Positions 1 through 48,837 of a stretch of 48,837 nucleotides of DNA are shown here, in pieces. Origin of the DNA: a virus; IMG/VR virus record IMGVR_UViG_3300030099_002099, positions 1 through 48,837 of that record. The stretch is one strand, 5' to 3'. A model generated the notes under the pieces. That model searched no databases, was not told where the DNA came from, and saw only the letters and a list, made by a program, of their open reading frames with translations. The position numbers and the translations under genes are program-made. Each line of letters starts with the position of its first letter. Position 1 is the first letter of the stretch.

Positions 1-2
1 AT

Positions 3-740
3 CTTAATAACCGGGTCACAGTTCAGCAAGGTTATGGTCCAGGTGAATATGAAATATTAGAAAGCTCTTCTGATGTTGATTATATATCAGATAAAGAGAG
101 AATATTACAAAGAGAATATGGTTACCGAGTAGATATGGTACCGTATAGAAAATTAAATAGAAAAATTATGATGGACTTAAACGTAACTGAACAAACTACT
201 ACTTTTCCATGTCCAGTAGATAAATTAAAAGGTAGATTATTTGATATGATCGGCTATGAATGGACAACGGAACACGGCAATTTTATAATTACTCCACGTA
301 CAATAGACTGGATAATGAAAAATGTAAAAACATCTATGTTTAACAATGATAGATCTTATATATACAATAAAGCTTTCTCAGTGTTTAAAGAGAATAATGA
401 TATTGTTGATACAAGAAAACCTGTTAAATGCTCTAAAAAACCTTTAAAAATGTTTGAGAACATTAGACAATGGGCTGATGAAAGAGGTTTGTACGATAAA
501 GGTGATGCTAAAACTCAACTAATTAAATTACAAGAAGAGATGGGCGAGTTAGCTAAAGCTACCTTAGAAAAAGACCAAGAAGAAGTTATTGATGCTATTG
601 GCGATATGGTAGTGGTATTAACTAACTTAGCACATTTGAACAACGTGAATATAGAAACGTGTATAGCAACAGCGTACAACGTTATATCGAAACGAAAAGG
701 TAAAATGATTAACGGAACATTTGTTAAAGATGCAGATTAA
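3..740 (+). CDS. MazG-type nucleotide pyrophosphohydrolase, 5' end outside window
   Basis: The reading frame is open from the left edge (first full codon at base 3), so the gene probably starts outside the window. The first internal ATG is at 135. Numbering from that ATG, residues about 106-200 form an all-alpha NTP pyrophosphatase domain with the MazG pattern: E134, E135, E138, then E150 and D153 as the second ExxD half. Such enzymes hydrolyse (d)NTPs to monophosphates and PPi. In phages they are thought to adjust nucleotide pools or the host alarmone response. The N-terminal part contains a motif LQREYGYRVD (before and across base 135) of unknown function. It begins a + strand run of nucleotide genes and overlaps the next gene slightly. 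The domain call is firm; the substrate is unknown. Confidence 0.8.
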   Translation, partial: LNNRVTVQQGYGPGEYEILESSSDVDYISDKERILQREYGYRVDMVPYRKLNRKIMMDLNVTEQTTTFPCPVDKLKGRLFDMIGYEWTTEHGNFIITPRTIDWIMKNVKTSMFNNDRSYIYNKAFSVFKENNDIVDTRKPVKCSKKPLKMFENIRQWADERGLYDKGDAKTQLIKLQEEMGELAKATLEKDQEEVIDAIGDMVVVLTNLAHLNNVNIETCIATAYNVISKRKGKMINGTFVKDAD

Positions 741-954
741 AACAAAAGATAAGATAGTACAAGCTGTACTAAGGAAGATGGACGATCGTAGTATTATTGG
801 CCAGAAAAAATATGGTCAAACAATGCAAAACGAAATAGAGACTGGTAAGAAAGACTTACATATGTTTTTAACGGATGTACAAGAAGAAATAATGGATGCA
901 TTATTGTATATCGAAGCAGCTAAAAAATGTTTACAAGATGAGAAAGAAGTTTAG
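730..954 (+). CDS. Small phage protein, possibly MazG-like or an accessory to the upstream enzyme
   Basis: A 74-residue protein. I chose the ATG at 730 over a TTG at 721 in the same frame; either start overlaps the end of the upstream gene, as is common in tight phage operons. The visible pattern is R-x-x-x-G-x-x-K-Y-G-x-T near the N-terminus, then LTDVQEEIMDALLYIEAAK, an acidic helix of the EExxDAxxY type. That arrangement resembles short phage dATP/dGTP pyrophosphohydrolase-like (MazG superfamily) proteins, but the full set of metal ligands is not clear in so short a chain. Its place between a MazG enzyme and a nuclease supports a role in nucleotide metabolism. The function is a guess; the gene itself is likely real. 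Confidence 0.6.
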   Translation: MQIKTKDKIVQAVLRKMDDRSIIGQKKYGQTMQNEIETGKKDLHMFLTDVQEEIMDALLYIEAAKKCLQDEKEV

Positions 955-1393
955 AAGAAAAAAAGGTCCTGTCAGAAGTAATAAAGTTACTTTTGACGGG
1001 ATAAACTTTGCATCAGGACTAGAAAAATATATGCACATTGCTCTTAAAAAAGCTAAGATACAAGCTGTATATGAAGGACATACTTATGAAATATTTCCAG
1101 CGTATCAGTTTGAGTCTTCTGCTTTTGAAAGATGTGCTAATGGTAAAGGTGATTATAAAGATCGTGGGCATAAGAAGATATTAAACATATCTTATACACC
1201 AGACTTTATGGGTAGAGGATTTATTATAGAGTGTAAAGGTAGAGCTAATGAAAGTTTTCCTTTACGATGGAAAATGTTTAAAAAATATGTACAAGAACAT
1301 CTACCTAATGTTATATTGTATAAACCACAAAATCAAAAAGAATGCGACGAAACAGTAAAGTTAATTTTAAAGAACAACGCAACAAAGAAGTAG
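938..1393 (+). CDS. T7 endonuclease I-like Holliday junction resolvase
   Basis: The 151-residue product matches the PD-(D/E)xK plan of T7 gp3. It has FASGLEK with E29, then YTPDF with D89, and FIIECKG with E98 and K100. These correspond to E20, D55, E65 and K67 of the T7 enzyme. The spacing SGLE...YTPDF...ECKG followed by a basic helix is characteristic. The enzyme cuts four-way and branched DNA; T7 uses it to resolve concatemers before packaging and to degrade host DNA. The frame is open further upstream (to 896), but the ATG at 938 gives a start with a 17-base overlap with the previous gene and puts the basic N-terminus first, so I prefer it. The central part (residues 55-80) is longer than in T7. 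Confidence 0.85.
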   Translation: MRKKFRRKKGPVRSNKVTFDGINFASGLEKYMHIALKKAKIQAVYEGHTYEIFPAYQFESSAFERCANGKGDYKDRGHKKILNISYTPDFMGRGFIIECKGRANESFPLRWKMFKKYVQEHLPNVILYKPQNQKECDETVKLILKNNATKK

Positions 1394-1521
1394 CAAGACG
1401 TATGTATGCTTTAAGGCAAATTGATAGGTTTATAAAATGGACTATAGAGCGAAGAGGTTATTTAAAATGGAAACATTTAAAAGAACAATATAAAAACTAT
1501 AATTTACCATGGCAAGAATAA
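1342..1521 (+). CDS. Small basic phage protein of unknown function (59 aa)
   Basis: An ATG at 1342 opens a 59-codon frame that ends in TAA at 1519-1521. It overlaps the resolvase gene by 52 bases and the next small gene by 13. The product is strongly basic and helical-looking (MRRNSKVNFK at the start, FIKWTIERRGYLKWKH in the middle, LPWQE at the end), and the repeated Trp/Arg/Lys pattern would suit nucleic-acid binding. Without it and its neighbour there would be an unexplained 250-base hole between real genes. I do not recognise the family. Confidence 0.55.
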   Translation: MRRNSKVNFKEQRNKEVARRMYALRQIDRFIKWTIERRGYLKWKHLKEQYKNYNLPWQE

Positions 1522-1646
1522 ATCTACAAGCATATAAATGGAAACCTAAAAAGAAAAGACCAGGTGTCCATAGCAAAAACAGAAATACAAAACAAAAATC
1601 AGGTAAGTATTACTCAGGTACTGCTTACCGAGGACAAGGAAGATAA
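1509..1646 (+). CDS. Small basic phage protein, 45 aa, ends YRGQGR
   Basis: The frame runs from ATG 1509 to TAA 1644-1646. The protein is almost entirely basic and polar, with KPKKKRPGVHSKNRNTK in the middle and GTAYRGQGR at the C-terminus. I recall similar lysine-rich peptides with a VHSK...YRGQGR pattern from marine phage genomes, always unannotated. It overlaps the preceding small gene by 13 bases and ends one base before the ATG of the next, which argues for a translated, coupled gene. A structural or nucleic-acid-binding role is possible but not shown. Confidence 0.6.
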   Translation: MARINLQAYKWKPKKKRPGVHSKNRNTKQKSGKYYSGTAYRGQGR

Positions 1647-1647
1647 T

Positions 1648-1788
1648 ATGAAAAAATGGGAATTAAGCTTTGGCCTTTTTGAAGGCTTATTGTTTGGATA
1701 TAGAAATTATCCAGACGTAGATAATAATAAGGTAGATCACGTATTTTACGTGTTCGTATTTGACATTTGTTTAACACTACAATATTAA
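1648..1788 (+). CDS. Conserved small phage protein, 46 aa (ELSFGLF...FDICLTLQY)
   Basis: I take the ATG at 1648, one base after the TAA of the upstream gene, not an in-frame ATG at 1564 that would lie wholly inside the upstream gene. The protein begins MKKWELSFGLFEGLLFGYR and ends FDICLTLQY. It is aromatic and beta-like, with no membrane helix long enough to be convincing. The ELSFGxFxGxLFGxR...DxCLT pattern is one I associate with small unannotated proteins of phages and environmental bacteria. It sits three bases before nrdB, so it is very likely co-transcribed with the nucleotide-reduction genes. Function unknown. Confidence 0.6.
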   Translation: MKKWELSFGLFEGLLFGYRNYPDVDNNKVDHVFYVFVFDICLTLQY

Positions 1789-1791
1789 GAT

Positions 1792-2760
1792 ATGGGATTA
1801 TTTGATAATAGAATAGCTTACAAACCTTTTGAATACCCCGAGTATTATACAGAAGGTTGGTTAAAACAAGCTCAAGCATTTTGGTTACATACTGAAATAC
1901 CTATGAGTGGAGATGTAAAAGATTGGAACGAAAAATTAACAGATGGAGAAAAAAACTTAGTAGGTAATATACTATTAGGTTTTGCTCAGACTGAGTGTGC
2001 AGTATCTGATTACTGGACTCAGAAAGTAGTATCATGGTTTCCTAAACACGAAATACAGCAGATGGCCATGATGTTTGGAAGTCAAGAGACAATACATGCT
2101 GTAGCTTATAGTTATTTAAATGAAACACTTGGACTTGAAGACTTTGAAGCGTTTTTACATGAGCCAGCTACGGCTGAGCGTTTTGATAATCTCGTTTCAT
2201 ATGATGGCACCGATCCTGTTGACATTGGTAGATCATTGGCTATTTTTAGTGCTTTTGCAGAAGGAGTATCTTTATACTCTGCTTTTGCAGTACTTTATAG
2301 CTTTCAGCTACGTAATTTACTCAAGGGTATTGGTCAACAAATGAAATGGTCGGTAAGAGACGAATCACTACATTCACGTATGGGATGTAGATTATTTAGA
2401 CATATGTGTGAAGAAAAGGATTTTCTTGCAGATACATGCAAACCACATATTATAGATGCAGCGCATGTTATGCATGATGCTGAAATGAAATATATAGATA
2501 AGATGTTTGAAGCTGGTGATATTGAAGGGTTGAAGTCTTATGATCTTAAACAGTTTATAAAGAAAAGACTAAATGAAAAGCTTGTGGAGCTCGGATATAA
2601 AGAACTCTCAAAAGAATTTAGCTACGACAAAGAAGCCGCGAAAAACTTGGATTGGTTTTATCATCTTACTGGTGGGCATACTCATACCGATTTTTTTGCT
2701 ATCAGGCCGACCGACTACAGCAAAGCAAATGAGGGAGAAGATTTCGAAAATATCTGGTAA
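1792..2760 (+). CDS. nrdB: Class I ribonucleotide reductase, beta (small) subunit
   Basis: A 322-residue ferritin-like subunit that generates the radical used to reduce ribonucleotides. The di-metal ligands are visible: E68, E99 with H102 (ExxH), E157, and E191 with H194 (second ExxH). Y106 lies seven residues after E99, the position of the radical tyrosine (Y122 in E. coli). The first ligand is Glu (E68) where E. coli has Asp, a common variant. The C-terminus ends FENIW, an acidic-aromatic tail of the kind that docks into the alpha subunit. It works with the nrdA product encoded 250 bases downstream, supplying dNDPs for phage DNA synthesis. ATG at 1792 follows the previous stop by three bases. 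Confidence 0.93.
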   Translation: MGLFDNRIAYKPFEYPEYYTEGWLKQAQAFWLHTEIPMSGDVKDWNEKLTDGEKNLVGNILLGFAQTECAVSDYWTQKVVSWFPKHEIQQMAMMFGSQETIHAVAYSYLNETLGLEDFEAFLHEPATAERFDNLVSYDGTDPVDIGRSLAIFSAFAEGVSLYSAFAVLYSFQLRNLLKGIGQQMKWSVRDESLHSRMGCRLFRHMCEEKDFLADTCKPHIIDAAHVMHDAEMKYIDKMFEAGDIEGLKSYDLKQFIKKRLNEKLVELGYKELSKEFSYDKEAAKNLDWFYHLTGGHTHTDFFAIRPTDYSKANEGEDFENIW

Positions 2761-3012
2761 ATGAATAGAGATATATTAAAATTACTGGTAAGAACTAGAA
2801 AGTTAACGCCAGGCGAAAGATTAGCTAGTAGAATAGGTTATTTTGGCGCAGGCTGTTTATTAGCAGCACATTGGACTTTAATACCTGGTCTATACATAGC
2901 TGGATTTTGTTGTATACTTATTCAAGTAGCAAGCAGAAAACAATGGAACTTAGTAGCATTAAACATAAATGGTTTAATAGCTTGGACAAAACACTTAATA
3001 ACAAATTTATAA
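2761..3012 (+). CDS. Small membrane protein between nrdB and nrdA
   Basis: An 83-residue protein whose ATG directly follows the nrdB stop and whose TAA overlaps the nrdA ATG by one base, so all three are translationally linked. The N-terminus is basic (MNRDILKLLVRTRKL); residues about 28-58 are hydrophobic (YFGAGCLLAAHWTLIPGLYI and on to FCCILIQVA) and could form two short membrane helices. No enzyme motif is seen. Its place inside the ribonucleotide reductase operon is odd for a membrane protein; it could anchor the complex or simply use the operon for timing. Confidence 0.65.
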   Translation: MNRDILKLLVRTRKLTPGERLASRIGYFGAGCLLAAHWTLIPGLYIAGFCCILIQVASRKQWNLVALNINGLIAWTKHLITNL

Positions 3013-4733
3013 TGTGGAGTAACAGATGGAAAAAAGGCGTTGATTACCCAGAGTGGGCAGACGCAGATGTTTATAAAAAAACTATAACTGGTGGTTATTT
3101 ATATAACGGCGAAACACCTAAAGAAGCATATGAACGTGTAGCTACTACTGTAGCAAGACGTTTAAAAAAGCCAGAAATGGCTGATATATTTTTTGATTAC
3201 ATATGGAAAGGCTGGTTGTGTCTAGCCTCTCCAGTGTTATCAAATACAGGAACTGAAAGAGGATTACCAATATCATGCTTTGGTATTGATGTTGCAGACA
3301 GTATATTAGATATAGGACAGAAAAACCTAGAGATGATGTTGCTGGCTAAACATGGTGGTGGAGTTGGTGTTGGTTTAAATATGATCAGACCTTCTGGTGC
3401 AGATATTACAATGAATGGTACTTCAGATGGTGTTGTACCTTTTTGTAAAATATATGACTCAACTATATTAGCTACAAATCAAGGAGCTGTACGTAGAGGA
3501 GCTGCATCAGTTAATTTAAATATAGATCACAAAGATTGGGAAGACTGGTTAGAAATAAGAGAACCTAAAGGTGATGTTAATAGACAATCATTAAACCTAC
3601 ATCAATGTACTATAATCGGTGATAAGTTTATGAGAAAACTTAGAGACGGTGACAAGGTTGCAAGACGTAAATGGGGTAAATTACTACAAAAACGTAAAGC
3701 AACTGGTGAACCTTATATAATGTACAAGGGTAATGTAAATAAAAATAACCCTTCATCTTATAAGGATAATGCTCTGAAAGTATTTATGACTAATATATGT
3801 TCAGAGATAGTATTACACACAGATGAAAACCATAGCTTCGTATGTTGTTTATCTAGTTTAAATCTAGCTAAATATCACGAGTGGAAAGACTCAAACTTAA
3901 TATATGATAGCGTATGGTTTTTAGACGGTGTATTAGAGGAATTTATACAAAAAGCAAAAAATAGAAGGGGATTTGAAAATGCTGTAAGATCTGCTGAAAA
4001 AGGCAGAGCGTTAGGTCTAGGAGTTTTAGGTTGGCATACATACTTACAACAGAAAGGATTACCATTCGAAGGATTATTAGCACAATATGAAACAAGAAGA
4101 ATTTTTAGTCAAATTAAAATTGAAAGCGAAAGAGCTAGTATGGCACTGGCGAGCGCTTATGGAGAACCTCTCTGGTGTGTTGGAACTGGTTTTCGTAATA
4201 CTCACCTACGGGCTATTGCTCCTACTGTTAGTAATAGCAAGCTTGCTGGCAATATTTCGCCGGGCATTGAGCCGTGGGCGGCTAACGTCTTTACAGACCA
4301 AAGTGCAAAAGGAACTTTCATCAGAAAAAACCCTACACTTGTAAATATATTAGAAAAACATAAGTTAAACACAGATAAAATATGGGATCAAATTTTAGCA
4401 GACGGTGGTTCAATACAAGGTATCAAACAATTAGAGAAAATTACGTTGGGAGATCACGACATACCAATCAAAGAAGTATTCAAAACTTTCAAGGAAATAA
4501 ATCAGCTAGAGCTTGTTAATCAAGCTGGTATAAGACAACAGTATATAGATCAAGCTGTTAGCTTAAACTTAGCTTTTCCTTCACAAGCAGATCCTAAATG
4601 GATTAATAAAGTTCATTTAGAGGCTTGGAAAAAAGGTATTAAAACTTTGTATTATATGCGTACTGAGTCAGTACTAAGAGGAGATATAGCTGAACAAGCT
4701 ATGAGTGAAGACTGTATGAGTTGTGACGGGTAG
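3012..4733 (+). CDS. nrdA: Class I ribonucleotide reductase, alpha (catalytic) subunit
   Basis: The ATG at 3012 overlaps the upstream TAA (TAATG). The open frame extends back to 2871, but that stretch lies over the previous gene. The product is 573 residues, shorter than typical bacterial NrdA, and begins at the catalytic core with no ATP-cone domain. Visible active-site elements are C89 in PISCF (E. coli C225), N261-I-C263-S-E265 (N437, C439 thiyl, E441), C278 in VCCLSSLNL (C462), Y547-Y548 in LYYMRT (Y730/Y731 of the radical path), and a C-terminal C568-M-S-C571 thiol shuttle. It reduces ribonucleoside diphosphates with NrdB. It closes the + strand block; its stop lies in a terminator loop. 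Confidence 0.93.
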   Translation: MWSNRWKKGVDYPEWADADVYKKTITGGYLYNGETPKEAYERVATTVARRLKKPEMADIFFDYIWKGWLCLASPVLSNTGTERGLPISCFGIDVADSILDIGQKNLEMMLLAKHGGGVGVGLNMIRPSGADITMNGTSDGVVPFCKIYDSTILATNQGAVRRGAASVNLNIDHKDWEDWLEIREPKGDVNRQSLNLHQCTIIGDKFMRKLRDGDKVARRKWGKLLQKRKATGEPYIMYKGNVNKNNPSSYKDNALKVFMTNICSEIVLHTDENHSFVCCLSSLNLAKYHEWKDSNLIYDSVWFLDGVLEEFIQKAKNRRGFENAVRSAEKGRALGLGVLGWHTYLQQKGLPFEGLLAQYETRRIFSQIKIESERASMALASAYGEPLWCVGTGFRNTHLRAIAPTVSNSKLAGNISPGIEPWAANVFTDQSAKGTFIRKNPTLVNILEKHKLNTDKIWDQILADGGSIQGIKQLEKITLGDHDIPIKEVFKTFKEINQLELVNQAGIRQQYIDQAVSLNLAFPSQADPKWINKVHLEAWKKGIKTLYYMRTESVLRGDIAEQAMSEDCMSCDG

Positions 4734-4753
4734 TTTACTCGCCACACTTTTTT
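4722..4753 (+). terminator. Intrinsic terminator across the nrdA stop codon
   Basis: The + strand can fold TGTG (4722-4725) with CACA (4743-4746) and CGGG (4727-4730) with CTCG (4738-4741). There is one A/C mismatch and one G-T pair, and a 7-base loop at 4731-4737. Six T residues follow at 4748-4753. The loop contains the nrdA TAG, and on the other strand the TAA of the converging gene. No T run follows on the - strand side, so it should stop + transcripts only. Confidence 0.6.
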
Positions 4754-5106
4754 GAAGGATCATCAACTCTTCTCCAATCTTCTTTTTGGAACCAGTCACG
4801 TAGTGTTGCACCTTTTGGTCTGGCACCTTTTACGTTTGTTTTAGATGATCTTTTATATTTACCACTAGCACCAGCAGATTTTTTTGATGATACTAGTTCA
4901 GCTCTCTTTTTAGAAGATAAGCTTTTTATTTTGGCGGCAGGTAGACAAGTCTTTGTTGTACCTCCGCCTTTTTGTTTTTTAATAGGTGATGATTTACGAC
5001 AACTACCCTTAGCGCCTGGCGCAGTACCTGGTACTCTTTCATATCCTTTCCAACACTTCATTGGTGATGAAAGCTTAGGGCTTATATGTCTATACGGATG
5101 TGCCAT
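4735..5106 (-). CDS. Basic Cys-containing phage protein, DUF5872-like
   Basis: A 123-residue, Lys/Arg/Ser-rich protein with four cysteines (C18, C36, C54, C121). It has an N-terminal CWKGYERVPGTAPGAKGSC segment and a C-terminal GKYKRSSKTNVKG...GATLRDWFQKEDW segment. The latter resembles, from memory, the DUF5872-type module seen in phages and large viruses. A KSSPIKK motif lies between them. It is the last gene of the - strand block, shares one base with the upstream gene's stop, and ends one base from the converging nrdA. The paired-Cys pattern could bind zinc. A DNA-binding or virion-DNA role is plausible from composition only. Confidence 0.65.
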   Translation of the reverse strand: MAHPYRHISPKLSSPMKCWKGYERVPGTAPGAKGSCRKSSPIKKQKGGGTTKTCLPAAKIKSLSSKKRAELVSSKKSAGASGKYKRSSKTNVKGARPKGATLRDWFQKEDWRRVDDPSKKCGE

Positions 5107-5357
5107 TATACTTTACCTTGTGTACATCTAACACCCCAACCAGAAGCATAAGCGCTAGGCCATACTTTAAATTTCTTTTTAGCTCTTGCTTTACATGAAG
5201 CAGAGATCTTACCCATCAAAGGTGATTTAGCCTCCATTTTAAATGGTGATTTAGACTTAAGCATTTTAGCTGGAGATTTTTTATTTGGATTTCCTTTACC
5301 TCCGTCTTTTTTACTTGCCCATACGGCTTTTCTTTGTGCGTGACTTACGTATCCCAT
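5106..5357 (-). CDS. Basic phage protein with KSP motifs and FKVWPSAYASGW C-terminus
   Basis: The ATG at 5357 gives 83 residues and leaves a 10-base gap to the upstream gene. A GTG at 5408 would extend the protein but overlap the conserved end of that gene by 41 bases, so I reject it. The N-terminus reads MGYVSHAQRKAVWASKKDGG. The middle is a lysine-rich linker with repeated S-P-x-K/M units (KKSPAK, KSKSPFK, AKSPLM). The C-terminus is KKFKVWPSAYASGW ending near C78, with C55 as the only other cysteine. I recall similar WPSAYAS endings in phage and giant-virus proteins of unknown function. It belongs to a three-gene set with its neighbours. Confidence 0.65.
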   Translation of the reverse strand: MGYVSHAQRKAVWASKKDGGKGNPNKKSPAKMLKSKSPFKMEAKSPLMGKISASCKARAKKKFKVWPSAYASGWGVRCTQGKV

Positions 5358-5367
5358 AATTTTATAT

Positions 5368-5739
5368 TTAACAGTTCCATCTACGTCTAGCAGCTCGACC
5401 TCTTTCACCGGTCCAGCCTTTTGATCTAGCGCAAAACGATTTTCTTCTTTTAGCAGCTTTACTACCAGGTTTAAGCTTTGAAGGCTTAGTTGTTACTGCT
5501 GTTTGTAATTTACTACCTGGGTTTTTTCTTTTGTACTCATCAACTCCTTTTTGTGTCATACCACCACCAGCTGCTGCACCTGTACCAGTTGGATTAGCTT
5601 TGTTAAAGTTCTTACCTGGACCAATAGTTTTTCTAGGCTCGTTACCTTTTTTCAAAGGAGACTTACCACCATCTTGCATATAAGTTCTACGTCTACCGCA
5701 GCTAGTTACAGGAAAAGGATTATTCTTTTGTACATACAT
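5368..5739 (-). CDS. Basic phage protein with SKLQTAVT...SFCARSKGW C-terminal module
   Basis: A 123-residue protein with a Gly/Lys-rich N-terminal half (GGKSPLKK at residues 24-31) and a compact C-terminal module: MTQKGVDEYKRKNPGSKLQT, then AVT, RRKSFCARSKGW, and a final RRRWNC. Cysteines are C14, C103 and C123. The NPGSKLxTAVT...SFCAR pattern is, to my knowledge, widespread in phages and large DNA viruses and has no assigned function. It has a strong positive charge and no signal peptide. It lies two bases after the lipoprotein-like gene in transcription order and starts the run of three basic proteins. Confidence 0.68.
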   Translation of the reverse strand: MYVQKNNPFPVTSCGRRRTYMQDGGKSPLKKGNEPRKTIGPGKNFNKANPTGTGAAAGGGMTQKGVDEYKRKNPGSKLQTAVTTKPSKLKPGSKAAKRRKSFCARSKGWTGERGRAARRRWNC

Positions 5740-5741
5740 AA

Positions 5742-6182
5742 TTAATTTTTTCTAGGATTAACTGGTGTTGGAGGTGGTGTTACTACCGATCCTTGTGGTT
5801 TGATTGTGGGCGTTGTAATATTTGGCGTATTGTTATTATTGTTATAATTAATATTGCTATTGCCATTATATATAGGTTTAGGTGGATTATACAAACGCGG
5901 GTGATAATATGGTTTATCCCATCTAGTGTAATAACCACTATAAGGTCTGTACCAATCATATCCCACTACATTATATATTACATTTGGTTTTATATCTTTA
6001 ATAGGTATTTTTAACGTATCACCTTCTTCTGTTAAAGCTAATACGTGTGTTACTTTTGGTCCTTTACTTTGATAATAATATGGTGAACAAGCGTATATAC
6101 ATAACATAAAAACTATAGTAACAAAAACTAAAAAAGCTTTTGTTATAGCTGAATCATATTGTTTTATATCATACTTACTCAT
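5742..6182 (-). CDS. Lipoprotein-like or membrane-anchored Pro/Asn-rich protein; o-spanin candidate
   Basis: A 146-residue protein with a short polar N-terminus, a hydrophobic stretch at about residues 15-31 (AFLVFVTIVFMLCIY) and an immediate AC-SPYYY sequence that could be a loose lipobox (I-Y-A-C). The rest is predicted exposed: a Tyr/Pro-rich part, an Asn run (NYNNNNNTPN) and a Pro-rich tail (VVTPPPTPVNPRKN). Small Pro-rich outer-membrane lipoproteins are typical of o-spanins such as Rz1. It overlaps the peptidase gene upstream by four bases, which fits a lysis cassette. It could also be a plain inner-membrane protein, since Tyr at -2 is unusual for a lipobox. Confidence 0.5.
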   Translation of the reverse strand: MSKYDIKQYDSAITKAFLVFVTIVFMLCIYACSPYYYQSKGPKVTHVLALTEEGDTLKIPIKDIKPNVIYNVVGYDWYRPYSGYYTRWDKPYYHPRLYNPPKPIYNGNSNINYNNNNNTPNITTPTIKPQGSVVTPPPTPVNPRKN

Positions 6183-6643
6183 ATTACCATATATTTTGTT
6201 TTGTTATTATCATCTTTATAAGCTTTTAAACATCTATTTCTATTTGATGCTTTATCTACATAACTCACATGTACCCAATTAGGATTTTCATCTGTACCAA
6301 ACTCCCATATCATCTGATCATAATCTAAATTAGCTTTAATCCAATTAAACATTTCTGCGTTAGACGCATGACCATAAGTATCATCAATATCAATAGCTTG
6401 TCCGTGACAATGTTGTGACTTTGCAGATCCACCAATAGCTTTGTTAAGTTGAGGTCCACGGTAAAACGAATTGATCTTTATAGGACCACCTACGTGTATT
6501 CTAAGAGGCTCAAATATATTTTCGGCAACATTTATCATATTTAATAAATGATCATCAGAGGGATCATTTTTTAAACCAAGCCTTTCCGCTGTTCTGCTAT
6601 ACACACCTTCACGATAACTTACGTGTTTACTTATTTTATCCAT
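6179..6643 (-). CDS. M15 family zinc peptidase, probable endolysin
   Basis: A 154-residue protein with the peptidase M15A / D-Ala-D-Ala carboxypeptidase-like signature SxHxxGxAxD at residues 76-85 (SQHCHGQAID; zinc ligands H78 and D85), a downstream Glu in MIWEFG, and the third ligand H125 in WVHVS. SFYRG just before the motif is also typical of the family. Such enzymes cut peptide bonds in peptidoglycan stems and serve as phage endolysins. There is no signal peptide, so release would need a holin or other membrane lesion. It overlaps the PAP2 gene by eight bases and is followed by the spanin-like gene. The enzyme family is firm; the lysis role is inferred from size and context. Confidence 0.85.
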   Translation of the reverse strand: MDKISKHVSYREGVYSRTAERLGLKNDPSDDHLLNMINVAENIFEPLRIHVGGPIKINSFYRGPQLNKAIGGSAKSQHCHGQAIDIDDTYGHASNAEMFNWIKANLDYDQMIWEFGTDENPNWVHVSYVDKASNRNRCLKAYKDDNNKTKYMVI

Positions 6644-7190
6644 TTAATTTATTTTTAATATGATTAAACATATCATTTCCTATCTTTTCGCCAAGATCAG
6701 AGTCAGATTTAAAATGAGCTTTACCTATACGCCTACTCATTGATATATCCATGCCTTCTTTTTCGAAGTCAGCTTTGTGTTTAGGATATAGTTTACCTAA
6801 AGCTTTACCTATAGCAACTCCTTGTACAGAGTGACCTGAAGGATATGAAGGCGTCTTCATTGAATCCATAGGTATATCTTTTAGTTTAATACCAAAACCA
6901 CCTGCTAAATGCTTAGGCCTTGGTCTTCCAAAATGTTTTTTTAGCTTTAATATTTTTGGTGCACTTTCAGCTATTATACTATTAACTAGTTTTTTAGGAT
7001 ATGGTACACCGTTTTTAGCAGCTACTTTTTTAAAAGCTGATTGAATATTGTCCTTATCCTTAACAAACTTAGGATCGTCTCTTAAAGCGTTAATTTCTTT
7101 TATTTCTTTTAACGTTGTCAAGGAGTTGTTTGATGGTGGAGTCATTTTTTTATAAACATCCATATCAAATCCAGACAATAAACCTTTCAT
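6636..7190 (-). CDS. PAP2-superfamily acid phosphatase
   Basis: The 184-residue protein carries all three PAP2 phosphatase motifs in order: K-x6-RP (in KLKKHFGRPRP), PSGH (in PSYPSGHS), and SR-x5-H-x3-D (SRRIGKAHFKSD). The two His and the conserved Arg form the phospho-His active site. There are no multiple membrane helices as in lipid phosphatases, and no clear signal peptide, so it looks like the soluble class A acid phosphatase type. Its ATG overlaps the stop of the upstream 46-aa gene, and it overlaps the M15 peptidase gene. Possible substrates are nucleotides, lipid A or undecaprenyl phosphates, or polyphosphate; the sequence cannot tell which. Confidence 0.82.
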   Translation of the reverse strand: MKGLLSGFDMDVYKKMTPPSNNSLTTLKEIKEINALRDDPKFVKDKDNIQSAFKKVAAKNGVPYPKKLVNSIIAESAPKILKLKKHFGRPRPKHLAGGFGIKLKDIPMDSMKTPSYPSGHSVQGVAIGKALGKLYPKHKADFEKEGMDISMSRRIGKAHFKSDSDLGEKIGNDMFNHIKNKLNG

Positions 7191-7330
7191 TACTCTTTTA
7201 TTATCTTTTCAATTTTTTTAGCTTTAGCTTTTATTTCAGCTGCTTTAGCTAAAACTATATCGTCTACCGTAGTTTTACTCCATAGGTAAGTCCATACATC
7301 TATGAAGTATTGTTTAGTTAATTTCCACAT
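7190..7330 (-). CDS. Small Trp-rich/Lys-rich protein (46 aa)
   Basis: An ATG at 7330 (- strand) opens a 46-codon frame ending in a TAA that overlaps the PAP2 ATG (TAATG), a coupling arrangement also used by many other gene pairs here. The N-terminus is aromatic (MWKLTKQYFIDVWTYLW) and the C-terminus is a basic, heptad-like helix (AKAAEIKAKAKKIEKIIKE). This amphipathic pattern suits a peripheral membrane peptide or a small coiled coil. It fills the hole between the thioredoxin-like and PAP2 genes. I do not recognise the family; the coupling makes it likely real. Confidence 0.6.
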   Translation of the reverse strand: MWKLTKQYFIDVWTYLWSKTTVDDIVLAKAAEIKAKAKKIEKIIKE

Positions 7331-7332
7331 AA

Positions 7333-7368
7333 TTATTTACATATACATATTGGGCAAAATGGGCACAT
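7333..7368 (-). CDS. Possible 11-residue Cys-rich leader or micropeptide (MCPFCPICICK)
   Basis: Between the thioredoxin-like gene and the 46-aa gene lies one tiny frame, ATG 7368 to TAA 7333. Four of its eleven residues are cysteine, in two CP repeats. It begins four bases after the upstream stop and ends two bases before the next ATG, exactly filling the gap. It may be a real micropeptide, a translational coupler, or chance; in 36 bases, chance cannot be excluded from one sequence. Confidence 0.25.
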   Translation of the reverse strand: MCPFCPICICK

Positions 7369-7372
7369 AATA

Positions 7373-7783
7373 TTAAAATTTAGAAGCCTTATTAGCCTCG
7401 TTGATTGATTCTTGAATTTCTTCTAGGTCTGCGGGTAATTCAAGATCTAACCCCGCTTTAAATACTGTTTCTTTTATACCACCTTTAAATATAATAATTG
7501 TAGGTGCCATACGTACCTTGTATTTCTTTTTTGCTTCTGGTGCTTTAGATATATCAACTCTGTAATAAACTGCATCTTCTAATTTATCCCAATCAGGAAA
7601 ACAATTAACTTCGTTAAACTTAGCCCAGAACTCTACAACAATTGGCAGTGATTGATCATCTCCAAACGCGTTGTGTTCTTTTATTTTATCCTCAAAATTA
7701 CTATCATCTATCCAGTACTCATCCGGTACGTCTTGTTGACTAAATGATATTAATGGTATTAAAAGTAAAATTAAATATTTCAT
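7373..7783 (-). CDS. Exported thioredoxin-fold protein lacking the CxxC active site
   Basis: A 136-residue protein with an N-terminal signal peptide (MKYLILLLIPLISFSQ, with a Q at the likely mature start, as in Bacteroidetes). The mature part has thioredoxin landmarks: PIVVEFWA at residues 47-54 and the cis-Pro loop RMAPTIIIFKGG with P94. Where thioredoxins have WCGPC, this protein has FNEVNC (N57-E58-V59-N60, then C61). The dithiol is lost and only one Cys remains. It cannot be an ordinary disulfide reductase; a chaperone, binding or mixed-disulfide role is possible. Its start overlaps the stop of the upstream coiled-coil gene by one base, in a run of envelope genes. Confidence 0.72.
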   Translation of the reverse strand: MKYLILLLIPLISFSQQDVPDEYWIDDSNFEDKIKEHNAFGDDQSLPIVVEFWAKFNEVNCFPDWDKLEDAVYYRVDISKAPEAKKKYKVRMAPTIIIFKGGIKETVFKAGLDLELPADLEEIQESINEANKASKF

Positions 7784-8103
7784 TATTTATTTTTTTGTAT
7801 TTCATATAGCCTTTCGTCTATTTTATCTAATTGATCTTTAATATCTTGCACATCTTCTTGAGTATCTATTATTGTCTGACGTATCAACTCGTCTTTTAAA
7901 TCATACTCAACTCTATCAATAACAGGGGCTGGTAATTCTTTAGCGAGAGCTATATCTTGTTTTAAACTAAACCAAACACCAGCTAAAGATATTATAGCAA
8001 ATATAATAGCGCCAATTGTTTTTAAGGATATTTTAAAATCTGATTTACCATCTCCGTCTATATCAATACCCATAGAGGTATTTTCATCTAATTGTTTTGT
8101 CAT
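7783..8103 (-). CDS. Single-pass membrane protein with coiled coil; i-spanin-like candidate
   Basis: A 106-residue protein. Residues 14-22 read DIDGDGKSD, a DxDxDG calcium-loop-like pattern on the N-terminal side. One hydrophobic helix follows (about 29-46, TIGAIIFAIISLAGVWFS), then a long charged helical tail with coiled-coil character (DTQEDVQDIKDQLDKIDER). An inner-membrane anchor with a coiled coil reaching into the periplasm is the plan of i-spanins, and a Pro-rich lipoprotein-like partner lies downstream at 5742. It also resembles membrane-anchored phage accessory proteins of unknown role. It sits between the barrel-like protein (2-base gap) and the thioredoxin-like gene (1-base overlap). 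Confidence 0.5.
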   Translation of the reverse strand: MTKQLDENTSMGIDIDGDGKSDFKISLKTIGAIIFAIISLAGVWFSLKQDIALAKELPAPVIDRVEYDLKDELIRQTIIDTQEDVQDIKDQLDKIDERLYEIQKNK

Positions 8104-8105
8104 GA

Positions 8106-9293
8106 TTATCTAAATGTAAAATTAATTCCAAAGTTTGAGTTAAACATTTCTGAGTCCCAGAATTTAGTATATTCGCCTTCAACAAACAAACCGATTGATT
8201 TGCTAACTTTAACACCAAGTACTAAACCAGCTTGATAGTCACTCCATTGATCTCCATTACCACTCATATGATTCATATTGTGGCCTTGTTCGCTCCAACC
8301 GTTTCTATGTAGATAACTATATTGCTCGTCACCTTTTACATATTTGTGATATGGTAATATCCAGCTGCCATAAGCATGAAGCCAAAAATTATTTTTATAG
8401 TGATAAAAATCCATACCTACTATAGGTGCAATCTCAGCAAAAGGATCTAGCTCAGACCATGCTTCTTGATTAAATCTATTTAATAATCTAGGCATTATAA
8501 GATCTCTAAACTGTTGATCAGTATAAGCTACAATAACTCCTTGATCATTAACCCAATACCAGTCATATATATAATTACCATACTCATCTGTTGATGAATA
8601 ATATATATCATCATATCCATATTCAAAACCTAATGTATACCATGGGTTTGCTGCGTTACCGTCTTCGTCCATTTCATTTAACCATATTTCTACGGGATTA
8701 TAACCATAAGGACGTTCATGTGTCCTATATATTGCACCCGCAGATATACTAAATTTCTTGCCAATAGGTAACCTGGCTCTTAATTCACCAGAAATATATT
8801 TAAAATCTATTTTACCAGTTTCTCTAGCTTCAAACTTAGCTATATGGTAATCACCAGTGTGTCTTACAAATAATCTTTTATTATCAAACTCCCTACCATT
8901 ATGTCTTTCTTTTTCCCAATGCAATAAATATTCTAAACCTTGTACAGCTGATGTAGGCGCTGATAAACCAACTTGTTTTTCTACTTTATTGTTACCTGTC
9001 CAAAAATTACCCGGCTTTACTTCGTAATCAAATCTAGCTAATTTACGTATACCTAAACCATATCTATAATTAAATGGATGGTATTGAGCTCTATCTTCTA
9101 CTTGAGGTATGCCGTAAAAATCATCGGGGTTTGTACGTATGAAGTAGTTCGGTTGTACTGCTTGTGCGTTTTCTATATTACCAGCAGCATAGAACGTACC
9201 GTACTTAAGGAAGTCTTTGTATATTTCTTTCAAGAACTGTGCTTGAACATTGCTAGATATTAGCAATGCTATAATCAATAATAGTTTTTTCAT
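8106..9293 (-). CDS. Secreted, putative outer-membrane beta-barrel protein
   Basis: A 395-residue protein with a clear signal peptide (MKKLLLIIALLISSNVQAQ, cut after AQ). The mature chain is rich in Tyr, Trp and Phe with alternating polar/aromatic strands and turns of Asp/Asn/Gly. Examples are YISGELRARLPIGKKFSISA and the final SIGLFVEGEYTKFW and NFGINFTFR. Strand alternation and an aromatic C-terminal strand fit a host-type outer-membrane barrel of about 12-18 strands. No enzyme motif is seen. A phage-encoded outer-membrane protein could block superinfection, alter permeability, or belong to the lysis programme. It is downstream of the giant internal protein and starts the envelope gene run. 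An exported soluble beta-protein is the alternative. Confidence 0.6.
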   Translation of the reverse strand: MKKLLLIIALLISSNVQAQFLKEIYKDFLKYGTFYAAGNIENAQAVQPNYFIRTNPDDFYGIPQVEDRAQYHPFNYRYGLGIRKLARFDYEVKPGNFWTGNNKVEKQVGLSAPTSAVQGLEYLLHWEKERHNGREFDNKRLFVRHTGDYHIAKFEARETGKIDFKYISGELRARLPIGKKFSISAGAIYRTHERPYGYNPVEIWLNEMDEDGNAANPWYTLGFEYGYDDIYYSSTDEYGNYIYDWYWVNDQGVIVAYTDQQFRDLIMPRLLNRFNQEAWSELDPFAEIAPIVGMDFYHYKNNFWLHAYGSWILPYHKYVKGDEQYSYLHRNGWSEQGHNMNHMSGNGDQWSDYQAGLVLGVKVSKSIGLFVEGEYTKFWDSEMFNSNFGINFTFR

Positions 9294-9329
9294 AGTAAAG
9301 TAGGTTTATTCTTTTATTATCACTTGTTT

Positions 9330-12300
9330 TTACTTTTTCTTAATTCTTTTTTTCTTTATAACTTTCTTGTTACTAGTCTTTTTACTCTTCTTTTTGTTTT
9401 TATTTCTTTTCTTAAGCTCTTCTACATCATAATTTTCAACACCAACATCCCAAGTACTCCAACCTAGCAGTGTAGCTATTCTTTGCCAAGCAGCGTTTCT
9501 TTCATCTAAAGAAGCTCTTACATTATTTATTTTTCTAAATAATCTATCTAACGGTAGGTTTGTTACACCTGATACTACATTACCAACCATTTCATAAGCT
9601 GGATTACCTAAACCAGGACCATACTCTAACATTATATCTTTGTTAAACTTATAAGTTTGTATTGCAGAATATAGTTTTCTTAACTTACTGCCAATTGGCG
9701 GTGATAAATTTAATGCTTCAATTATAGTGTATGTATGATCTCCAGTCCAACCTTTCTTTTCTTGTTCTATAAACTTTATTATAGTATTTTTAACTGTAGA
9801 CACAACAGCTCCGTATAAACCAGAACCTCTTAATATAGTGTCCATCATACCATTAGCTATTCTTTGTGATTTTTTATCAAGGTTTAACTCTTCTTCTTCT
9901 TCGTCATTAGCAAACATAAATCCAAACAAAGCGTTTTGCAACGAAGCAAATACAAAGTTTTGAACTGCACCATAATATAATATCTTACTTATATTTGTTT
10001 TAGCATCACCTCTACCGGCTATTAAATCTCTCATAGCTTTTTTAGTTAACCTCATATACTGCATAGGTGTATTTTGGAAAGCAAGTATGATTCTACCTAA
10101 TGGTCCAGCTTGTTGAGCAGATATTAAATCAGGTCTACTAGACTGTTGAGCTTTTTCTGATGCCTCTGCAAAATCTTCAAAAGCCTGTGCTTCTGCTTCT
10201 GCTTTAGACATACCTTGTTTCATTAAGTCTTTTATTCTGTTTCTATAGAAACTAGCACCACCTATAGCAATAGCAAAACTATCTGCTATTTGAGTAGGTG
10301 TAAAACCTATTTTTAATAAGTATGCTAATACCGCGCTAGCTTTATTTTTAGCTCCAGCCGCAGCGTTAGCAATTTCAGCTTCATTGACATCTGTTTGTAA
10401 ACCTCTACGTCTTTGTTTTAACATTGGTGAGTTAAATATAAACGCAAAGTCTGACCAGAATTGTTTTTGATTAGCAAAAGCTTTAGCTGCATTTAAAGGA
10501 TTATTGTAACTCCAGTTTATAAAGTTTACAGAAGATATTGTTTGTAATATTGCTGATCTCATGTTAAAGAACATTATAGCACCAACAGAGTTATTAACCC
10601 AATTTAACCAAGCATTTATTGTTCTATTTCTACCAAAGTTTCTGTTAGTACCATTTTCCATACGGTATAACATGTCTTGTAAAGCTTCAACATAAGCATC
10701 ACCGTATATAGCTCTTAGTTTATTTAGATTTTTTTGTGAAAATATAATGTTTTTCTTTTCAATAAACTCTTTTAAATATTCTTTTCTTTTAACTTTATCA
10801 ACAGCATCATTCATATCAGAAGCTGTACTACCAGCTATCCAATGTTCAGCTGGTGGTGGGTAACCTTCTTTAAGTCTAGTAATTTTTTGTAGTACATCTG
10901 CAAAAGTTCTTAGATCATCATTTTTAGCAACTAGATTAGCTAAAGCTTGTTGATCTGTTTTAGATATACCAGGTATTTCAATACCTAATTTCGTCCATAT
11001 ATAAACTCTTATTGCTTGGTCAAATGTATAATCTTTATAACCACTCTTTTTACCTAATATCTTTTTAACTTGAGGCATTTGTTTTTTCAAGTTTCTAAAG
11101 TCTTCAGCTATTTTTTGTTTAGCTATATTTATAGCAGCTATAGCTCTTGAAAAAGGTTTCATTAAATGTCTATTAAAAAAGTCTAATTGAGCTTCACCTC
11201 TTTTACCTTTAGCAAGTAAATCATATAGTAACCCAACAAAATCTTCAGCACCTGGTGGTAAAAAATATTTCCACTTAGATCTTACTTTAGAACCTCTTCT
11301 AGCCGATTCAACATTTGAAAACTCTTTAAACGCTTCAACACCAGACTCTTCTTCTATTATTTTATTAAATTCAAAGTCTATATCTTCCATAGAAGCTTTT
11401 GCTTGTTGTACGTCTGATTTAACATCAACAACATCTAAAGCATCTTGTACCGCTTTTACATTTTTATACGCGTCATCAGCAAAATAAAAATCATTATAAC
11501 CTTCAGCTGCTTTACTTATAATCCAATCAGCTTTTGCTTGAGGTCTACCATCTTCTAAACCTGTAATATTTTCAATAGGTATTTCTAAACCTATACCTTT
11601 TAAGAAAGCATGTATTGCATATGCAGCTTCTTGTGGTCTAGCTGTTAATACAAATATATCTTTACTTCCAAACTTATCTTGTCTTTTTAATGCTAGATCT
11701 GCTAGTGGCCCTTTCTTACCATCAATAACTTTATTAAATTCACTAAAATCAAACTTAGCTCCAGCCGCTTCTAAATCAGCAGATTCTTTAGCAAACCTAG
11801 TAGCATCTATTTTCATAGTTTTACCATCTGGCATTGTAACTAGTATTTTACTATTTGTTTTTGCTAATGTGTCATCAAAATCAAATACACTTATGCCTTT
11901 TCTAGGTGCGTCAGTTCTTCTAGCGTTATTTAAAGCATCTTCTTTTAAACTAAACTTTTTGTTTTTTTCTACGTTTTTATTTACTTCTTGTCTTAATTTT
12001 ATATTTTTTTCTCTTTGTTTTATTAAAGTTTCTGCTGGTTTTAAATCAAAAGTAAATACGTTAGCTTGATCAGCTTTAGGTAGTAATCTTATTCTTAAGT
12101 CTTTGAAAGGATTATTTCTACCAAACACATCAACTAAATCTAGTAAAGATTTACTTTCTAACCATTGATCATGATACTCAAGTATGTCATCAAGTTTGCT
12201 ATCAAGTGTAGTATCATCTAAATTTTGAAAACGTAATTCTAATAAATCAAACATAGAAGTAGCGTTATCAGCTAAATGCTCACCTTTCATAGGGCCTTGT

Positions 12301-15300
12301 GGTCCTTCTTTTATTGTTATATATTTTAAACCTGTTAAAGATCTAAAGCCTTTCACAGCATTAGTTTGCATCTGTAACATGTTTATAAAATTAGCATCTG
12401 ATATTTCAGACTTAACTAATTTTTTCATCAAGTATTTAGCTAATATTTTATTATGCACATTAGCATCTGCTATCTCTTGTTCTAGCTTTGCTATTAGTTC
12501 TAATTTTTCAGCTTTACTATCAAGCTCTAATATTTTATTTATCTTAGCCATTAAACCTATTTTAGAGTTCATAGGTCTAACTTTACTTAAGTCTAAATCA
12601 GGTGGCAAGTCATTATTATCTTTTATCTTAGCTTTTATATCTTCAAGAGCTTGATAAAACTCACCTGGTTGACCAGTTGCTTTTTTATTTTTAGCAGGAT
12701 CTAATACTCTATTTATAAAGCCTAATCCATCATAACCTATTACATCTAGAACATTAGCGCCAAAATCCATAGCCAACATAGCCATATCACCAGCAAAGCT
12801 TTGTTTTAAATCTGCATTTGATTTTTTAGTTAAGGCTTTTTTAACTTGTGCTTTTACCTCTGGTGGTATTACTTTTGAATTTTTTACTAGCTTTAAAAAT
12901 CTATAAGTTTCTAATGGTTGTATCAAACCTTCATTGTAAGCATTTCTAACTATCGATGCCATAGCGTTTGTAAACTTATTTGCTAGTCTAGAAACTATAG
13001 TACCATCTTCATTTGTAACATTATCAACACCTTCTTTTATAGCAAGATTAGCTAATTTACCAGTCATGCTTATACCTTTGTCACTTAGTGAAAACTTTTT
13101 ATTTGGATCTCTATTTATTTGTTTAGCAGTTTCTTCAATATAGTTATCTACTTGTTCTACACCTGTAATATCATCTATAGCTTTTCTTTTTTCTAAAACC
13201 TCAGGATCTTTAACAACTTCCATAGTAGCATCAAAAGCAAGCTCTTCTGCTAACGCCTCAGCTAAAGCATCTTTTCTAGTACCTTTTGTAGATGGCTTAA
13301 CATCTTTACCTATAAAATACGATAACCACTCTGATCTACTTATTTTTCTTTTTGTGAATATACCTTTACCAGAAGCATCACCTGTTTCAGCAAATTTTTC
13401 TCTCATCGGTTTACCGTTCTCATCTAGTACTGGTTCCGCAAACTGATTAAATCTTTTGTTTATTATTTCTTGAGATAGAGCTGAGTATATAGCTTCAAAG
13501 TTATCTCTTAAAAACTGTTCCTTAATAGCTCTAGTACCTATTAAGTTGGCCATTGCTGTTTTTAATTCTACTCTAAAAGATTTTTGTAATTCTTTTTTAA
13601 ATTGCTTACTAGTTACTTTAGGTAATCTAGCTCCAAATGTTTTTATAACAGCTGCTTTTATTCTATTATACAAAGGACCTCCTGTTTCAATACCTAACTG
13701 TTCTCTTAATGATGGTTGCTCTTCAACTTGTGGTTGTTCAACTTGTGTATCTTCTGCAGTTATATTTCTAGCTTCAGTAACATCTGTAGTAAATTGTTTA
13801 CCAAATATTCTATCAGCAACTTCTATAGCTCTACTAGATATAAAACTATTTATATAAGCAGCTAAAGGCACACCAGATGTTGGATCGTATTTTAATACCA
13901 TCTCATAAACACCTCTTTTACCAGTTAGTAACTCGTTTACAAAATCATCTTTAAATTCTTTAAACCCAGGTACATCTCTATATTTTTGAGCTATCTTTTC
14001 AGCCATACCTCTATATAGCTCTGTTATTTCAAAAGCACCATCAATACCTTTTTTGTTATATATATCTTGTACTTGATCACTTAAGTTTTCAGCTCTAGAA
14101 GATTTGTTTACCGTCTCTCTTATTTGATCTGTTTTTTCTTTTATTAGTTTACCCTCAGCACCCTCTCTAGCTACAGTAGTAATACCTTTACCAAGCTTAC
14201 CTTTAAGTATACCGTGATTATAATCTTTTATAAAGTTATATACATCTCTACCCGTGTTAAATTTAACTTTAACACCAGCAGCTTGTAATACTCTTCTAAA
14301 CACATCAGCTAGTTTAGTAAATACATTTTCATTAAAAACAATATCACCAGTATTTATAGCATCAGAAAATAGTGTTAATACTTCTTCTGCAGCATTAGCA
14401 GAACTATATTCACCAGCGTTAACAGCATCTTGGTATTGTTTTAATCTAGCTGCAAATTTACTATTTTGTACTTTTGTAGGATTTATTTTCATTAAATACT
14501 CTTGTAATGATTTACCAAGAGCTTTTTGAGTTTCAGGATTATTTTTTACAGACTCAAATAATATAGCATGTAAAAATTCATGGGCAGCTACATTTGTAGC
14601 GCCTTGCTTAGCAGAAGCATCTCTATTTATAATTATAGTTTGAGTGCCATCAGGGTTTTGTAGTATAGTACCTTGATTTTTTGCTTCTTTTTGTAACTCA
14701 GCTAAACTTTGTTTTTTATTTTGAGGTTTTTTATCGTTCTCTCTTTTTAGTATCTCTAAAACCTCTGCTTCATTTTCAGCTGATTCAATAGTAACATCAC
14801 CTTGAAATATTCTTTCAGCTTCTTTTTTTACAGTATCTATTTGTTGGTCTATTTCTTTAGCAACATAAGGCGCTAACACCTCACCTCTTTGTTGATCTAT
14901 TTTATTATACTGATCTTTTAACCTATCTAGTTCTGATTTCTTTTGTTCTTTTGATAAAGACTTGTCAGCATTTATATCATTAGCTTTATTTACTAGATCA
15001 GCTTTATCTTTTTCTATTTTTAGTATTTGAGTTTTTTCTTCTGGTGTTAACTCATCTAATCTTTTTATATCTTTAAGTATAAGATCATTATTCTGAGCAA
15101 CTAAATCTTCTAGCTCTTCTCTATATTTAACTCTTAGATTACTACTTAAATCTGGATTAGTTAAAAATGTTTTTAACTCTTGTATTCTTTTAGCATTTAA
15201 AAATACAGACTGTTTACTTTCATTAGTTCTAAAACCATTCATTAGATTTAAACCAAACACCGGTGATTTATATACAACACCTGACATCCATAAACCACTA

Positions 15301-17084
15301 AAAAATGATTCAGTTACACCATCTAATATGTTTACATCTTCTTTACCTAAAACATATTTGTCAGCCATGTTACCAGCTACTTGTGAAAGACCTTCAGTGA
15401 AACCTTCTTCAATAGGATCATATATGTTTTGCCCTAAACCTCTTTTAGTTGCAAAGTTTCTTTTTAAATAATTAACAAAACCAGATTTTACTTGATTTTT
15501 AGCTCCTCTACTAATACCTTTAACAGCTCCCTTAACTTTGTTTAATTGACCTAACGTTACTCTTTCTGATAAAGCTTCAGCTAAACCTGTTGTTGTAGCT
15601 GCTAAATACATTTGACCCGGAGTATATTGAACACCATACATCTCCATTTCTTTTTGCATGTCTTTAAATTTAGCTCCAGCTGAAGTAGCACCTAATATAG
15701 GTAGAGCATATGAGCCAGTTGTAAGCATAACAACTGTATTTGGTAGTTGAGTTGCTGTTGTTTGCGAAGCCCACTCACCAAAAGTTTCCCAGTCTTTTAT
15801 ATCACCAAATGCTTGAGGTGGTTCTAAACCGTTCCTCATATCTTCTGACCAGTCTCTCCATATAAAATCTAAAGCATCTTCACGTAAACCATCTCTCCAA
15901 GCCGCAAGTTTATACACGGGTTCAAATATACCTAAACTTTTATCTTCATCACCCGCTTTATAACTATCAGCTATAGCTAAAAATATAGCACCTGGATCTG
16001 TATATTTGTATACAGCTTCTCCAACATTATCTACTAGATCACCAGCGGCTAATGTTAGGTTGCCAAAAAAGTTTGTTATCTCATTATAGTTTCTACCATA
16101 AGCATCTACAAAATTTCTTAAATCTTCTTCATTATCACCAATGAGATCTGCTTGTTGTTGTATATGTAAAATGCTAGCTAGATGTTTTTCACCTTGAGTT
16201 TTTAGTGATTGAACTAGCGTTTGAAGTTGTTCGTATTCTTCTTTTGTTTGAGGTGTTTTATCTTTTATAGCATCAAACTGCTCTTGTATTTTTGTTATTT
16301 CGTTAGCGTGATAGTTGTATCTAAGCATGTTATTTTTAGTAACTTCTTCAACTCTTTCTAATGATTCTAGTGCTGCATCTCTTTCATCTAATTGTTTATC
16401 ACCTCTCCATAACTGCCACCAAGATCTATCATCTTCTATTATTTCTTCTGTATTTTCGTAAAAAGATTGATTTGCTAAATCTTCTCTAAATCTATTTTTG
16501 TTATTTTCTGTAGCTTCAGCTATTTGTTCTTCGCTTAAGTCTTCTACTTTTACTTTATCTCTTTCAGCTATTATTTCTTTTTCAACTTCAAGCAATTTTT
16601 GTTGGTCTAATAAATCTTGCTCTTGATTAGTTATAACCCTGTCATTATCTTCAATATCTAATCCAGGTGAAGTAAATGAGTCTTTATTTTCTAGCCAGTT
16701 TAAAAACTTCATATAATAGTAACCTGTACCACCTTTAATTTTTCTACCTATTTCAGTGTTATTTAATATATAGTAAGAACCAGGAGCTGTTGTTATTATT
16801 GGTATGTTTTCATGTATTTTAGAATAATCATCTATTGAGATCTTACCTTCAGGAACTTCGTAGTTAGCCATATCTTCTGCTTTTTGATCGTTGGCTATTT
16901 TTTGCTCTTCAGTTTCATTAGTTGACTCTACATCTATAGAAACCTCTGTAGCTTTTTCTATATCTTCATCTAAGTAACTCTCAACCTCATACGGTATTGC
17001 ATCAGGGTGGGCTTGTAAAAATTCTTCAAGACGGTGTTCAGCTACATCATACCTTTGACCATCTGATATGTATATTTTACCCAT
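9330..17084 (-). CDS. Giant internal virion / polyvalent protein with HExxH and HAD-like domains
   Basis: A 2584-residue protein, the largest here. It follows gp14- and gp15-like genes, the position of T7 gp16. N-terminus: short beta motif (GKIYISDGQRYDV) then FLQAHPDA. Residues about 450-620 are Gly/Ala-rich, with EEGFTEGLSQVAG. A zinc-protease motif HEFLH lies at 835-839. A HAD phosphatase-like domain starts at 1735 with DFDDT (D1735, D1737), then VLTARP near 1812 and FADDAYKN near 1870. The last 600 residues contain motifs I associate with large phage internal proteins (NPLNAAKAFANQKQFW; RRRGLQTDVNEAE) and hydrophobic helices. The C-terminus is a Lys run. It may be ejected into the host with DNA and act there. 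No lytic transglycosylase motif was recognised. Confidence 0.75.
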   Translation of the reverse strand: MGKIYISDGQRYDVAEHRLEEFLQAHPDAIPYEVESYLDEDIEKATEVSIDVESTNETEEQKIANDQKAEDMANYEVPEGKISIDDYSKIHENIPIITTAPGSYYILNNTEIGRKIKGGTGYYYMKFLNWLENKDSFTSPGLDIEDNDRVITNQEQDLLDQQKLLEVEKEIIAERDKVKVEDLSEEQIAEATENNKNRFREDLANQSFYENTEEIIEDDRSWWQLWRGDKQLDERDAALESLERVEEVTKNNMLRYNYHANEITKIQEQFDAIKDKTPQTKEEYEQLQTLVQSLKTQGEKHLASILHIQQQADLIGDNEEDLRNFVDAYGRNYNEITNFFGNLTLAAGDLVDNVGEAVYKYTDPGAIFLAIADSYKAGDEDKSLGIFEPVYKLAAWRDGLREDALDFIWRDWSEDMRNGLEPPQAFGDIKDWETFGEWASQTTATQLPNTVVMLTTGSYALPILGATSAGAKFKDMQKEMEMYGVQYTPGQMYLAATTTGLAEALSERVTLGQLNKVKGAVKGISRGAKNQVKSGFVNYLKRNFATKRGLGQNIYDPIEEGFTEGLSQVAGNMADKYVLGKEDVNILDGVTESFFSGLWMSGVVYKSPVFGLNLMNGFRTNESKQSVFLNAKRIQELKTFLTNPDLSSNLRVKYREELEDLVAQNNDLILKDIKRLDELTPEEKTQILKIEKDKADLVNKANDINADKSLSKEQKKSELDRLKDQYNKIDQQRGEVLAPYVAKEIDQQIDTVKKEAERIFQGDVTIESAENEAEVLEILKRENDKKPQNKKQSLAELQKEAKNQGTILQNPDGTQTIIINRDASAKQGATNVAAHEFLHAILFESVKNNPETQKALGKSLQEYLMKINPTKVQNSKFAARLKQYQDAVNAGEYSSANAAEEVLTLFSDAINTGDIVFNENVFTKLADVFRRVLQAAGVKVKFNTGRDVYNFIKDYNHGILKGKLGKGITTVAREGAEGKLIKEKTDQIRETVNKSSRAENLSDQVQDIYNKKGIDGAFEITELYRGMAEKIAQKYRDVPGFKEFKDDFVNELLTGKRGVYEMVLKYDPTSGVPLAAYINSFISSRAIEVADRIFGKQFTTDVTEARNITAEDTQVEQPQVEEQPSLREQLGIETGGPLYNRIKAAVIKTFGARLPKVTSKQFKKELQKSFRVELKTAMANLIGTRAIKEQFLRDNFEAIYSALSQEIINKRFNQFAEPVLDENGKPMREKFAETGDASGKGIFTKRKISRSEWLSYFIGKDVKPSTKGTRKDALAEALAEELAFDATMEVVKDPEVLEKRKAIDDITGVEQVDNYIEETAKQINRDPNKKFSLSDKGISMTGKLANLAIKEGVDNVTNEDGTIVSRLANKFTNAMASIVRNAYNEGLIQPLETYRFLKLVKNSKVIPPEVKAQVKKALTKKSNADLKQSFAGDMAMLAMDFGANVLDVIGYDGLGFINRVLDPAKNKKATGQPGEFYQALEDIKAKIKDNNDLPPDLDLSKVRPMNSKIGLMAKINKILELDSKAEKLELIAKLEQEIADANVHNKILAKYLMKKLVKSEISDANFINMLQMQTNAVKGFRSLTGLKYITIKEGPQGPMKGEHLADNATSMFDLLELRFQNLDDTTLDSKLDDILEYHDQWLESKSLLDLVDVFGRNNPFKDLRIRLLPKADQANVFTFDLKPAETLIKQREKNIKLRQEVNKNVEKNKKFSLKEDALNNARRTDAPRKGISVFDFDDTLAKTNSKILVTMPDGKTMKIDATRFAKESADLEAAGAKFDFSEFNKVIDGKKGPLADLALKRQDKFGSKDIFVLTARPQEAAYAIHAFLKGIGLEIPIENITGLEDGRPQAKADWIISKAAEGYNDFYFADDAYKNVKAVQDALDVVDVKSDVQQAKASMEDIDFEFNKIIEEESGVEAFKEFSNVESARRGSKVRSKWKYFLPPGAEDFVGLLYDLLAKGKRGEAQLDFFNRHLMKPFSRAIAAINIAKQKIAEDFRNLKKQMPQVKKILGKKSGYKDYTFDQAIRVYIWTKLGIEIPGISKTDQQALANLVAKNDDLRTFADVLQKITRLKEGYPPPAEHWIAGSTASDMNDAVDKVKRKEYLKEFIEKKNIIFSQKNLNKLRAIYGDAYVEALQDMLYRMENGTNRNFGRNRTINAWLNWVNNSVGAIMFFNMRSAILQTISSVNFINWSYNNPLNAAKAFANQKQFWSDFAFIFNSPMLKQRRRGLQTDVNEAEIANAAAGAKNKASAVLAYLLKIGFTPTQIADSFAIAIGGASFYRNRIKDLMKQGMSKAEAEAQAFEDFAEASEKAQQSSRPDLISAQQAGPLGRIILAFQNTPMQYMRLTKKAMRDLIAGRGDAKTNISKILYYGAVQNFVFASLQNALFGFMFANDEEEEELNLDKKSQRIANGMMDTILRGSGLYGAVVSTVKNTIIKFIEQEKKGWTGDHTYTIIEALNLSPPIGSKLRKLYSAIQTYKFNKDIMLEYGPGLGNPAYEMVGNVVSGVTNLPLDRLFRKINNVRASLDERNAAWQRIATLLGWSTWDVGVENYDVEELKKRNKNKKKSKKTSNKKVIKKKRIKKK

Positions 17085-17092
17085 AATCTATT

Positions 17093-18340
17093 TTATTCTG
17101 AAAATTCAGTGTTTATATCATCAACTACAACATTACCCGCCCAAACTCTATGATCTAATCCCATAAATTGATAAAATAAATTAGGATCAAGACCTTCGTT
17201 AGGATCAAATAATAATGTTCCTTTTGGTCCTACTATTTCCATTTTACCAGTAGGTTCATCTAGTTCATTACCATCAATGTCTGTTTCTGGTCTAACCTGA
17301 AAACCTGCTGGAAGAGGAGGTACTTTATTTGCGTCTAAATATTTTTTATAATAATTATAAGATGCTTGATCTTTTTTAAATGAAACATCTTTATTTCCAC
17401 TACCGCTACTACTTGGATTTACTTTTCTTTGGCTAGCACCGGTTTGTGATTGTTTAACTAATATTTTCATGTAGTTATCAACTACAGCGTTTCTCAAGTC
17501 AGAAAAACTTAAGTTTCCGTCTTTATAAGCTTGAATTTGATTTTTCATAGAATCAGCCATAACTACATCACCAATTAAACCGTCGTGTAATATTGACATT
17601 AAAGTGGCTTTACCACCTTTATCGATCATTTGTCTTAACGTGTTTTGATATTGAAAATATAGAGGATTATTAGGGTTTAAAACTTGACCTGTTTTTAAAG
17701 CATTTTGATAAACATTAACACCCATTTTTGTCATATTTGTTGCAGTATCATAATCTTTTATAGAATAATCAGGTAGATCGTTTAATGATAACTCACCATC
17801 TACACCTGAAAATTTAACATTACCTGTTTCATCTATAATCATATCAAGCTCTTCATTATATACACTTCTTAATAAGTTTACGTTAGCAACATTTTCACCA
17901 TACATAGATGTTTGTTGGCCTTCAATATCTTCTATTAATTCTTTTTTATTTTCACCATAAAGCTTCATTTGTTTGTCTAGATTTTGAAAAGAGTTTTTTA
18001 TTTGATTCATTTTAGCAACTCTATCCATATAATCTTTACTACCAACTTCATATTCATCAACACTATTAGCTGCATTGACATACTCTTGTTTTTGTTTCGA
18101 CAAAAAATCAGATATATTACCTCTATACTTAGCTGGTATTTGAGTTAAATCAACATCAGATGGTAATTTTTTTAAATACCTAGAAAGCCTGTTTTCATAA
18201 AACTGTTTAACAGACATAGTTGGGTTGTCGCTACCTTTGCCTTCAGTGGCAGCTTCATAGCCTACATCAAAAGCAGTTCTAACATCTGTGTATCTACCAC
18301 CCATTGCAGCGTCATAAATTGAATTTTGTCTATAATACAT
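17093..18340 (-). CDS. Internal virion protein, T7 gp15-like position
   Basis: A 415-residue, mostly helical, polar protein with no signal peptide. It begins MYYRQNSIYDAAMGGRYTDV; a central helical part (TLRQMIDKGGKATLMSILHD) is followed by a low-complexity Ser/Gly linker (NPSSSGSGNKD) and a C-terminal part ending VVVDDINTEFSE. It lies between the gp14-like 215-aa gene (1-base gap) and the giant protein gene (8-base gap). In T7-like phages that slot encodes the middle ejectosome protein that lines the channel across the envelope. I infer the role from order and composition; no sequence motif proves it. Confidence 0.55.
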   Translation of the reverse strand: MYYRQNSIYDAAMGGRYTDVRTAFDVGYEAATEGKGSDNPTMSVKQFYENRLSRYLKKLPSDVDLTQIPAKYRGNISDFLSKQKQEYVNAANSVDEYEVGSKDYMDRVAKMNQIKNSFQNLDKQMKLYGENKKELIEDIEGQQTSMYGENVANVNLLRSVYNEELDMIIDETGNVKFSGVDGELSLNDLPDYSIKDYDTATNMTKMGVNVYQNALKTGQVLNPNNPLYFQYQNTLRQMIDKGGKATLMSILHDGLIGDVVMADSMKNQIQAYKDGNLSFSDLRNAVVDNYMKILVKQSQTGASQRKVNPSSSGSGNKDVSFKKDQASYNYYKKYLDANKVPPLPAGFQVRPETDIDGNELDEPTGKMEIVGPKGTLLFDPNEGLDPNLFYQFMGLDHRVWAGNVVVDDINTEFSE

Positions 18341-18341
18341 T

Positions 18342-18989
18342 TTATTTCTTTTTAAACGGGTTAAACTTACCTAAGTTAGGAACTAATTGTCCTGCAGCAT
18401 CACCTATACCAGATAACAACATTTGATCACTAGCAGATTTTTCCGCTTGAGCAGCTTGTAGGTCTTGACCTGTTAATTGCATCATTGTGTCAATTTTACC
18501 TAACTCATTTTGTCTTTTGTCATATTCGCCAGAAATTTGGTTTTGTTGTATTGTAGCAGCCATGTTTCTTTCTGACATTTGATTAGCTCTCTCTTGTTGA
18601 CCAATATCAAGAGAAGCTTGTTGAGCTTGCTGTGCAGATTGACCAGCCATTGCTTGTGCTAAAGCGGCAATACCAGAACCACCAGCAGCTTGACCAAATT
18701 GATCCATTATATTAGCTTGACTTTGCATAGCTTGAGCTTTAGCAAAATCAGCTTGTTGTGTATTTACAGTCATATCTTCATATACATTTTCTTGATCCAT
18801 GTATAAATTAGACGTATCCATATTTTCAAACGCCTGTCTTTGCATATCATAAGCCCCTTGTGCTTTTTTTAATGCGTCTTTTTTCTTTTTTCTACCAGCT
18901 AAACCTATACCTATTTTTGCTACAGCGCCAAGAGCTTGGGCTGCTTGAGGTATAAATTTTAACGGTGAAGATCCTTGGTATTTTTTCAT
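18342..18989 (-). CDS. Internal virion protein, T7 gp14-like
   Basis: A 215-residue protein. The N-terminal hydrophobic Ala/Gly stretch (AAQALGAVAKIGIGLAG, residues about 12-29) is followed by KKKK and a long Gln/Ala-rich helical region (IAALAQAMAGQSAQQAQQAS). It ends with a short hydrophobic or basic tail (LVPNLGKFNPFKKK). A small Ala/Gln-rich helical protein with one membrane-active N-terminus is the usual look of gp14-type ejection proteins, which insert into the host outer membrane. The gene order (this gene, the 415-aa protein, then the giant) matches the T7 gp14-gp15-gp16 series. Confidence 0.62.
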   Translation of the reverse strand: MKKYQGSSPLKFIPQAAQALGAVAKIGIGLAGRKKKKDALKKAQGAYDMQRQAFENMDTSNLYMDQENVYEDMTVNTQQADFAKAQAMQSQANIMDQFGQAAGGSGIAALAQAMAGQSAQQAQQASLDIGQQERANQMSERNMAATIQQNQISGEYDKRQNELGKIDTMMQLTGQDLQAAQAEKSASDQMLLSGIGDAAGQLVPNLGKFNPFKKK

Positions 18990-19017
18990 GTTAAATTATT
19001 TATATTATTATTACACA

Positions 19018-19386
19018 TTATTTGCTAGATTCAAATGCCTCTGATCCAACGCTATATAATTCAGCCTTTACAGTAGAATTATTACTCATTTCAACTTCAG
19101 CATAATAACCTAGCAAGCTAGTCATATTTACTCTATTATCTTTACTAAATAAAAAGAAGCTATTACCAGTAGGTAAAGCTGTTGAATTAGATATATCAGC
19201 TGTTATAACACCTGTAACATAGTTTATAGCTGTTATTTCTCCAACTTCAACAATATTGTTACTATGTAATATTGGACTAGGTTGACCTTGCATGTTTTCA
19301 CTAGCAGGATTAACATAGTATAATATGTCTCCCAGTTGTACTGACTCGTTTAGTTCGTTGCTAAAATTTACTGTTATACTTGGCAT
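19018..19386 (-). CDS. Small beta-rich virion-associated protein
   Basis: A 122-residue protein beginning MPSITVNFSNELNESVQLGD and ending GSEAFESSK. It is composed of short beta strands with turns (GDILYYVNPAS; ITAINYVTGVITAD; NSFFLFSKDNRVN; LLGYYAEVEMSNNSTVKAEL). It looks like a small phage structural protein of the nozzle or tail, and I recall similar small proteins next to nozzle genes. The start is 11 bases after the Ig-like gene's stop, preceded by an A-rich leader. No enzymatic motif. The role as an accessory tail or head protein is inferred from its neighbours. Confidence 0.5.
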   Translation of the reverse strand: MPSITVNFSNELNESVQLGDILYYVNPASENMQGQPSPILHSNNIVEVGEITAINYVTGVITADISNSTALPTGNSFFLFSKDNRVNMTSLLGYYAEVEMSNNSTVKAELYSVGSEAFESSK

Positions 19387-19397
19387 ATCTTTTTATT

Positions 19398-21278
19398 TTA
19401 TGGTGTTGCTCCGTCGTTAGCAAAAGCAAACATTACTTTTATTCCTAAATCATCATTAGCCGCTACTGCAGGGCTAAAATTAGTTACAGCTACAGTTATA
19501 TCCATTGTTAATACTCTGTTACTAGTACCAGCGTTGGCTACATTAAAACTAGTTACGCTAACTGTGTATGTAGCGCTATTAAATTTAGATGTTGAAACTG
19601 ATGTTCTTGATGTAGCTGAAACAGTAACATCACCAGCTGTATCTACAAATGATGGAAAATCATTTCCTGAAAACTGAACTCCAGCTAAAGTATATGTTAC
19701 TGTTGTTGATCCAGATGTTCTACCTGTTACACCTTGTATATAACCACTAGGATATAATAAAGCTAAGCTACCACCTGTTATATCTTGGAACCTAGTATCT
19801 TCTATATTAAGCACGTTGCTACCACCTGGGCTACTACCACCAGCATCGCAAAATTGATCTATGTTAAAAGTTATTACAGTGTTGCTTGTTCCGTGTTGCC
19901 AGTTGTACCACTCATTACCAACTATAGTTAATAACTGATTAGCATTACCGCTACCATCAGCTGATCTAGTTGCTGTGACTGTTCCTGATGCTATATCAGC
20001 ATTTCCTGATGTAGAAAAATGACTATTTGATAATGTCATTGAATTTGATAAAGCATTAGCGCCACTAAATACAAAAGCTTGATCATCATCTATAGCTATA
20101 TTAAAATTAAACTCAGCTGAATTGTCAGTGTTATTTTCACCACCAGACTGTCCATTTATAGAGTTTGCACCAGCACTATGGTTTATGGTTGTGCCAGCAT
20201 GGTTTGTATAAGATATAGTCTTTGATTGAAAAGTTCCTCTACTTGTTGATGTGGCATTTACTGTTACGGTTTTAAATCCTCTTCTATTTATAGTAAAAGG
20301 ATTTGATTGTGTTAAATTAAGTGTTGTTGGTGATACGGCTGCTATAGTAAATGTATAAGTAACATCGGCTACAACTGTAGGCATAGTTATAAGCTGTGCG
20401 TGTTGTCCATTACTAGCTATAGTTAAGTTACCAGAATCAGTACTACTACTAGTAAAATCACCAGCGGTAAAATCATATGTATGACTATCTCCAGTTCTTG
20501 TTATTGTTAATTTAAATTTAGCACCTACATTTCCATATACTATTAGAGATTTCTTTGTTAAAGCATAAGGCGTGTCTGATGTGTCTATACTGTAACTATT
20601 AATTCTATTTAACGCAACTGGTATATCAACCGCATTAGCTGTTATATTTATAACGTCAGCAGTATCTGTTATTAAAGGTATTATACCGTCGACATTAAAA
20701 GTTGTAGCGGTATGATTAGTACCAGTACCATTAGGCGTGGCTGTTATTATATAATTATCAACATCTCCTGTTGTAACAACACAAGTTGGAGCTGTTTCAA
20801 AAAAGTGACCACTTGTTGCTGTTACTGTTCTAGTAAATAAATCTACTGTTGTACCGCTTGTGTTTGTAGCTGAATAAGCTTGATTTGTAGCAGCTGTTGT
20901 AGCATCTGTTACTGATACGTTAAAAACACCTGATAAAGTTTTAGGTATATCTCTTTCTAATACCGCAGCACCATCAATATCTATAGTAAAAGTATGATTG
21001 TTAGTTCCTGGATTAAACGTATCTTTAAGATCTACTGTTACAATTACTTTATTAGCTTCAGCGTAAGCTACACCACTATTTGTTAATGTTATGTTGTTAA
21101 TTTGATTAACAAAAGGAGCAACTGTTAAATCTGTATTTTGAGCAAAATCTGCGGCTGCAACTCTAAAACCAGTGTTAGGTGTTATAGTTAATACTTGATT
21201 AGCTACGCCAGATCCTAATGCTTGTGACGGTGTAACCTCAACAGATGTGGAATTTATTGTACAATTAGTTAATGCCAT
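19398..21278 (-). CDS. Ig-like, Thr/Asn-rich beta-repeat tail protein
   Basis: A 626-residue protein made almost wholly of beta-rich, Thr/Ser/Asn/Val segments separated by short linkers. Recurring patterns are N-x-x-L-T-I/V-x-x-N ( NQVLTITPN, NQLLTIVGN, NRVLTMDIT) and TxTxTFNVDG-type turns, suggesting several Ig-like or similar sandwich domains. The N-terminus reads MALTNCTINSTSVEVTPSQA, with no signal peptide. It is translationally coupled to the nozzle gene (one-base overlap). Position and composition suggest a decoration, needle or side-fibre protein of the tail. Carbohydrate binding is possible but no binding motif is seen. Confidence 0.55.
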   Translation of the reverse strand: MALTNCTINSTSVEVTPSQALGSGVANQVLTITPNTGFRVAAADFAQNTDLTVAPFVNQINNITLTNSGVAYAEANKVIVTVDLKDTFNPGTNNHTFTIDIDGAAVLERDIPKTLSGVFNVSVTDATTAATNQAYSATNTSGTTVDLFTRTVTATSGHFFETAPTCVVTTGDVDNYIITATPNGTGTNHTATTFNVDGIIPLITDTADVINITANAVDIPVALNRINSYSIDTSDTPYALTKKSLIVYGNVGAKFKLTITRTGDSHTYDFTAGDFTSSSTDSGNLTIASNGQHAQLITMPTVVADVTYTFTIAAVSPTTLNLTQSNPFTINRRGFKTVTVNATSTSRGTFQSKTISYTNHAGTTINHSAGANSINGQSGGENNTDNSAEFNFNIAIDDDQAFVFSGANALSNSMTLSNSHFSTSGNADIASGTVTATRSADGSGNANQLLTIVGNEWYNWQHGTSNTVITFNIDQFCDAGGSSPGGSNVLNIEDTRFQDITGGSLALLYPSGYIQGVTGRTSGSTTVTYTLAGVQFSGNDFPSFVDTAGDVTVSATSRTSVSTSKFNSATYTVSVTSFNVANAGTSNRVLTMDITVAVTNFSPAVAANDDLGIKVMFAFANDGATP

Positions 21279-24200
21279 TAGTCGTTATTTTCGTTTACTG
21301 TTATTGTTACTTTAAATGAGTAGTCAGCGCTAGCAGAAACAGTGCCTGTGCCTAAACCTTGAACGCTAAACTCGCTAGTGTCAATGTTATCAATAGTAGT
21401 TTGTGTTCCTTGTATGTAATTAAACCATTTACCTTCTTTTTCTTCAAATCTTAATACTTGACCGCTTTGTTTATCAGATTCTATACTATTACTCCACCAA
21501 CCAGCTTTTGCGACTCTATTTGGAAAATAATTATCTGTATCAGAGTTAGATACACCATCATTATTAGTATCATTATCTACAAAAATTCTAGCTTGAGTTC
21601 CCTCGTAGTTTAATGTTTTAAATTGTTTAACAGAACCTGGAGCATCGTTAAATATAAACTTAATACTTGAGTTATATGGATCACCATAAAATTCATTTCT
21701 AACTTCGTTATCATGAACCCAAAGATCACCATTTTTAAATGTATAATATTTATTGTTTAAACTAACACCTTCTTCTTGTAAAAAACTTTTTCTACTAGTC
21801 CAAGCGTTTGTATCTTCTTTAAAACTAACAGTATCATGGTTAAGTGTAACGTTATATTCTTTTTTATGTGTATCATAACTACCTATCACCGTCGTAGAGA
21901 CCGCTAGGTTGTCCTTAAAGTAATCTTCCATACCATAACGTGATATAGGCTCAATACCATCAGCAGATAGCCTTAGAATCACTCCTCTGGCTTTGTCTGA
22001 AAAGTACGCTCTATAGCCATATTGAGTATAAGATTCAGGGTTTTTACTAATACCAAACTCACCAGTATAAGGATTTACAGTTCCTAATACATTTGAAGAT
22101 ACTGTGACTTGTTTGCTACCATCAGCTGTAAACAATATATCTTTATTTGTAGGTATTTTAAAACATTTATCTTCACATAAAACATCTAAACCACCGTGTC
22201 TATGTCTCATTAATTGTATTGATCCATAAACTGGGTTTATTTGTTTTGTTATCTTATCAGCTTGTATAAACTGATTTGTATTATTAGTTCCACTTGTTGA
22301 GTTATATAAGCCAGAAAATATTACAAAGTTTGATTTTCTTTCTTCTGCATAAGGTGTTTCTAATACAGTACTAGCTTTTATACCTTTGCCAACTCTAACA
22401 GCGTTAAAATCATCTCTTATTCTGTCTGATTCTACACCGTTTGCAAAACTCCAACAATTAGAATAATTTAAAGTTTGTTCGTTACCGTGAACTGTTTTAT
22501 TGTAAGCGTTATCAGATTCAAAAAATAAATTTAAATCTGTTATATCTTTTGGCTCTGTTTCAAATATAGCTGGATTTTCACTTGTAAAACCTTTTTCATC
22601 ACCACCAGCGTATATATCTAAAAACTCCATTTGAGTAGCTGTTGCTTTTGTTGTATGGCCATTATCTTCTGGAGCCCAAACAATTGCTTTGTCTAGTTTT
22701 AAAGTCCATTTAATAATTCTCATACTACCCCATCTACCTATTTTACCATCTTTAAAAGCGCCTATATTACTCCTTCTATATCCTTTTATTTGATAAACAT
22801 TTTGATCAGGATCGTCTGTAAACCTAAACTTCATGTTAGTTGTTTCTAATGCTTGCACTAGTTTTTTATAGTTTGGTTTATGTTGAAACTCAAAGTTCAA
22901 CCAGTAACCTTGCCAAGCATCTCTATCATCACTACCCCACCAATGATATGCTATTTCTAAAAAATCATTACCAGCTCTAGCTCCAAAACCTCTAATAGTA
23001 TGAGCGTTGCTGTGACTTGTGACGCCACCTAATCCTCCTCTGTATTTACTACCATTTGTAATTAGTGTACCTCTAGCATCGTTATAATGCCTATATACAT
23101 TTCTACAGAAAAACCACTCACCGTGTTTAGTATCGTTAGTACCAGCGCCACCTGGGTAAACACCTTTATCTGTGTTTCTCCAGTAACTTTGTGATTTATC
23201 AGGGGCGTTACTATTAGCATACACGTGAGTATTAGCTATAACCCTGTAATCATCTATGTTTTCATGATTTAATATTGCTGACTCTAGAATACCGTCTCTT
23301 TCTATTTTAGCAAAAAACCTACCACCAAATTCTGGTTGACTTTTAATTTGTCTTTGTGCTATTTCTAGTTGTAAGCTAGTATCGCCTAATGAAAATGCAG
23401 GTAAAAAACTTACGTCATCTTCTTCAAGTTTATCTTCTATTTCTATTTCATAATAAGCATTGCTACCAGGATCAACTAGTTTTATATTAGCAACGTCATA
23501 ATACTTTGTTTGATTGCCAGATGATATTATTCTAACTAATAAGTCTGACTTTTGATGAACAGGAGGTGTGTTTTCAAAATTATCATTACCTGCTCCACCA
23601 AAAACTTTAGCCCATTTAGATTTTAATATATGTAAAAATGTTCTATCAGGTTCAGGATAACCAGACGCTAAAAATATATTTTCATTACTTACACCAGAGC
23701 TAGTTGTAGTTAATAAACCTTGTGTAACTTTTTCTGTTTTTATAAAATCAGGTGCTTCGTTTTCAATGGCTATTATTTTATATCTAGCCTCGTCTTCTAC
23801 AAACTGATCATCATTATGTTTTTTCTTTAATATTAAAAAAGTTTCTTCTGATACTTTATTTCTTTCTGATGAAGGAAAAGCTATCCATACATTACCGTCT
23901 TCCGCAGGATAATGTCTATCCATAGCTAAGTTATAATACTCGTCAGATGATTCTTTTATATAATATTTATATGACTCAGCCCAATATGGTATTGGACTTG
24001 TTATCTTAACTTTTAATACGTTATAGTTTATTGCAGCAAGTTTATCTAATATAAAAGAACCTGAAGGATCTGTAAACACAGGTGTCTCTCTACCGTATTT
24101 ATCTCTATATACAACACCAACTTGATACGTTCTAAGTGATTTAATAGACGGATAAGGTTCTCTTGGTAGTGTGGTTACGCTAGGATTTTGAACTATTGAC

Positions 24201-25573
24201 ACGTCAAATTTAACACTAATATTAGCGCCGCCGGCGTCTATCATATCAAAATTTTCTAAGTAATTACCATACATTATTCTGTTTGCAGATAAAGCTTGTG
24301 CTTTTGCTTGTCTAGGCACATTATCATATGGCCTTAGCGTTTGTATTGAAGGTAAAACTTTAAATATAACTTCTGATGTAATTTCTATTTCACCGTTAGT
24401 ACCTGCTGTATATTCTGGATCTGTTATTTTTATACTTTGTACTGTATATACATTATTACTAGCTGTGTCTTTATATAGTATATCTATTTCTTTAACGCCA
24501 TGAGGTGCGCCTGCTGTAAAGCCACCTATTTTTAAAGACCTAATTGTATTAACCATGCCTTTATTATATCCTTTTTTAGGTGCATAATCAAAATCGCTTG
24601 GTAAAAAAGCAACCTCACTATACGGTCCTATAGAAGAATACTCGTTGTCATCAAACTTATATCTGTAAGCAAATCTTGGAAACTTAAATTCAAACATAGG
24701 TTTTTCTTCAATAAGTTCTACTTTCCAGTCTTGATTACCTTCTTCAATACTTTCTGATACAACATCAGCGTTGACAGTAAAAACAGTAGTTGAAACTACA
24801 GCTGTTACGCTTAATATAACTTCAGCGTCATCGCTACCATCTAGCAACGTTACTCTTAACTTATCACCAACTAAAAAATTAGGCGCTGTTGTAAAAGTTA
24901 CATTGCCATAGTTACCTGTATCTATTGGATCAAATGGATCTGACGTTGCTGTAAAAGATTTTTGAATTAGCGTGGTTTCTATAATACCTGTTCGTTTTGA
25001 AGCAGACATTGCTATTGTTGGCGAGGATAATGGTGCTTTTTTAATTACAGTTATTTGATCTTCTATAAAATTAGCACTGTTTATTTGTGTGTGTGTATAA
25101 TTGTTATTTGAGCTGTTATAACTTTTCCAAGTTTTTATGTTTATTTTTTTAGGCTCTGTTTGGTTATCTGTCCAAAATAATAAATCATCAATTATATTTA
25201 TACCTGTTATAAAAAAATTATCATTGAAACCTAGAATACCTTGTGTATCAACTAAAACAGGTGATACAATGTTTAATGTTTGATCGTATTCTAGTATTAA
25301 AGACTTAGTGTCACTAGCTATAAACCAGTATATCATTTCTGTTCTAGCATGAGCATAAGCACCTATACACTTGGCATTGTTACCTAAATTAGACAAAGCA
25401 TTTCCATATGGTCTTCTATTACCTAATATATTTGTTACAGCGCCTACATCACTAGCCTCAGAACTAGATACTTGTATGTTTAACGCATCTCTATATTTAC
25501 CACTAGGAACTAATCTTTCGTCGAGGTCCTTATTCATAGCACCTCCACCAAATTGTCTCTTTAATTCAGGCAT
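21278..25573 (-). CDS. Large tail nozzle/stabilisation protein (T7 gp12-like position)
   Basis: A 1431-residue protein with a motif near the N-terminus, NKDLDERLVPSGKYRDALN, that I recognise as conserved in phage tail nozzle or tube proteins; GAVTNILGN follows. The rest is beta-rich with many aromatic turns (for example KYYDVANIKLVDPG; YYFKDNLAVSTTVIGSYD-like strands), fitting a propeller-type nozzle with added domains. It is much longer than T7 gp12 (about 790 residues), so it carries extra receptor-facing or stabilising domains. It is encoded just after the gp11-like connector gene (one-base gap) and before the Ig-like protein, as expected for the end of the short tail. Confidence 0.72.
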   Translation of the reverse strand: MPELKRQFGGGAMNKDLDERLVPSGKYRDALNIQVSSSEASDVGAVTNILGNRRPYGNALSNLGNNAKCIGAYAHARTEMIYWFIASDTKSLILEYDQTLNIVSPVLVDTQGILGFNDNFFITGINIIDDLLFWTDNQTEPKKINIKTWKSYNSSNNNYTHTQINSANFIEDQITVIKKAPLSSPTIAMSASKRTGIIETTLIQKSFTATSDPFDPIDTGNYGNVTFTTAPNFLVGDKLRVTLLDGSDDAEVILSVTAVVSTTVFTVNADVVSESIEEGNQDWKVELIEEKPMFEFKFPRFAYRYKFDDNEYSSIGPYSEVAFLPSDFDYAPKKGYNKGMVNTIRSLKIGGFTAGAPHGVKEIDILYKDTASNNVYTVQSIKITDPEYTAGTNGEIEITSEVIFKVLPSIQTLRPYDNVPRQAKAQALSANRIMYGNYLENFDMIDAGGANISVKFDVSIVQNPSVTTLPREPYPSIKSLRTYQVGVVYRDKYGRETPVFTDPSGSFILDKLAAINYNVLKVKITSPIPYWAESYKYYIKESSDEYYNLAMDRHYPAEDGNVWIAFPSSERNKVSEETFLILKKKHNDDQFVEDEARYKIIAIENEAPDFIKTEKVTQGLLTTTSSGVSNENIFLASGYPEPDRTFLHILKSKWAKVFGGAGNDNFENTPPVHQKSDLLVRIISSGNQTKYYDVANIKLVDPGSNAYYEIEIEDKLEEDDVSFLPAFSLGDTSLQLEIAQRQIKSQPEFGGRFFAKIERDGILESAILNHENIDDYRVIANTHVYANSNAPDKSQSYWRNTDKGVYPGGAGTNDTKHGEWFFCRNVYRHYNDARGTLITNGSKYRGGLGGVTSHSNAHTIRGFGARAGNDFLEIAYHWWGSDDRDAWQGYWLNFEFQHKPNYKKLVQALETTNMKFRFTDDPDQNVYQIKGYRRSNIGAFKDGKIGRWGSMRIIKWTLKLDKAIVWAPEDNGHTTKATATQMEFLDIYAGGDEKGFTSENPAIFETEPKDITDLNLFFESDNAYNKTVHGNEQTLNYSNCWSFANGVESDRIRDDFNAVRVGKGIKASTVLETPYAEERKSNFVIFSGLYNSTSGTNNTNQFIQADKITKQINPVYGSIQLMRHRHGGLDVLCEDKCFKIPTNKDILFTADGSKQVTVSSNVLGTVNPYTGEFGISKNPESYTQYGYRAYFSDKARGVILRLSADGIEPISRYGMEDYFKDNLAVSTTVIGSYDTHKKEYNVTLNHDTVSFKEDTNAWTSRKSFLQEEGVSLNNKYYTFKNGDLWVHDNEVRNEFYGDPYNSSIKFIFNDAPGSVKQFKTLNYEGTQARIFVDNDTNNDGVSNSDTDNYFPNRVAKAGWWSNSIESDKQSGQVLRFEEKEGKWFNYIQGTQTTIDNIDTSEFSVQGLGTGTVSASADYSFKVTITVNENND

Positions 25574-25574
25574 A

Positions 25575-26663
25575 TTAATGTTTTATTTGTTTTGATTTGT
25601 TTTTCATTATCAAGTTAAGTTCTTCTGCTTTTAAATTAGATAATCTTAACTTTGCTTTTCTTGCAGATGCAAATCTTTCTTTTTTAAATCTAGCTATAAT
25701 ATACTCTGGTGTATTAACTCTTGATGATAATATACCGTGAGCAGTCCACTTGTATACAGCTTCTTCAGCAAACTTATGTACTCTTATCTCATCTTCAGTA
25801 CCTAAACTATCACTTATATATTTTAATGTTACGGTTTTACCGTTTATACCAGAGCTAAAGTATATATAACCTCTACTATTATCTATAAAATATAATCCAT
25901 TAAACTGAGCATTTTCTGGTTGAAGACCATATCTTCTGCCTTCAGCTAAAGTAGCATCAACATCAGGTCCACTTACGTTTTCAACATTATTATCTATGCT
26001 TGCTGAGTTTTGAAAATCAGTCCATGTGTTTGATTCTAAAGCTTCTAATAAAGTACCATCTTGATCAAACGTGTAATCAAAAGAGTCATCTTGCAGCAAA
26101 GCTTTTGGATTACTTGTTTTTCTAGCAGGATATATAACTCTTTCAATACCAGCATCATCTTTCCATGATAACTTAACATAATTAACATAATCGTGAGGTA
26201 ATCTCATGCTTAATGAAGGAGGTATTTCTATTTCTTGTGTTTTTTCTGATCTTAAAGTATCATAGCTTAACTCTGCAATGGCTCTTTGTACGTGAAATGA
26301 TATTTCAGGCACTTTAACTTTTCTTATTATTTTATCTTCACCTACATAGTTAACTTGAAAGTTTGCTATTAAATCGTCAATACCTATATATTGATAATTA
26401 CCAAGTTGCTCGTTTTGAGCTATTTGTCTAACTATAACTTGCGTGCCGGTAGCTAAAGCAGTGTCCATTGTTATAACACCGTTACTAGCGTTGTACGCAT
26501 ATAGGTTACCAGCTATTTCATTACCGGCAACAAATAAATCAAAATCAGCTTCTGAAGTAGGCAGCGGATCAAAAAGTAGTGGAGGTAATGCCGCGTTACC
26601 ATTACTAACTAATGTCTGACTATTGTCGTAATATTGTTGTTGAGGTATATTAAATAATGGCAT
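25575..26663 (-). CDS. Head-tail connector / tail tube protein (T7 gp11-like position)
   Basis: A 362-residue protein. An N-terminal beta domain (LFNIPQQQYYDNSQTLVSNG; TALATGTQVIVRQIAQ) is followed by a helical region, ISFHVQRAIAELSYDTLRSE, with the segment PPSLSMRLPHDYVNYVKLSW and then a basic Tyr-rich part ending LNLIMKNKSKQIKH. The PHDYVNYVKLSW...YPAR pattern is one I know from connector or tail tubular A proteins of podoviruses infecting Bacteroidetes. It sits between a smaller adaptor gene and the nozzle gene, the expected place for a ring that joins portal to nozzle. Confidence 0.68.
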   Translation of the reverse strand: MPLFNIPQQQYYDNSQTLVSNGNAALPPLLFDPLPTSEADFDLFVAGNEIAGNLYAYNASNGVITMDTALATGTQVIVRQIAQNEQLGNYQYIGIDDLIANFQVNYVGEDKIIRKVKVPEISFHVQRAIAELSYDTLRSEKTQEIEIPPSLSMRLPHDYVNYVKLSWKDDAGIERVIYPARKTSNPKALLQDDSFDYTFDQDGTLLEALESNTWTDFQNSASIDNNVENVSGPDVDATLAEGRRYGLQPENAQFNGLYFIDNSRGYIYFSSGINGKTVTLKYISDSLGTEDEIRVHKFAEEAVYKWTAHGILSSRVNTPEYIIARFKKERFASARKAKLRLSNLKAEELNLIMKNKSKQIKH

Positions 26664-26666
26664 ATG

Positions 26667-27404
26667 TTATTGTTTTTCTTGTTGTATTTGTTTTACTTCT
26701 TCTTGAGCAGTTTGCTGATAAAACATAGTGTCTTTTATAACAATACCAGCTAAAGCACATATTTTAAATACTAAATCAGTTTCTTCTGATTCGTGTAGTT
26801 CAAAGTGAGTTGTATAGGTAGGGCTTGGGTTATATAATGCTTTGTCGTTTACTATATTATAACCCCATCTTGCTGTTGATGGTCTAGCGATAAAGTTACA
26901 CTGTACGTTTGATGTGATTGTTTCAGGGTATATTTGTATTCTTTGCTCCCTATTTTGTTGATTGTCACCTGGAGTTGAAAACCTAACATATATAGGTCTA
27001 GTAGCGGTTGGCGCTGTTAATGGTGATCCTAAGTATATATGATGCTCGTTTTGTTCTACGTTTTCTATCTCATAGTATCGACCAGCTTTTTTAAAATATA
27101 AAGCTCCCATACGATAATAATCAGGTAGTATACCTACACCACCTCCATTACTCATATCTACAGCTTGTCTAAATTTTTCAAAGTGATCTATCTTTTCTTG
27201 TAAGATGTCTACAGTATCTGTATATATAGTTTCATTTATGCTTGATATTCTATGATATTGATTTAAATCATAGAAGTATTGCTCAAATATATCCATTTGA
27301 GCTTGATTAGCAAGTATATTAAACTCCTGTGGAGTTATATATCCTCGTTGCTCTTTATTAGCAATGGTTAATACTCTTTGATATACTGTATTTATATTGA
27401 CCAT
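26667..27404 (-). CDS. Head-tail adaptor protein
   Basis: I start at ATG 27404 (245 residues); an in-frame GTG at 27431 would fall in a stable hairpin. The N-terminus reads MVNINTVYQRVLTIANKEQR, then GYITPQEFNILANQAQMDIF, a helical segment I have seen in adaptor proteins of crAss-like and other Bacteroidetes podoviruses. The middle is beta-rich (YYRMGALYFKKAGRYYEIEN), and the C-terminus is helical and Gln-rich (YQQTAQEEVKQIQQEKQ). It follows the conserved 243-aa head gene and precedes the tail-tube gene (3-base gap). The proposed role is a ring between the portal and the tail. Confidence 0.62.
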   Translation of the reverse strand: MVNINTVYQRVLTIANKEQRGYITPQEFNILANQAQMDIFEQYFYDLNQYHRISSINETIYTDTVDILQEKIDHFEKFRQAVDMSNGGGVGILPDYYRMGALYFKKAGRYYEIENVEQNEHHIYLGSPLTAPTATRPIYVRFSTPGDNQQNREQRIQIYPETITSNVQCNFIARPSTARWGYNIVNDKALYNPSPTYTTHFELHESEETDLVFKICALAGIVIKDTMFYQQTAQEEVKQIQQEKQ

Positions 27405-27422
27405 ATTTTTATTTTTTATAGT

Positions 27423-27449
27423 AGTAGCCACTCATATAGAGTGACTACT
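27423..27449 (-). promoter_or_regulatory. RNA hairpin just upstream of the adaptor gene
   Basis: Bases 27423-27433 pair with 27439-27449: an 11-position stem with one C/A mismatch around a 5-base loop (ATATA). On the - strand it ends 18 bases before the adaptor ATG at 27404 and is followed by an A-rich leader, not a T run. It therefore looks more like a processing, stability or translation-control hairpin than a terminator. Function is inferred. Confidence 0.45.
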
Positions 27450-27463
27450 CTATAAAGTGATTA

Positions 27464-28195
27464 TTAATTTAATCTTTTTTCAATTGTTTTTAAAGCAGCC
27501 ATACCTTCGTCAGTTTTAAACCAAGCGGCTAATGCTGAATAAGGATGCTCTTCGTGCGGTACTTCAAATAGCTTTCTACCATTTGATGCCCATTTAAATA
27601 TTCTTTGATCTGGTGTAAGTTCTAGTATACCAGCTTCAGTAGCTTTAATACCTGTGTTTCTCAACATAATATTATCGTCCTGAACTAAACTTAAAAATAG
27701 TTTAGGGTTTCTTTCAGCCATTACAATAAGATCTCTTTTTATTTCTTTGGTAGTCATTTTACTAACTTCACTACCAACTTCAACTCTTAAAATAGCTTCT
27801 GCTTGATCTATATCCATTTCTTTTGCATATCTCATAGATTCAACTTTAAATTCTAAGTAATCTAATTCATCTTCAGCTATTTCAACTTTATTAAATTCTT
27901 TAAACAACTTACCGTTTAGTGGGTGAAGTTCTAAAAATTTAATTAAGTTTTGTTGTCTACCTTCTACGTGTAATTTACCGTTTCTAAAAGCAACATGACC
28001 TAAAGTTGCTGGACCTGTTTGTTCGTCAACAAATGGTGACTTTTGGTTTGTAGCATATCTTAGTTCTCTGTTATATCCTTTTTCTTCGTCAAACCACATT
28101 AAAGGTTGTTTTCTAGTATGTCTTGATGGTATCTTGTTCAATATTGGTTGTTTTGAACCTATCAACTCATACAATTTGTCTTTGTATTTTTCCAT
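27464..28195 (-). CDS. Conserved head-associated protein of unknown function
   Basis: A 243-residue, charged, mixed alpha/beta protein with no signal peptide. The N-terminus is MEKYKDKLYELIGSKQP; a motif MWFDEEKGYNRELRYATNQ appears near residue 33; the C-terminal half has KATEAGILELTPDQRIFKWA (TPDQRIF) and then AWFKTDEGMAAL. It is the first gene after the capsid gene and its terminator, in the place where related phages carry small head or head-completion genes. The polar composition and absence of enzyme motifs fit a structural or assembly role, but I do not recognise a named family. Confidence 0.5.
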   Translation of the reverse strand: MEKYKDKLYELIGSKQPILNKIPSRHTRKQPLMWFDEEKGYNRELRYATNQKSPFVDEQTGPATLGHVAFRNGKLHVEGRQQNLIKFLELHPLNGKLFKEFNKVEIAEDELDYLEFKVESMRYAKEMDIDQAEAILRVEVGSEVSKMTTKEIKRDLIVMAERNPKLFLSLVQDDNIMLRNTGIKATEAGILELTPDQRIFKWASNGRKLFEVPHEEHPYSALAAWFKTDEGMAALKTIEKRLN

Positions 28196-28215
28196 GATAT
28201 AATATAATTAAAAAG

Positions 28216-28256
28216 TTAAAAAATAAGGTATTGGGCGCCGAAGCGCCCTTACCTTA
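28216..28256 (-). terminator. Intrinsic terminator after the capsid gene, with UUCG tetraloop
   Basis: On the - strand the sequence folds as AAGGTA, an internal bulge, GGGCGC, loop TTCG, GCGCCC, bulge, TACCTT. The stem closes on C(UUCG)G, the extra-stable tetraloop. A T-rich tract (ATTTTTTAAC) follows at 28216-28224. It is 15 bases downstream of the capsid stop codon and about 30 bases before the next start, so it probably ends or attenuates the capsid transcript. Confidence 0.88.
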
Positions 28257-28270
28257 ATAATATTTAGCAA

Positions 28271-29749
28271 TTAGCTCTTAAATAATACGAAGTTGTTTGC
28301 TGCTTGAACGCATAAACATCTTTCAGATAAGAAGTTAACTACCATCTCATCAGCGTCAGAAGTATAGTTTCCACCAACAGATCCAGTGATCCATGATTTC
28401 ATCTTTCTATCATCAGCTTCAGAAGCTCTATATCTAATATGTAAGAATGGTCTAGAGATATTTTTACCCATAGATTGATCATACACAGTAGATGTACCAG
28501 CTGGTACTAATAGTCCTTGAATATCAGTCAAGTTTCCTCTAGTAGTTGAGTCATTTAAGTATTTCCAGTCAGACTTATAGAAGTCATAAGAACCTCTTCT
28601 GAAACCAGAGAAACCTAAATTTAGTGCCATATCCTCAGCATTGTTAAATACTCCGTAAGAAGCACCACCATGCATGTGAGAATTTTGAGCAGCTAGCATG
28701 TTATCAATTTCTAAAGAAGTGTTTCTATCTAAGAACATCATGTTCTCTTCAATAGCACCTTGCTTGTCTAATTCATTAAGAATAGTATCAAACTCGTCTA
28801 AACCTGTATGCTCACCTACAAAACCAGTTGCACTAGTTGCAGCAGTTCTGTGAACATCAAAATCAGTACCAGTAAATACTAAACCTCTAGACTCGATAGC
28901 AGCGAAAAGACCTTCAGAACCTTGAACACCAGAAATAGTTGATGTAGCAGCTACTTCCTCAGCTTCTAACATAGACATTTCTAAGTAGTCTTCAAATCTT
29001 AGCCTTGCTTCGTGCTCTGATTTTAAATACCATAGGTAACCAGAAGCTCCGTTTTCAGTAGTAACTTCAACCCAACCGATTTGAGCAGTGTCAGAACCAT
29101 TAACTTGGTATCTGTCTCTCAAAATGATAGGTCTGTTAGAAAACTGAGTAAACCCAGCATCTATACTACCAACGACTCCTGAAGAACCTTTTGGATATTC
29201 ATTACCATAAACAAACACTTTAATATCGTCACCATCTTGGAAAAGAGTATCTCCGATAGCAGCTTGAGTATAAGGTAGTGCAGTAATTCTTTGTGCGTTA
29301 CCTCCAACGTTGATTGCAGAAACTCTACATTTAAGAGTGTTTCCTAGTCTAGCTGACTCATTGTTTACTATGATAATTGTATCAAATTGTTGTACTAAGT
29401 GATCAGTAGGTAAAGTAAGTAAGTTATTACCAGCATCTTGTACTTGTACAGTGTTAGCTCCAGATTGTAGTGAATCATATGCGATGTGTAATCTTCCTTG
29501 TTCAGACCAAATAACTTGATCAGAAGCAAGTGGCATTTCAGCTCCTACCATTTTAAGGAAACCAGAGATAGTTCTTTTTCCATATCTCTCTACTTCCTTT
29601 TCATAAATTTCAGGTAAAAACTGTTGTGCGAATGTTCCACCGCCAGATGCAGAATCGAAGCTCAAATAATTGTCTCCCCATAGGGATTGCGTCGGACGAG
29701 GAGTTAAATGATTTAACTCAGCGCCTTGAGCAGGATTAATAAAAGGCAT
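28271..29749 (-). CDS. Major capsid protein
   Basis: A 492-residue protein in the standard slot after portal and scaffold genes. Segments such as QQFLPEIYEKEVERYGKRT, PLASDQVIWSEQGRLHIAYD and KSWITGSVGGNY are of the type I know from HK97-fold capsid proteins of podoviruses infecting Bacteroidetes (crAss-like relatives included). Composition differs from neighbouring genes: less Lys, more Gly/Ala/Arg, slightly higher G+C, as is usual for a highly expressed capsid gene. It is preceded by an A-rich leader without a Shine-Dalgarno site and followed by a strong terminator. The HK97 fold itself cannot be seen from sequence by eye, so the call rests on order, length and recognised segments. Confidence 0.8.
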   Translation of the reverse strand: MPFINPAQGAELNHLTPRPTQSLWGDNYLSFDSASGGGTFAQQFLPEIYEKEVERYGKRTISGFLKMVGAEMPLASDQVIWSEQGRLHIAYDSLQSGANTVQVQDAGNNLLTLPTDHLVQQFDTIIIVNNESARLGNTLKCRVSAINVGGNAQRITALPYTQAAIGDTLFQDGDDIKVFVYGNEYPKGSSGVVGSIDAGFTQFSNRPIILRDRYQVNGSDTAQIGWVEVTTENGASGYLWYLKSEHEARLRFEDYLEMSMLEAEEVAATSTISGVQGSEGLFAAIESRGLVFTGTDFDVHRTAATSATGFVGEHTGLDEFDTILNELDKQGAIEENMMFLDRNTSLEIDNMLAAQNSHMHGGASYGVFNNAEDMALNLGFSGFRRGSYDFYKSDWKYLNDSTTRGNLTDIQGLLVPAGTSTVYDQSMGKNISRPFLHIRYRASEADDRKMKSWITGSVGGNYTSDADEMVVNFLSERCLCVQAANNFVLFKS

Positions 29750-29768
29750 AGTTTTTAATTTTTAATGT

Positions 29769-31007
29769 TTAACTTATTTTATTTGGATTTCTCCCAATCT
29801 TTACTTTAAAGTCGTTAGATGAATTACCACTTACAGCTCTAACTCTCATACCACCTGATTCAATCACATTTGGATGTGTTTGATTAGCTGACATGTCAAC
29901 ATTTTTAGCTTTTGCCATACTTTCTTTTATAGCATCAGCTTTTCCTTGTTGATAAAAGTGATTTGCTACAAGATCTGGATTCATTGCGGTAAACAAAGAT
30001 TTATGATAACCTTTAGCATCTTCAACAGCTTGTGTATCTTTATTAGTAAATCTACTTACAAAATTGTTAATGTTGCTTTGTGTTTCTTTAACCTTGTCTG
30101 CCTCTTTGATATTAAGTCTAAATCGCTTTTCACCAACTTTATATTCAAAACCTTTGAATTCATTGTTGAAAACCTCATTTGTTCTTTTTTCAAAGATAGA
30201 CTTATTTCTCTCAGTAGTCTTTGCGTCTTCATTGTAACGATTAAAGAAGTCTACAGCTTTTTGTTGTTCAGGATTTAATCGTGAACCAGCTTTGACTTCA
30301 GCGTAATATTTGGACTTTTGCCCGTCCAAGTGGCTTTTGGCATTCGCAACTTGCTCTTTCAATGCCAGTTTTTTTCTTTTAATGTCTTTTGGGTCATCAA
30401 CCTCTTCGTCCCATGAATAAAGATCTTCCATAACAAATAATCTTTCTTCATCGTTTAAATGTGGTTTTGTTTGTTTTAGGTACTCATTTAACAAGTCGTT
30501 GTCGTCCATGTTAGAATAATCTTGATTTAATCTAACATAGTCGCTAAGTGTACCACCCGTTTCATTAATGAACTCTACTACCTTTTGTATATTTTCTGGT
30601 AGTGGCTCACCTGTTTCTTGAGCTTCAACAACTGCTTCTTCAACAGCTTCTTGTAACTCTTCTGTTTTTTCTTCAACCTCTATTTCAGTAATTTCTTCAA
30701 CAGCAGGTGTTTCTTCAACTACATCTTCTGTTTTTTCATCTTTAACCTCTTCAATAGGTTCTTCTTTTACCTCTTCTTTTACTTCTTCTTTAGTTTCTTC
30801 TTTTTTAGATAAATCAACTTTAGCCACATCGGACTTGTCTTCTTTTTTTATTTTAGCCCATTTATCTAAATCTACTTTTAAAGTACCATCTTCTTTTACT
30901 TCATTAGGTGAAGTTTGTTCTTCAACCTTTTGCTCTTCAGCAACAGGCTGTTCTTGTGTTTCTTCAACGATTTCTTCAACCGCTTCAGCTTTCTTTTTTT
31001 TAGCCAT
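29769..31007 (-). CDS. Acidic scaffolding protein
   Basis: A 412-residue protein directly upstream of the capsid gene (19-base gap) and downstream of the portal. It starts MAKKKKAEAVEEIVEETQEQ and runs through about 130 residues of Glu/Val/Lys-rich, coiled-coil-prone sequence (KEEVKEEVKEEPIEEVKDEK). The middle is charged helical (DDNDLLNEYLKQTKPHL; KRKKLALKEQVANAKSHLDG), and the C-terminus is basic (NDFKVKIGRNPNKIS). A long, acidic, helical protein with a basic C-terminal patch between portal and capsid genes is the classic scaffold pattern; the basic tail would contact the capsid protein. Confidence 0.72.
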   Translation of the reverse strand: MAKKKKAEAVEEIVEETQEQPVAEEQKVEEQTSPNEVKEDGTLKVDLDKWAKIKKEDKSDVAKVDLSKKEETKEEVKEEVKEEPIEEVKDEKTEDVVEETPAVEEITEIEVEEKTEELQEAVEEAVVEAQETGEPLPENIQKVVEFINETGGTLSDYVRLNQDYSNMDDNDLLNEYLKQTKPHLNDEERLFVMEDLYSWDEEVDDPKDIKRKKLALKEQVANAKSHLDGQKSKYYAEVKAGSRLNPEQQKAVDFFNRYNEDAKTTERNKSIFEKRTNEVFNNEFKGFEYKVGEKRFRLNIKEADKVKETQSNINNFVSRFTNKDTQAVEDAKGYHKSLFTAMNPDLVANHFYQQGKADAIKESMAKAKNVDMSANQTHPNVIESGGMRVRAVSGNSSNDFKVKIGRNPNKIS

Positions 31008-31033
31008 AATATAATATTATAAAATTAAACAAA

Positions 31034-33460
31034 TTATCTTGGTTCAAATGCATTCATGCCGAACCCACCACCCATTATATCATTACCTGAAGATTCAAAG
31101 TTTTTAGGTGGTTTTTTATTATTTCTTTGATCTATTAATTCAGATTGTTGACTCGCTTGGATTTTAGTTCTTTCGTCCTTGCGGTTTTCTTTATTATCTT
31201 CACTAGCTTTAGCAGTATTAGCTTTCATTTGCTCTATCTGCATGTTAAGTTGAAACTCGTGATTCATTAACTCTTTTTTAAGTTGAGCTTCTTTCATCAT
31301 TTTTTCAGTTTCTAGCTGTGACTTAGTTTGCTCAAGTTGCATTTGGTTTTGAGTTATAACTTGATTTTTTTGTGCTTCAGCTTGCGCGGCTACTTGTTGA
31401 GCTTGAGCATTAGCTTGAGCTTGCTGTTGTATATTTTGCTGTTGAAGCATTGCATCTTCTTCAGCTTTTTTCTTACGTTTTAGTTTTAACAACTGATTAG
31501 CAAGTTTAACATTTTTTATTTCTCTAATGTCAATAGCATCTTCTAAGTTTATACCTTGTTTTTGTAAAGCTTGCTGAATATTATTTTCAAGCATAGCTTT
31601 TTCTTCTTCATCAGGTGTTAATTCAATAAATATACCAAAGTCATATAAATGTAAATCAGCCATTTCTTTTAAAGTAGCAACATTATGTCTACCTAGCTTT
31701 TGTATAAAAGCATCTTTTGTAGGTGAATATTCTATAATATCAGATATTCTAAGAGATAAACACTCTGCTAGCTCTGTAGTTAAAAACAAACCTGCTTGAA
31801 GTATATGTCTGGTTGCTGTGTTGCTATTAGCGGCCGCTAATTTTTGTACACCAACTAAAGTCTTTGCATCAGGCATACTACCATCACGTGCCTCGTTTAA
31901 CCCGGTCACATCTCTGATCATTTGTAGGTAATAGTTATATGTTTGTATCAATGATGCTAGTTTAGCGCCACCAGCGCCACTTTGTATTTCTTGTATTGGC
32001 ACTTTACCTGGGTTCATATCACCATCAGATGTAAATGATCTACCTATAATACTACCAGTTTGAAAAAACATATTTAATGCTTCTTGTGGATTATAGTTTG
32101 TGCCATTACCTAAATCAACTTCAGCTAAACCATCAGCATCTAAATAAACACCATCTGGTACCATACGAGACATTACTTGTTGTATTTTTAAATGAGTTAA
32201 CTGTATCATATCAGCAAACGTAGTTATTCTACCAACTAATGATTCAATTTTACCTTTATACATTCTTGGAGCTACTATACTATAATTCATTTTAACTTTA
32301 GTATAATCACTTTTAGGTCTCATCATGTTATTAGCCAACTGCCATCTAAGCATTTGTTTAGTACCTAAAACCATCGCGCCTTCAAACAAAACTTCTATTT
32401 GTTTAGATAATTTACCAAATCTTTCCTCAAGTAATTCTGTGGGTGGATTAAACTGATCATCTTTAACTATAATCTTATCACCACCTGTTGCTGTTTCTTT
32501 TGTTTTGTAAACCTCGTTCATATAAGTTTTATAATTAAAATATAAAACTTGTATTTGGTTTTTATCTTGATTAACTGATTCAGCTAAACTTCTATTATAA
32601 AAACCTGTAGTTTGATGACCTTGGTTGTGTAATTTTTTTAATTCTTGTTCTGTTAAATGAGGAAACTCTTTAACTATTTCGTTTATAGGTATTGTTTTAA
32701 TTTCACCAAAATAATATATGTCTTCAAAATATGGATCTTCAGTGTATGAATACACAACGTTAGCTGGATCTACATATTCTACTTTAACACCTTCAGCTTT
32801 ATTAAAAGAGTTTTTAACACAACCTATACCTAAAACACATAAATCATAATTTACTTTTTTACGTATTAACTCATATCTATTTCCATCTAATAACACGTTT
32901 ATAGCTTGTTCTTCTGCTATTTCAACAGCTTGTTTATAATTAAGCTGCATGTGTAGTTGTAACTCTTCTTCATTATCTGGAAGAGGATTAACATTGCTAG
33001 ACTGTAAGTTTACACCAAAAGCTTCAGCAGCAAACTCATTTAATTCTTGAGATCTCATGTCTGCTAATATGTTTTCCATATACTTAGTTCTTTTATCAAC
33101 TCCGTATGGATCTTGTGTGTATGCTTTAATATCAAATGTTCTTTCTGATATACCGTTTACAACTATATCTACAAACTTAGGTATAATTGGCACTGGTTTC
33201 CAGTCTAAATTAAGATAAGATAAATCACCGTTTATAGATAATTCATCTTTATATTTTTGAATAGCTTGTTCTCCTCTTGCATAAAGTCTAAGTTTATGAA
33301 AATTATTTTGATTACTAGCAAATCTATTTGTACCAGAGTCTCTTTTAAACCACTCACTTTCAATAGCTTTACCTATTTTTAAACCGTAATCTAAAGATAA
33401 TTTCTCATTGTCACTAACCACTTGACTAGGAAAATAATTGCTCATGTAAGACTCAGCCAT
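31034..33460 (-). CDS. Portal protein
   Basis: An 808-residue protein between large terminase and scaffold. The first 600 residues show portal-like traits: YARGEQAIQKYKDELSING, PIIPKFVDIVVNGISERTFD, GIGCVKNSFNKAEGVKVEYV, and MIRDVTGLNEARDGSMPDAK, the last a segment I recognise from portals of Bacteroidetes podoviruses. The final 150 residues are a Gln-rich coiled-coil barrel-like tail (QQQNIQQQAQANAQAQQVAA). The portal ring is the DNA entry pore in the capsid and docks the terminase. Its start is one base past the terminase stop (coupled genes). Confidence 0.85.
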   Translation of the reverse strand: MAESYMSNYFPSQVVSDNEKLSLDYGLKIGKAIESEWFKRDSGTNRFASNQNNFHKLRLYARGEQAIQKYKDELSINGDLSYLNLDWKPVPIIPKFVDIVVNGISERTFDIKAYTQDPYGVDKRTKYMENILADMRSQELNEFAAEAFGVNLQSSNVNPLPDNEEELQLHMQLNYKQAVEIAEEQAINVLLDGNRYELIRKKVNYDLCVLGIGCVKNSFNKAEGVKVEYVDPANVVYSYTEDPYFEDIYYFGEIKTIPINEIVKEFPHLTEQELKKLHNQGHQTTGFYNRSLAESVNQDKNQIQVLYFNYKTYMNEVYKTKETATGGDKIIVKDDQFNPPTELLEERFGKLSKQIEVLFEGAMVLGTKQMLRWQLANNMMRPKSDYTKVKMNYSIVAPRMYKGKIESLVGRITTFADMIQLTHLKIQQVMSRMVPDGVYLDADGLAEVDLGNGTNYNPQEALNMFFQTGSIIGRSFTSDGDMNPGKVPIQEIQSGAGGAKLASLIQTYNYYLQMIRDVTGLNEARDGSMPDAKTLVGVQKLAAANSNTATRHILQAGLFLTTELAECLSLRISDIIEYSPTKDAFIQKLGRHNVATLKEMADLHLYDFGIFIELTPDEEEKAMLENNIQQALQKQGINLEDAIDIREIKNVKLANQLLKLKRKKKAEEDAMLQQQNIQQQAQANAQAQQVAAQAEAQKNQVITQNQMQLEQTKSQLETEKMMKEAQLKKELMNHEFQLNMQIEQMKANTAKASEDNKENRKDERTKIQASQQSELIDQRNNKKPPKNFESSGNDIMGGGFGMNAFEPR

Positions 33461-33461
33461 A

Positions 33462-35672
33462 TTATTGTTTTATTAATTTTGAATGATAACCTCTATTTTT
33501 ATATCTAGCTATCTTTAAGTTTATTTTTTCTTTTTCAACATTTGCTCTAGGTGAGTACAAATGTCTATTGCAAGCCATAATAGCTAAACCACTGCTAATA
33601 GTTGCATCGTATTTTGTTCTTCTTGTTATGTCAAACCCAGCCCAATCGTTTAATGTATTATTAAAAACCATGTTTCCATATTCACCATCAGCTTTTAAAC
33701 CCACGTGATCATTAATATACATTTCAATCGCAGCGGCATGAGCTTGTTTAATATCTTCACTAGAGTTTGGCATACCACCAACTTCTTTTTCAGCAACAGA
33801 TAATTTGTTCCATATTTTATCAGGTCTATTCATAGAGTAACCTCTATAACCACGTCTTTTCAAATAATACAATAGACGAGGTTTATTATTTTCTGCAAGT
33901 AATGGCATCCCATAAAAAACTAAAGCCATTAAAACATCTTCAAAAAACATCTCTGCGGTTGCTGGTCTAGCTATATATTCTAAAAAAAAGTGACTAGCAG
34001 GTGAATCTTCCATGCTAAACTTAGTTAAACCATGTAAAGCACCTTTAGACCCCTTGCCATCAACAGTTCCTGATATATCATAACTATCACAACCAAACGC
34101 GCCCATATGTTCATTGCCAGGATATTTTAAACCGTTTTTTACAACCTGTTTGTTTTGTAAGTGAAGAGGTGGAACCCATGATATATTAAATCTACCTTGT
34201 TGGTTTGGTAAAAATCTAACAGTAGTATCTTTAATACCACCTGCCCATTGAAAATTACCTTTATTAAAATCTACACCCTCTTCATTAATATCTATTTGCT
34301 CGTATATCTTAACTAAATTAAATATACTATTTTTAGTTTCATCTCTGAAAGCATGTTCTTCAGTTCTTGGAAACTGTCTATAAAATTCATTTAAAGCATC
34401 TTGATCATTTTTTAAACCATCTGCTTCATTTTGCCAGTGATCAATAACACCTGTGTCTATGTAATCACCATAGGGACCTTTAACTTCTTTTTCTGGCGTT
34501 TGGAATACAGGTAGTCCATTAGAATCAATGAATCCCTCGTAGTTCCATTCCATAGGTATGAACAAACTATATAATCCCGAGCTAGTCTGTCCATTGCGGT
34601 TTCTTTTTGTAACGTCTGAGTCATAATATAGTTTTTTAAATTCAGCACCACCTTTATCTAAAGCATTACTTGTTGAACCCATCATACATTTACCAATAAT
34701 TCTACTACCTAACCTTAATGTTGTTTTAGTTACACGCCAGTTATTTAATATATTGTTAGGTCTTTCCCATTTACCACTTTCATCGTGCACTAACAGTTTT
34801 AATTTTTCACCGTCATAACTGTTGTCACCTGTATTTTTCCAGTCTATAGTTGTATCTAATCCTTCAAGCTCTTCTGGTTTGTTTTCTGTAGAAGTTATAT
34901 TTCTTCTTGTTAGTTTACTAGCGGGCACTCTATACGCTAACTCTGTTTTAGGTCGATCCATACCGTCTTGTATCGGTTTAAAGAAAAACGGATAATTAAC
35001 TGATATTGGAACAACTTTATCTGTAAACATTTTTTTAGCATCAGGACCAGACTTAGATAGTATACCAAATCTAGCATCACTGGATATTGTAGCCATGTTT
35101 ACTGTTTCGCCAGAGGCCATAAAAGAAAAACCAGATCGTCTATTTTTAAGATAACACATGCCATAACATCTATTATCAGCCTTGCAAGCTTCCCAAAATA
35201 TATAAAACAACCTATTAGCTTCTCTAAAATCAGGATGCCCTACATCAATTTTAGACCATTGAAGATACATATAATGTGTACCAGTAACGTAAGTAGGTAT
35301 ACCATTATTGTAAAACCAGAAACCATTTTCTCTTTTCGTAAACTCATCTTCTATATAGCCTATGTACTTATTTTTAAAATCTTGAGGATATTCGCGCCAA
35401 TCAAATATTGTTTTTATCCTGTTTAATTCTTTAGGGTATGGTGTTACTTGCCACGTGTTATTGTCAAACTTATGTATTTTTTTAGGTGTTTTTGGCAAAG
35501 CTATTTTTAAACCTTGTATGCTATACACATCGCCAATTGTACCATTTTTACTTATAACAATAACGTCATTTTCTTTATTATAACCGTATTCCCAAGACTT
35601 TTTTTTATTAAGTCTTTTTATAGTGTTTAATTTTATAGGTTCTACAACCTTATAAAGAGTTTGATTATACAT
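33462..35672 (-). CDS. Terminase large subunit (packaging ATPase and nuclease)
   Basis: A 736-residue protein. The ATPase half has a divergent Walker A (KNRRSGFS, residues 176-183), Walker B LLVHDE (293-298) and a coupling motif MGSTSNALDKGG (331-342). The C-terminal RNase H-like nuclease shows Asp ligands D529 (GCDSYD) and D689 (TKYDATISSGLA), with E594 as a possible third. It drives DNA into the procapsid and cuts concatemers. The N-terminal extension of about 90 residues is longer than in T7-type terminases, in line with the large terminases of Bacteroidetes podoviruses. It shares one base with the small-terminase-like gene upstream and is followed by the portal. Confidence 0.9.
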   Translation of the reverse strand: MYNQTLYKVVEPIKLNTIKRLNKKKSWEYGYNKENDVIVISKNGTIGDVYSIQGLKIALPKTPKKIHKFDNNTWQVTPYPKELNRIKTIFDWREYPQDFKNKYIGYIEDEFTKRENGFWFYNNGIPTYVTGTHYMYLQWSKIDVGHPDFREANRLFYIFWEACKADNRCYGMCYLKNRRSGFSFMASGETVNMATISSDARFGILSKSGPDAKKMFTDKVVPISVNYPFFFKPIQDGMDRPKTELAYRVPASKLTRRNITSTENKPEELEGLDTTIDWKNTGDNSYDGEKLKLLVHDESGKWERPNNILNNWRVTKTTLRLGSRIIGKCMMGSTSNALDKGGAEFKKLYYDSDVTKRNRNGQTSSGLYSLFIPMEWNYEGFIDSNGLPVFQTPEKEVKGPYGDYIDTGVIDHWQNEADGLKNDQDALNEFYRQFPRTEEHAFRDETKNSIFNLVKIYEQIDINEEGVDFNKGNFQWAGGIKDTTVRFLPNQQGRFNISWVPPLHLQNKQVVKNGLKYPGNEHMGAFGCDSYDISGTVDGKGSKGALHGLTKFSMEDSPASHFFLEYIARPATAEMFFEDVLMALVFYGMPLLAENNKPRLLYYLKRRGYRGYSMNRPDKIWNKLSVAEKEVGGMPNSSEDIKQAHAAAIEMYINDHVGLKADGEYGNMVFNNTLNDWAGFDITRRTKYDATISSGLAIMACNRHLYSPRANVEKEKINLKIARYKNRGYHSKLIKQ

Positions 35673-35947
35673 TACTTAGATCTTCTTTCAGCAAAACCTG
35701 TAAAGCTTTGTTTTTTATGTTCTTCAACAGGTTTACCATCTATCATACTCTGCTCCATCTCTATTCTAGTTAATATTTCAAAAGCATCGAATATAGCTAG
35801 TTTTTTAGTTGCAGCAGCATTTTTTAATCTATCAGCAGAAACATCATCATCACTATCAACTATCTTTTCTTTAGCAACTTTAATTAACTCGTCTACAGCT
35901 TTATATCCAGCTTGGATTATATTCTTTTTCTTCTCCTTGATATTCAT
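35672..35947 (-). CDS. Terminase small-subunit-like protein
   Basis: A 91-residue, highly charged helical protein starting MNIKEKKKNIIQAGYKAVDE, with DVSADRLKNAAATKKLAIFD, DAFEILTRIE, and a polar tail (VEEHKKQSFTGFAERRSK). It overlaps the terminase large-subunit ATG by one base and the upstream gene by 47 bases. A small helical protein directly before the large terminase is the usual site of the DNA-recognition small subunit, and the SADRLKNAAAxKKLAIFDAFEIL pattern is one I have seen there in related phages. DNA binding is not visible from a motif, so the role rests on position. Confidence 0.62.
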   Translation of the reverse strand: MNIKEKKKNIIQAGYKAVDELIKVAKEKIVDSDDDVSADRLKNAAATKKLAIFDAFEILTRIEMEQSMIDGKPVEEHKKQSFTGFAERRSK

Positions 35948-36497
35948 ATTTAATTGTAATTGCTTTTGTTAATACTCTATATAGTCGCTCATCATCTATT
36001 ATAAACTCATACTCGCTACCTGGTGTAAAACCAATTAAATCACCTGTGTTAAGGTTTTTTAATTCTTCGCTTTTATTAGAATATTTTAAAACACCTACAT
36101 AAGGAGTTTCTTTTTCTAAACTAAAAATATTATTTGAGTGTATTGGTTTTACAAAACAATAGTTATCTATAGACTTCCACTTACCATTTTGTTTATATAA
36201 ATATAATTGATCTTTTTGAACAAAATATTGATCTTCTTTGTAATAACTCTTGCTGTTTTGTTCAACACCTCTAACATCTTTCCACCTTCTAAAAACATTG
36301 TGATGAACTATAACCTCATCTCCAACCTTTATATTTGTGCTAAAAGCTTTTGGTGTAGATAACACAATAGCGTTTCTATTTACATTTTGATGTGTAAAAT
36401 TCTCAGTATTAGTAATAAGACTTTTGTTGCCAATTTTTTTAACGTTGTTGTATCTTGAGTTTACTGGTTTTACTAAAAAACAATAAAGACTTTTCAT
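35901..36497 (-). CDS. GroES-like (co-chaperonin-type) domain protein, uncertain
   Basis: A 198-residue protein. The segment at residues 44-71, with KVGDEVIVHHNVFRRW, and a preceding VLSTPKAFSTNI resemble the beta-turn core of phage GroES-like proteins. The C-terminal third is beta-rich too (GDLIGFTPGSEYEFIIDDER). Phage co-chaperonins help fold the capsid protein with host GroEL; a place just before terminase and capsid genes fits. However, I cannot see the full mobile-loop pattern of GroES, so this may be a general beta-domain protein. It starts at the stop of the 72-aa gene (one-base overlap) and overlaps the small-terminase gene by 47 bases. Confidence 0.4.
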   Translation of the reverse strand: MKSLYCFLVKPVNSRYNNVKKIGNKSLITNTENFTHQNVNRNAIVLSTPKAFSTNIKVGDEVIVHHNVFRRWKDVRGVEQNSKSYYKEDQYFVQKDQLYLYKQNGKWKSIDNYCFVKPIHSNNIFSLEKETPYVGVLKYSNKSEELKNLNTGDLIGFTPGSEYEFIIDDERLYRVLTKAITIKYEYQGEEKEYNPSWI

Positions 36498-36715
36498 TAA
36501 TATTCTAAATTGTACTCAACTGCTATAGCCATGTTTTTATTAAAATCTTTCCAAGGTATAACCTCTTCATTTTTCTTTATAAAAACACTATATTTATCGT
36601 CTTCTTCAATAATACAATCTATAGTATGACCTCCGTAAACCTCTTGGCCTACGGAGTAGTGCATAGCTTCATTTTTATAGTCCTTACCTATACTAATTTT
36701 TCTTATTAGCTTCAT
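36497..36715 (-). CDS. Small protein of unknown function (72 aa)
   Basis: I start at ATG 36715 because an in-frame upstream start at 36745 lies inside the preceding coding region with no leader. The protein has the look of a small beta-fold: MKLIRKISIGKDYKNEAMHY, VGQEVYGGHTIDCIIEEDD, YSVFIKKNEEVIPW and a C-terminal AIAVEYNLEY. It shares one base with the next gene and overlaps the coiled-coil gene upstream by 23 bases. No motif that I can name. Being in a tight run before the packaging genes, it is probably an accessory to DNA packaging or head assembly. Confidence 0.5.
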   Translation of the reverse strand: MKLIRKISIGKDYKNEAMHYSVGQEVYGGHTIDCIIEEDDKYSVFIKKNEEVIPWKDFNKNMAIAVEYNLEY

Positions 36716-36983
36716 CTTTTTCAGGCATTTCAGATATAGTACCATCGTTTAAATTAACAGATACTTTACCATATTTTTCTTCAAGTTCTTTTTGAATTGC
36801 TTGTAAATCCATTTGCAAACCTTTTAAAGTTTCTAAAGCTACATTTTTTTGTACTTCTAAACCACCAACTTGCATTTGAGCTTGATTAATACTGCTTACC
36901 TTGTCTTGTACTGATTTTAACTCTTCATCAGTAATCTTTTTTACATCTTGAGCGATGTCTTCTACTTTTACGTCTTTTTCCAT
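36693..36983 (-). CDS. Coiled-coil protein of unknown function (96 aa)
   Basis: A 96-residue, highly charged protein: MEKDVKVEDIAQDVKKITDE, then LKSVQDKVSSINQAQMQVG, LEVQKNVALETLKGLQMDLQ and AIQKELEEKYGKVSVNLNDG. Long helices with heptad-like hydrophobic spacing suggest a coiled coil, with a short beta-like end (KVSVNLNDGTI) and a polar tail. It is 27 bases after the 123-aa gene. Small coiled-coil proteins are common in phage packaging modules as assembly adaptors, but nothing here identifies a partner. Confidence 0.5.
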   Translation of the reverse strand: MEKDVKVEDIAQDVKKITDEELKSVQDKVSSINQAQMQVGGLEVQKNVALETLKGLQMDLQAIQKELEEKYGKVSVNLNDGTISEMPEKDEANKKN

Positions 36984-37010
36984 TTTATTAAATTTAATTT
37001 TATCTTGCTA

Positions 37011-37382
37011 TTAAGCGTCAGCAAGATCTTTACACGCGTCTGTTGTTTTTAAATGTGCATAAGCTTGAGCTACCTCATTTTTAGCTGATGCTGTATGTTT
37101 AGGTGTATAAGTACCATACACTGATGCTATTACTTGCTCTGGTTCAGTATTTCTAGTATTTTTGTCCTTGTATACGTTAGCTGTGTAACTGCCTATTATT
37201 TCTTTAGTTACATTACTTTCATATACAGCTTCATCTTTTACAGTACCATCTTCATTATATGTAGCTTCACTTTTTAATGAATTTACTATTGGATAGTTTA
37301 CTGAGCAATTAGTGTTTTGTATAACGATATAAGCATCGTTAATTTCTACACCTTTCCATATATATTTTCCTTCTAGTGCCAT
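37011..37382 (-). CDS. Conserved small phage protein of unknown function (123 aa)
   Basis: A 123-residue soluble protein beginning MALEGKYIWKGVEINDAYIV and ending CKDLADA. The first part is beta-rich (DAYIVIQNTNCSVNYPIVNS) and the middle is acidic and Tyr-rich (TKEIIGSYTANVYKDKNTRN). The opening GKYIWKGVEINDAYI is a pattern I have seen in small proteins near tail-fibre genes of marine phages. It lies 58 bases after the BACON-like gene and before the coiled-coil gene. Two cysteines (C27, C117) are far apart in sequence. A tail or fibre accessory role is inferred from position. Confidence 0.5.
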   Translation of the reverse strand: MALEGKYIWKGVEINDAYIVIQNTNCSVNYPIVNSLKSEATYNEDGTVKDEAVYESNVTKEIIGSYTANVYKDKNTRNTEPEQVIASVYGTYTPKHTASAKNEVAQAYAHLKTTDACKDLADA

Positions 37383-37440
37383 TTTAAATTATTTAGTTAT
37401 TTCTATGTTTATATTATTACGCTATTTTCACGGTTTTTAC

Positions 37441-38118
37441 CTATGGTCTACCACCACCACCTGGAGGAGGAGGACCACCACCACCTGGTCCACCACCACT
37501 ACCTGCCTGTTGTGTAATGTTTATAGTTCTAGTAGTTGTTGAGTCAGAGCCTACAGTAGGATAATGTGTACCACTACTAGTTCCAACGGAATAAGTTATT
37601 ACTATGGTTGTTGATCTAGTGCTAGAGGTAGAATTAGCAGACACATTAAAAACTATACTACCATTACCTAAAAAAGATTGATTAGCGCCACTAGTTATAG
37701 TAACAAAACTAGCTGGCATACCTGATGGTTGTATTGCCCAGTTACTATATTTAGCATGAGTAACTGTTATTGTATTACCTGTGTTACCTGAATTACTTAT
37801 ATTTAAAAAGTTACCAGGTGAAGCATTAACAGAGTTAGTATCATCATATTGATAAAACTCAGTCATACGCTGTGGGTTACTTGTATCTGGTTTATTAGCA
37901 TTTAAATTTGATAAATTAATAGTTCCGGCTTGAGTTCCATCAGCGAGCTCTTTTAATCTAAGTGGATATGTTCCAGCGTTAGCGGTATTCCATTGAGATA
38001 GTCCAATTCCATCATTAGCTAATGGTGCTCCAACTTTTTCTATAAAAATACCTCTATCCCAATTTGAAACTGAATTAATTCCATTAATATACAAAGTTCC
38101 TGAAGTTGGTAAAGCCAT
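37441..38118 (-). CDS. Tail protein with BACON-like domain and Gly/Pro-rich tail
   Basis: A 225-residue protein. N-terminus MALPTSGTLYINGINSVSNW followed by a beta domain (AGTINLSNLNANKPDTSNPQ). Residues about 100-205 resemble a BACON domain (a Bacteroidetes carbohydrate-associated Ig-like fold): NWAIQPSG...FVTITSGANQ, then a strand FNVSANSTSSTRSTTIVITY and the closing TRTINITQQAG. The last 20 residues are GPGGGGPPPPGGGG. It shares one base with the S74 fibre gene upstream. A role in binding mucus-like or envelope glycans is plausible from the family; the first crAss-like phage was linked to Bacteroides partly by such a domain. Confidence 0.6.
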   Translation of the reverse strand: MALPTSGTLYINGINSVSNWDRGIFIEKVGAPLANDGIGLSQWNTANAGTYPLRLKELADGTQAGTINLSNLNANKPDTSNPQRMTEFYQYDDTNSVNASPGNFLNISNSGNTGNTITVTHAKYSNWAIQPSGMPASFVTITSGANQSFLGNGSIVFNVSANSTSSTRSTTIVITYSVGTSSGTHYPTVGSDSTTTRTINITQQAGSGGGPGGGGPPPPGGGGRP

Positions 38119-41100
38119 TACTTAATTTGTTTTTTAAGTTCTTCTACTTCAGCAGTTAATTCTTTTACAGCTTCTATTAATACTCCTACTATGTTACCGT
38201 ATGATACTGAATAATGCCCATCTGATTCTCTTTTGTTAACAACCTCTGGTATTATATCTAATACTTCTTGAGCTATAACACCCATCATTCTCTTATCACT
38301 AGATCCTTCGTCTGTTCTTTTAAATGTAACACCTCTTAGTTTATTAACTTTTTCTAAAGCATCTGGTATTGTTTCAACATCTGTTTTAACTCTAGCATCT
38401 GAATAAGCAGCTACATCATGTGAAGCGTATATAGATATATTACTTACACTACCGTTTACATCTAGAGTGTAAGCAGGTGAGGCTTTTTTTATACCTATTC
38501 TACCTTGTTGATCAATTGTAAGTGTCTCTTGAGAACCGCCAGTTCCACCCATCCAAAATCTTAATTTATCTGAATCACACCTAAATGTGTGTAGACCTGT
38601 TGATGGGCTTTCAATTTGACTACCTTGTGAACCAGACGTGTAACCAAATCTAGCATTATAACTGCCAGTATTGTTAAAAGCAACTGTATTAGTAAAAGTT
38701 TTACTACCTGATATTGTTTGAGTAGTATTTGTGGTTACCATATTTGATGGAGCTGAGCCAGCTGGTAAATTTGTTAAATTACTACCATCACCAGTAAATG
38801 ATGTTGCTGTTACTGCTCCTGCAAAAGTTGCAGATTTGTCGTGATTTAAAGTTAAAGCTATACCTACACCACTTGTAAATTCTAAATTAGCTTGGTTACC
38901 AGTTGCTGTGTTTCTTATATAACTCCAATTATTATTACTACCAGATACGTTGTTTTTTATGGCTAAAGCATAACTTGGTAAGTTTAATGCAGCAGTTGCA
39001 CCACTTGTATATATTCCAGTTGGACCCATACCAACAATTCCGTTAAACTTAGAAGTACCATTTACTTGAAATTTAAAACCAGCGTCAACACTACCACCAA
39101 TACCAACACCAGCAGCATCACCACCGTGAGGTTGTAAATGAAGATCATAATACGTAGCTGTATTAGTTCTTCTTTGCATTATCTCACCTATACCAGAACC
39201 GTGAGTTGCAAACAAAGTACCATAAGCTACATCTTGATTAGAAAACAAAGCTGTTGTGTTTGTTGGATTTGATGCTGAAGTGTTTGGAGCAGTTGTTGCG
39301 CCACTTACGTGCAGCATTGTTCCTGTGTATGGGCTAAATGTATCAACTCCAACTTGACCGTCTGTTACAACAAAACCATTAAAAGTTGCACCGTTATTAC
39401 CATCTAATCTTAATGCTGTATTAAGAGCTGAACCATCGTATGTTTGAAAACTTAATGAATAGTTATTTACTAAACCTTCAACTATTCTAGCATCACCATT
39501 TGCCCAATCAACAAAACCACCAGAAGGCAAATTAAACCCATCAGTTCCTGTTAGTAAAAAGTTTGCAGCGGTTAAAGTTCCAGTAGTAGTAATGCTTGTC
39601 GCGGTAGCTGTTCCATCAATAGTCACATCACCATCAAAAGTAGATGTTCCACTAGAATTTACATTAAATATAGGTATACCTGATACATCTGATACTGAAA
39701 ATAAATCACCAGTTAAACTATTTGTAACTGAGAATAACTGACCTTCAGAACCTTGTATATCTAACACCGTTCCACCAGCACTAATTAAAGTTCCAGGGTC
39801 TAAAGTTAAATTACCAGATTGATTTAATCTCATTGCCTCAGAACCACCTGCATTAAATTTTATTCCATCAGCACTTGAGCCGTAGATTTTTGCATTACTA
39901 TTACCAAAATTAATACCTTTATTATCGTTGAATAAAGCAACGTTTGCAAAGTTTGCATTTTGGCTTGTATCAAGTGAAAGTGCTGTTCTTTCAACATTAC
40001 TTGAATCAGGTGTTTTAAATACTATATTTGAGTTTACATCACCACCTGATAGCTCAATACTTGTTTGAGCTGATGAGCCAGCTACAATAAAAGTTGTTGT
40101 TGCGTTTGCTGTGTGACCAACTGTTGTGTTGTAAGGATATGTTTTTCCTTGAAATCTTGGCGCTGAAACGTCACCTGTAATATCTGCGTTACCAGAGCTA
40201 GCGTTAAGTATCATTGCAGAAGTACCACTAGCGTTTTTATAAGCCAAACTATTTGTACCAGCCTCAAGATAATGATCACCTCCATGATCAAATGTTAATC
40301 TACTATTTAAAATTACATTACCTTGAAAATCTGCGTTACCAGAATCATCAAGTCTAAATTTTTCTTGGAAAGAAACAGTACCACCTGCACTAGCTGAAGC
40401 TGTAAAATAAAATCTTATCTTATCTCTGTCTAACTGTACTAATGATGTTTTACCAGCTTCAATAGCTGTACCCGCATCACTTGAATTATAAAAACAATTA
40501 TTTGCTAGGAAAAGTTGATCAGCTCTAGTAAACAAACTAGTTTGATCGTCCATTGCTAAAACACTTGTGACATTTGCATGATAAGTTTGTAAAGTGCCGT
40601 CGCCTAAAGCTACATTACCCGCAAAAACTCCATCACCCGTACCTCCATTAAGGTTAAAAGTTTTTGTACTACCACCAGTTGTTGAATATACACTAATAGC
40701 ATTATTTCCGCCAGAATCTATTCTTAATCCAAAATTACCATTACTATGTTTTCTAATATAAGCACCCCAATCGTTACCATCATTCATGATTTTTAATCCA
40801 GCATCATTATTTTGGCCATCACTACCAGTATAATTTATTAATATACTATCGGTCATTGATATGCCAACTGTTAAATTTAAGACTGCGTTTGTTAGATTCA
40901 TTCTTTCACCGCCAGCTACATAAAACTTAAGGTTACTGTCTGATTCTTCTTCTAGATAAGTATGACCACCAATGCCATCTAATAATAATTTTCTACCTTG
41001 TGGTATTGCAAAATCTGTTGATCCTAAAACAGCAACATCACTACCTATAAAAAACCTATCTGAGCCATTGGCATTAAAATATAAACTACCTGTTCCAGCA

Positions 41101-41606
41101 TCTTTTATGTAACTATGTGATCCACTATGGTATATCTGAAGGTCTCTAGAGTCTCCTAATGCTATTATTGAATTATCTCCCCACGTTGTGTATAACGCTG
41201 AGGATGTTGATTGATCTGCTTCTAACTCAAAGTAAGTTGCTACGCCTCCACTACCATCATCAGCTTGAAAAGCTATACCCTTATCATCAGCTATGTTTTT
41301 TAAAACTAATGTTCCAGTCTCGTTTCTAAGAAATGTATTAGCGCCAGTGTGGCGTATTGAAAAATCTTGAGAGCTACCAAATTCTATTTTATCTTCATCT
41401 GCTAGTTGAATATTGCCATCAACAGTTACAATACCACTAGAGTTAACGTTTAGTATAGGTATACCAGACACATCTGACACAGAAAATATATCTCCTTGTA
41501 AACTATCTGTTACAGAGAATAATTGTCCTGCAGTACCCTGTACGTCTACTACAGTTCCTGAGCCGTCTACTATGAGACCTTTTTTTACTTTAAATTCATT
41601 TGCCAT
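38118..41606 (-). CDS. Tail fibre with C-terminal S74 (intramolecular chaperone) domain
   Basis: A 1162-residue fibre. It begins MANEFKVKKGLIVDGSGTVV and contains two copies of a 40-residue unit (GQLFSVTDSL...GDIFSVSDVSGIPI...VNSSG), residues about 20-60 and 615-655. Long beta-repeat stretches of the type N-x-T/D-F-x-G-N-V follow (NADFQGNVILN; ATFAGAVTATSFTGDGSN). The last 100 residues are a peptidase S74 / endosialidase chaperone domain: AAYSDARVKTDVETI, MMGVIAQEV, GHYSVSYGNIVGVLIEAVKEL and a coiled-coil end. S74 domains trimerise the fibre and are often cleaved at the conserved Ser (here in YSDARVK). Confidence 0.85.
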   Translation of the reverse strand: MANEFKVKKGLIVDGSGTVVDVQGTAGQLFSVTDSLQGDIFSVSDVSGIPILNVNSSGIVTVDGNIQLADEDKIEFGSSQDFSIRHTGANTFLRNETGTLVLKNIADDKGIAFQADDGSGGVATYFELEADQSTSSALYTTWGDNSIIALGDSRDLQIYHSGSHSYIKDAGTGSLYFNANGSDRFFIGSDVAVLGSTDFAIPQGRKLLLDGIGGHTYLEEESDSNLKFYVAGGERMNLTNAVLNLTVGISMTDSILINYTGSDGQNNDAGLKIMNDGNDWGAYIRKHSNGNFGLRIDSGGNNAISVYSTTGGSTKTFNLNGGTGDGVFAGNVALGDGTLQTYHANVTSVLAMDDQTSLFTRADQLFLANNCFYNSSDAGTAIEAGKTSLVQLDRDKIRFYFTASASAGGTVSFQEKFRLDDSGNADFQGNVILNSRLTFDHGGDHYLEAGTNSLAYKNASGTSAMILNASSGNADITGDVSAPRFQGKTYPYNTTVGHTANATTTFIVAGSSAQTSIELSGGDVNSNIVFKTPDSSNVERTALSLDTSQNANFANVALFNDNKGINFGNSNAKIYGSSADGIKFNAGGSEAMRLNQSGNLTLDPGTLISAGGTVLDIQGSEGQLFSVTNSLTGDLFSVSDVSGIPIFNVNSSGTSTFDGDVTIDGTATATSITTTGTLTAANFLLTGTDGFNLPSGGFVDWANGDARIVEGLVNNYSLSFQTYDGSALNTALRLDGNNGATFNGFVVTDGQVGVDTFSPYTGTMLHVSGATTAPNTSASNPTNTTALFSNQDVAYGTLFATHGSGIGEIMQRRTNTATYYDLHLQPHGGDAAGVGIGGSVDAGFKFQVNGTSKFNGIVGMGPTGIYTSGATAALNLPSYALAIKNNVSGSNNNWSYIRNTATGNQANLEFTSGVGIALTLNHDKSATFAGAVTATSFTGDGSNLTNLPAGSAPSNMVTTNTTQTISGSKTFTNTVAFNNTGSYNARFGYTSGSQGSQIESPSTGLHTFRCDSDKLRFWMGGTGGSQETLTIDQQGRIGIKKASPAYTLDVNGSVSNISIYASHDVAAYSDARVKTDVETIPDALEKVNKLRGVTFKRTDEGSSDKRMMGVIAQEVLDIIPEVVNKRESDGHYSVSYGNIVGVLIEAVKELTAEVEELKKQIK
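39651..39767 (-). repeat. Internal duplication copy within the S74 fibre
   Basis: A 117-base segment encoding the GQLFSV...GDLFSVSDVSGIPI...NSSG unit. It matches 41436-41552 in the same gene at both the protein level and, less closely, the DNA level. Confidence 0.65.
41436..41552 (-). repeat. Internal duplication copy near the fibre N-terminus
   Basis: The partner of the copy at 39651-39767, of the same 117-base length and encoding the first GQLFSVTDSL...SGIPI unit. The protein motif is shared, while synonymous differences suggest an old duplication. Confidence 0.65.
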
Positions 41607-41627
41607 AATTACCTTTCATTTTCCGGG

Positions 41628-41660
41628 TTATATATTAAATCTATTTTTATATGCTTTATA
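41628..41660 (-). repeat. Repeat 1 of 3: conserved 3' end of LamG gene A
   Basis: The last 33 bases (stop codon and Y-K-A-Y-K-N-R-F-N-I) are nearly identical to those at 42974-43006 and 44532-44564, beyond what the protein alone requires. Confidence 0.7.
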
Positions 41661-42974
41661 ATTTTGTACTATTTCTTGATCTGAAAGTATTTTGTCGTGT
41701 ACTTTAACAACAGGTATTTCACCTTTAAAATAATTATTATAATGAGGCCTTTTACCTACGTGAGCAACTATATTACTATTATACCCTACTATTTGATCAA
41801 AGTTTGTTGATTGACTACCAGCTTGAAACGTTAAATTTTTTTCAACACCATCCACCCATATAGAGTAGTTATTTTGTCCAGCAGTAACAACAACATGGTG
41901 ATAATTGTTATCCTTAAAAGCAGTATGACCTTCTCTAACGTGAACTTGCACTGTGCCTCCATCTAATATTAAGTGTAATGATTCGTTATTATATCCACCG
42001 GTTAAATTACCGATACCTATACTCGAATAATTACTACTTCCGTTACCCCAACCTAATATTACTCTAAAAATATCGTTTGTTTCAATTGATTTAAATACCG
42101 CTTCAAAAGTAGCTAAAGAACCTATTGAGTTAAGAGTGTTGTTTATATCAATACAATCATCTGTTCCGTCAAATGTTAAAGCTCCTTTTTCAGTATTACT
42201 GGTATTATTTACGTTAATAGTTGCACCAGCTTTATTTAAGTTTTCAAGTGACTCGGTTGTTGAAACTCCAGCCGTATGAGCTACTGGTATAACCATATGT
42301 TGAGGTGGTACTATAAAATGAGTACTACTGGTTTGGTTTTTAACAAGAGATATTCCAGCTACATAATATCTATGATATGTTCTACCGTAGTTATATAAAA
42401 ATGAATATGCTAACATATACGCGGCTGTTGATTGTGTTGTAAATGATCCCCAAGCGTGATACCATCCGTCGCCTAAATGAGTTCTTCTATCGCTAGACGT
42501 ACTGTATACACCACCTTCTGTTAAAGTGCTACCAGATGAGTTTCTCTCATATCTGTACATAAAATTAGGATGTGTATAATTATCGCTATGTTTATATATA
42601 ATAGAATAAGTATAACTAGTACTAGCTTCAATTGGTATATATGGGTTATTACCATGATAATTAAATAAGTTAGGACAACAAGTTGATCCAGCTGTATTAC
42701 CACTACCATCGGCATTACCATGATTATTAAAATAATCACAATATCTAACGTTAACATCACCTAATGTAGGTATATAACATATTTTTTCTCCGTACCTAGC
42801 ACTTCTTCCAGTGTTATTAAAATCTGAAGTAGAATTCGCTATGTTTTCTAATAAATTAGTGTGAACTGGGCCTTTTGTTTTGTGACCATTAGACAAACTA
42901 ACACCACTATCATTATAACCGGTATCATAACCCCAAAATATATCTTCACTATTAATTTTTGGTCCTTTATACAT
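41628..42974 (-). CDS. LamG/concanavalin-like adhesin, paralog A
   Basis: A 448-residue member of a three-paralog family. The N-terminus carries the family WGYDTG motif (SEDIFWGYDTGYNDSG), the centre an aromatic variable domain (VYSTSSDRRTHLGDGWYHAW), and the C-terminus a LamG-type sandwich: TFDGTDDCIDI, ATFEAVFKSI, NYHHVVVTAGQNNYSIWVDG, GEIPVVKVHD, then YKNRFNI. Such lectin-like domains often bind sugars. It shares one base with paralog B upstream, with the S74 fibre gene 21 bases further on. The variable middle may set receptor specificity. Confidence 0.72.
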   Translation of the reverse strand: MYKGPKINSEDIFWGYDTGYNDSGVSLSNGHKTKGPVHTNLLENIANSTSDFNNTGRSARYGEKICYIPTLGDVNVRYCDYFNNHGNADGSGNTAGSTCCPNLFNYHGNNPYIPIEASTSYTYSIIYKHSDNYTHPNFMYRYERNSSGSTLTEGGVYSTSSDRRTHLGDGWYHAWGSFTTQSTAAYMLAYSFLYNYGRTYHRYYVAGISLVKNQTSSTHFIVPPQHMVIPVAHTAGVSTTESLENLNKAGATINVNNTSNTEKGALTFDGTDDCIDINNTLNSIGSLATFEAVFKSIETNDIFRVILGWGNGSSNYSSIGIGNLTGGYNNESLHLILDGGTVQVHVREGHTAFKDNNYHHVVVTAGQNNYSIWVDGVEKNLTFQAGSQSTNFDQIVGYNSNIVAHVGKRPHYNNYFKGEIPVVKVHDKILSDQEIVQNYKAYKNRFNI

Positions 42975-43006
42975 TATATATTAAATCTATTTTTATAAGC
43001 ACTATA
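42974..43006 (-). repeat. Repeat 2 of 3: conserved 3' end of LamG gene B
   Basis: Differs from copy 1 by a few bases only (the AYK codons), although the rest of the genes diverge strongly at DNA level. Confidence 0.7.
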
Positions 43007-44200
43007 ATTTATAGATACTTCGTTTGCTTTTAAACATCTGTTATATATTCTTATTATTGGTATTTCACCGTTGTGTATTGTATCTCCATTTCTAGTGTCT
43101 CCACCAAACCTAAATGTGTTAAAACCTGAAGGTATCGTAAACCCACTAGCTGATGTAAAAGTTATATTAGTTCCAGAGTTTGAAGTTGTATTAATTAAAA
43201 CACCATCAACATAAAATTTAAAACAATTATTATAAACATCTCTGACAATAACACAGTGATGATAACTAGATCCATTTGTTGTAACAACATTGCTAGCTGT
43301 AAAAATATTTCTTTCGCCTCTATTCCAATACATTCTTAAAGCGCCACCAGACTGTTCAAAGTTAACATCATGTGCACCTACATTAAAATTTCCAAATATT
43401 ATTGATCTACCACTGTCTTCAAACTTGACTACACACTCCATAGACATAGAATCAGCCCAAATGTGTGGAAAGTTATTTATAACACCTTTATCGTCTGTGC
43501 CATCAAATACTGGTTGACCAGTTGAATCAAAAGATACACTAGAAAGATCTACACTAAGATTACGTTTTAAATCAATTAAACTATTAGTGTTACTTCTAGA
43601 CGTTGGTGTATGAGGTGTACAATGATCTTTTTGCTCTACTTGAAAGTTTTTAATAAAAACAAAATCTGTTCCGCTGCTAAAAGTAGTATTATTAATTGGG
43701 TTTGTAAATAAGTAACCAGGTTGACTTGTGGTTGATGTATAAGCAAAACCTTCTCTTTTAACTAAATAACAACCATCATCTTTAAGAACACTACTTACCG
43801 TGCCACCGTGATCCATAGGTTGATTTACGTAACTAACACCAGTTGTACCAAAATAATTAAATTTATGTGGCACGTTTGTTTTTATTTTAGCTTGCGTAGA
43901 ATATTTAACACCACCAGTAAAAGAAGTATTAGCAAGACGCATTATATACGGATATGAGCCACCGCTAAAAGTACCACTCATTGAGTATTTTAAATAACCA
44001 TCTTCTTCACCAACGTAACTTAAAGAAACACCTGACATGCCAATAAGTTGGTTCTGTGACTGAGTAGATGAATGTAAGTTTGTTGTTGGTTCACCTGGAT
44101 AAAATCTAGTTCCAGTTTCATTGTTGTTAACACCTATACCTGTATCATAACCAAAAACTAAACCATCGTTAGTAACACCTGTGTTATGTTTTAAACCCAT
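42974..44200 (-). CDS. LamG/concanavalin-like adhesin, paralog B
   Basis: A 408-residue paralog. It has VFGYDTG near the N-terminus, then TRFYPGEPTTNL, a divergent middle, TNSLIDLKRNLSVDL followed by STGQPVFDGTDD, and the LamG strands SSYHHCVIVRDVYNNCFKFY and GEIPIIRIYNRCL, ending AYKNRFNI. Closest to the paralog at 44532-45725 by eye: they share TRFY.G.PTTNL, SLIDLK and SFDSTGQP. It lies two bases after the 108-aa gene and overlaps paralog A by one base. Tail adhesin is the likely role. Confidence 0.75.
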   Translation of the reverse strand: MGLKHNTGVTNDGLVFGYDTGIGVNNNETGTRFYPGEPTTNLHSSTQSQNQLIGMSGVSLSYVGEEDGYLKYSMSGTFSGGSYPYIMRLANTSFTGGVKYSTQAKIKTNVPHKFNYFGTTGVSYVNQPMDHGGTVSSVLKDDGCYLVKREGFAYTSTTSQPGYLFTNPINNTTFSSGTDFVFIKNFQVEQKDHCTPHTPTSRSNTNSLIDLKRNLSVDLSSVSFDSTGQPVFDGTDDKGVINNFPHIWADSMSMECVVKFEDSGRSIIFGNFNVGAHDVNFEQSGGALRMYWNRGERNIFTASNVVTTNGSSYHHCVIVRDVYNNCFKFYVDGVLINTTSNSGTNITFTSASGFTIPSGFNTFRFGGDTRNGDTIHNGEIPIIRIYNRCLKANEVSINYSAYKNRFNI

Positions 44201-44202
44201 TT

Positions 44203-44529
44203 TTATTCTTCTTTTTTACTCCACTTTTCCGTAGATAATAAATCTAATACATCTTCGTGGTTATATTCTTTGTATTCTGAGCTATAAATATCAGGTCTAC
44301 CATAAACGCCAGCTTTTACGGTGTAAGTTTTTTCTTCCATAGTGTTAGCTTCAGTATATGTAGTTTCATAATCTTCTTTTACAATATCTACTTGATATTT
44401 GATAAAAGTTTCACTACCGTCTATTGATTTTCTCAAAGATTCTTTATTTGGTTCTAAAACTTGATCAAAGTTTATATCGTCTATTTTATCAGTTGGTATA
44501 ACCAACCATCTTCTATTTTCAAATGCCAT
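44203..44529 (-). CDS. Small fibre-associated protein (108 aa)
   Basis: A 108-residue soluble protein, MAFENRRWLVIPTDKIDDIN at the start and a C-terminus rich in Glu/Lys/Tyr (HEDVLDLLSTEKWSKKEE). It sits between two LamG paralogs (2-base gaps on both sides). I recall similar short RxWLVIPT proteins next to phage tail-fibre genes, where they could be fibre chaperones or adaptors. The RSIDGSETFIKYQ-type middle has beta character. No catalytic motif. Being interposed between paralogs suggests the whole set duplicated around it or it moves with them. Confidence 0.6.
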   Translation of the reverse strand: MAFENRRWLVIPTDKIDDINFDQVLEPNKESLRKSIDGSETFIKYQVDIVKEDYETTYTEANTMEEKTYTVKAGVYGRPDIYSSEYKEYNHEDVLDLLSTEKWSKKEE

Positions 44530-44531
44530 AA

Positions 44532-44564
44532 TTATAAATTAAATCTGTTTTTATATGCTTTAAA
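44532..44564 (-). repeat. Repeat 3 of 3: conserved 3' end of LamG gene C
   Basis: Third copy of the same terminal segment, with a few substitutions and a final Leu codon in place of Ile. Confidence 0.7.
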
Positions 44565-45725
44565 ATTATTTAATACTTGTTGTTCTGTCAATGATTTTTT
44601 GTAATATTTAATTACGTATATATGACCATTGTAATAACTAAACCAATTTCTTCCTATAGCGTTTACAGGTCCTCCATTAGTTGTAACGCTACTAAAACCA
44701 CTTACGGAATCTTTAACACCATTTACATACATGTCCATAGTGGCATTAGATTTATTCACCCACGTTAAATAATATTTTCTATTTAAATCTACTGTAGTAG
44801 AGGTACCTTGCCTGTTTTGCCAGCTACCATTGTAATGTCTATAAAATATTCTATTATTATTTGTTCCAAAACCATTAGTAACTGGTCCTCCAGAACTATT
44901 TGAAAGAATATTATAACCATACGCATCTTGCTCTATTACTGCGTCTATTGTCCAAGCTCCGTTTCCTAAATTAGTACTAGTTATAGGTATCACATCATCA
45001 GATCCATCAAACTCAGGCTGTCCGGTTGAATCAAAAGATAAATTTGATAAATCAAAGCTTAATGTTTTTTTCAAATCTATTAAACTAGATGTGTTTGATC
45101 TTGAGCCAGTAACATATGGTGTTGGTATTGTACCTTCTTCTAATTGAAGATTTTTATAATAAAAAAAGTCATTTAAACCACTAGTGTTTGTACCGCCTGT
45201 ATTATATATAAATGGTACGTGTACATGTGTGCCACCAGATTTATTTATGTTCATACCAATATGACCATTATTAAGTGAATTGTCTATTGACACATTTGAT
45301 GTAGATCCTGTGTTATAATTTCTATTTACAAAGTAATTTCTTGAACCACCACCACTACCGTCTTGAGTAAGTGTATAACCTTTACCACGTAAATTACCCC
45401 AGTCAGCTTCAAAAGATTGTGCGTAAGTAACACCACTTTGTAAAGTTACATAGCTACCCATTTGAACAGTTCTAAAGTTGCTTCCTCTAGCTGTTATAGT
45501 TACTTTTTTCCAACCAGGACCTTTTTCAGGAGCATCTACAACACTACCAGCGTTACCACTACTAGTAGCATGTATAAACGCGGCGCTTGATGTTGATACT
45601 AAATTTGTAGTAGGCTTACCTTTATAAAATCTAGTAGACTCGCCTGGATCTGCTACTCCATAACCACTGTCATAACCGAATATTAAATCTTCTTTTTCTA
45701 TATTTATTCCTCTTGCTATTCCCAT
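44532..45725 (-). CDS. LamG/concanavalin-like adhesin, paralog C
   Basis: A 397-residue paralog with LIFGYDSGYG near the N-terminus, TRFYKGKPTTNL, a divergent aromatic middle, TSSLIDLKKTLSFDL, SFDSTGQPEFDGSDD, and the LamG strands RKYYLTWVNKSNATMDMYVN and GHIYVIKYYKKSL, with the family ending AYKNRFNL. Its start overlaps the stop of the upstream fibre gene by one base. The conserved ends and variable centre are what one expects of receptor-binding proteins under selection. The sugar or protein target is not known. Confidence 0.75.
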   Translation of the reverse strand: MGIARGINIEKEDLIFGYDSGYGVADPGESTRFYKGKPTTNLVSTSSAAFIHATSSGNAGSVVDAPEKGPGWKKVTITARGSNFRTVQMGSYVTLQSGVTYAQSFEADWGNLRGKGYTLTQDGSGGGSRNYFVNRNYNTGSTSNVSIDNSLNNGHIGMNINKSGGTHVHVPFIYNTGGTNTSGLNDFFYYKNLQLEEGTIPTPYVTGSRSNTSSLIDLKKTLSFDLSNLSFDSTGQPEFDGSDDVIPITSTNLGNGAWTIDAVIEQDAYGYNILSNSSGGPVTNGFGTNNNRIFYRHYNGSWQNRQGTSTTVDLNRKYYLTWVNKSNATMDMYVNGVKDSVSGFSSVTTNGGPVNAIGRNWFSYYNGHIYVIKYYKKSLTEQQVLNNFKAYKNRFNL

Positions 45726-47692
45726 TATATTGCTCTTACCAATGCTTTAATTGTCCAACTGCTTGAAGTAGTTGTTGCTTTTAAACTAAAATTAGACGAC
45801 ACTAGATCTACACTTAGCGTTACATCTGATGTGTCACCTAAATCAACTGTTGATGTTTCGTTAAATTCTACGTTTGTTCCGTCGTGAACAGCCATAACAG
45901 TACCGGCTCTAACGTTAGTACCATTTTTAATCAAATAGTCAAAAAACGCAGCTTCATAGGTAGTACCACTTACACTAAGAACTGTTGTTGTAGTTGAAGA
46001 AGACGTAACAAGATTACTATTTATTAATGTATCACTAATAGATCCACTTTGTATTTCTAACCTTCCACCAACCAGTGCGCTAGCTGCAAAAGTTGCGTTA
46101 CCAGTTTCAAAATTATATGATGAACCCCTAAAATTTGTTGCGTGACTATTATTACCAATGAAAAGAGCACCATTAGAAAATACATGATCACTTTGTAATG
46201 TTAATGTTCTATTGTCGCCAGTAGATGTTAGTACTAATACCGAGCCATTATTACTTTGATTCGTTAATATGTGAGAATTATTACCAACTGCGTTTGCAAA
46301 TAATTGGTCATTGATTGTTACTTTTGCTGCAAAAGTTGCGTTGCCATTTGCTCTACCAATTTTTAAAAATTCTGTGTTAGTACCATTTAATCTACGCTCA
46401 AAACTAAAATCTCCATCAGTACCTCTATGTAAAATCCTCATTCCATGGTTAGAATCAGAATAAATTTCAAGACCTGGTATTGTATCAGAATTACCATACG
46501 CTTTTACTGTACTTGCAAAAGTCGCGGTATTATTATCTGATGTATCTATTTCAAACAACTCCGCGTTATTAACACCTCTAACAACAAATCTTGAACTAGA
46601 ATCATCTAGATCAAAAAACATATCTTCTGTGGTGAATAAACCTGTGTTGCTTACATTAACCCAACTAGAAAACTTAGCATAACCACCACTTACGTTTTCT
46701 AATCTAAAACCACTAGGTAAATTTATCTCTTTAGTAAAAACATCACCATCGTATTTTATACCAAAAGGTTCTTCACCATTTGTATCAGCACCAGTACCAG
46801 TTGCAGTAAAGAAAACAAAACCTGTTATACCTCTTTCTATTTGTTTACTATCACCAGTTGGCAATGTATTTACATTTGTAAAGTTTACAATAGATGCTTC
46901 TGTAGAACCATCTGGAAGTATTGTTACTGTTAGATGATCCTCACCGCTACCTTTTATATCTACAAAAGACTTACCTGATGTTGAATTTCTTACAACTCTT
47001 ATGTGAGTTAAAAAGTTTGGATAACTACTATGTAATATTGTTAATGAAGCGTTAGCGTTTGACCAAGCTGTATTAACTATAGCTTCAAATCTAAAAGGCG
47101 TACCAGTGCCACCACCTCCTTGTATTAAGAAACGACATTTACCTCTACCTTGACCACCTGACAGTTCAATTATTCTATGCCATCCGTTGCTAGCATTAAA
47201 TGATTCTCCTCCACTAGCACTATTAATAGTTTCTCTATAAAAATTATCATGAGATGTAATCTGTAATCCATTTACGTGTAAAGTAGATGCACTTACAAAA
47301 AAATCTCCATCAGAATCAATAGCTGTTGTTCCATTCCAAATAGCTAATCTATTATCAACACCAGTTCCAGTTACGGTACCAGTATTTCCTGTTAGTAAAA
47401 CGCCATTAGCAGTAACATTACCTGAAAAAGTTGCTCCGCCTAGAACTTCCATTGTGGTGGTTAGGCTTCTATTTATATATACTAAATCTGTATTTTCATT
47501 AGTACCTACTTTTCCTCTAAACTCTAATCTATCTGAAGAACCATCATATTTTATATCAAAGTGTTCACCAGATGCAGTTTCTTTAAATACTATTCTACCA
47601 TTTGGATCAGTATTAGCGCCACTATTATCAAAAAGAGTAATTGTAGGATCTGTAGTATTTAACGAAATATCTGAAAGAAATGGTATTGGCAT
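45725..47692 (-). CDS. Tail fibre protein with beta-repeat (655 aa)
   Basis: A 655-residue fibre beginning MPIPFLSDISLNTTDPTITL. It contains repeated ATF-S/A-x-x-V units (GGATFSGNVTANG; NNTATFASTVKAYGN; GNATFAAKVTINDQLF; GNATFAASALVGGR), a pattern of phage tail-fibre shafts, and a long middle with REWHRIIEL-type beta segments. The C-terminal part is a compact beta-domain ending SSSWTIKALVRAI and lacks an S74 chaperone, unlike the 1162-aa fibre. It starts just after the terminator at 47712-47745, so it may open a new transcript. Its C-terminal region resembles marine phage host-specificity proteins. Confidence 0.72.
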   Translation of the reverse strand: MPIPFLSDISLNTTDPTITLFDNSGANTDPNGRIVFKETASGEHFDIKYDGSSDRLEFRGKVGTNENTDLVYINRSLTTTMEVLGGATFSGNVTANGVLLTGNTGTVTGTGVDNRLAIWNGTTAIDSDGDFFVSASTLHVNGLQITSHDNFYRETINSASGGESFNASNGWHRIIELSGGQGRGKCRFLIQGGGGTGTPFRFEAIVNTAWSNANASLTILHSSYPNFLTHIRVVRNSTSGKSFVDIKGSGEDHLTVTILPDGSTEASIVNFTNVNTLPTGDSKQIERGITGFVFFTATGTGADTNGEEPFGIKYDGDVFTKEINLPSGFRLENVSGGYAKFSSWVNVSNTGLFTTEDMFFDLDDSSSRFVVRGVNNAELFEIDTSDNNTATFASTVKAYGNSDTIPGLEIYSDSNHGMRILHRGTDGDFSFERRLNGTNTEFLKIGRANGNATFAAKVTINDQLFANAVGNNSHILTNQSNNGSVLVLTSTGDNRTLTLQSDHVFSNGALFIGNNSHATNFRGSSYNFETGNATFAASALVGGRLEIQSGSISDTLINSNLVTSSSTTTTVLSVSGTTYEAAFFDYLIKNGTNVRAGTVMAVHDGTNVEFNETSTVDLGDTSDVTLSVDLVSSNFSLKATTTSSSWTIKALVRAI

Positions 47693-47711
47693 ATTAATTT
47701 ATTTGAATAGT

Positions 47712-47745
47712 AAAAAAAACGGTACTCACGTACCGCTTTATTTTA
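47712..47745 (-). terminator. Intrinsic terminator after the truncated fibre gene
   Basis: A perfect 6-bp stem CGGTAC/GTACCG (47720-47725 and 47730-47735) with a 4-base loop. It can extend by a G-T and three A-T pairs, with an 8-base T run on the - strand side (A run at 47712-47719). The other strand also has a T-rich flank, so it could work both ways. It lies directly after the stop of the truncated fibre gene (47754) and before the next gene. Confidence 0.85.
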
Positions 47746-47753
47746 TTTTGTTA

Positions 47754-48837
47754 TTAACCTATTTTGGTAATAAGAACTCTAATGTTGTTTGCAGCAGGTG
47801 CAGTTCCAAAGGTAACCTGAACTCTACCACCTGTTTTTCTAGCAACATCAGCGTGTGCAGTAAGTCCAGTATCAACTTCAATTAGTTGAACCATAAATGA
47901 ATCTGAAGTAGTGCCTAATCCATGATTTATGTGAGGTGAACTAGCGTTAGCGTTATCAATGTTGAATACTGTTGCTGAAGCATTACCTATTGTGCCTGAA
48001 AATTCTCTAGCTGTTATTCTACCATCTACACCACTTTGTAAATCAACAGATCCTAAACCAGTAACGTGACCAAAGGTATCTAATGTAACATCTTGTATTA
48101 CATTTAAACCTGAGTTATCTACTGAAGCTTGACTAGAAGTATCTTCGTGATCAATAGTTATAGTTTCGTTAGTCGCTTGGTTTGTTCCAAAAGCACCACC
48201 AGTAACTAAACCAGCTCCAGCACTAATAGTTATTGTAGCATTTTTAATATCACTTGTTAAAGCAACAGTACCACTTTCGTTTTTAAGAGTAACTGTTTTA
48301 TCAGCACCAGTAAGTACGCCTGTTGTAAGGTTTAACTCTGTAGTGTTAGTAGAACCTGAAGCACCTTCAAATTGTAATGTATTATCTTCTACAACTTTTA
48401 CAGTTGAATCAGATATTGTTTGATCACCTGAAACAATAAGGTTTTTAACTTTTAATGTTTCTGAACTAGGTATATAAACAAAAGTACTATCTGATCCCGC
48501 TGTTTGAGCACCATTTGCATTAGCAACGAATGTTACAAAGTTTTCAGCACTGCTACTTGAATCAGCTACAGACTGTAATGTATCTGTGTTTGTATCTGTT
48601 CCACTAATAGTAAGTTTATTAGCATTGTTTCTTGTTACAGTAACTGAACCACTTCCAGCAATTTCTACATCATCTGTTGATGCTCCGTCATGACCGCTAC
48701 CAGTTAATCTAATTTTTGTACTAGAAGCTGGAACACCTAAAGTATAAACGTTTTGTGTGTTATCGTTGGTGTCTGTTGAAGAAAATGTAAAGTGACCAGT
48801 TGTACCATCTTCAGTAATTGTTACATTAGTACCTGCT
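47754..48837 (-). CDS. Tail fibre/spike protein, truncated at the right edge
   Basis: The - strand frame ending in TAA at 47754-47756 is open for all 361 codons to the window edge, with no start needed inside the window. It is beta-rich and typical of phage fibre shafts: ASTDDVEIAGSGSVTVTRNN, IPSSETLKVKNLIVSGDQTI, EGASGSTNTTELNLTTG, and TLDTFGHVTGLGSVDLQSG, with the C-terminal strands RVQVTFGTAPAANNIRVLIT ending KIG. The VTLDTFGHVTG element is common in marine phage fibres. It is followed by a strong terminator, so it probably ends an upstream transcript. The N-terminus, which would show how it attaches to the tail, lies outside. Confidence 0.78.
   Translation of the reverse strand, partial: AGTNVTITEDGTTGHFTFSSTDTNDNTQNVYTLGVPASSTKIRLTGSGHDGASTDDVEIAGSGSVTVTRNNANKLTISGTDTNTDTLQSVADSSSSAENFVTFVANANGAQTAGSDSTFVYIPSSETLKVKNLIVSGDQTISDSTVKVVEDNTLQFEGASGSTNTTELNLTTGVLTGADKTVTLKNESGTVALTSDIKNATITISAGAGLVTGGAFGTNQATNETITIDHEDTSSQASVDNSGLNVIQDVTLDTFGHVTGLGSVDLQSGVDGRITAREFSGTIGNASATVFNIDNANASSPHINHGLGTTSDSFMVQLIEVDTGLTAHADVARKTGGRVQVTFGTAPAANNIRVLITKIG

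Follow-up and report, generated by a model that had tools for sequence, protein, structure and literature searches.

A gene run on the minus strand of the window (the whole 48,837-nucleotide stretch analyzed here) is best read as a late lysis/envelope module rather than as a general envelope-modification operon. The run joins an endolysin to a predicted outer-membrane β-barrel (BARREL), an exported thioredoxin-fold protein (TRX), and a membrane-anchored coiled-coil protein (CC). We give an even chance to the proposal that the last three act together in outer-membrane breakage. A separate small gene inside the module, for a four-cysteine (Cys4) micropeptide, is its most novel element. The source is an uncultured podovirus-like phage, one of a set of marine phages that carry such a module; its host is probably a flavobacterium.

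Gene content and predicted properties

The genes at 6179–9293 are overlapping or tightly packed on the minus strand, as an earlier sequence-only reading had proposed. Features, with one neighbor on either side, are as follows:

9330–17084, minus strand: BIG, a 2584-aa late protein upstream of BARREL
8106–9293, minus strand: BARREL, exported, 395 aa, signal peptide and predicted 12-strand outer-membrane β-barrel with long outer loops
7783–8103, minus strand: CC, 106 aa, inner-membrane protein, one transmembrane helix (29–47), coiled-coil-like C-terminus, i-spanin-like
7373–7783, minus strand: TRX, thioredoxin-fold protein with an export signal, N-x-x-N in place of CGPC and a single Cys after it
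7333–7368, minus strand: Cys4 micropeptide MCPFCPICICK, 11 codons plus stop
7190–7330, minus strand: SMALL, 46 aa, Trp-rich, net charge +4
6636–7190, minus strand: PAP2-like phosphatase, soluble, net charge +17, no signal or transmembrane segment, accessory
6179–6643, minus strand: M15 peptidase, endolysin, with PF08291 and phrog_894 matches
5742–6182, minus strand: LIPO, lipoprotein with IYA-C lipobox and Pro/Asn-rich tail, o-spanin-like, optional

Because BIG lies upstream, we take the run as a late module; BIG has no Pfam match, and the protein at the corresponding position in phi38:1, gp101, carries a structural annotation.

Short Bacteroidetes-type signal peptides, two of which had been claimed, are present on BARREL (MKKLLLIIALLISSNVQAQ) and TRX (MKYLILLLIPLISFSQ). 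Both AF2 models of BARREL, of moderate confidence (pLDDT 67.5 and 70.5), form 12 strands, in agreement with the putative outer-membrane barrel of the sequence-only reading. Nearly all structural matches of the model are outer-membrane barrels: Tsx (VIA Z 14.8), KdgM (13.8), NanC (13.6), and CymA (11.8), with OMPLA also among them (11.1); an OMPLA-like enzymatic barrel was considered on that account and not adopted. The modeled protein combines the characters of this class—signal peptide, even strand number, and C-terminal strand—and it ends in INFTFR, where a last strand ending in an aromatic residue is expected. With fair confidence, on the strength of these models, we regard BARREL as an outer-membrane barrel. 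It has no match in Pfam, PHROG, or PDB sequences; its best BFVD match is A0A516LKJ4 (21% identity, E 2e-23). Across 31 aligned members, mean column identity is 72% and every member keeps the export signal.

TRX scores 28.0 bits against PF00085 (cut-off 23.5), with PDB profile matches at 1.7e-6. It shares with thioredoxin the fold, the cis-Pro region (MAPT), and a Pfam score over the cut-off, and differs in carrying NxxN for CGPC, in being exported, and in its pairing with CC. The dithiol-less thioredoxin fold seen earlier is therefore upheld: the CxxC active site of thioredoxin-family oxidoreductases is absent. In an alignment of 32 members, all with an export signal, N57 and N60 are invariant, and distant members have lost the last Cys too. 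Since CxxC is absent and the remaining Cys is missing in distant members, a redox or disulfide role was rejected.

CC is the protein with a single membrane helix, located by hydropathy (Kyte–Doolittle 2.17 at 29–47). Its C-terminus is heptad-like, and its predicted orientation is N-in/C-out. Matches to spanin or holin PHROGs are weak (E 0.04–0.07, one or two members only).

The M15 assignment holds, with 51.5 bits against PF08291 (cut-off 23.2) and a phrog_894 endolysin match at 2.6e-29. The PAP2 assignment stands in part: all three motifs (K-x6-RP, PSGH, and SR-x5-H-x3-D) are present in 6636–7190, but the PF01569 score of 25.3 bits falls narrowly under the 27.2 cut-off, and we name the protein PAP2-like from its motifs, just short of confirmed superfamily membership. 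Neither PAP2 nor M15 has a signal or a membrane helix, and the earlier description of PAP2 as an envelope protein is not sustained.

Conservation and linkage to cell-wall enzymes

BARREL, CC, and TRX occur together in all 64 distinct barrel loci, and M15 in 62 of the 64. SMALL homologs are found in 36/64 and PAP2 in 9/64; both are accessories. Given this frequency and the lack of a signal or transmembrane segment, PAP2 was rejected as a core envelope member and is an optional soluble passenger outside the core. Lipoprotein candidates lie within about 4 kb in 24/53 loci. A distant clade, at 34% barrel identity, keeps M15, CC, TRX, and BARREL in a different order, with no lipoprotein candidate near BARREL/TRX; in loci L036 and L095, CC–TRX pairs are duplicated around BARREL. 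The sequence-only reading had made its case depend on conservation of gene set and order in other contigs; both are conserved, and the run is a conserved, envelope-directed one.

The closest known phages are the Flavobacterium elemo phages and the Cellulophaga phi38:1 group (Pervagoviridae), whose large terminases are 46% and 37–39% identical, respectively. They share the virion gene order of the source phage; the records searched gave no BARREL, TRX, or CC profile match. Cultured phages yielded no BARREL homolog (tblastn, three barrel queries) and no TRX homolog. A host origin of BARREL was not borne out by a scan of genome contigs: its seven loci each sit on a metagenome contig that is either short or of phage size.

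Ten sister records have no match to BARREL, TRX, or the window's M15 type. CC matches are found in 7 of these 10. In sisters CC adjoins a DUF5675 protein or overlaps an Amidase_2 gene (the amidase overlap appears in the four sister regions read). CC thus accompanies an endolysin candidate of whatever type, adjoining three different cell-wall-enzyme candidates across the phage group. This pattern, together with the co-occurrence of BARREL and TRX with M15, points to lysis. The earlier suggestion that the additional members serve more than lysis finds no support: M15 and the BARREL–TRX pair come and go as one. The cassette-bearing relatives G001–G003 encode a separate GTA_holin_3TM, over the cut-off; the holin task can thus fall to another protein, which leaves CC compatible with an i-spanin and makes a role as sole holin unlikely. 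No holin of this type was found in the window, which is itself a fragment.

A four-cysteine micropeptide gene

The 11-codon gene at 7333–7368 was overlooked in the sequence-only reading. The micropeptide is conserved in relatives, usually as one in-frame copy per record searched, and similar four-cysteine micropeptides occur in 34/50 unbiased cassette loci. Copies either stand alone or lie out of frame within the signal-peptide codons of another gene, which may encode the lipoprotein, the barrel, or a third exported protein. Such micro-ORFs number 54, against 1–6 expected per 637 kb of first-order random sequence, in loci that were partly pattern-selected; chance was rejected on this comparison.

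Copies vary at the third codon position, which contradicts their being remnants of signal peptides in decay. Where copies are nested, codon choice appears to be set by the cysteine frame. This argues against a mere shadow of the signal peptide, with the caveat that all but five of the nested sequences came through pattern selection. A literature search, with the small-gene catalogue PMC9254267 outside its scope, returned neither a described lysis protein of the barrel type nor a described micropeptide of this Cys-rich kind.

Proposed mechanism and alternatives

The mechanism builds on gene content, export signals, the predicted barrel fold, CxxC loss, and endolysin linkage; orientation, complex formation, and outer-membrane disruption are inferred. 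M15 would cut peptidoglycan after the action of a holin, which relatives encode elsewhere. CC would be anchored in the inner membrane with its coiled coil in the periplasm, TRX would serve there as an exported non-redox adaptor, and BARREL would be seated in the outer membrane. After wall cleavage, CC, TRX, and BARREL—joined in some phages by the lipoprotein—could link the inner membrane to the outer and rupture or open the latter, as spanins do elsewhere.

Two-component spanins such as lambda Rz/Rz1 (survey PMC6139136) offer the nearest comparison: CC resembles one component (one predicted transmembrane helix and a putative periplasmic-type coiled coil) and LIPO the other (a predicted outer-membrane lipoprotein), both beside an endolysin. 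They differ from the present module in that LIPO is optional here, whereas the partners always present are BARREL, with its 12 predicted strands, and TRX; the passages of the survey consulted mention no protein of either kind for spanins. The same anatomy suits an ordinary lysis cassette, in which M15 is the endolysin, CC the i-spanin or holin, LIPO the o-spanin, and BARREL and TRX an unrelated auxiliary porin and chaperone-like late-operon passenger. We consider that account improbable, as BARREL and TRX are invariant companions across loci in which LIPO candidates come and go, and the distant clade retains them with no such candidate nearby. Against a lysis role, barrels are dispensable for the many phages that lyse Gram-negative hosts with none, and endolysin linkage is also expected of any late-operon passenger.

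Lambda Lom and T5 Llp are phage-encoded outer-membrane proteins. With them as precedents, and given its predicted fold and long outer loops, BARREL might instead sit in the host outer membrane to exclude superinfecting phages or mask receptors from progeny that would re-adsorb to debris; TRX and CC would then assist BARREL. This is a real but minority prospect in our assessment. BARREL's outer loops are fairly conserved (mean 0.61–0.67, against 0.76 in strands), and it is among the slower genes of the module (median identity to the window 77%, against 61% for CC), without the diversification expected from a surface arms race. It also sits late and is missing from sister records jointly with M15. 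Lambda Lom and BFVD "outer membrane protein" entries from uncultured Caudovirales are likewise phage-coded outer-membrane barrels; BARREL differs in lacking a Pfam or PHROG match and in being a core lysis-linked gene, not a lysogeny passenger. A role for BARREL and TRX as virion-associated entry or ejection proteins is very improbable: they directly follow BIG, with its structurally annotated positional counterpart, yet N-terminal export signals in all aligned members are unlikely for virion proteins assembled in the cytoplasm.

Returning to outer-membrane breakage by CC, TRX, and BARREL, its strongest form makes two claims jointly. The module would be an undescribed rupture machine, with a barrel, TRX adaptor, and CC replacing or working beside an o-spanin, and the 11–14-residue four-cysteine micropeptides, often out of frame in signal-peptide codons of its exported proteins, would form an undescribed family that is translated and selected. 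We advance this pairing tentatively, as a possibility that is probably too strong as a whole.

Little is known of how Bacteroidota phages get through the outer membrane when they lyse the host: no spanins were found in 91 of 677 phages surveyed (PMC6139136), and only some of the flavobacterial phages of PMC8776804 have annotated spanins. A barrel co-inherited with one endolysin type offers a testable alternative. The micropeptide, if translated, would represent a class of genes too short for the limits that gene callers usually set. It would also be a clear instance of overprinting, with a signal peptide and a cysteine-rich peptide read from one DNA stretch.

Composition and conservation of the gene run

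The minus-strand run at 6179–9293 has the composition described in the sequence-only reading: BARREL (an exported, predicted outer-membrane barrel), CC (a one-helix anchor with a predicted coiled coil), TRX (an exported thioredoxin-fold protein), SMALL, PAP2, and the M15 endolysin, tightly spaced and in places overlapping. Further features are as follows.

SMALL, 7190–7330, minus strand: 46-aa, short Trp-rich basic protein beginning MWKLTKQYFIDVWTYLW..., which might act on membranes in the manner of a disruptin
Cys4 micropeptide, 7333–7368, minus strand: MCPFCPICICK, an 11-codon ORF between TRX and SMALL
LIPO, 5742–6182, minus strand: lipoprotein, next after M15
BIG, upstream of the run: 2584-aa late protein

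Three small proteins rich in Lys/Arg follow LIPO, and RNR small- and large-chain genes (1792–4733, plus strand) converge on the module. In the phi38:1 record, gp100 and gp101 at matching positions carry structural annotation. The host is probably a flavobacterium, since the large terminase shares 46% identity with those of Flavobacterium elemo phages and 37–39% with those of the Cellulophaga phi38:1 group.

Scanning viral contigs with BARREL returned 39 loci; a profile of TRX recovered 294 relatives, 80 of which were kept. Among 64 distinct barrels with sufficient flank, CC and TRX were each present in 64 and M15 in 62, with SMALL in 36, LIPO in 22, and PAP2 in 9. The gene set and its order recur in relatives, so the refuting outcome named in the sequence-only reading, loss of gene order, was not seen; kinship among these phages means that the counts cannot be treated as independent. 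Stronger evidence comes from the L183–L189 clade (barrel identity 34–39%), which keeps M15, CC, TRX, and BARREL in a different order. In L036 and L095, CC–TRX pairs flank BARREL on either side, and in several relatives, such as L008 (9179–9487) and L053 (8455–8757), a divergent extra copy of CC adjoins the first.

M15 (PF08291) and TRX (PF00085) exceed their own Pfam cut-offs; PAP2 falls slightly below its own, yet has all three motifs. PAP2, previously counted as a member of the envelope run, is soluble (net charge +17), rare at module loci, and adjoins BIG without BARREL in other sister phages; it is accessory.

A putative four-cysteine micropeptide

MCPFCPICICK is missing from ORF lists because it is too short. 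Relatives carry MCPFCEICICK, MCPICNGYCGLC, MCELCGGHCGLC, MCDFNCPFCTGC, and others in the same slot, and of 50 TRX loci gathered by scans that used no micropeptide pattern, 34 have at least one Cys4 micro-ORF inside the module. A pattern search of 20 records gave one plausible copy each in most and no in-frame copy in the elemo phage; L075 and L175 have two. Standalone copies are also found in some sister phages directly behind a different kind of reductase gene, which occupies the RNR place. Three apparently unrelated phage contigs (L063, L072, L091) encode MCE[YC]CGGGCGGC with an AGGAGG-like site ahead of it, and L091 has a TM/coiled-coil protein downstream. Across 32 distinct 12-mers, variation peaks at the third codon position (0.40 vs. 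0.22 and 0.17).

A scan for the MENCPxC form matched 85 contigs, 82 with module relatives nearby. Most copies lie 8 nt into the LIPO gene, out of frame, inside its signal peptide; others are nested in the signal peptide of BARREL or of a third exported protein. Seven loci (L018, L023–L025, L032, L144, L162) encode an additional small exported protein downstream of TRX with a DKxxHFAAG motif, possibly YfiM-like (no Pfam match for the L144 protein); at several of these loci the micropeptide and the signal peptide of this protein overlap.

We gathered 56 distinct nested sequences. Because the scan pattern itself requires cysteine codons, a fair codon test was confined to the five recruited by barrel or TRX scans. 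The cysteine frame is intact in all five, and codon 7 is always GTC or GCC (2% of Val and 5% of Ala codons, respectively, among late genes of the window); codon 6 is ATT (21%) and codon 8 CTT (12%). The intact frame and codon choice are evidence, from a small and related sample, that selection acts on the cysteine frame. Metal binding or cysteine-codon sensing would be guesses at a role.

Predicted barrel, thioredoxin fold, and a proposed role in lysis

BARREL, CC, and LIPO fall below every Pfam cut-off, and BARREL has no relatives in PHROG, PDB sequences, or cultured phages. Two AlphaFold2 models of BARREL, of moderate confidence (pLDDT 67.5 with 31 sequences, 70.5 with 41), both have 12 antiparallel strands, and Foldseek and VIA-align matched them nearly exclusively to outer-membrane barrels (first model: Z 14.8 Tsx, 13.8 KdgM, 13.6 NanC; second: 11.8 CymA, 11.5 EspP). 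These models and matches back the predicted barrel and indicate no function.

The proposed dithiol-less TRX fold was borne out: 32 homologs have N-x-x-N at the CGPC position, followed in nearly all by a single Cys that distant members also lose (FNSANNY). A redox role is ruled out because of this replacement and loss; we infer that TRX is an adaptor.

If BARREL blocked other phages (superinfection exclusion), a reading we consider unlikely, it might be expected to diversify. It is instead among the slower-evolving genes here (median identity to the window 77% vs. 61% for CC), and its long loops lack hypervariability (mean conservation 0.61–0.67; strands 0.76), which argues against a diversifying surface protein, less so against blocking.

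In ten sister records that carry a relative of BIG, several of them fragments, BARREL, TRX, and the window's M15 found no match; CC matched in seven of the ten. In four of six sister regions inspected (L276, L277, L278, L280), CC overlaps an amidase gene (Amidase_2 by Pfam in 3/3 tested); in L041 a DUF5675 protein directly follows CC. That protein (L041:6574–7041) ends in CCTECNCTCK, like a fused micropeptide tail, the only one among the loci.

According to the survey PMC6139136, Rz, an i-spanin, has coiled coils and an N-in/C-out topology, o-spanins are lipoproteins of the outer membrane, and 91 of 677 phages yielded no spanin. By its predicted features CC resembles the i-spanin anatomy given there, and LIPO the o-spanin anatomy. 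Only 24 of 53 barrel loci have a candidate lipoprotein nearby, within about 4 kb. Because CC accompanies three different cell-wall-enzyme candidates, BARREL and TRX track M15 in presence and absence, and a separate GTA_holin_3TM exceeds its cut-off in three cassette-bearing relatives (no 3TM holin was detected in the window, a 48.8-kb fragment), we put at about even the chance that CC is i-spanin-like and the trio a lysis/outer-membrane module. BARREL and TRX would then replace or assist an o-spanin.
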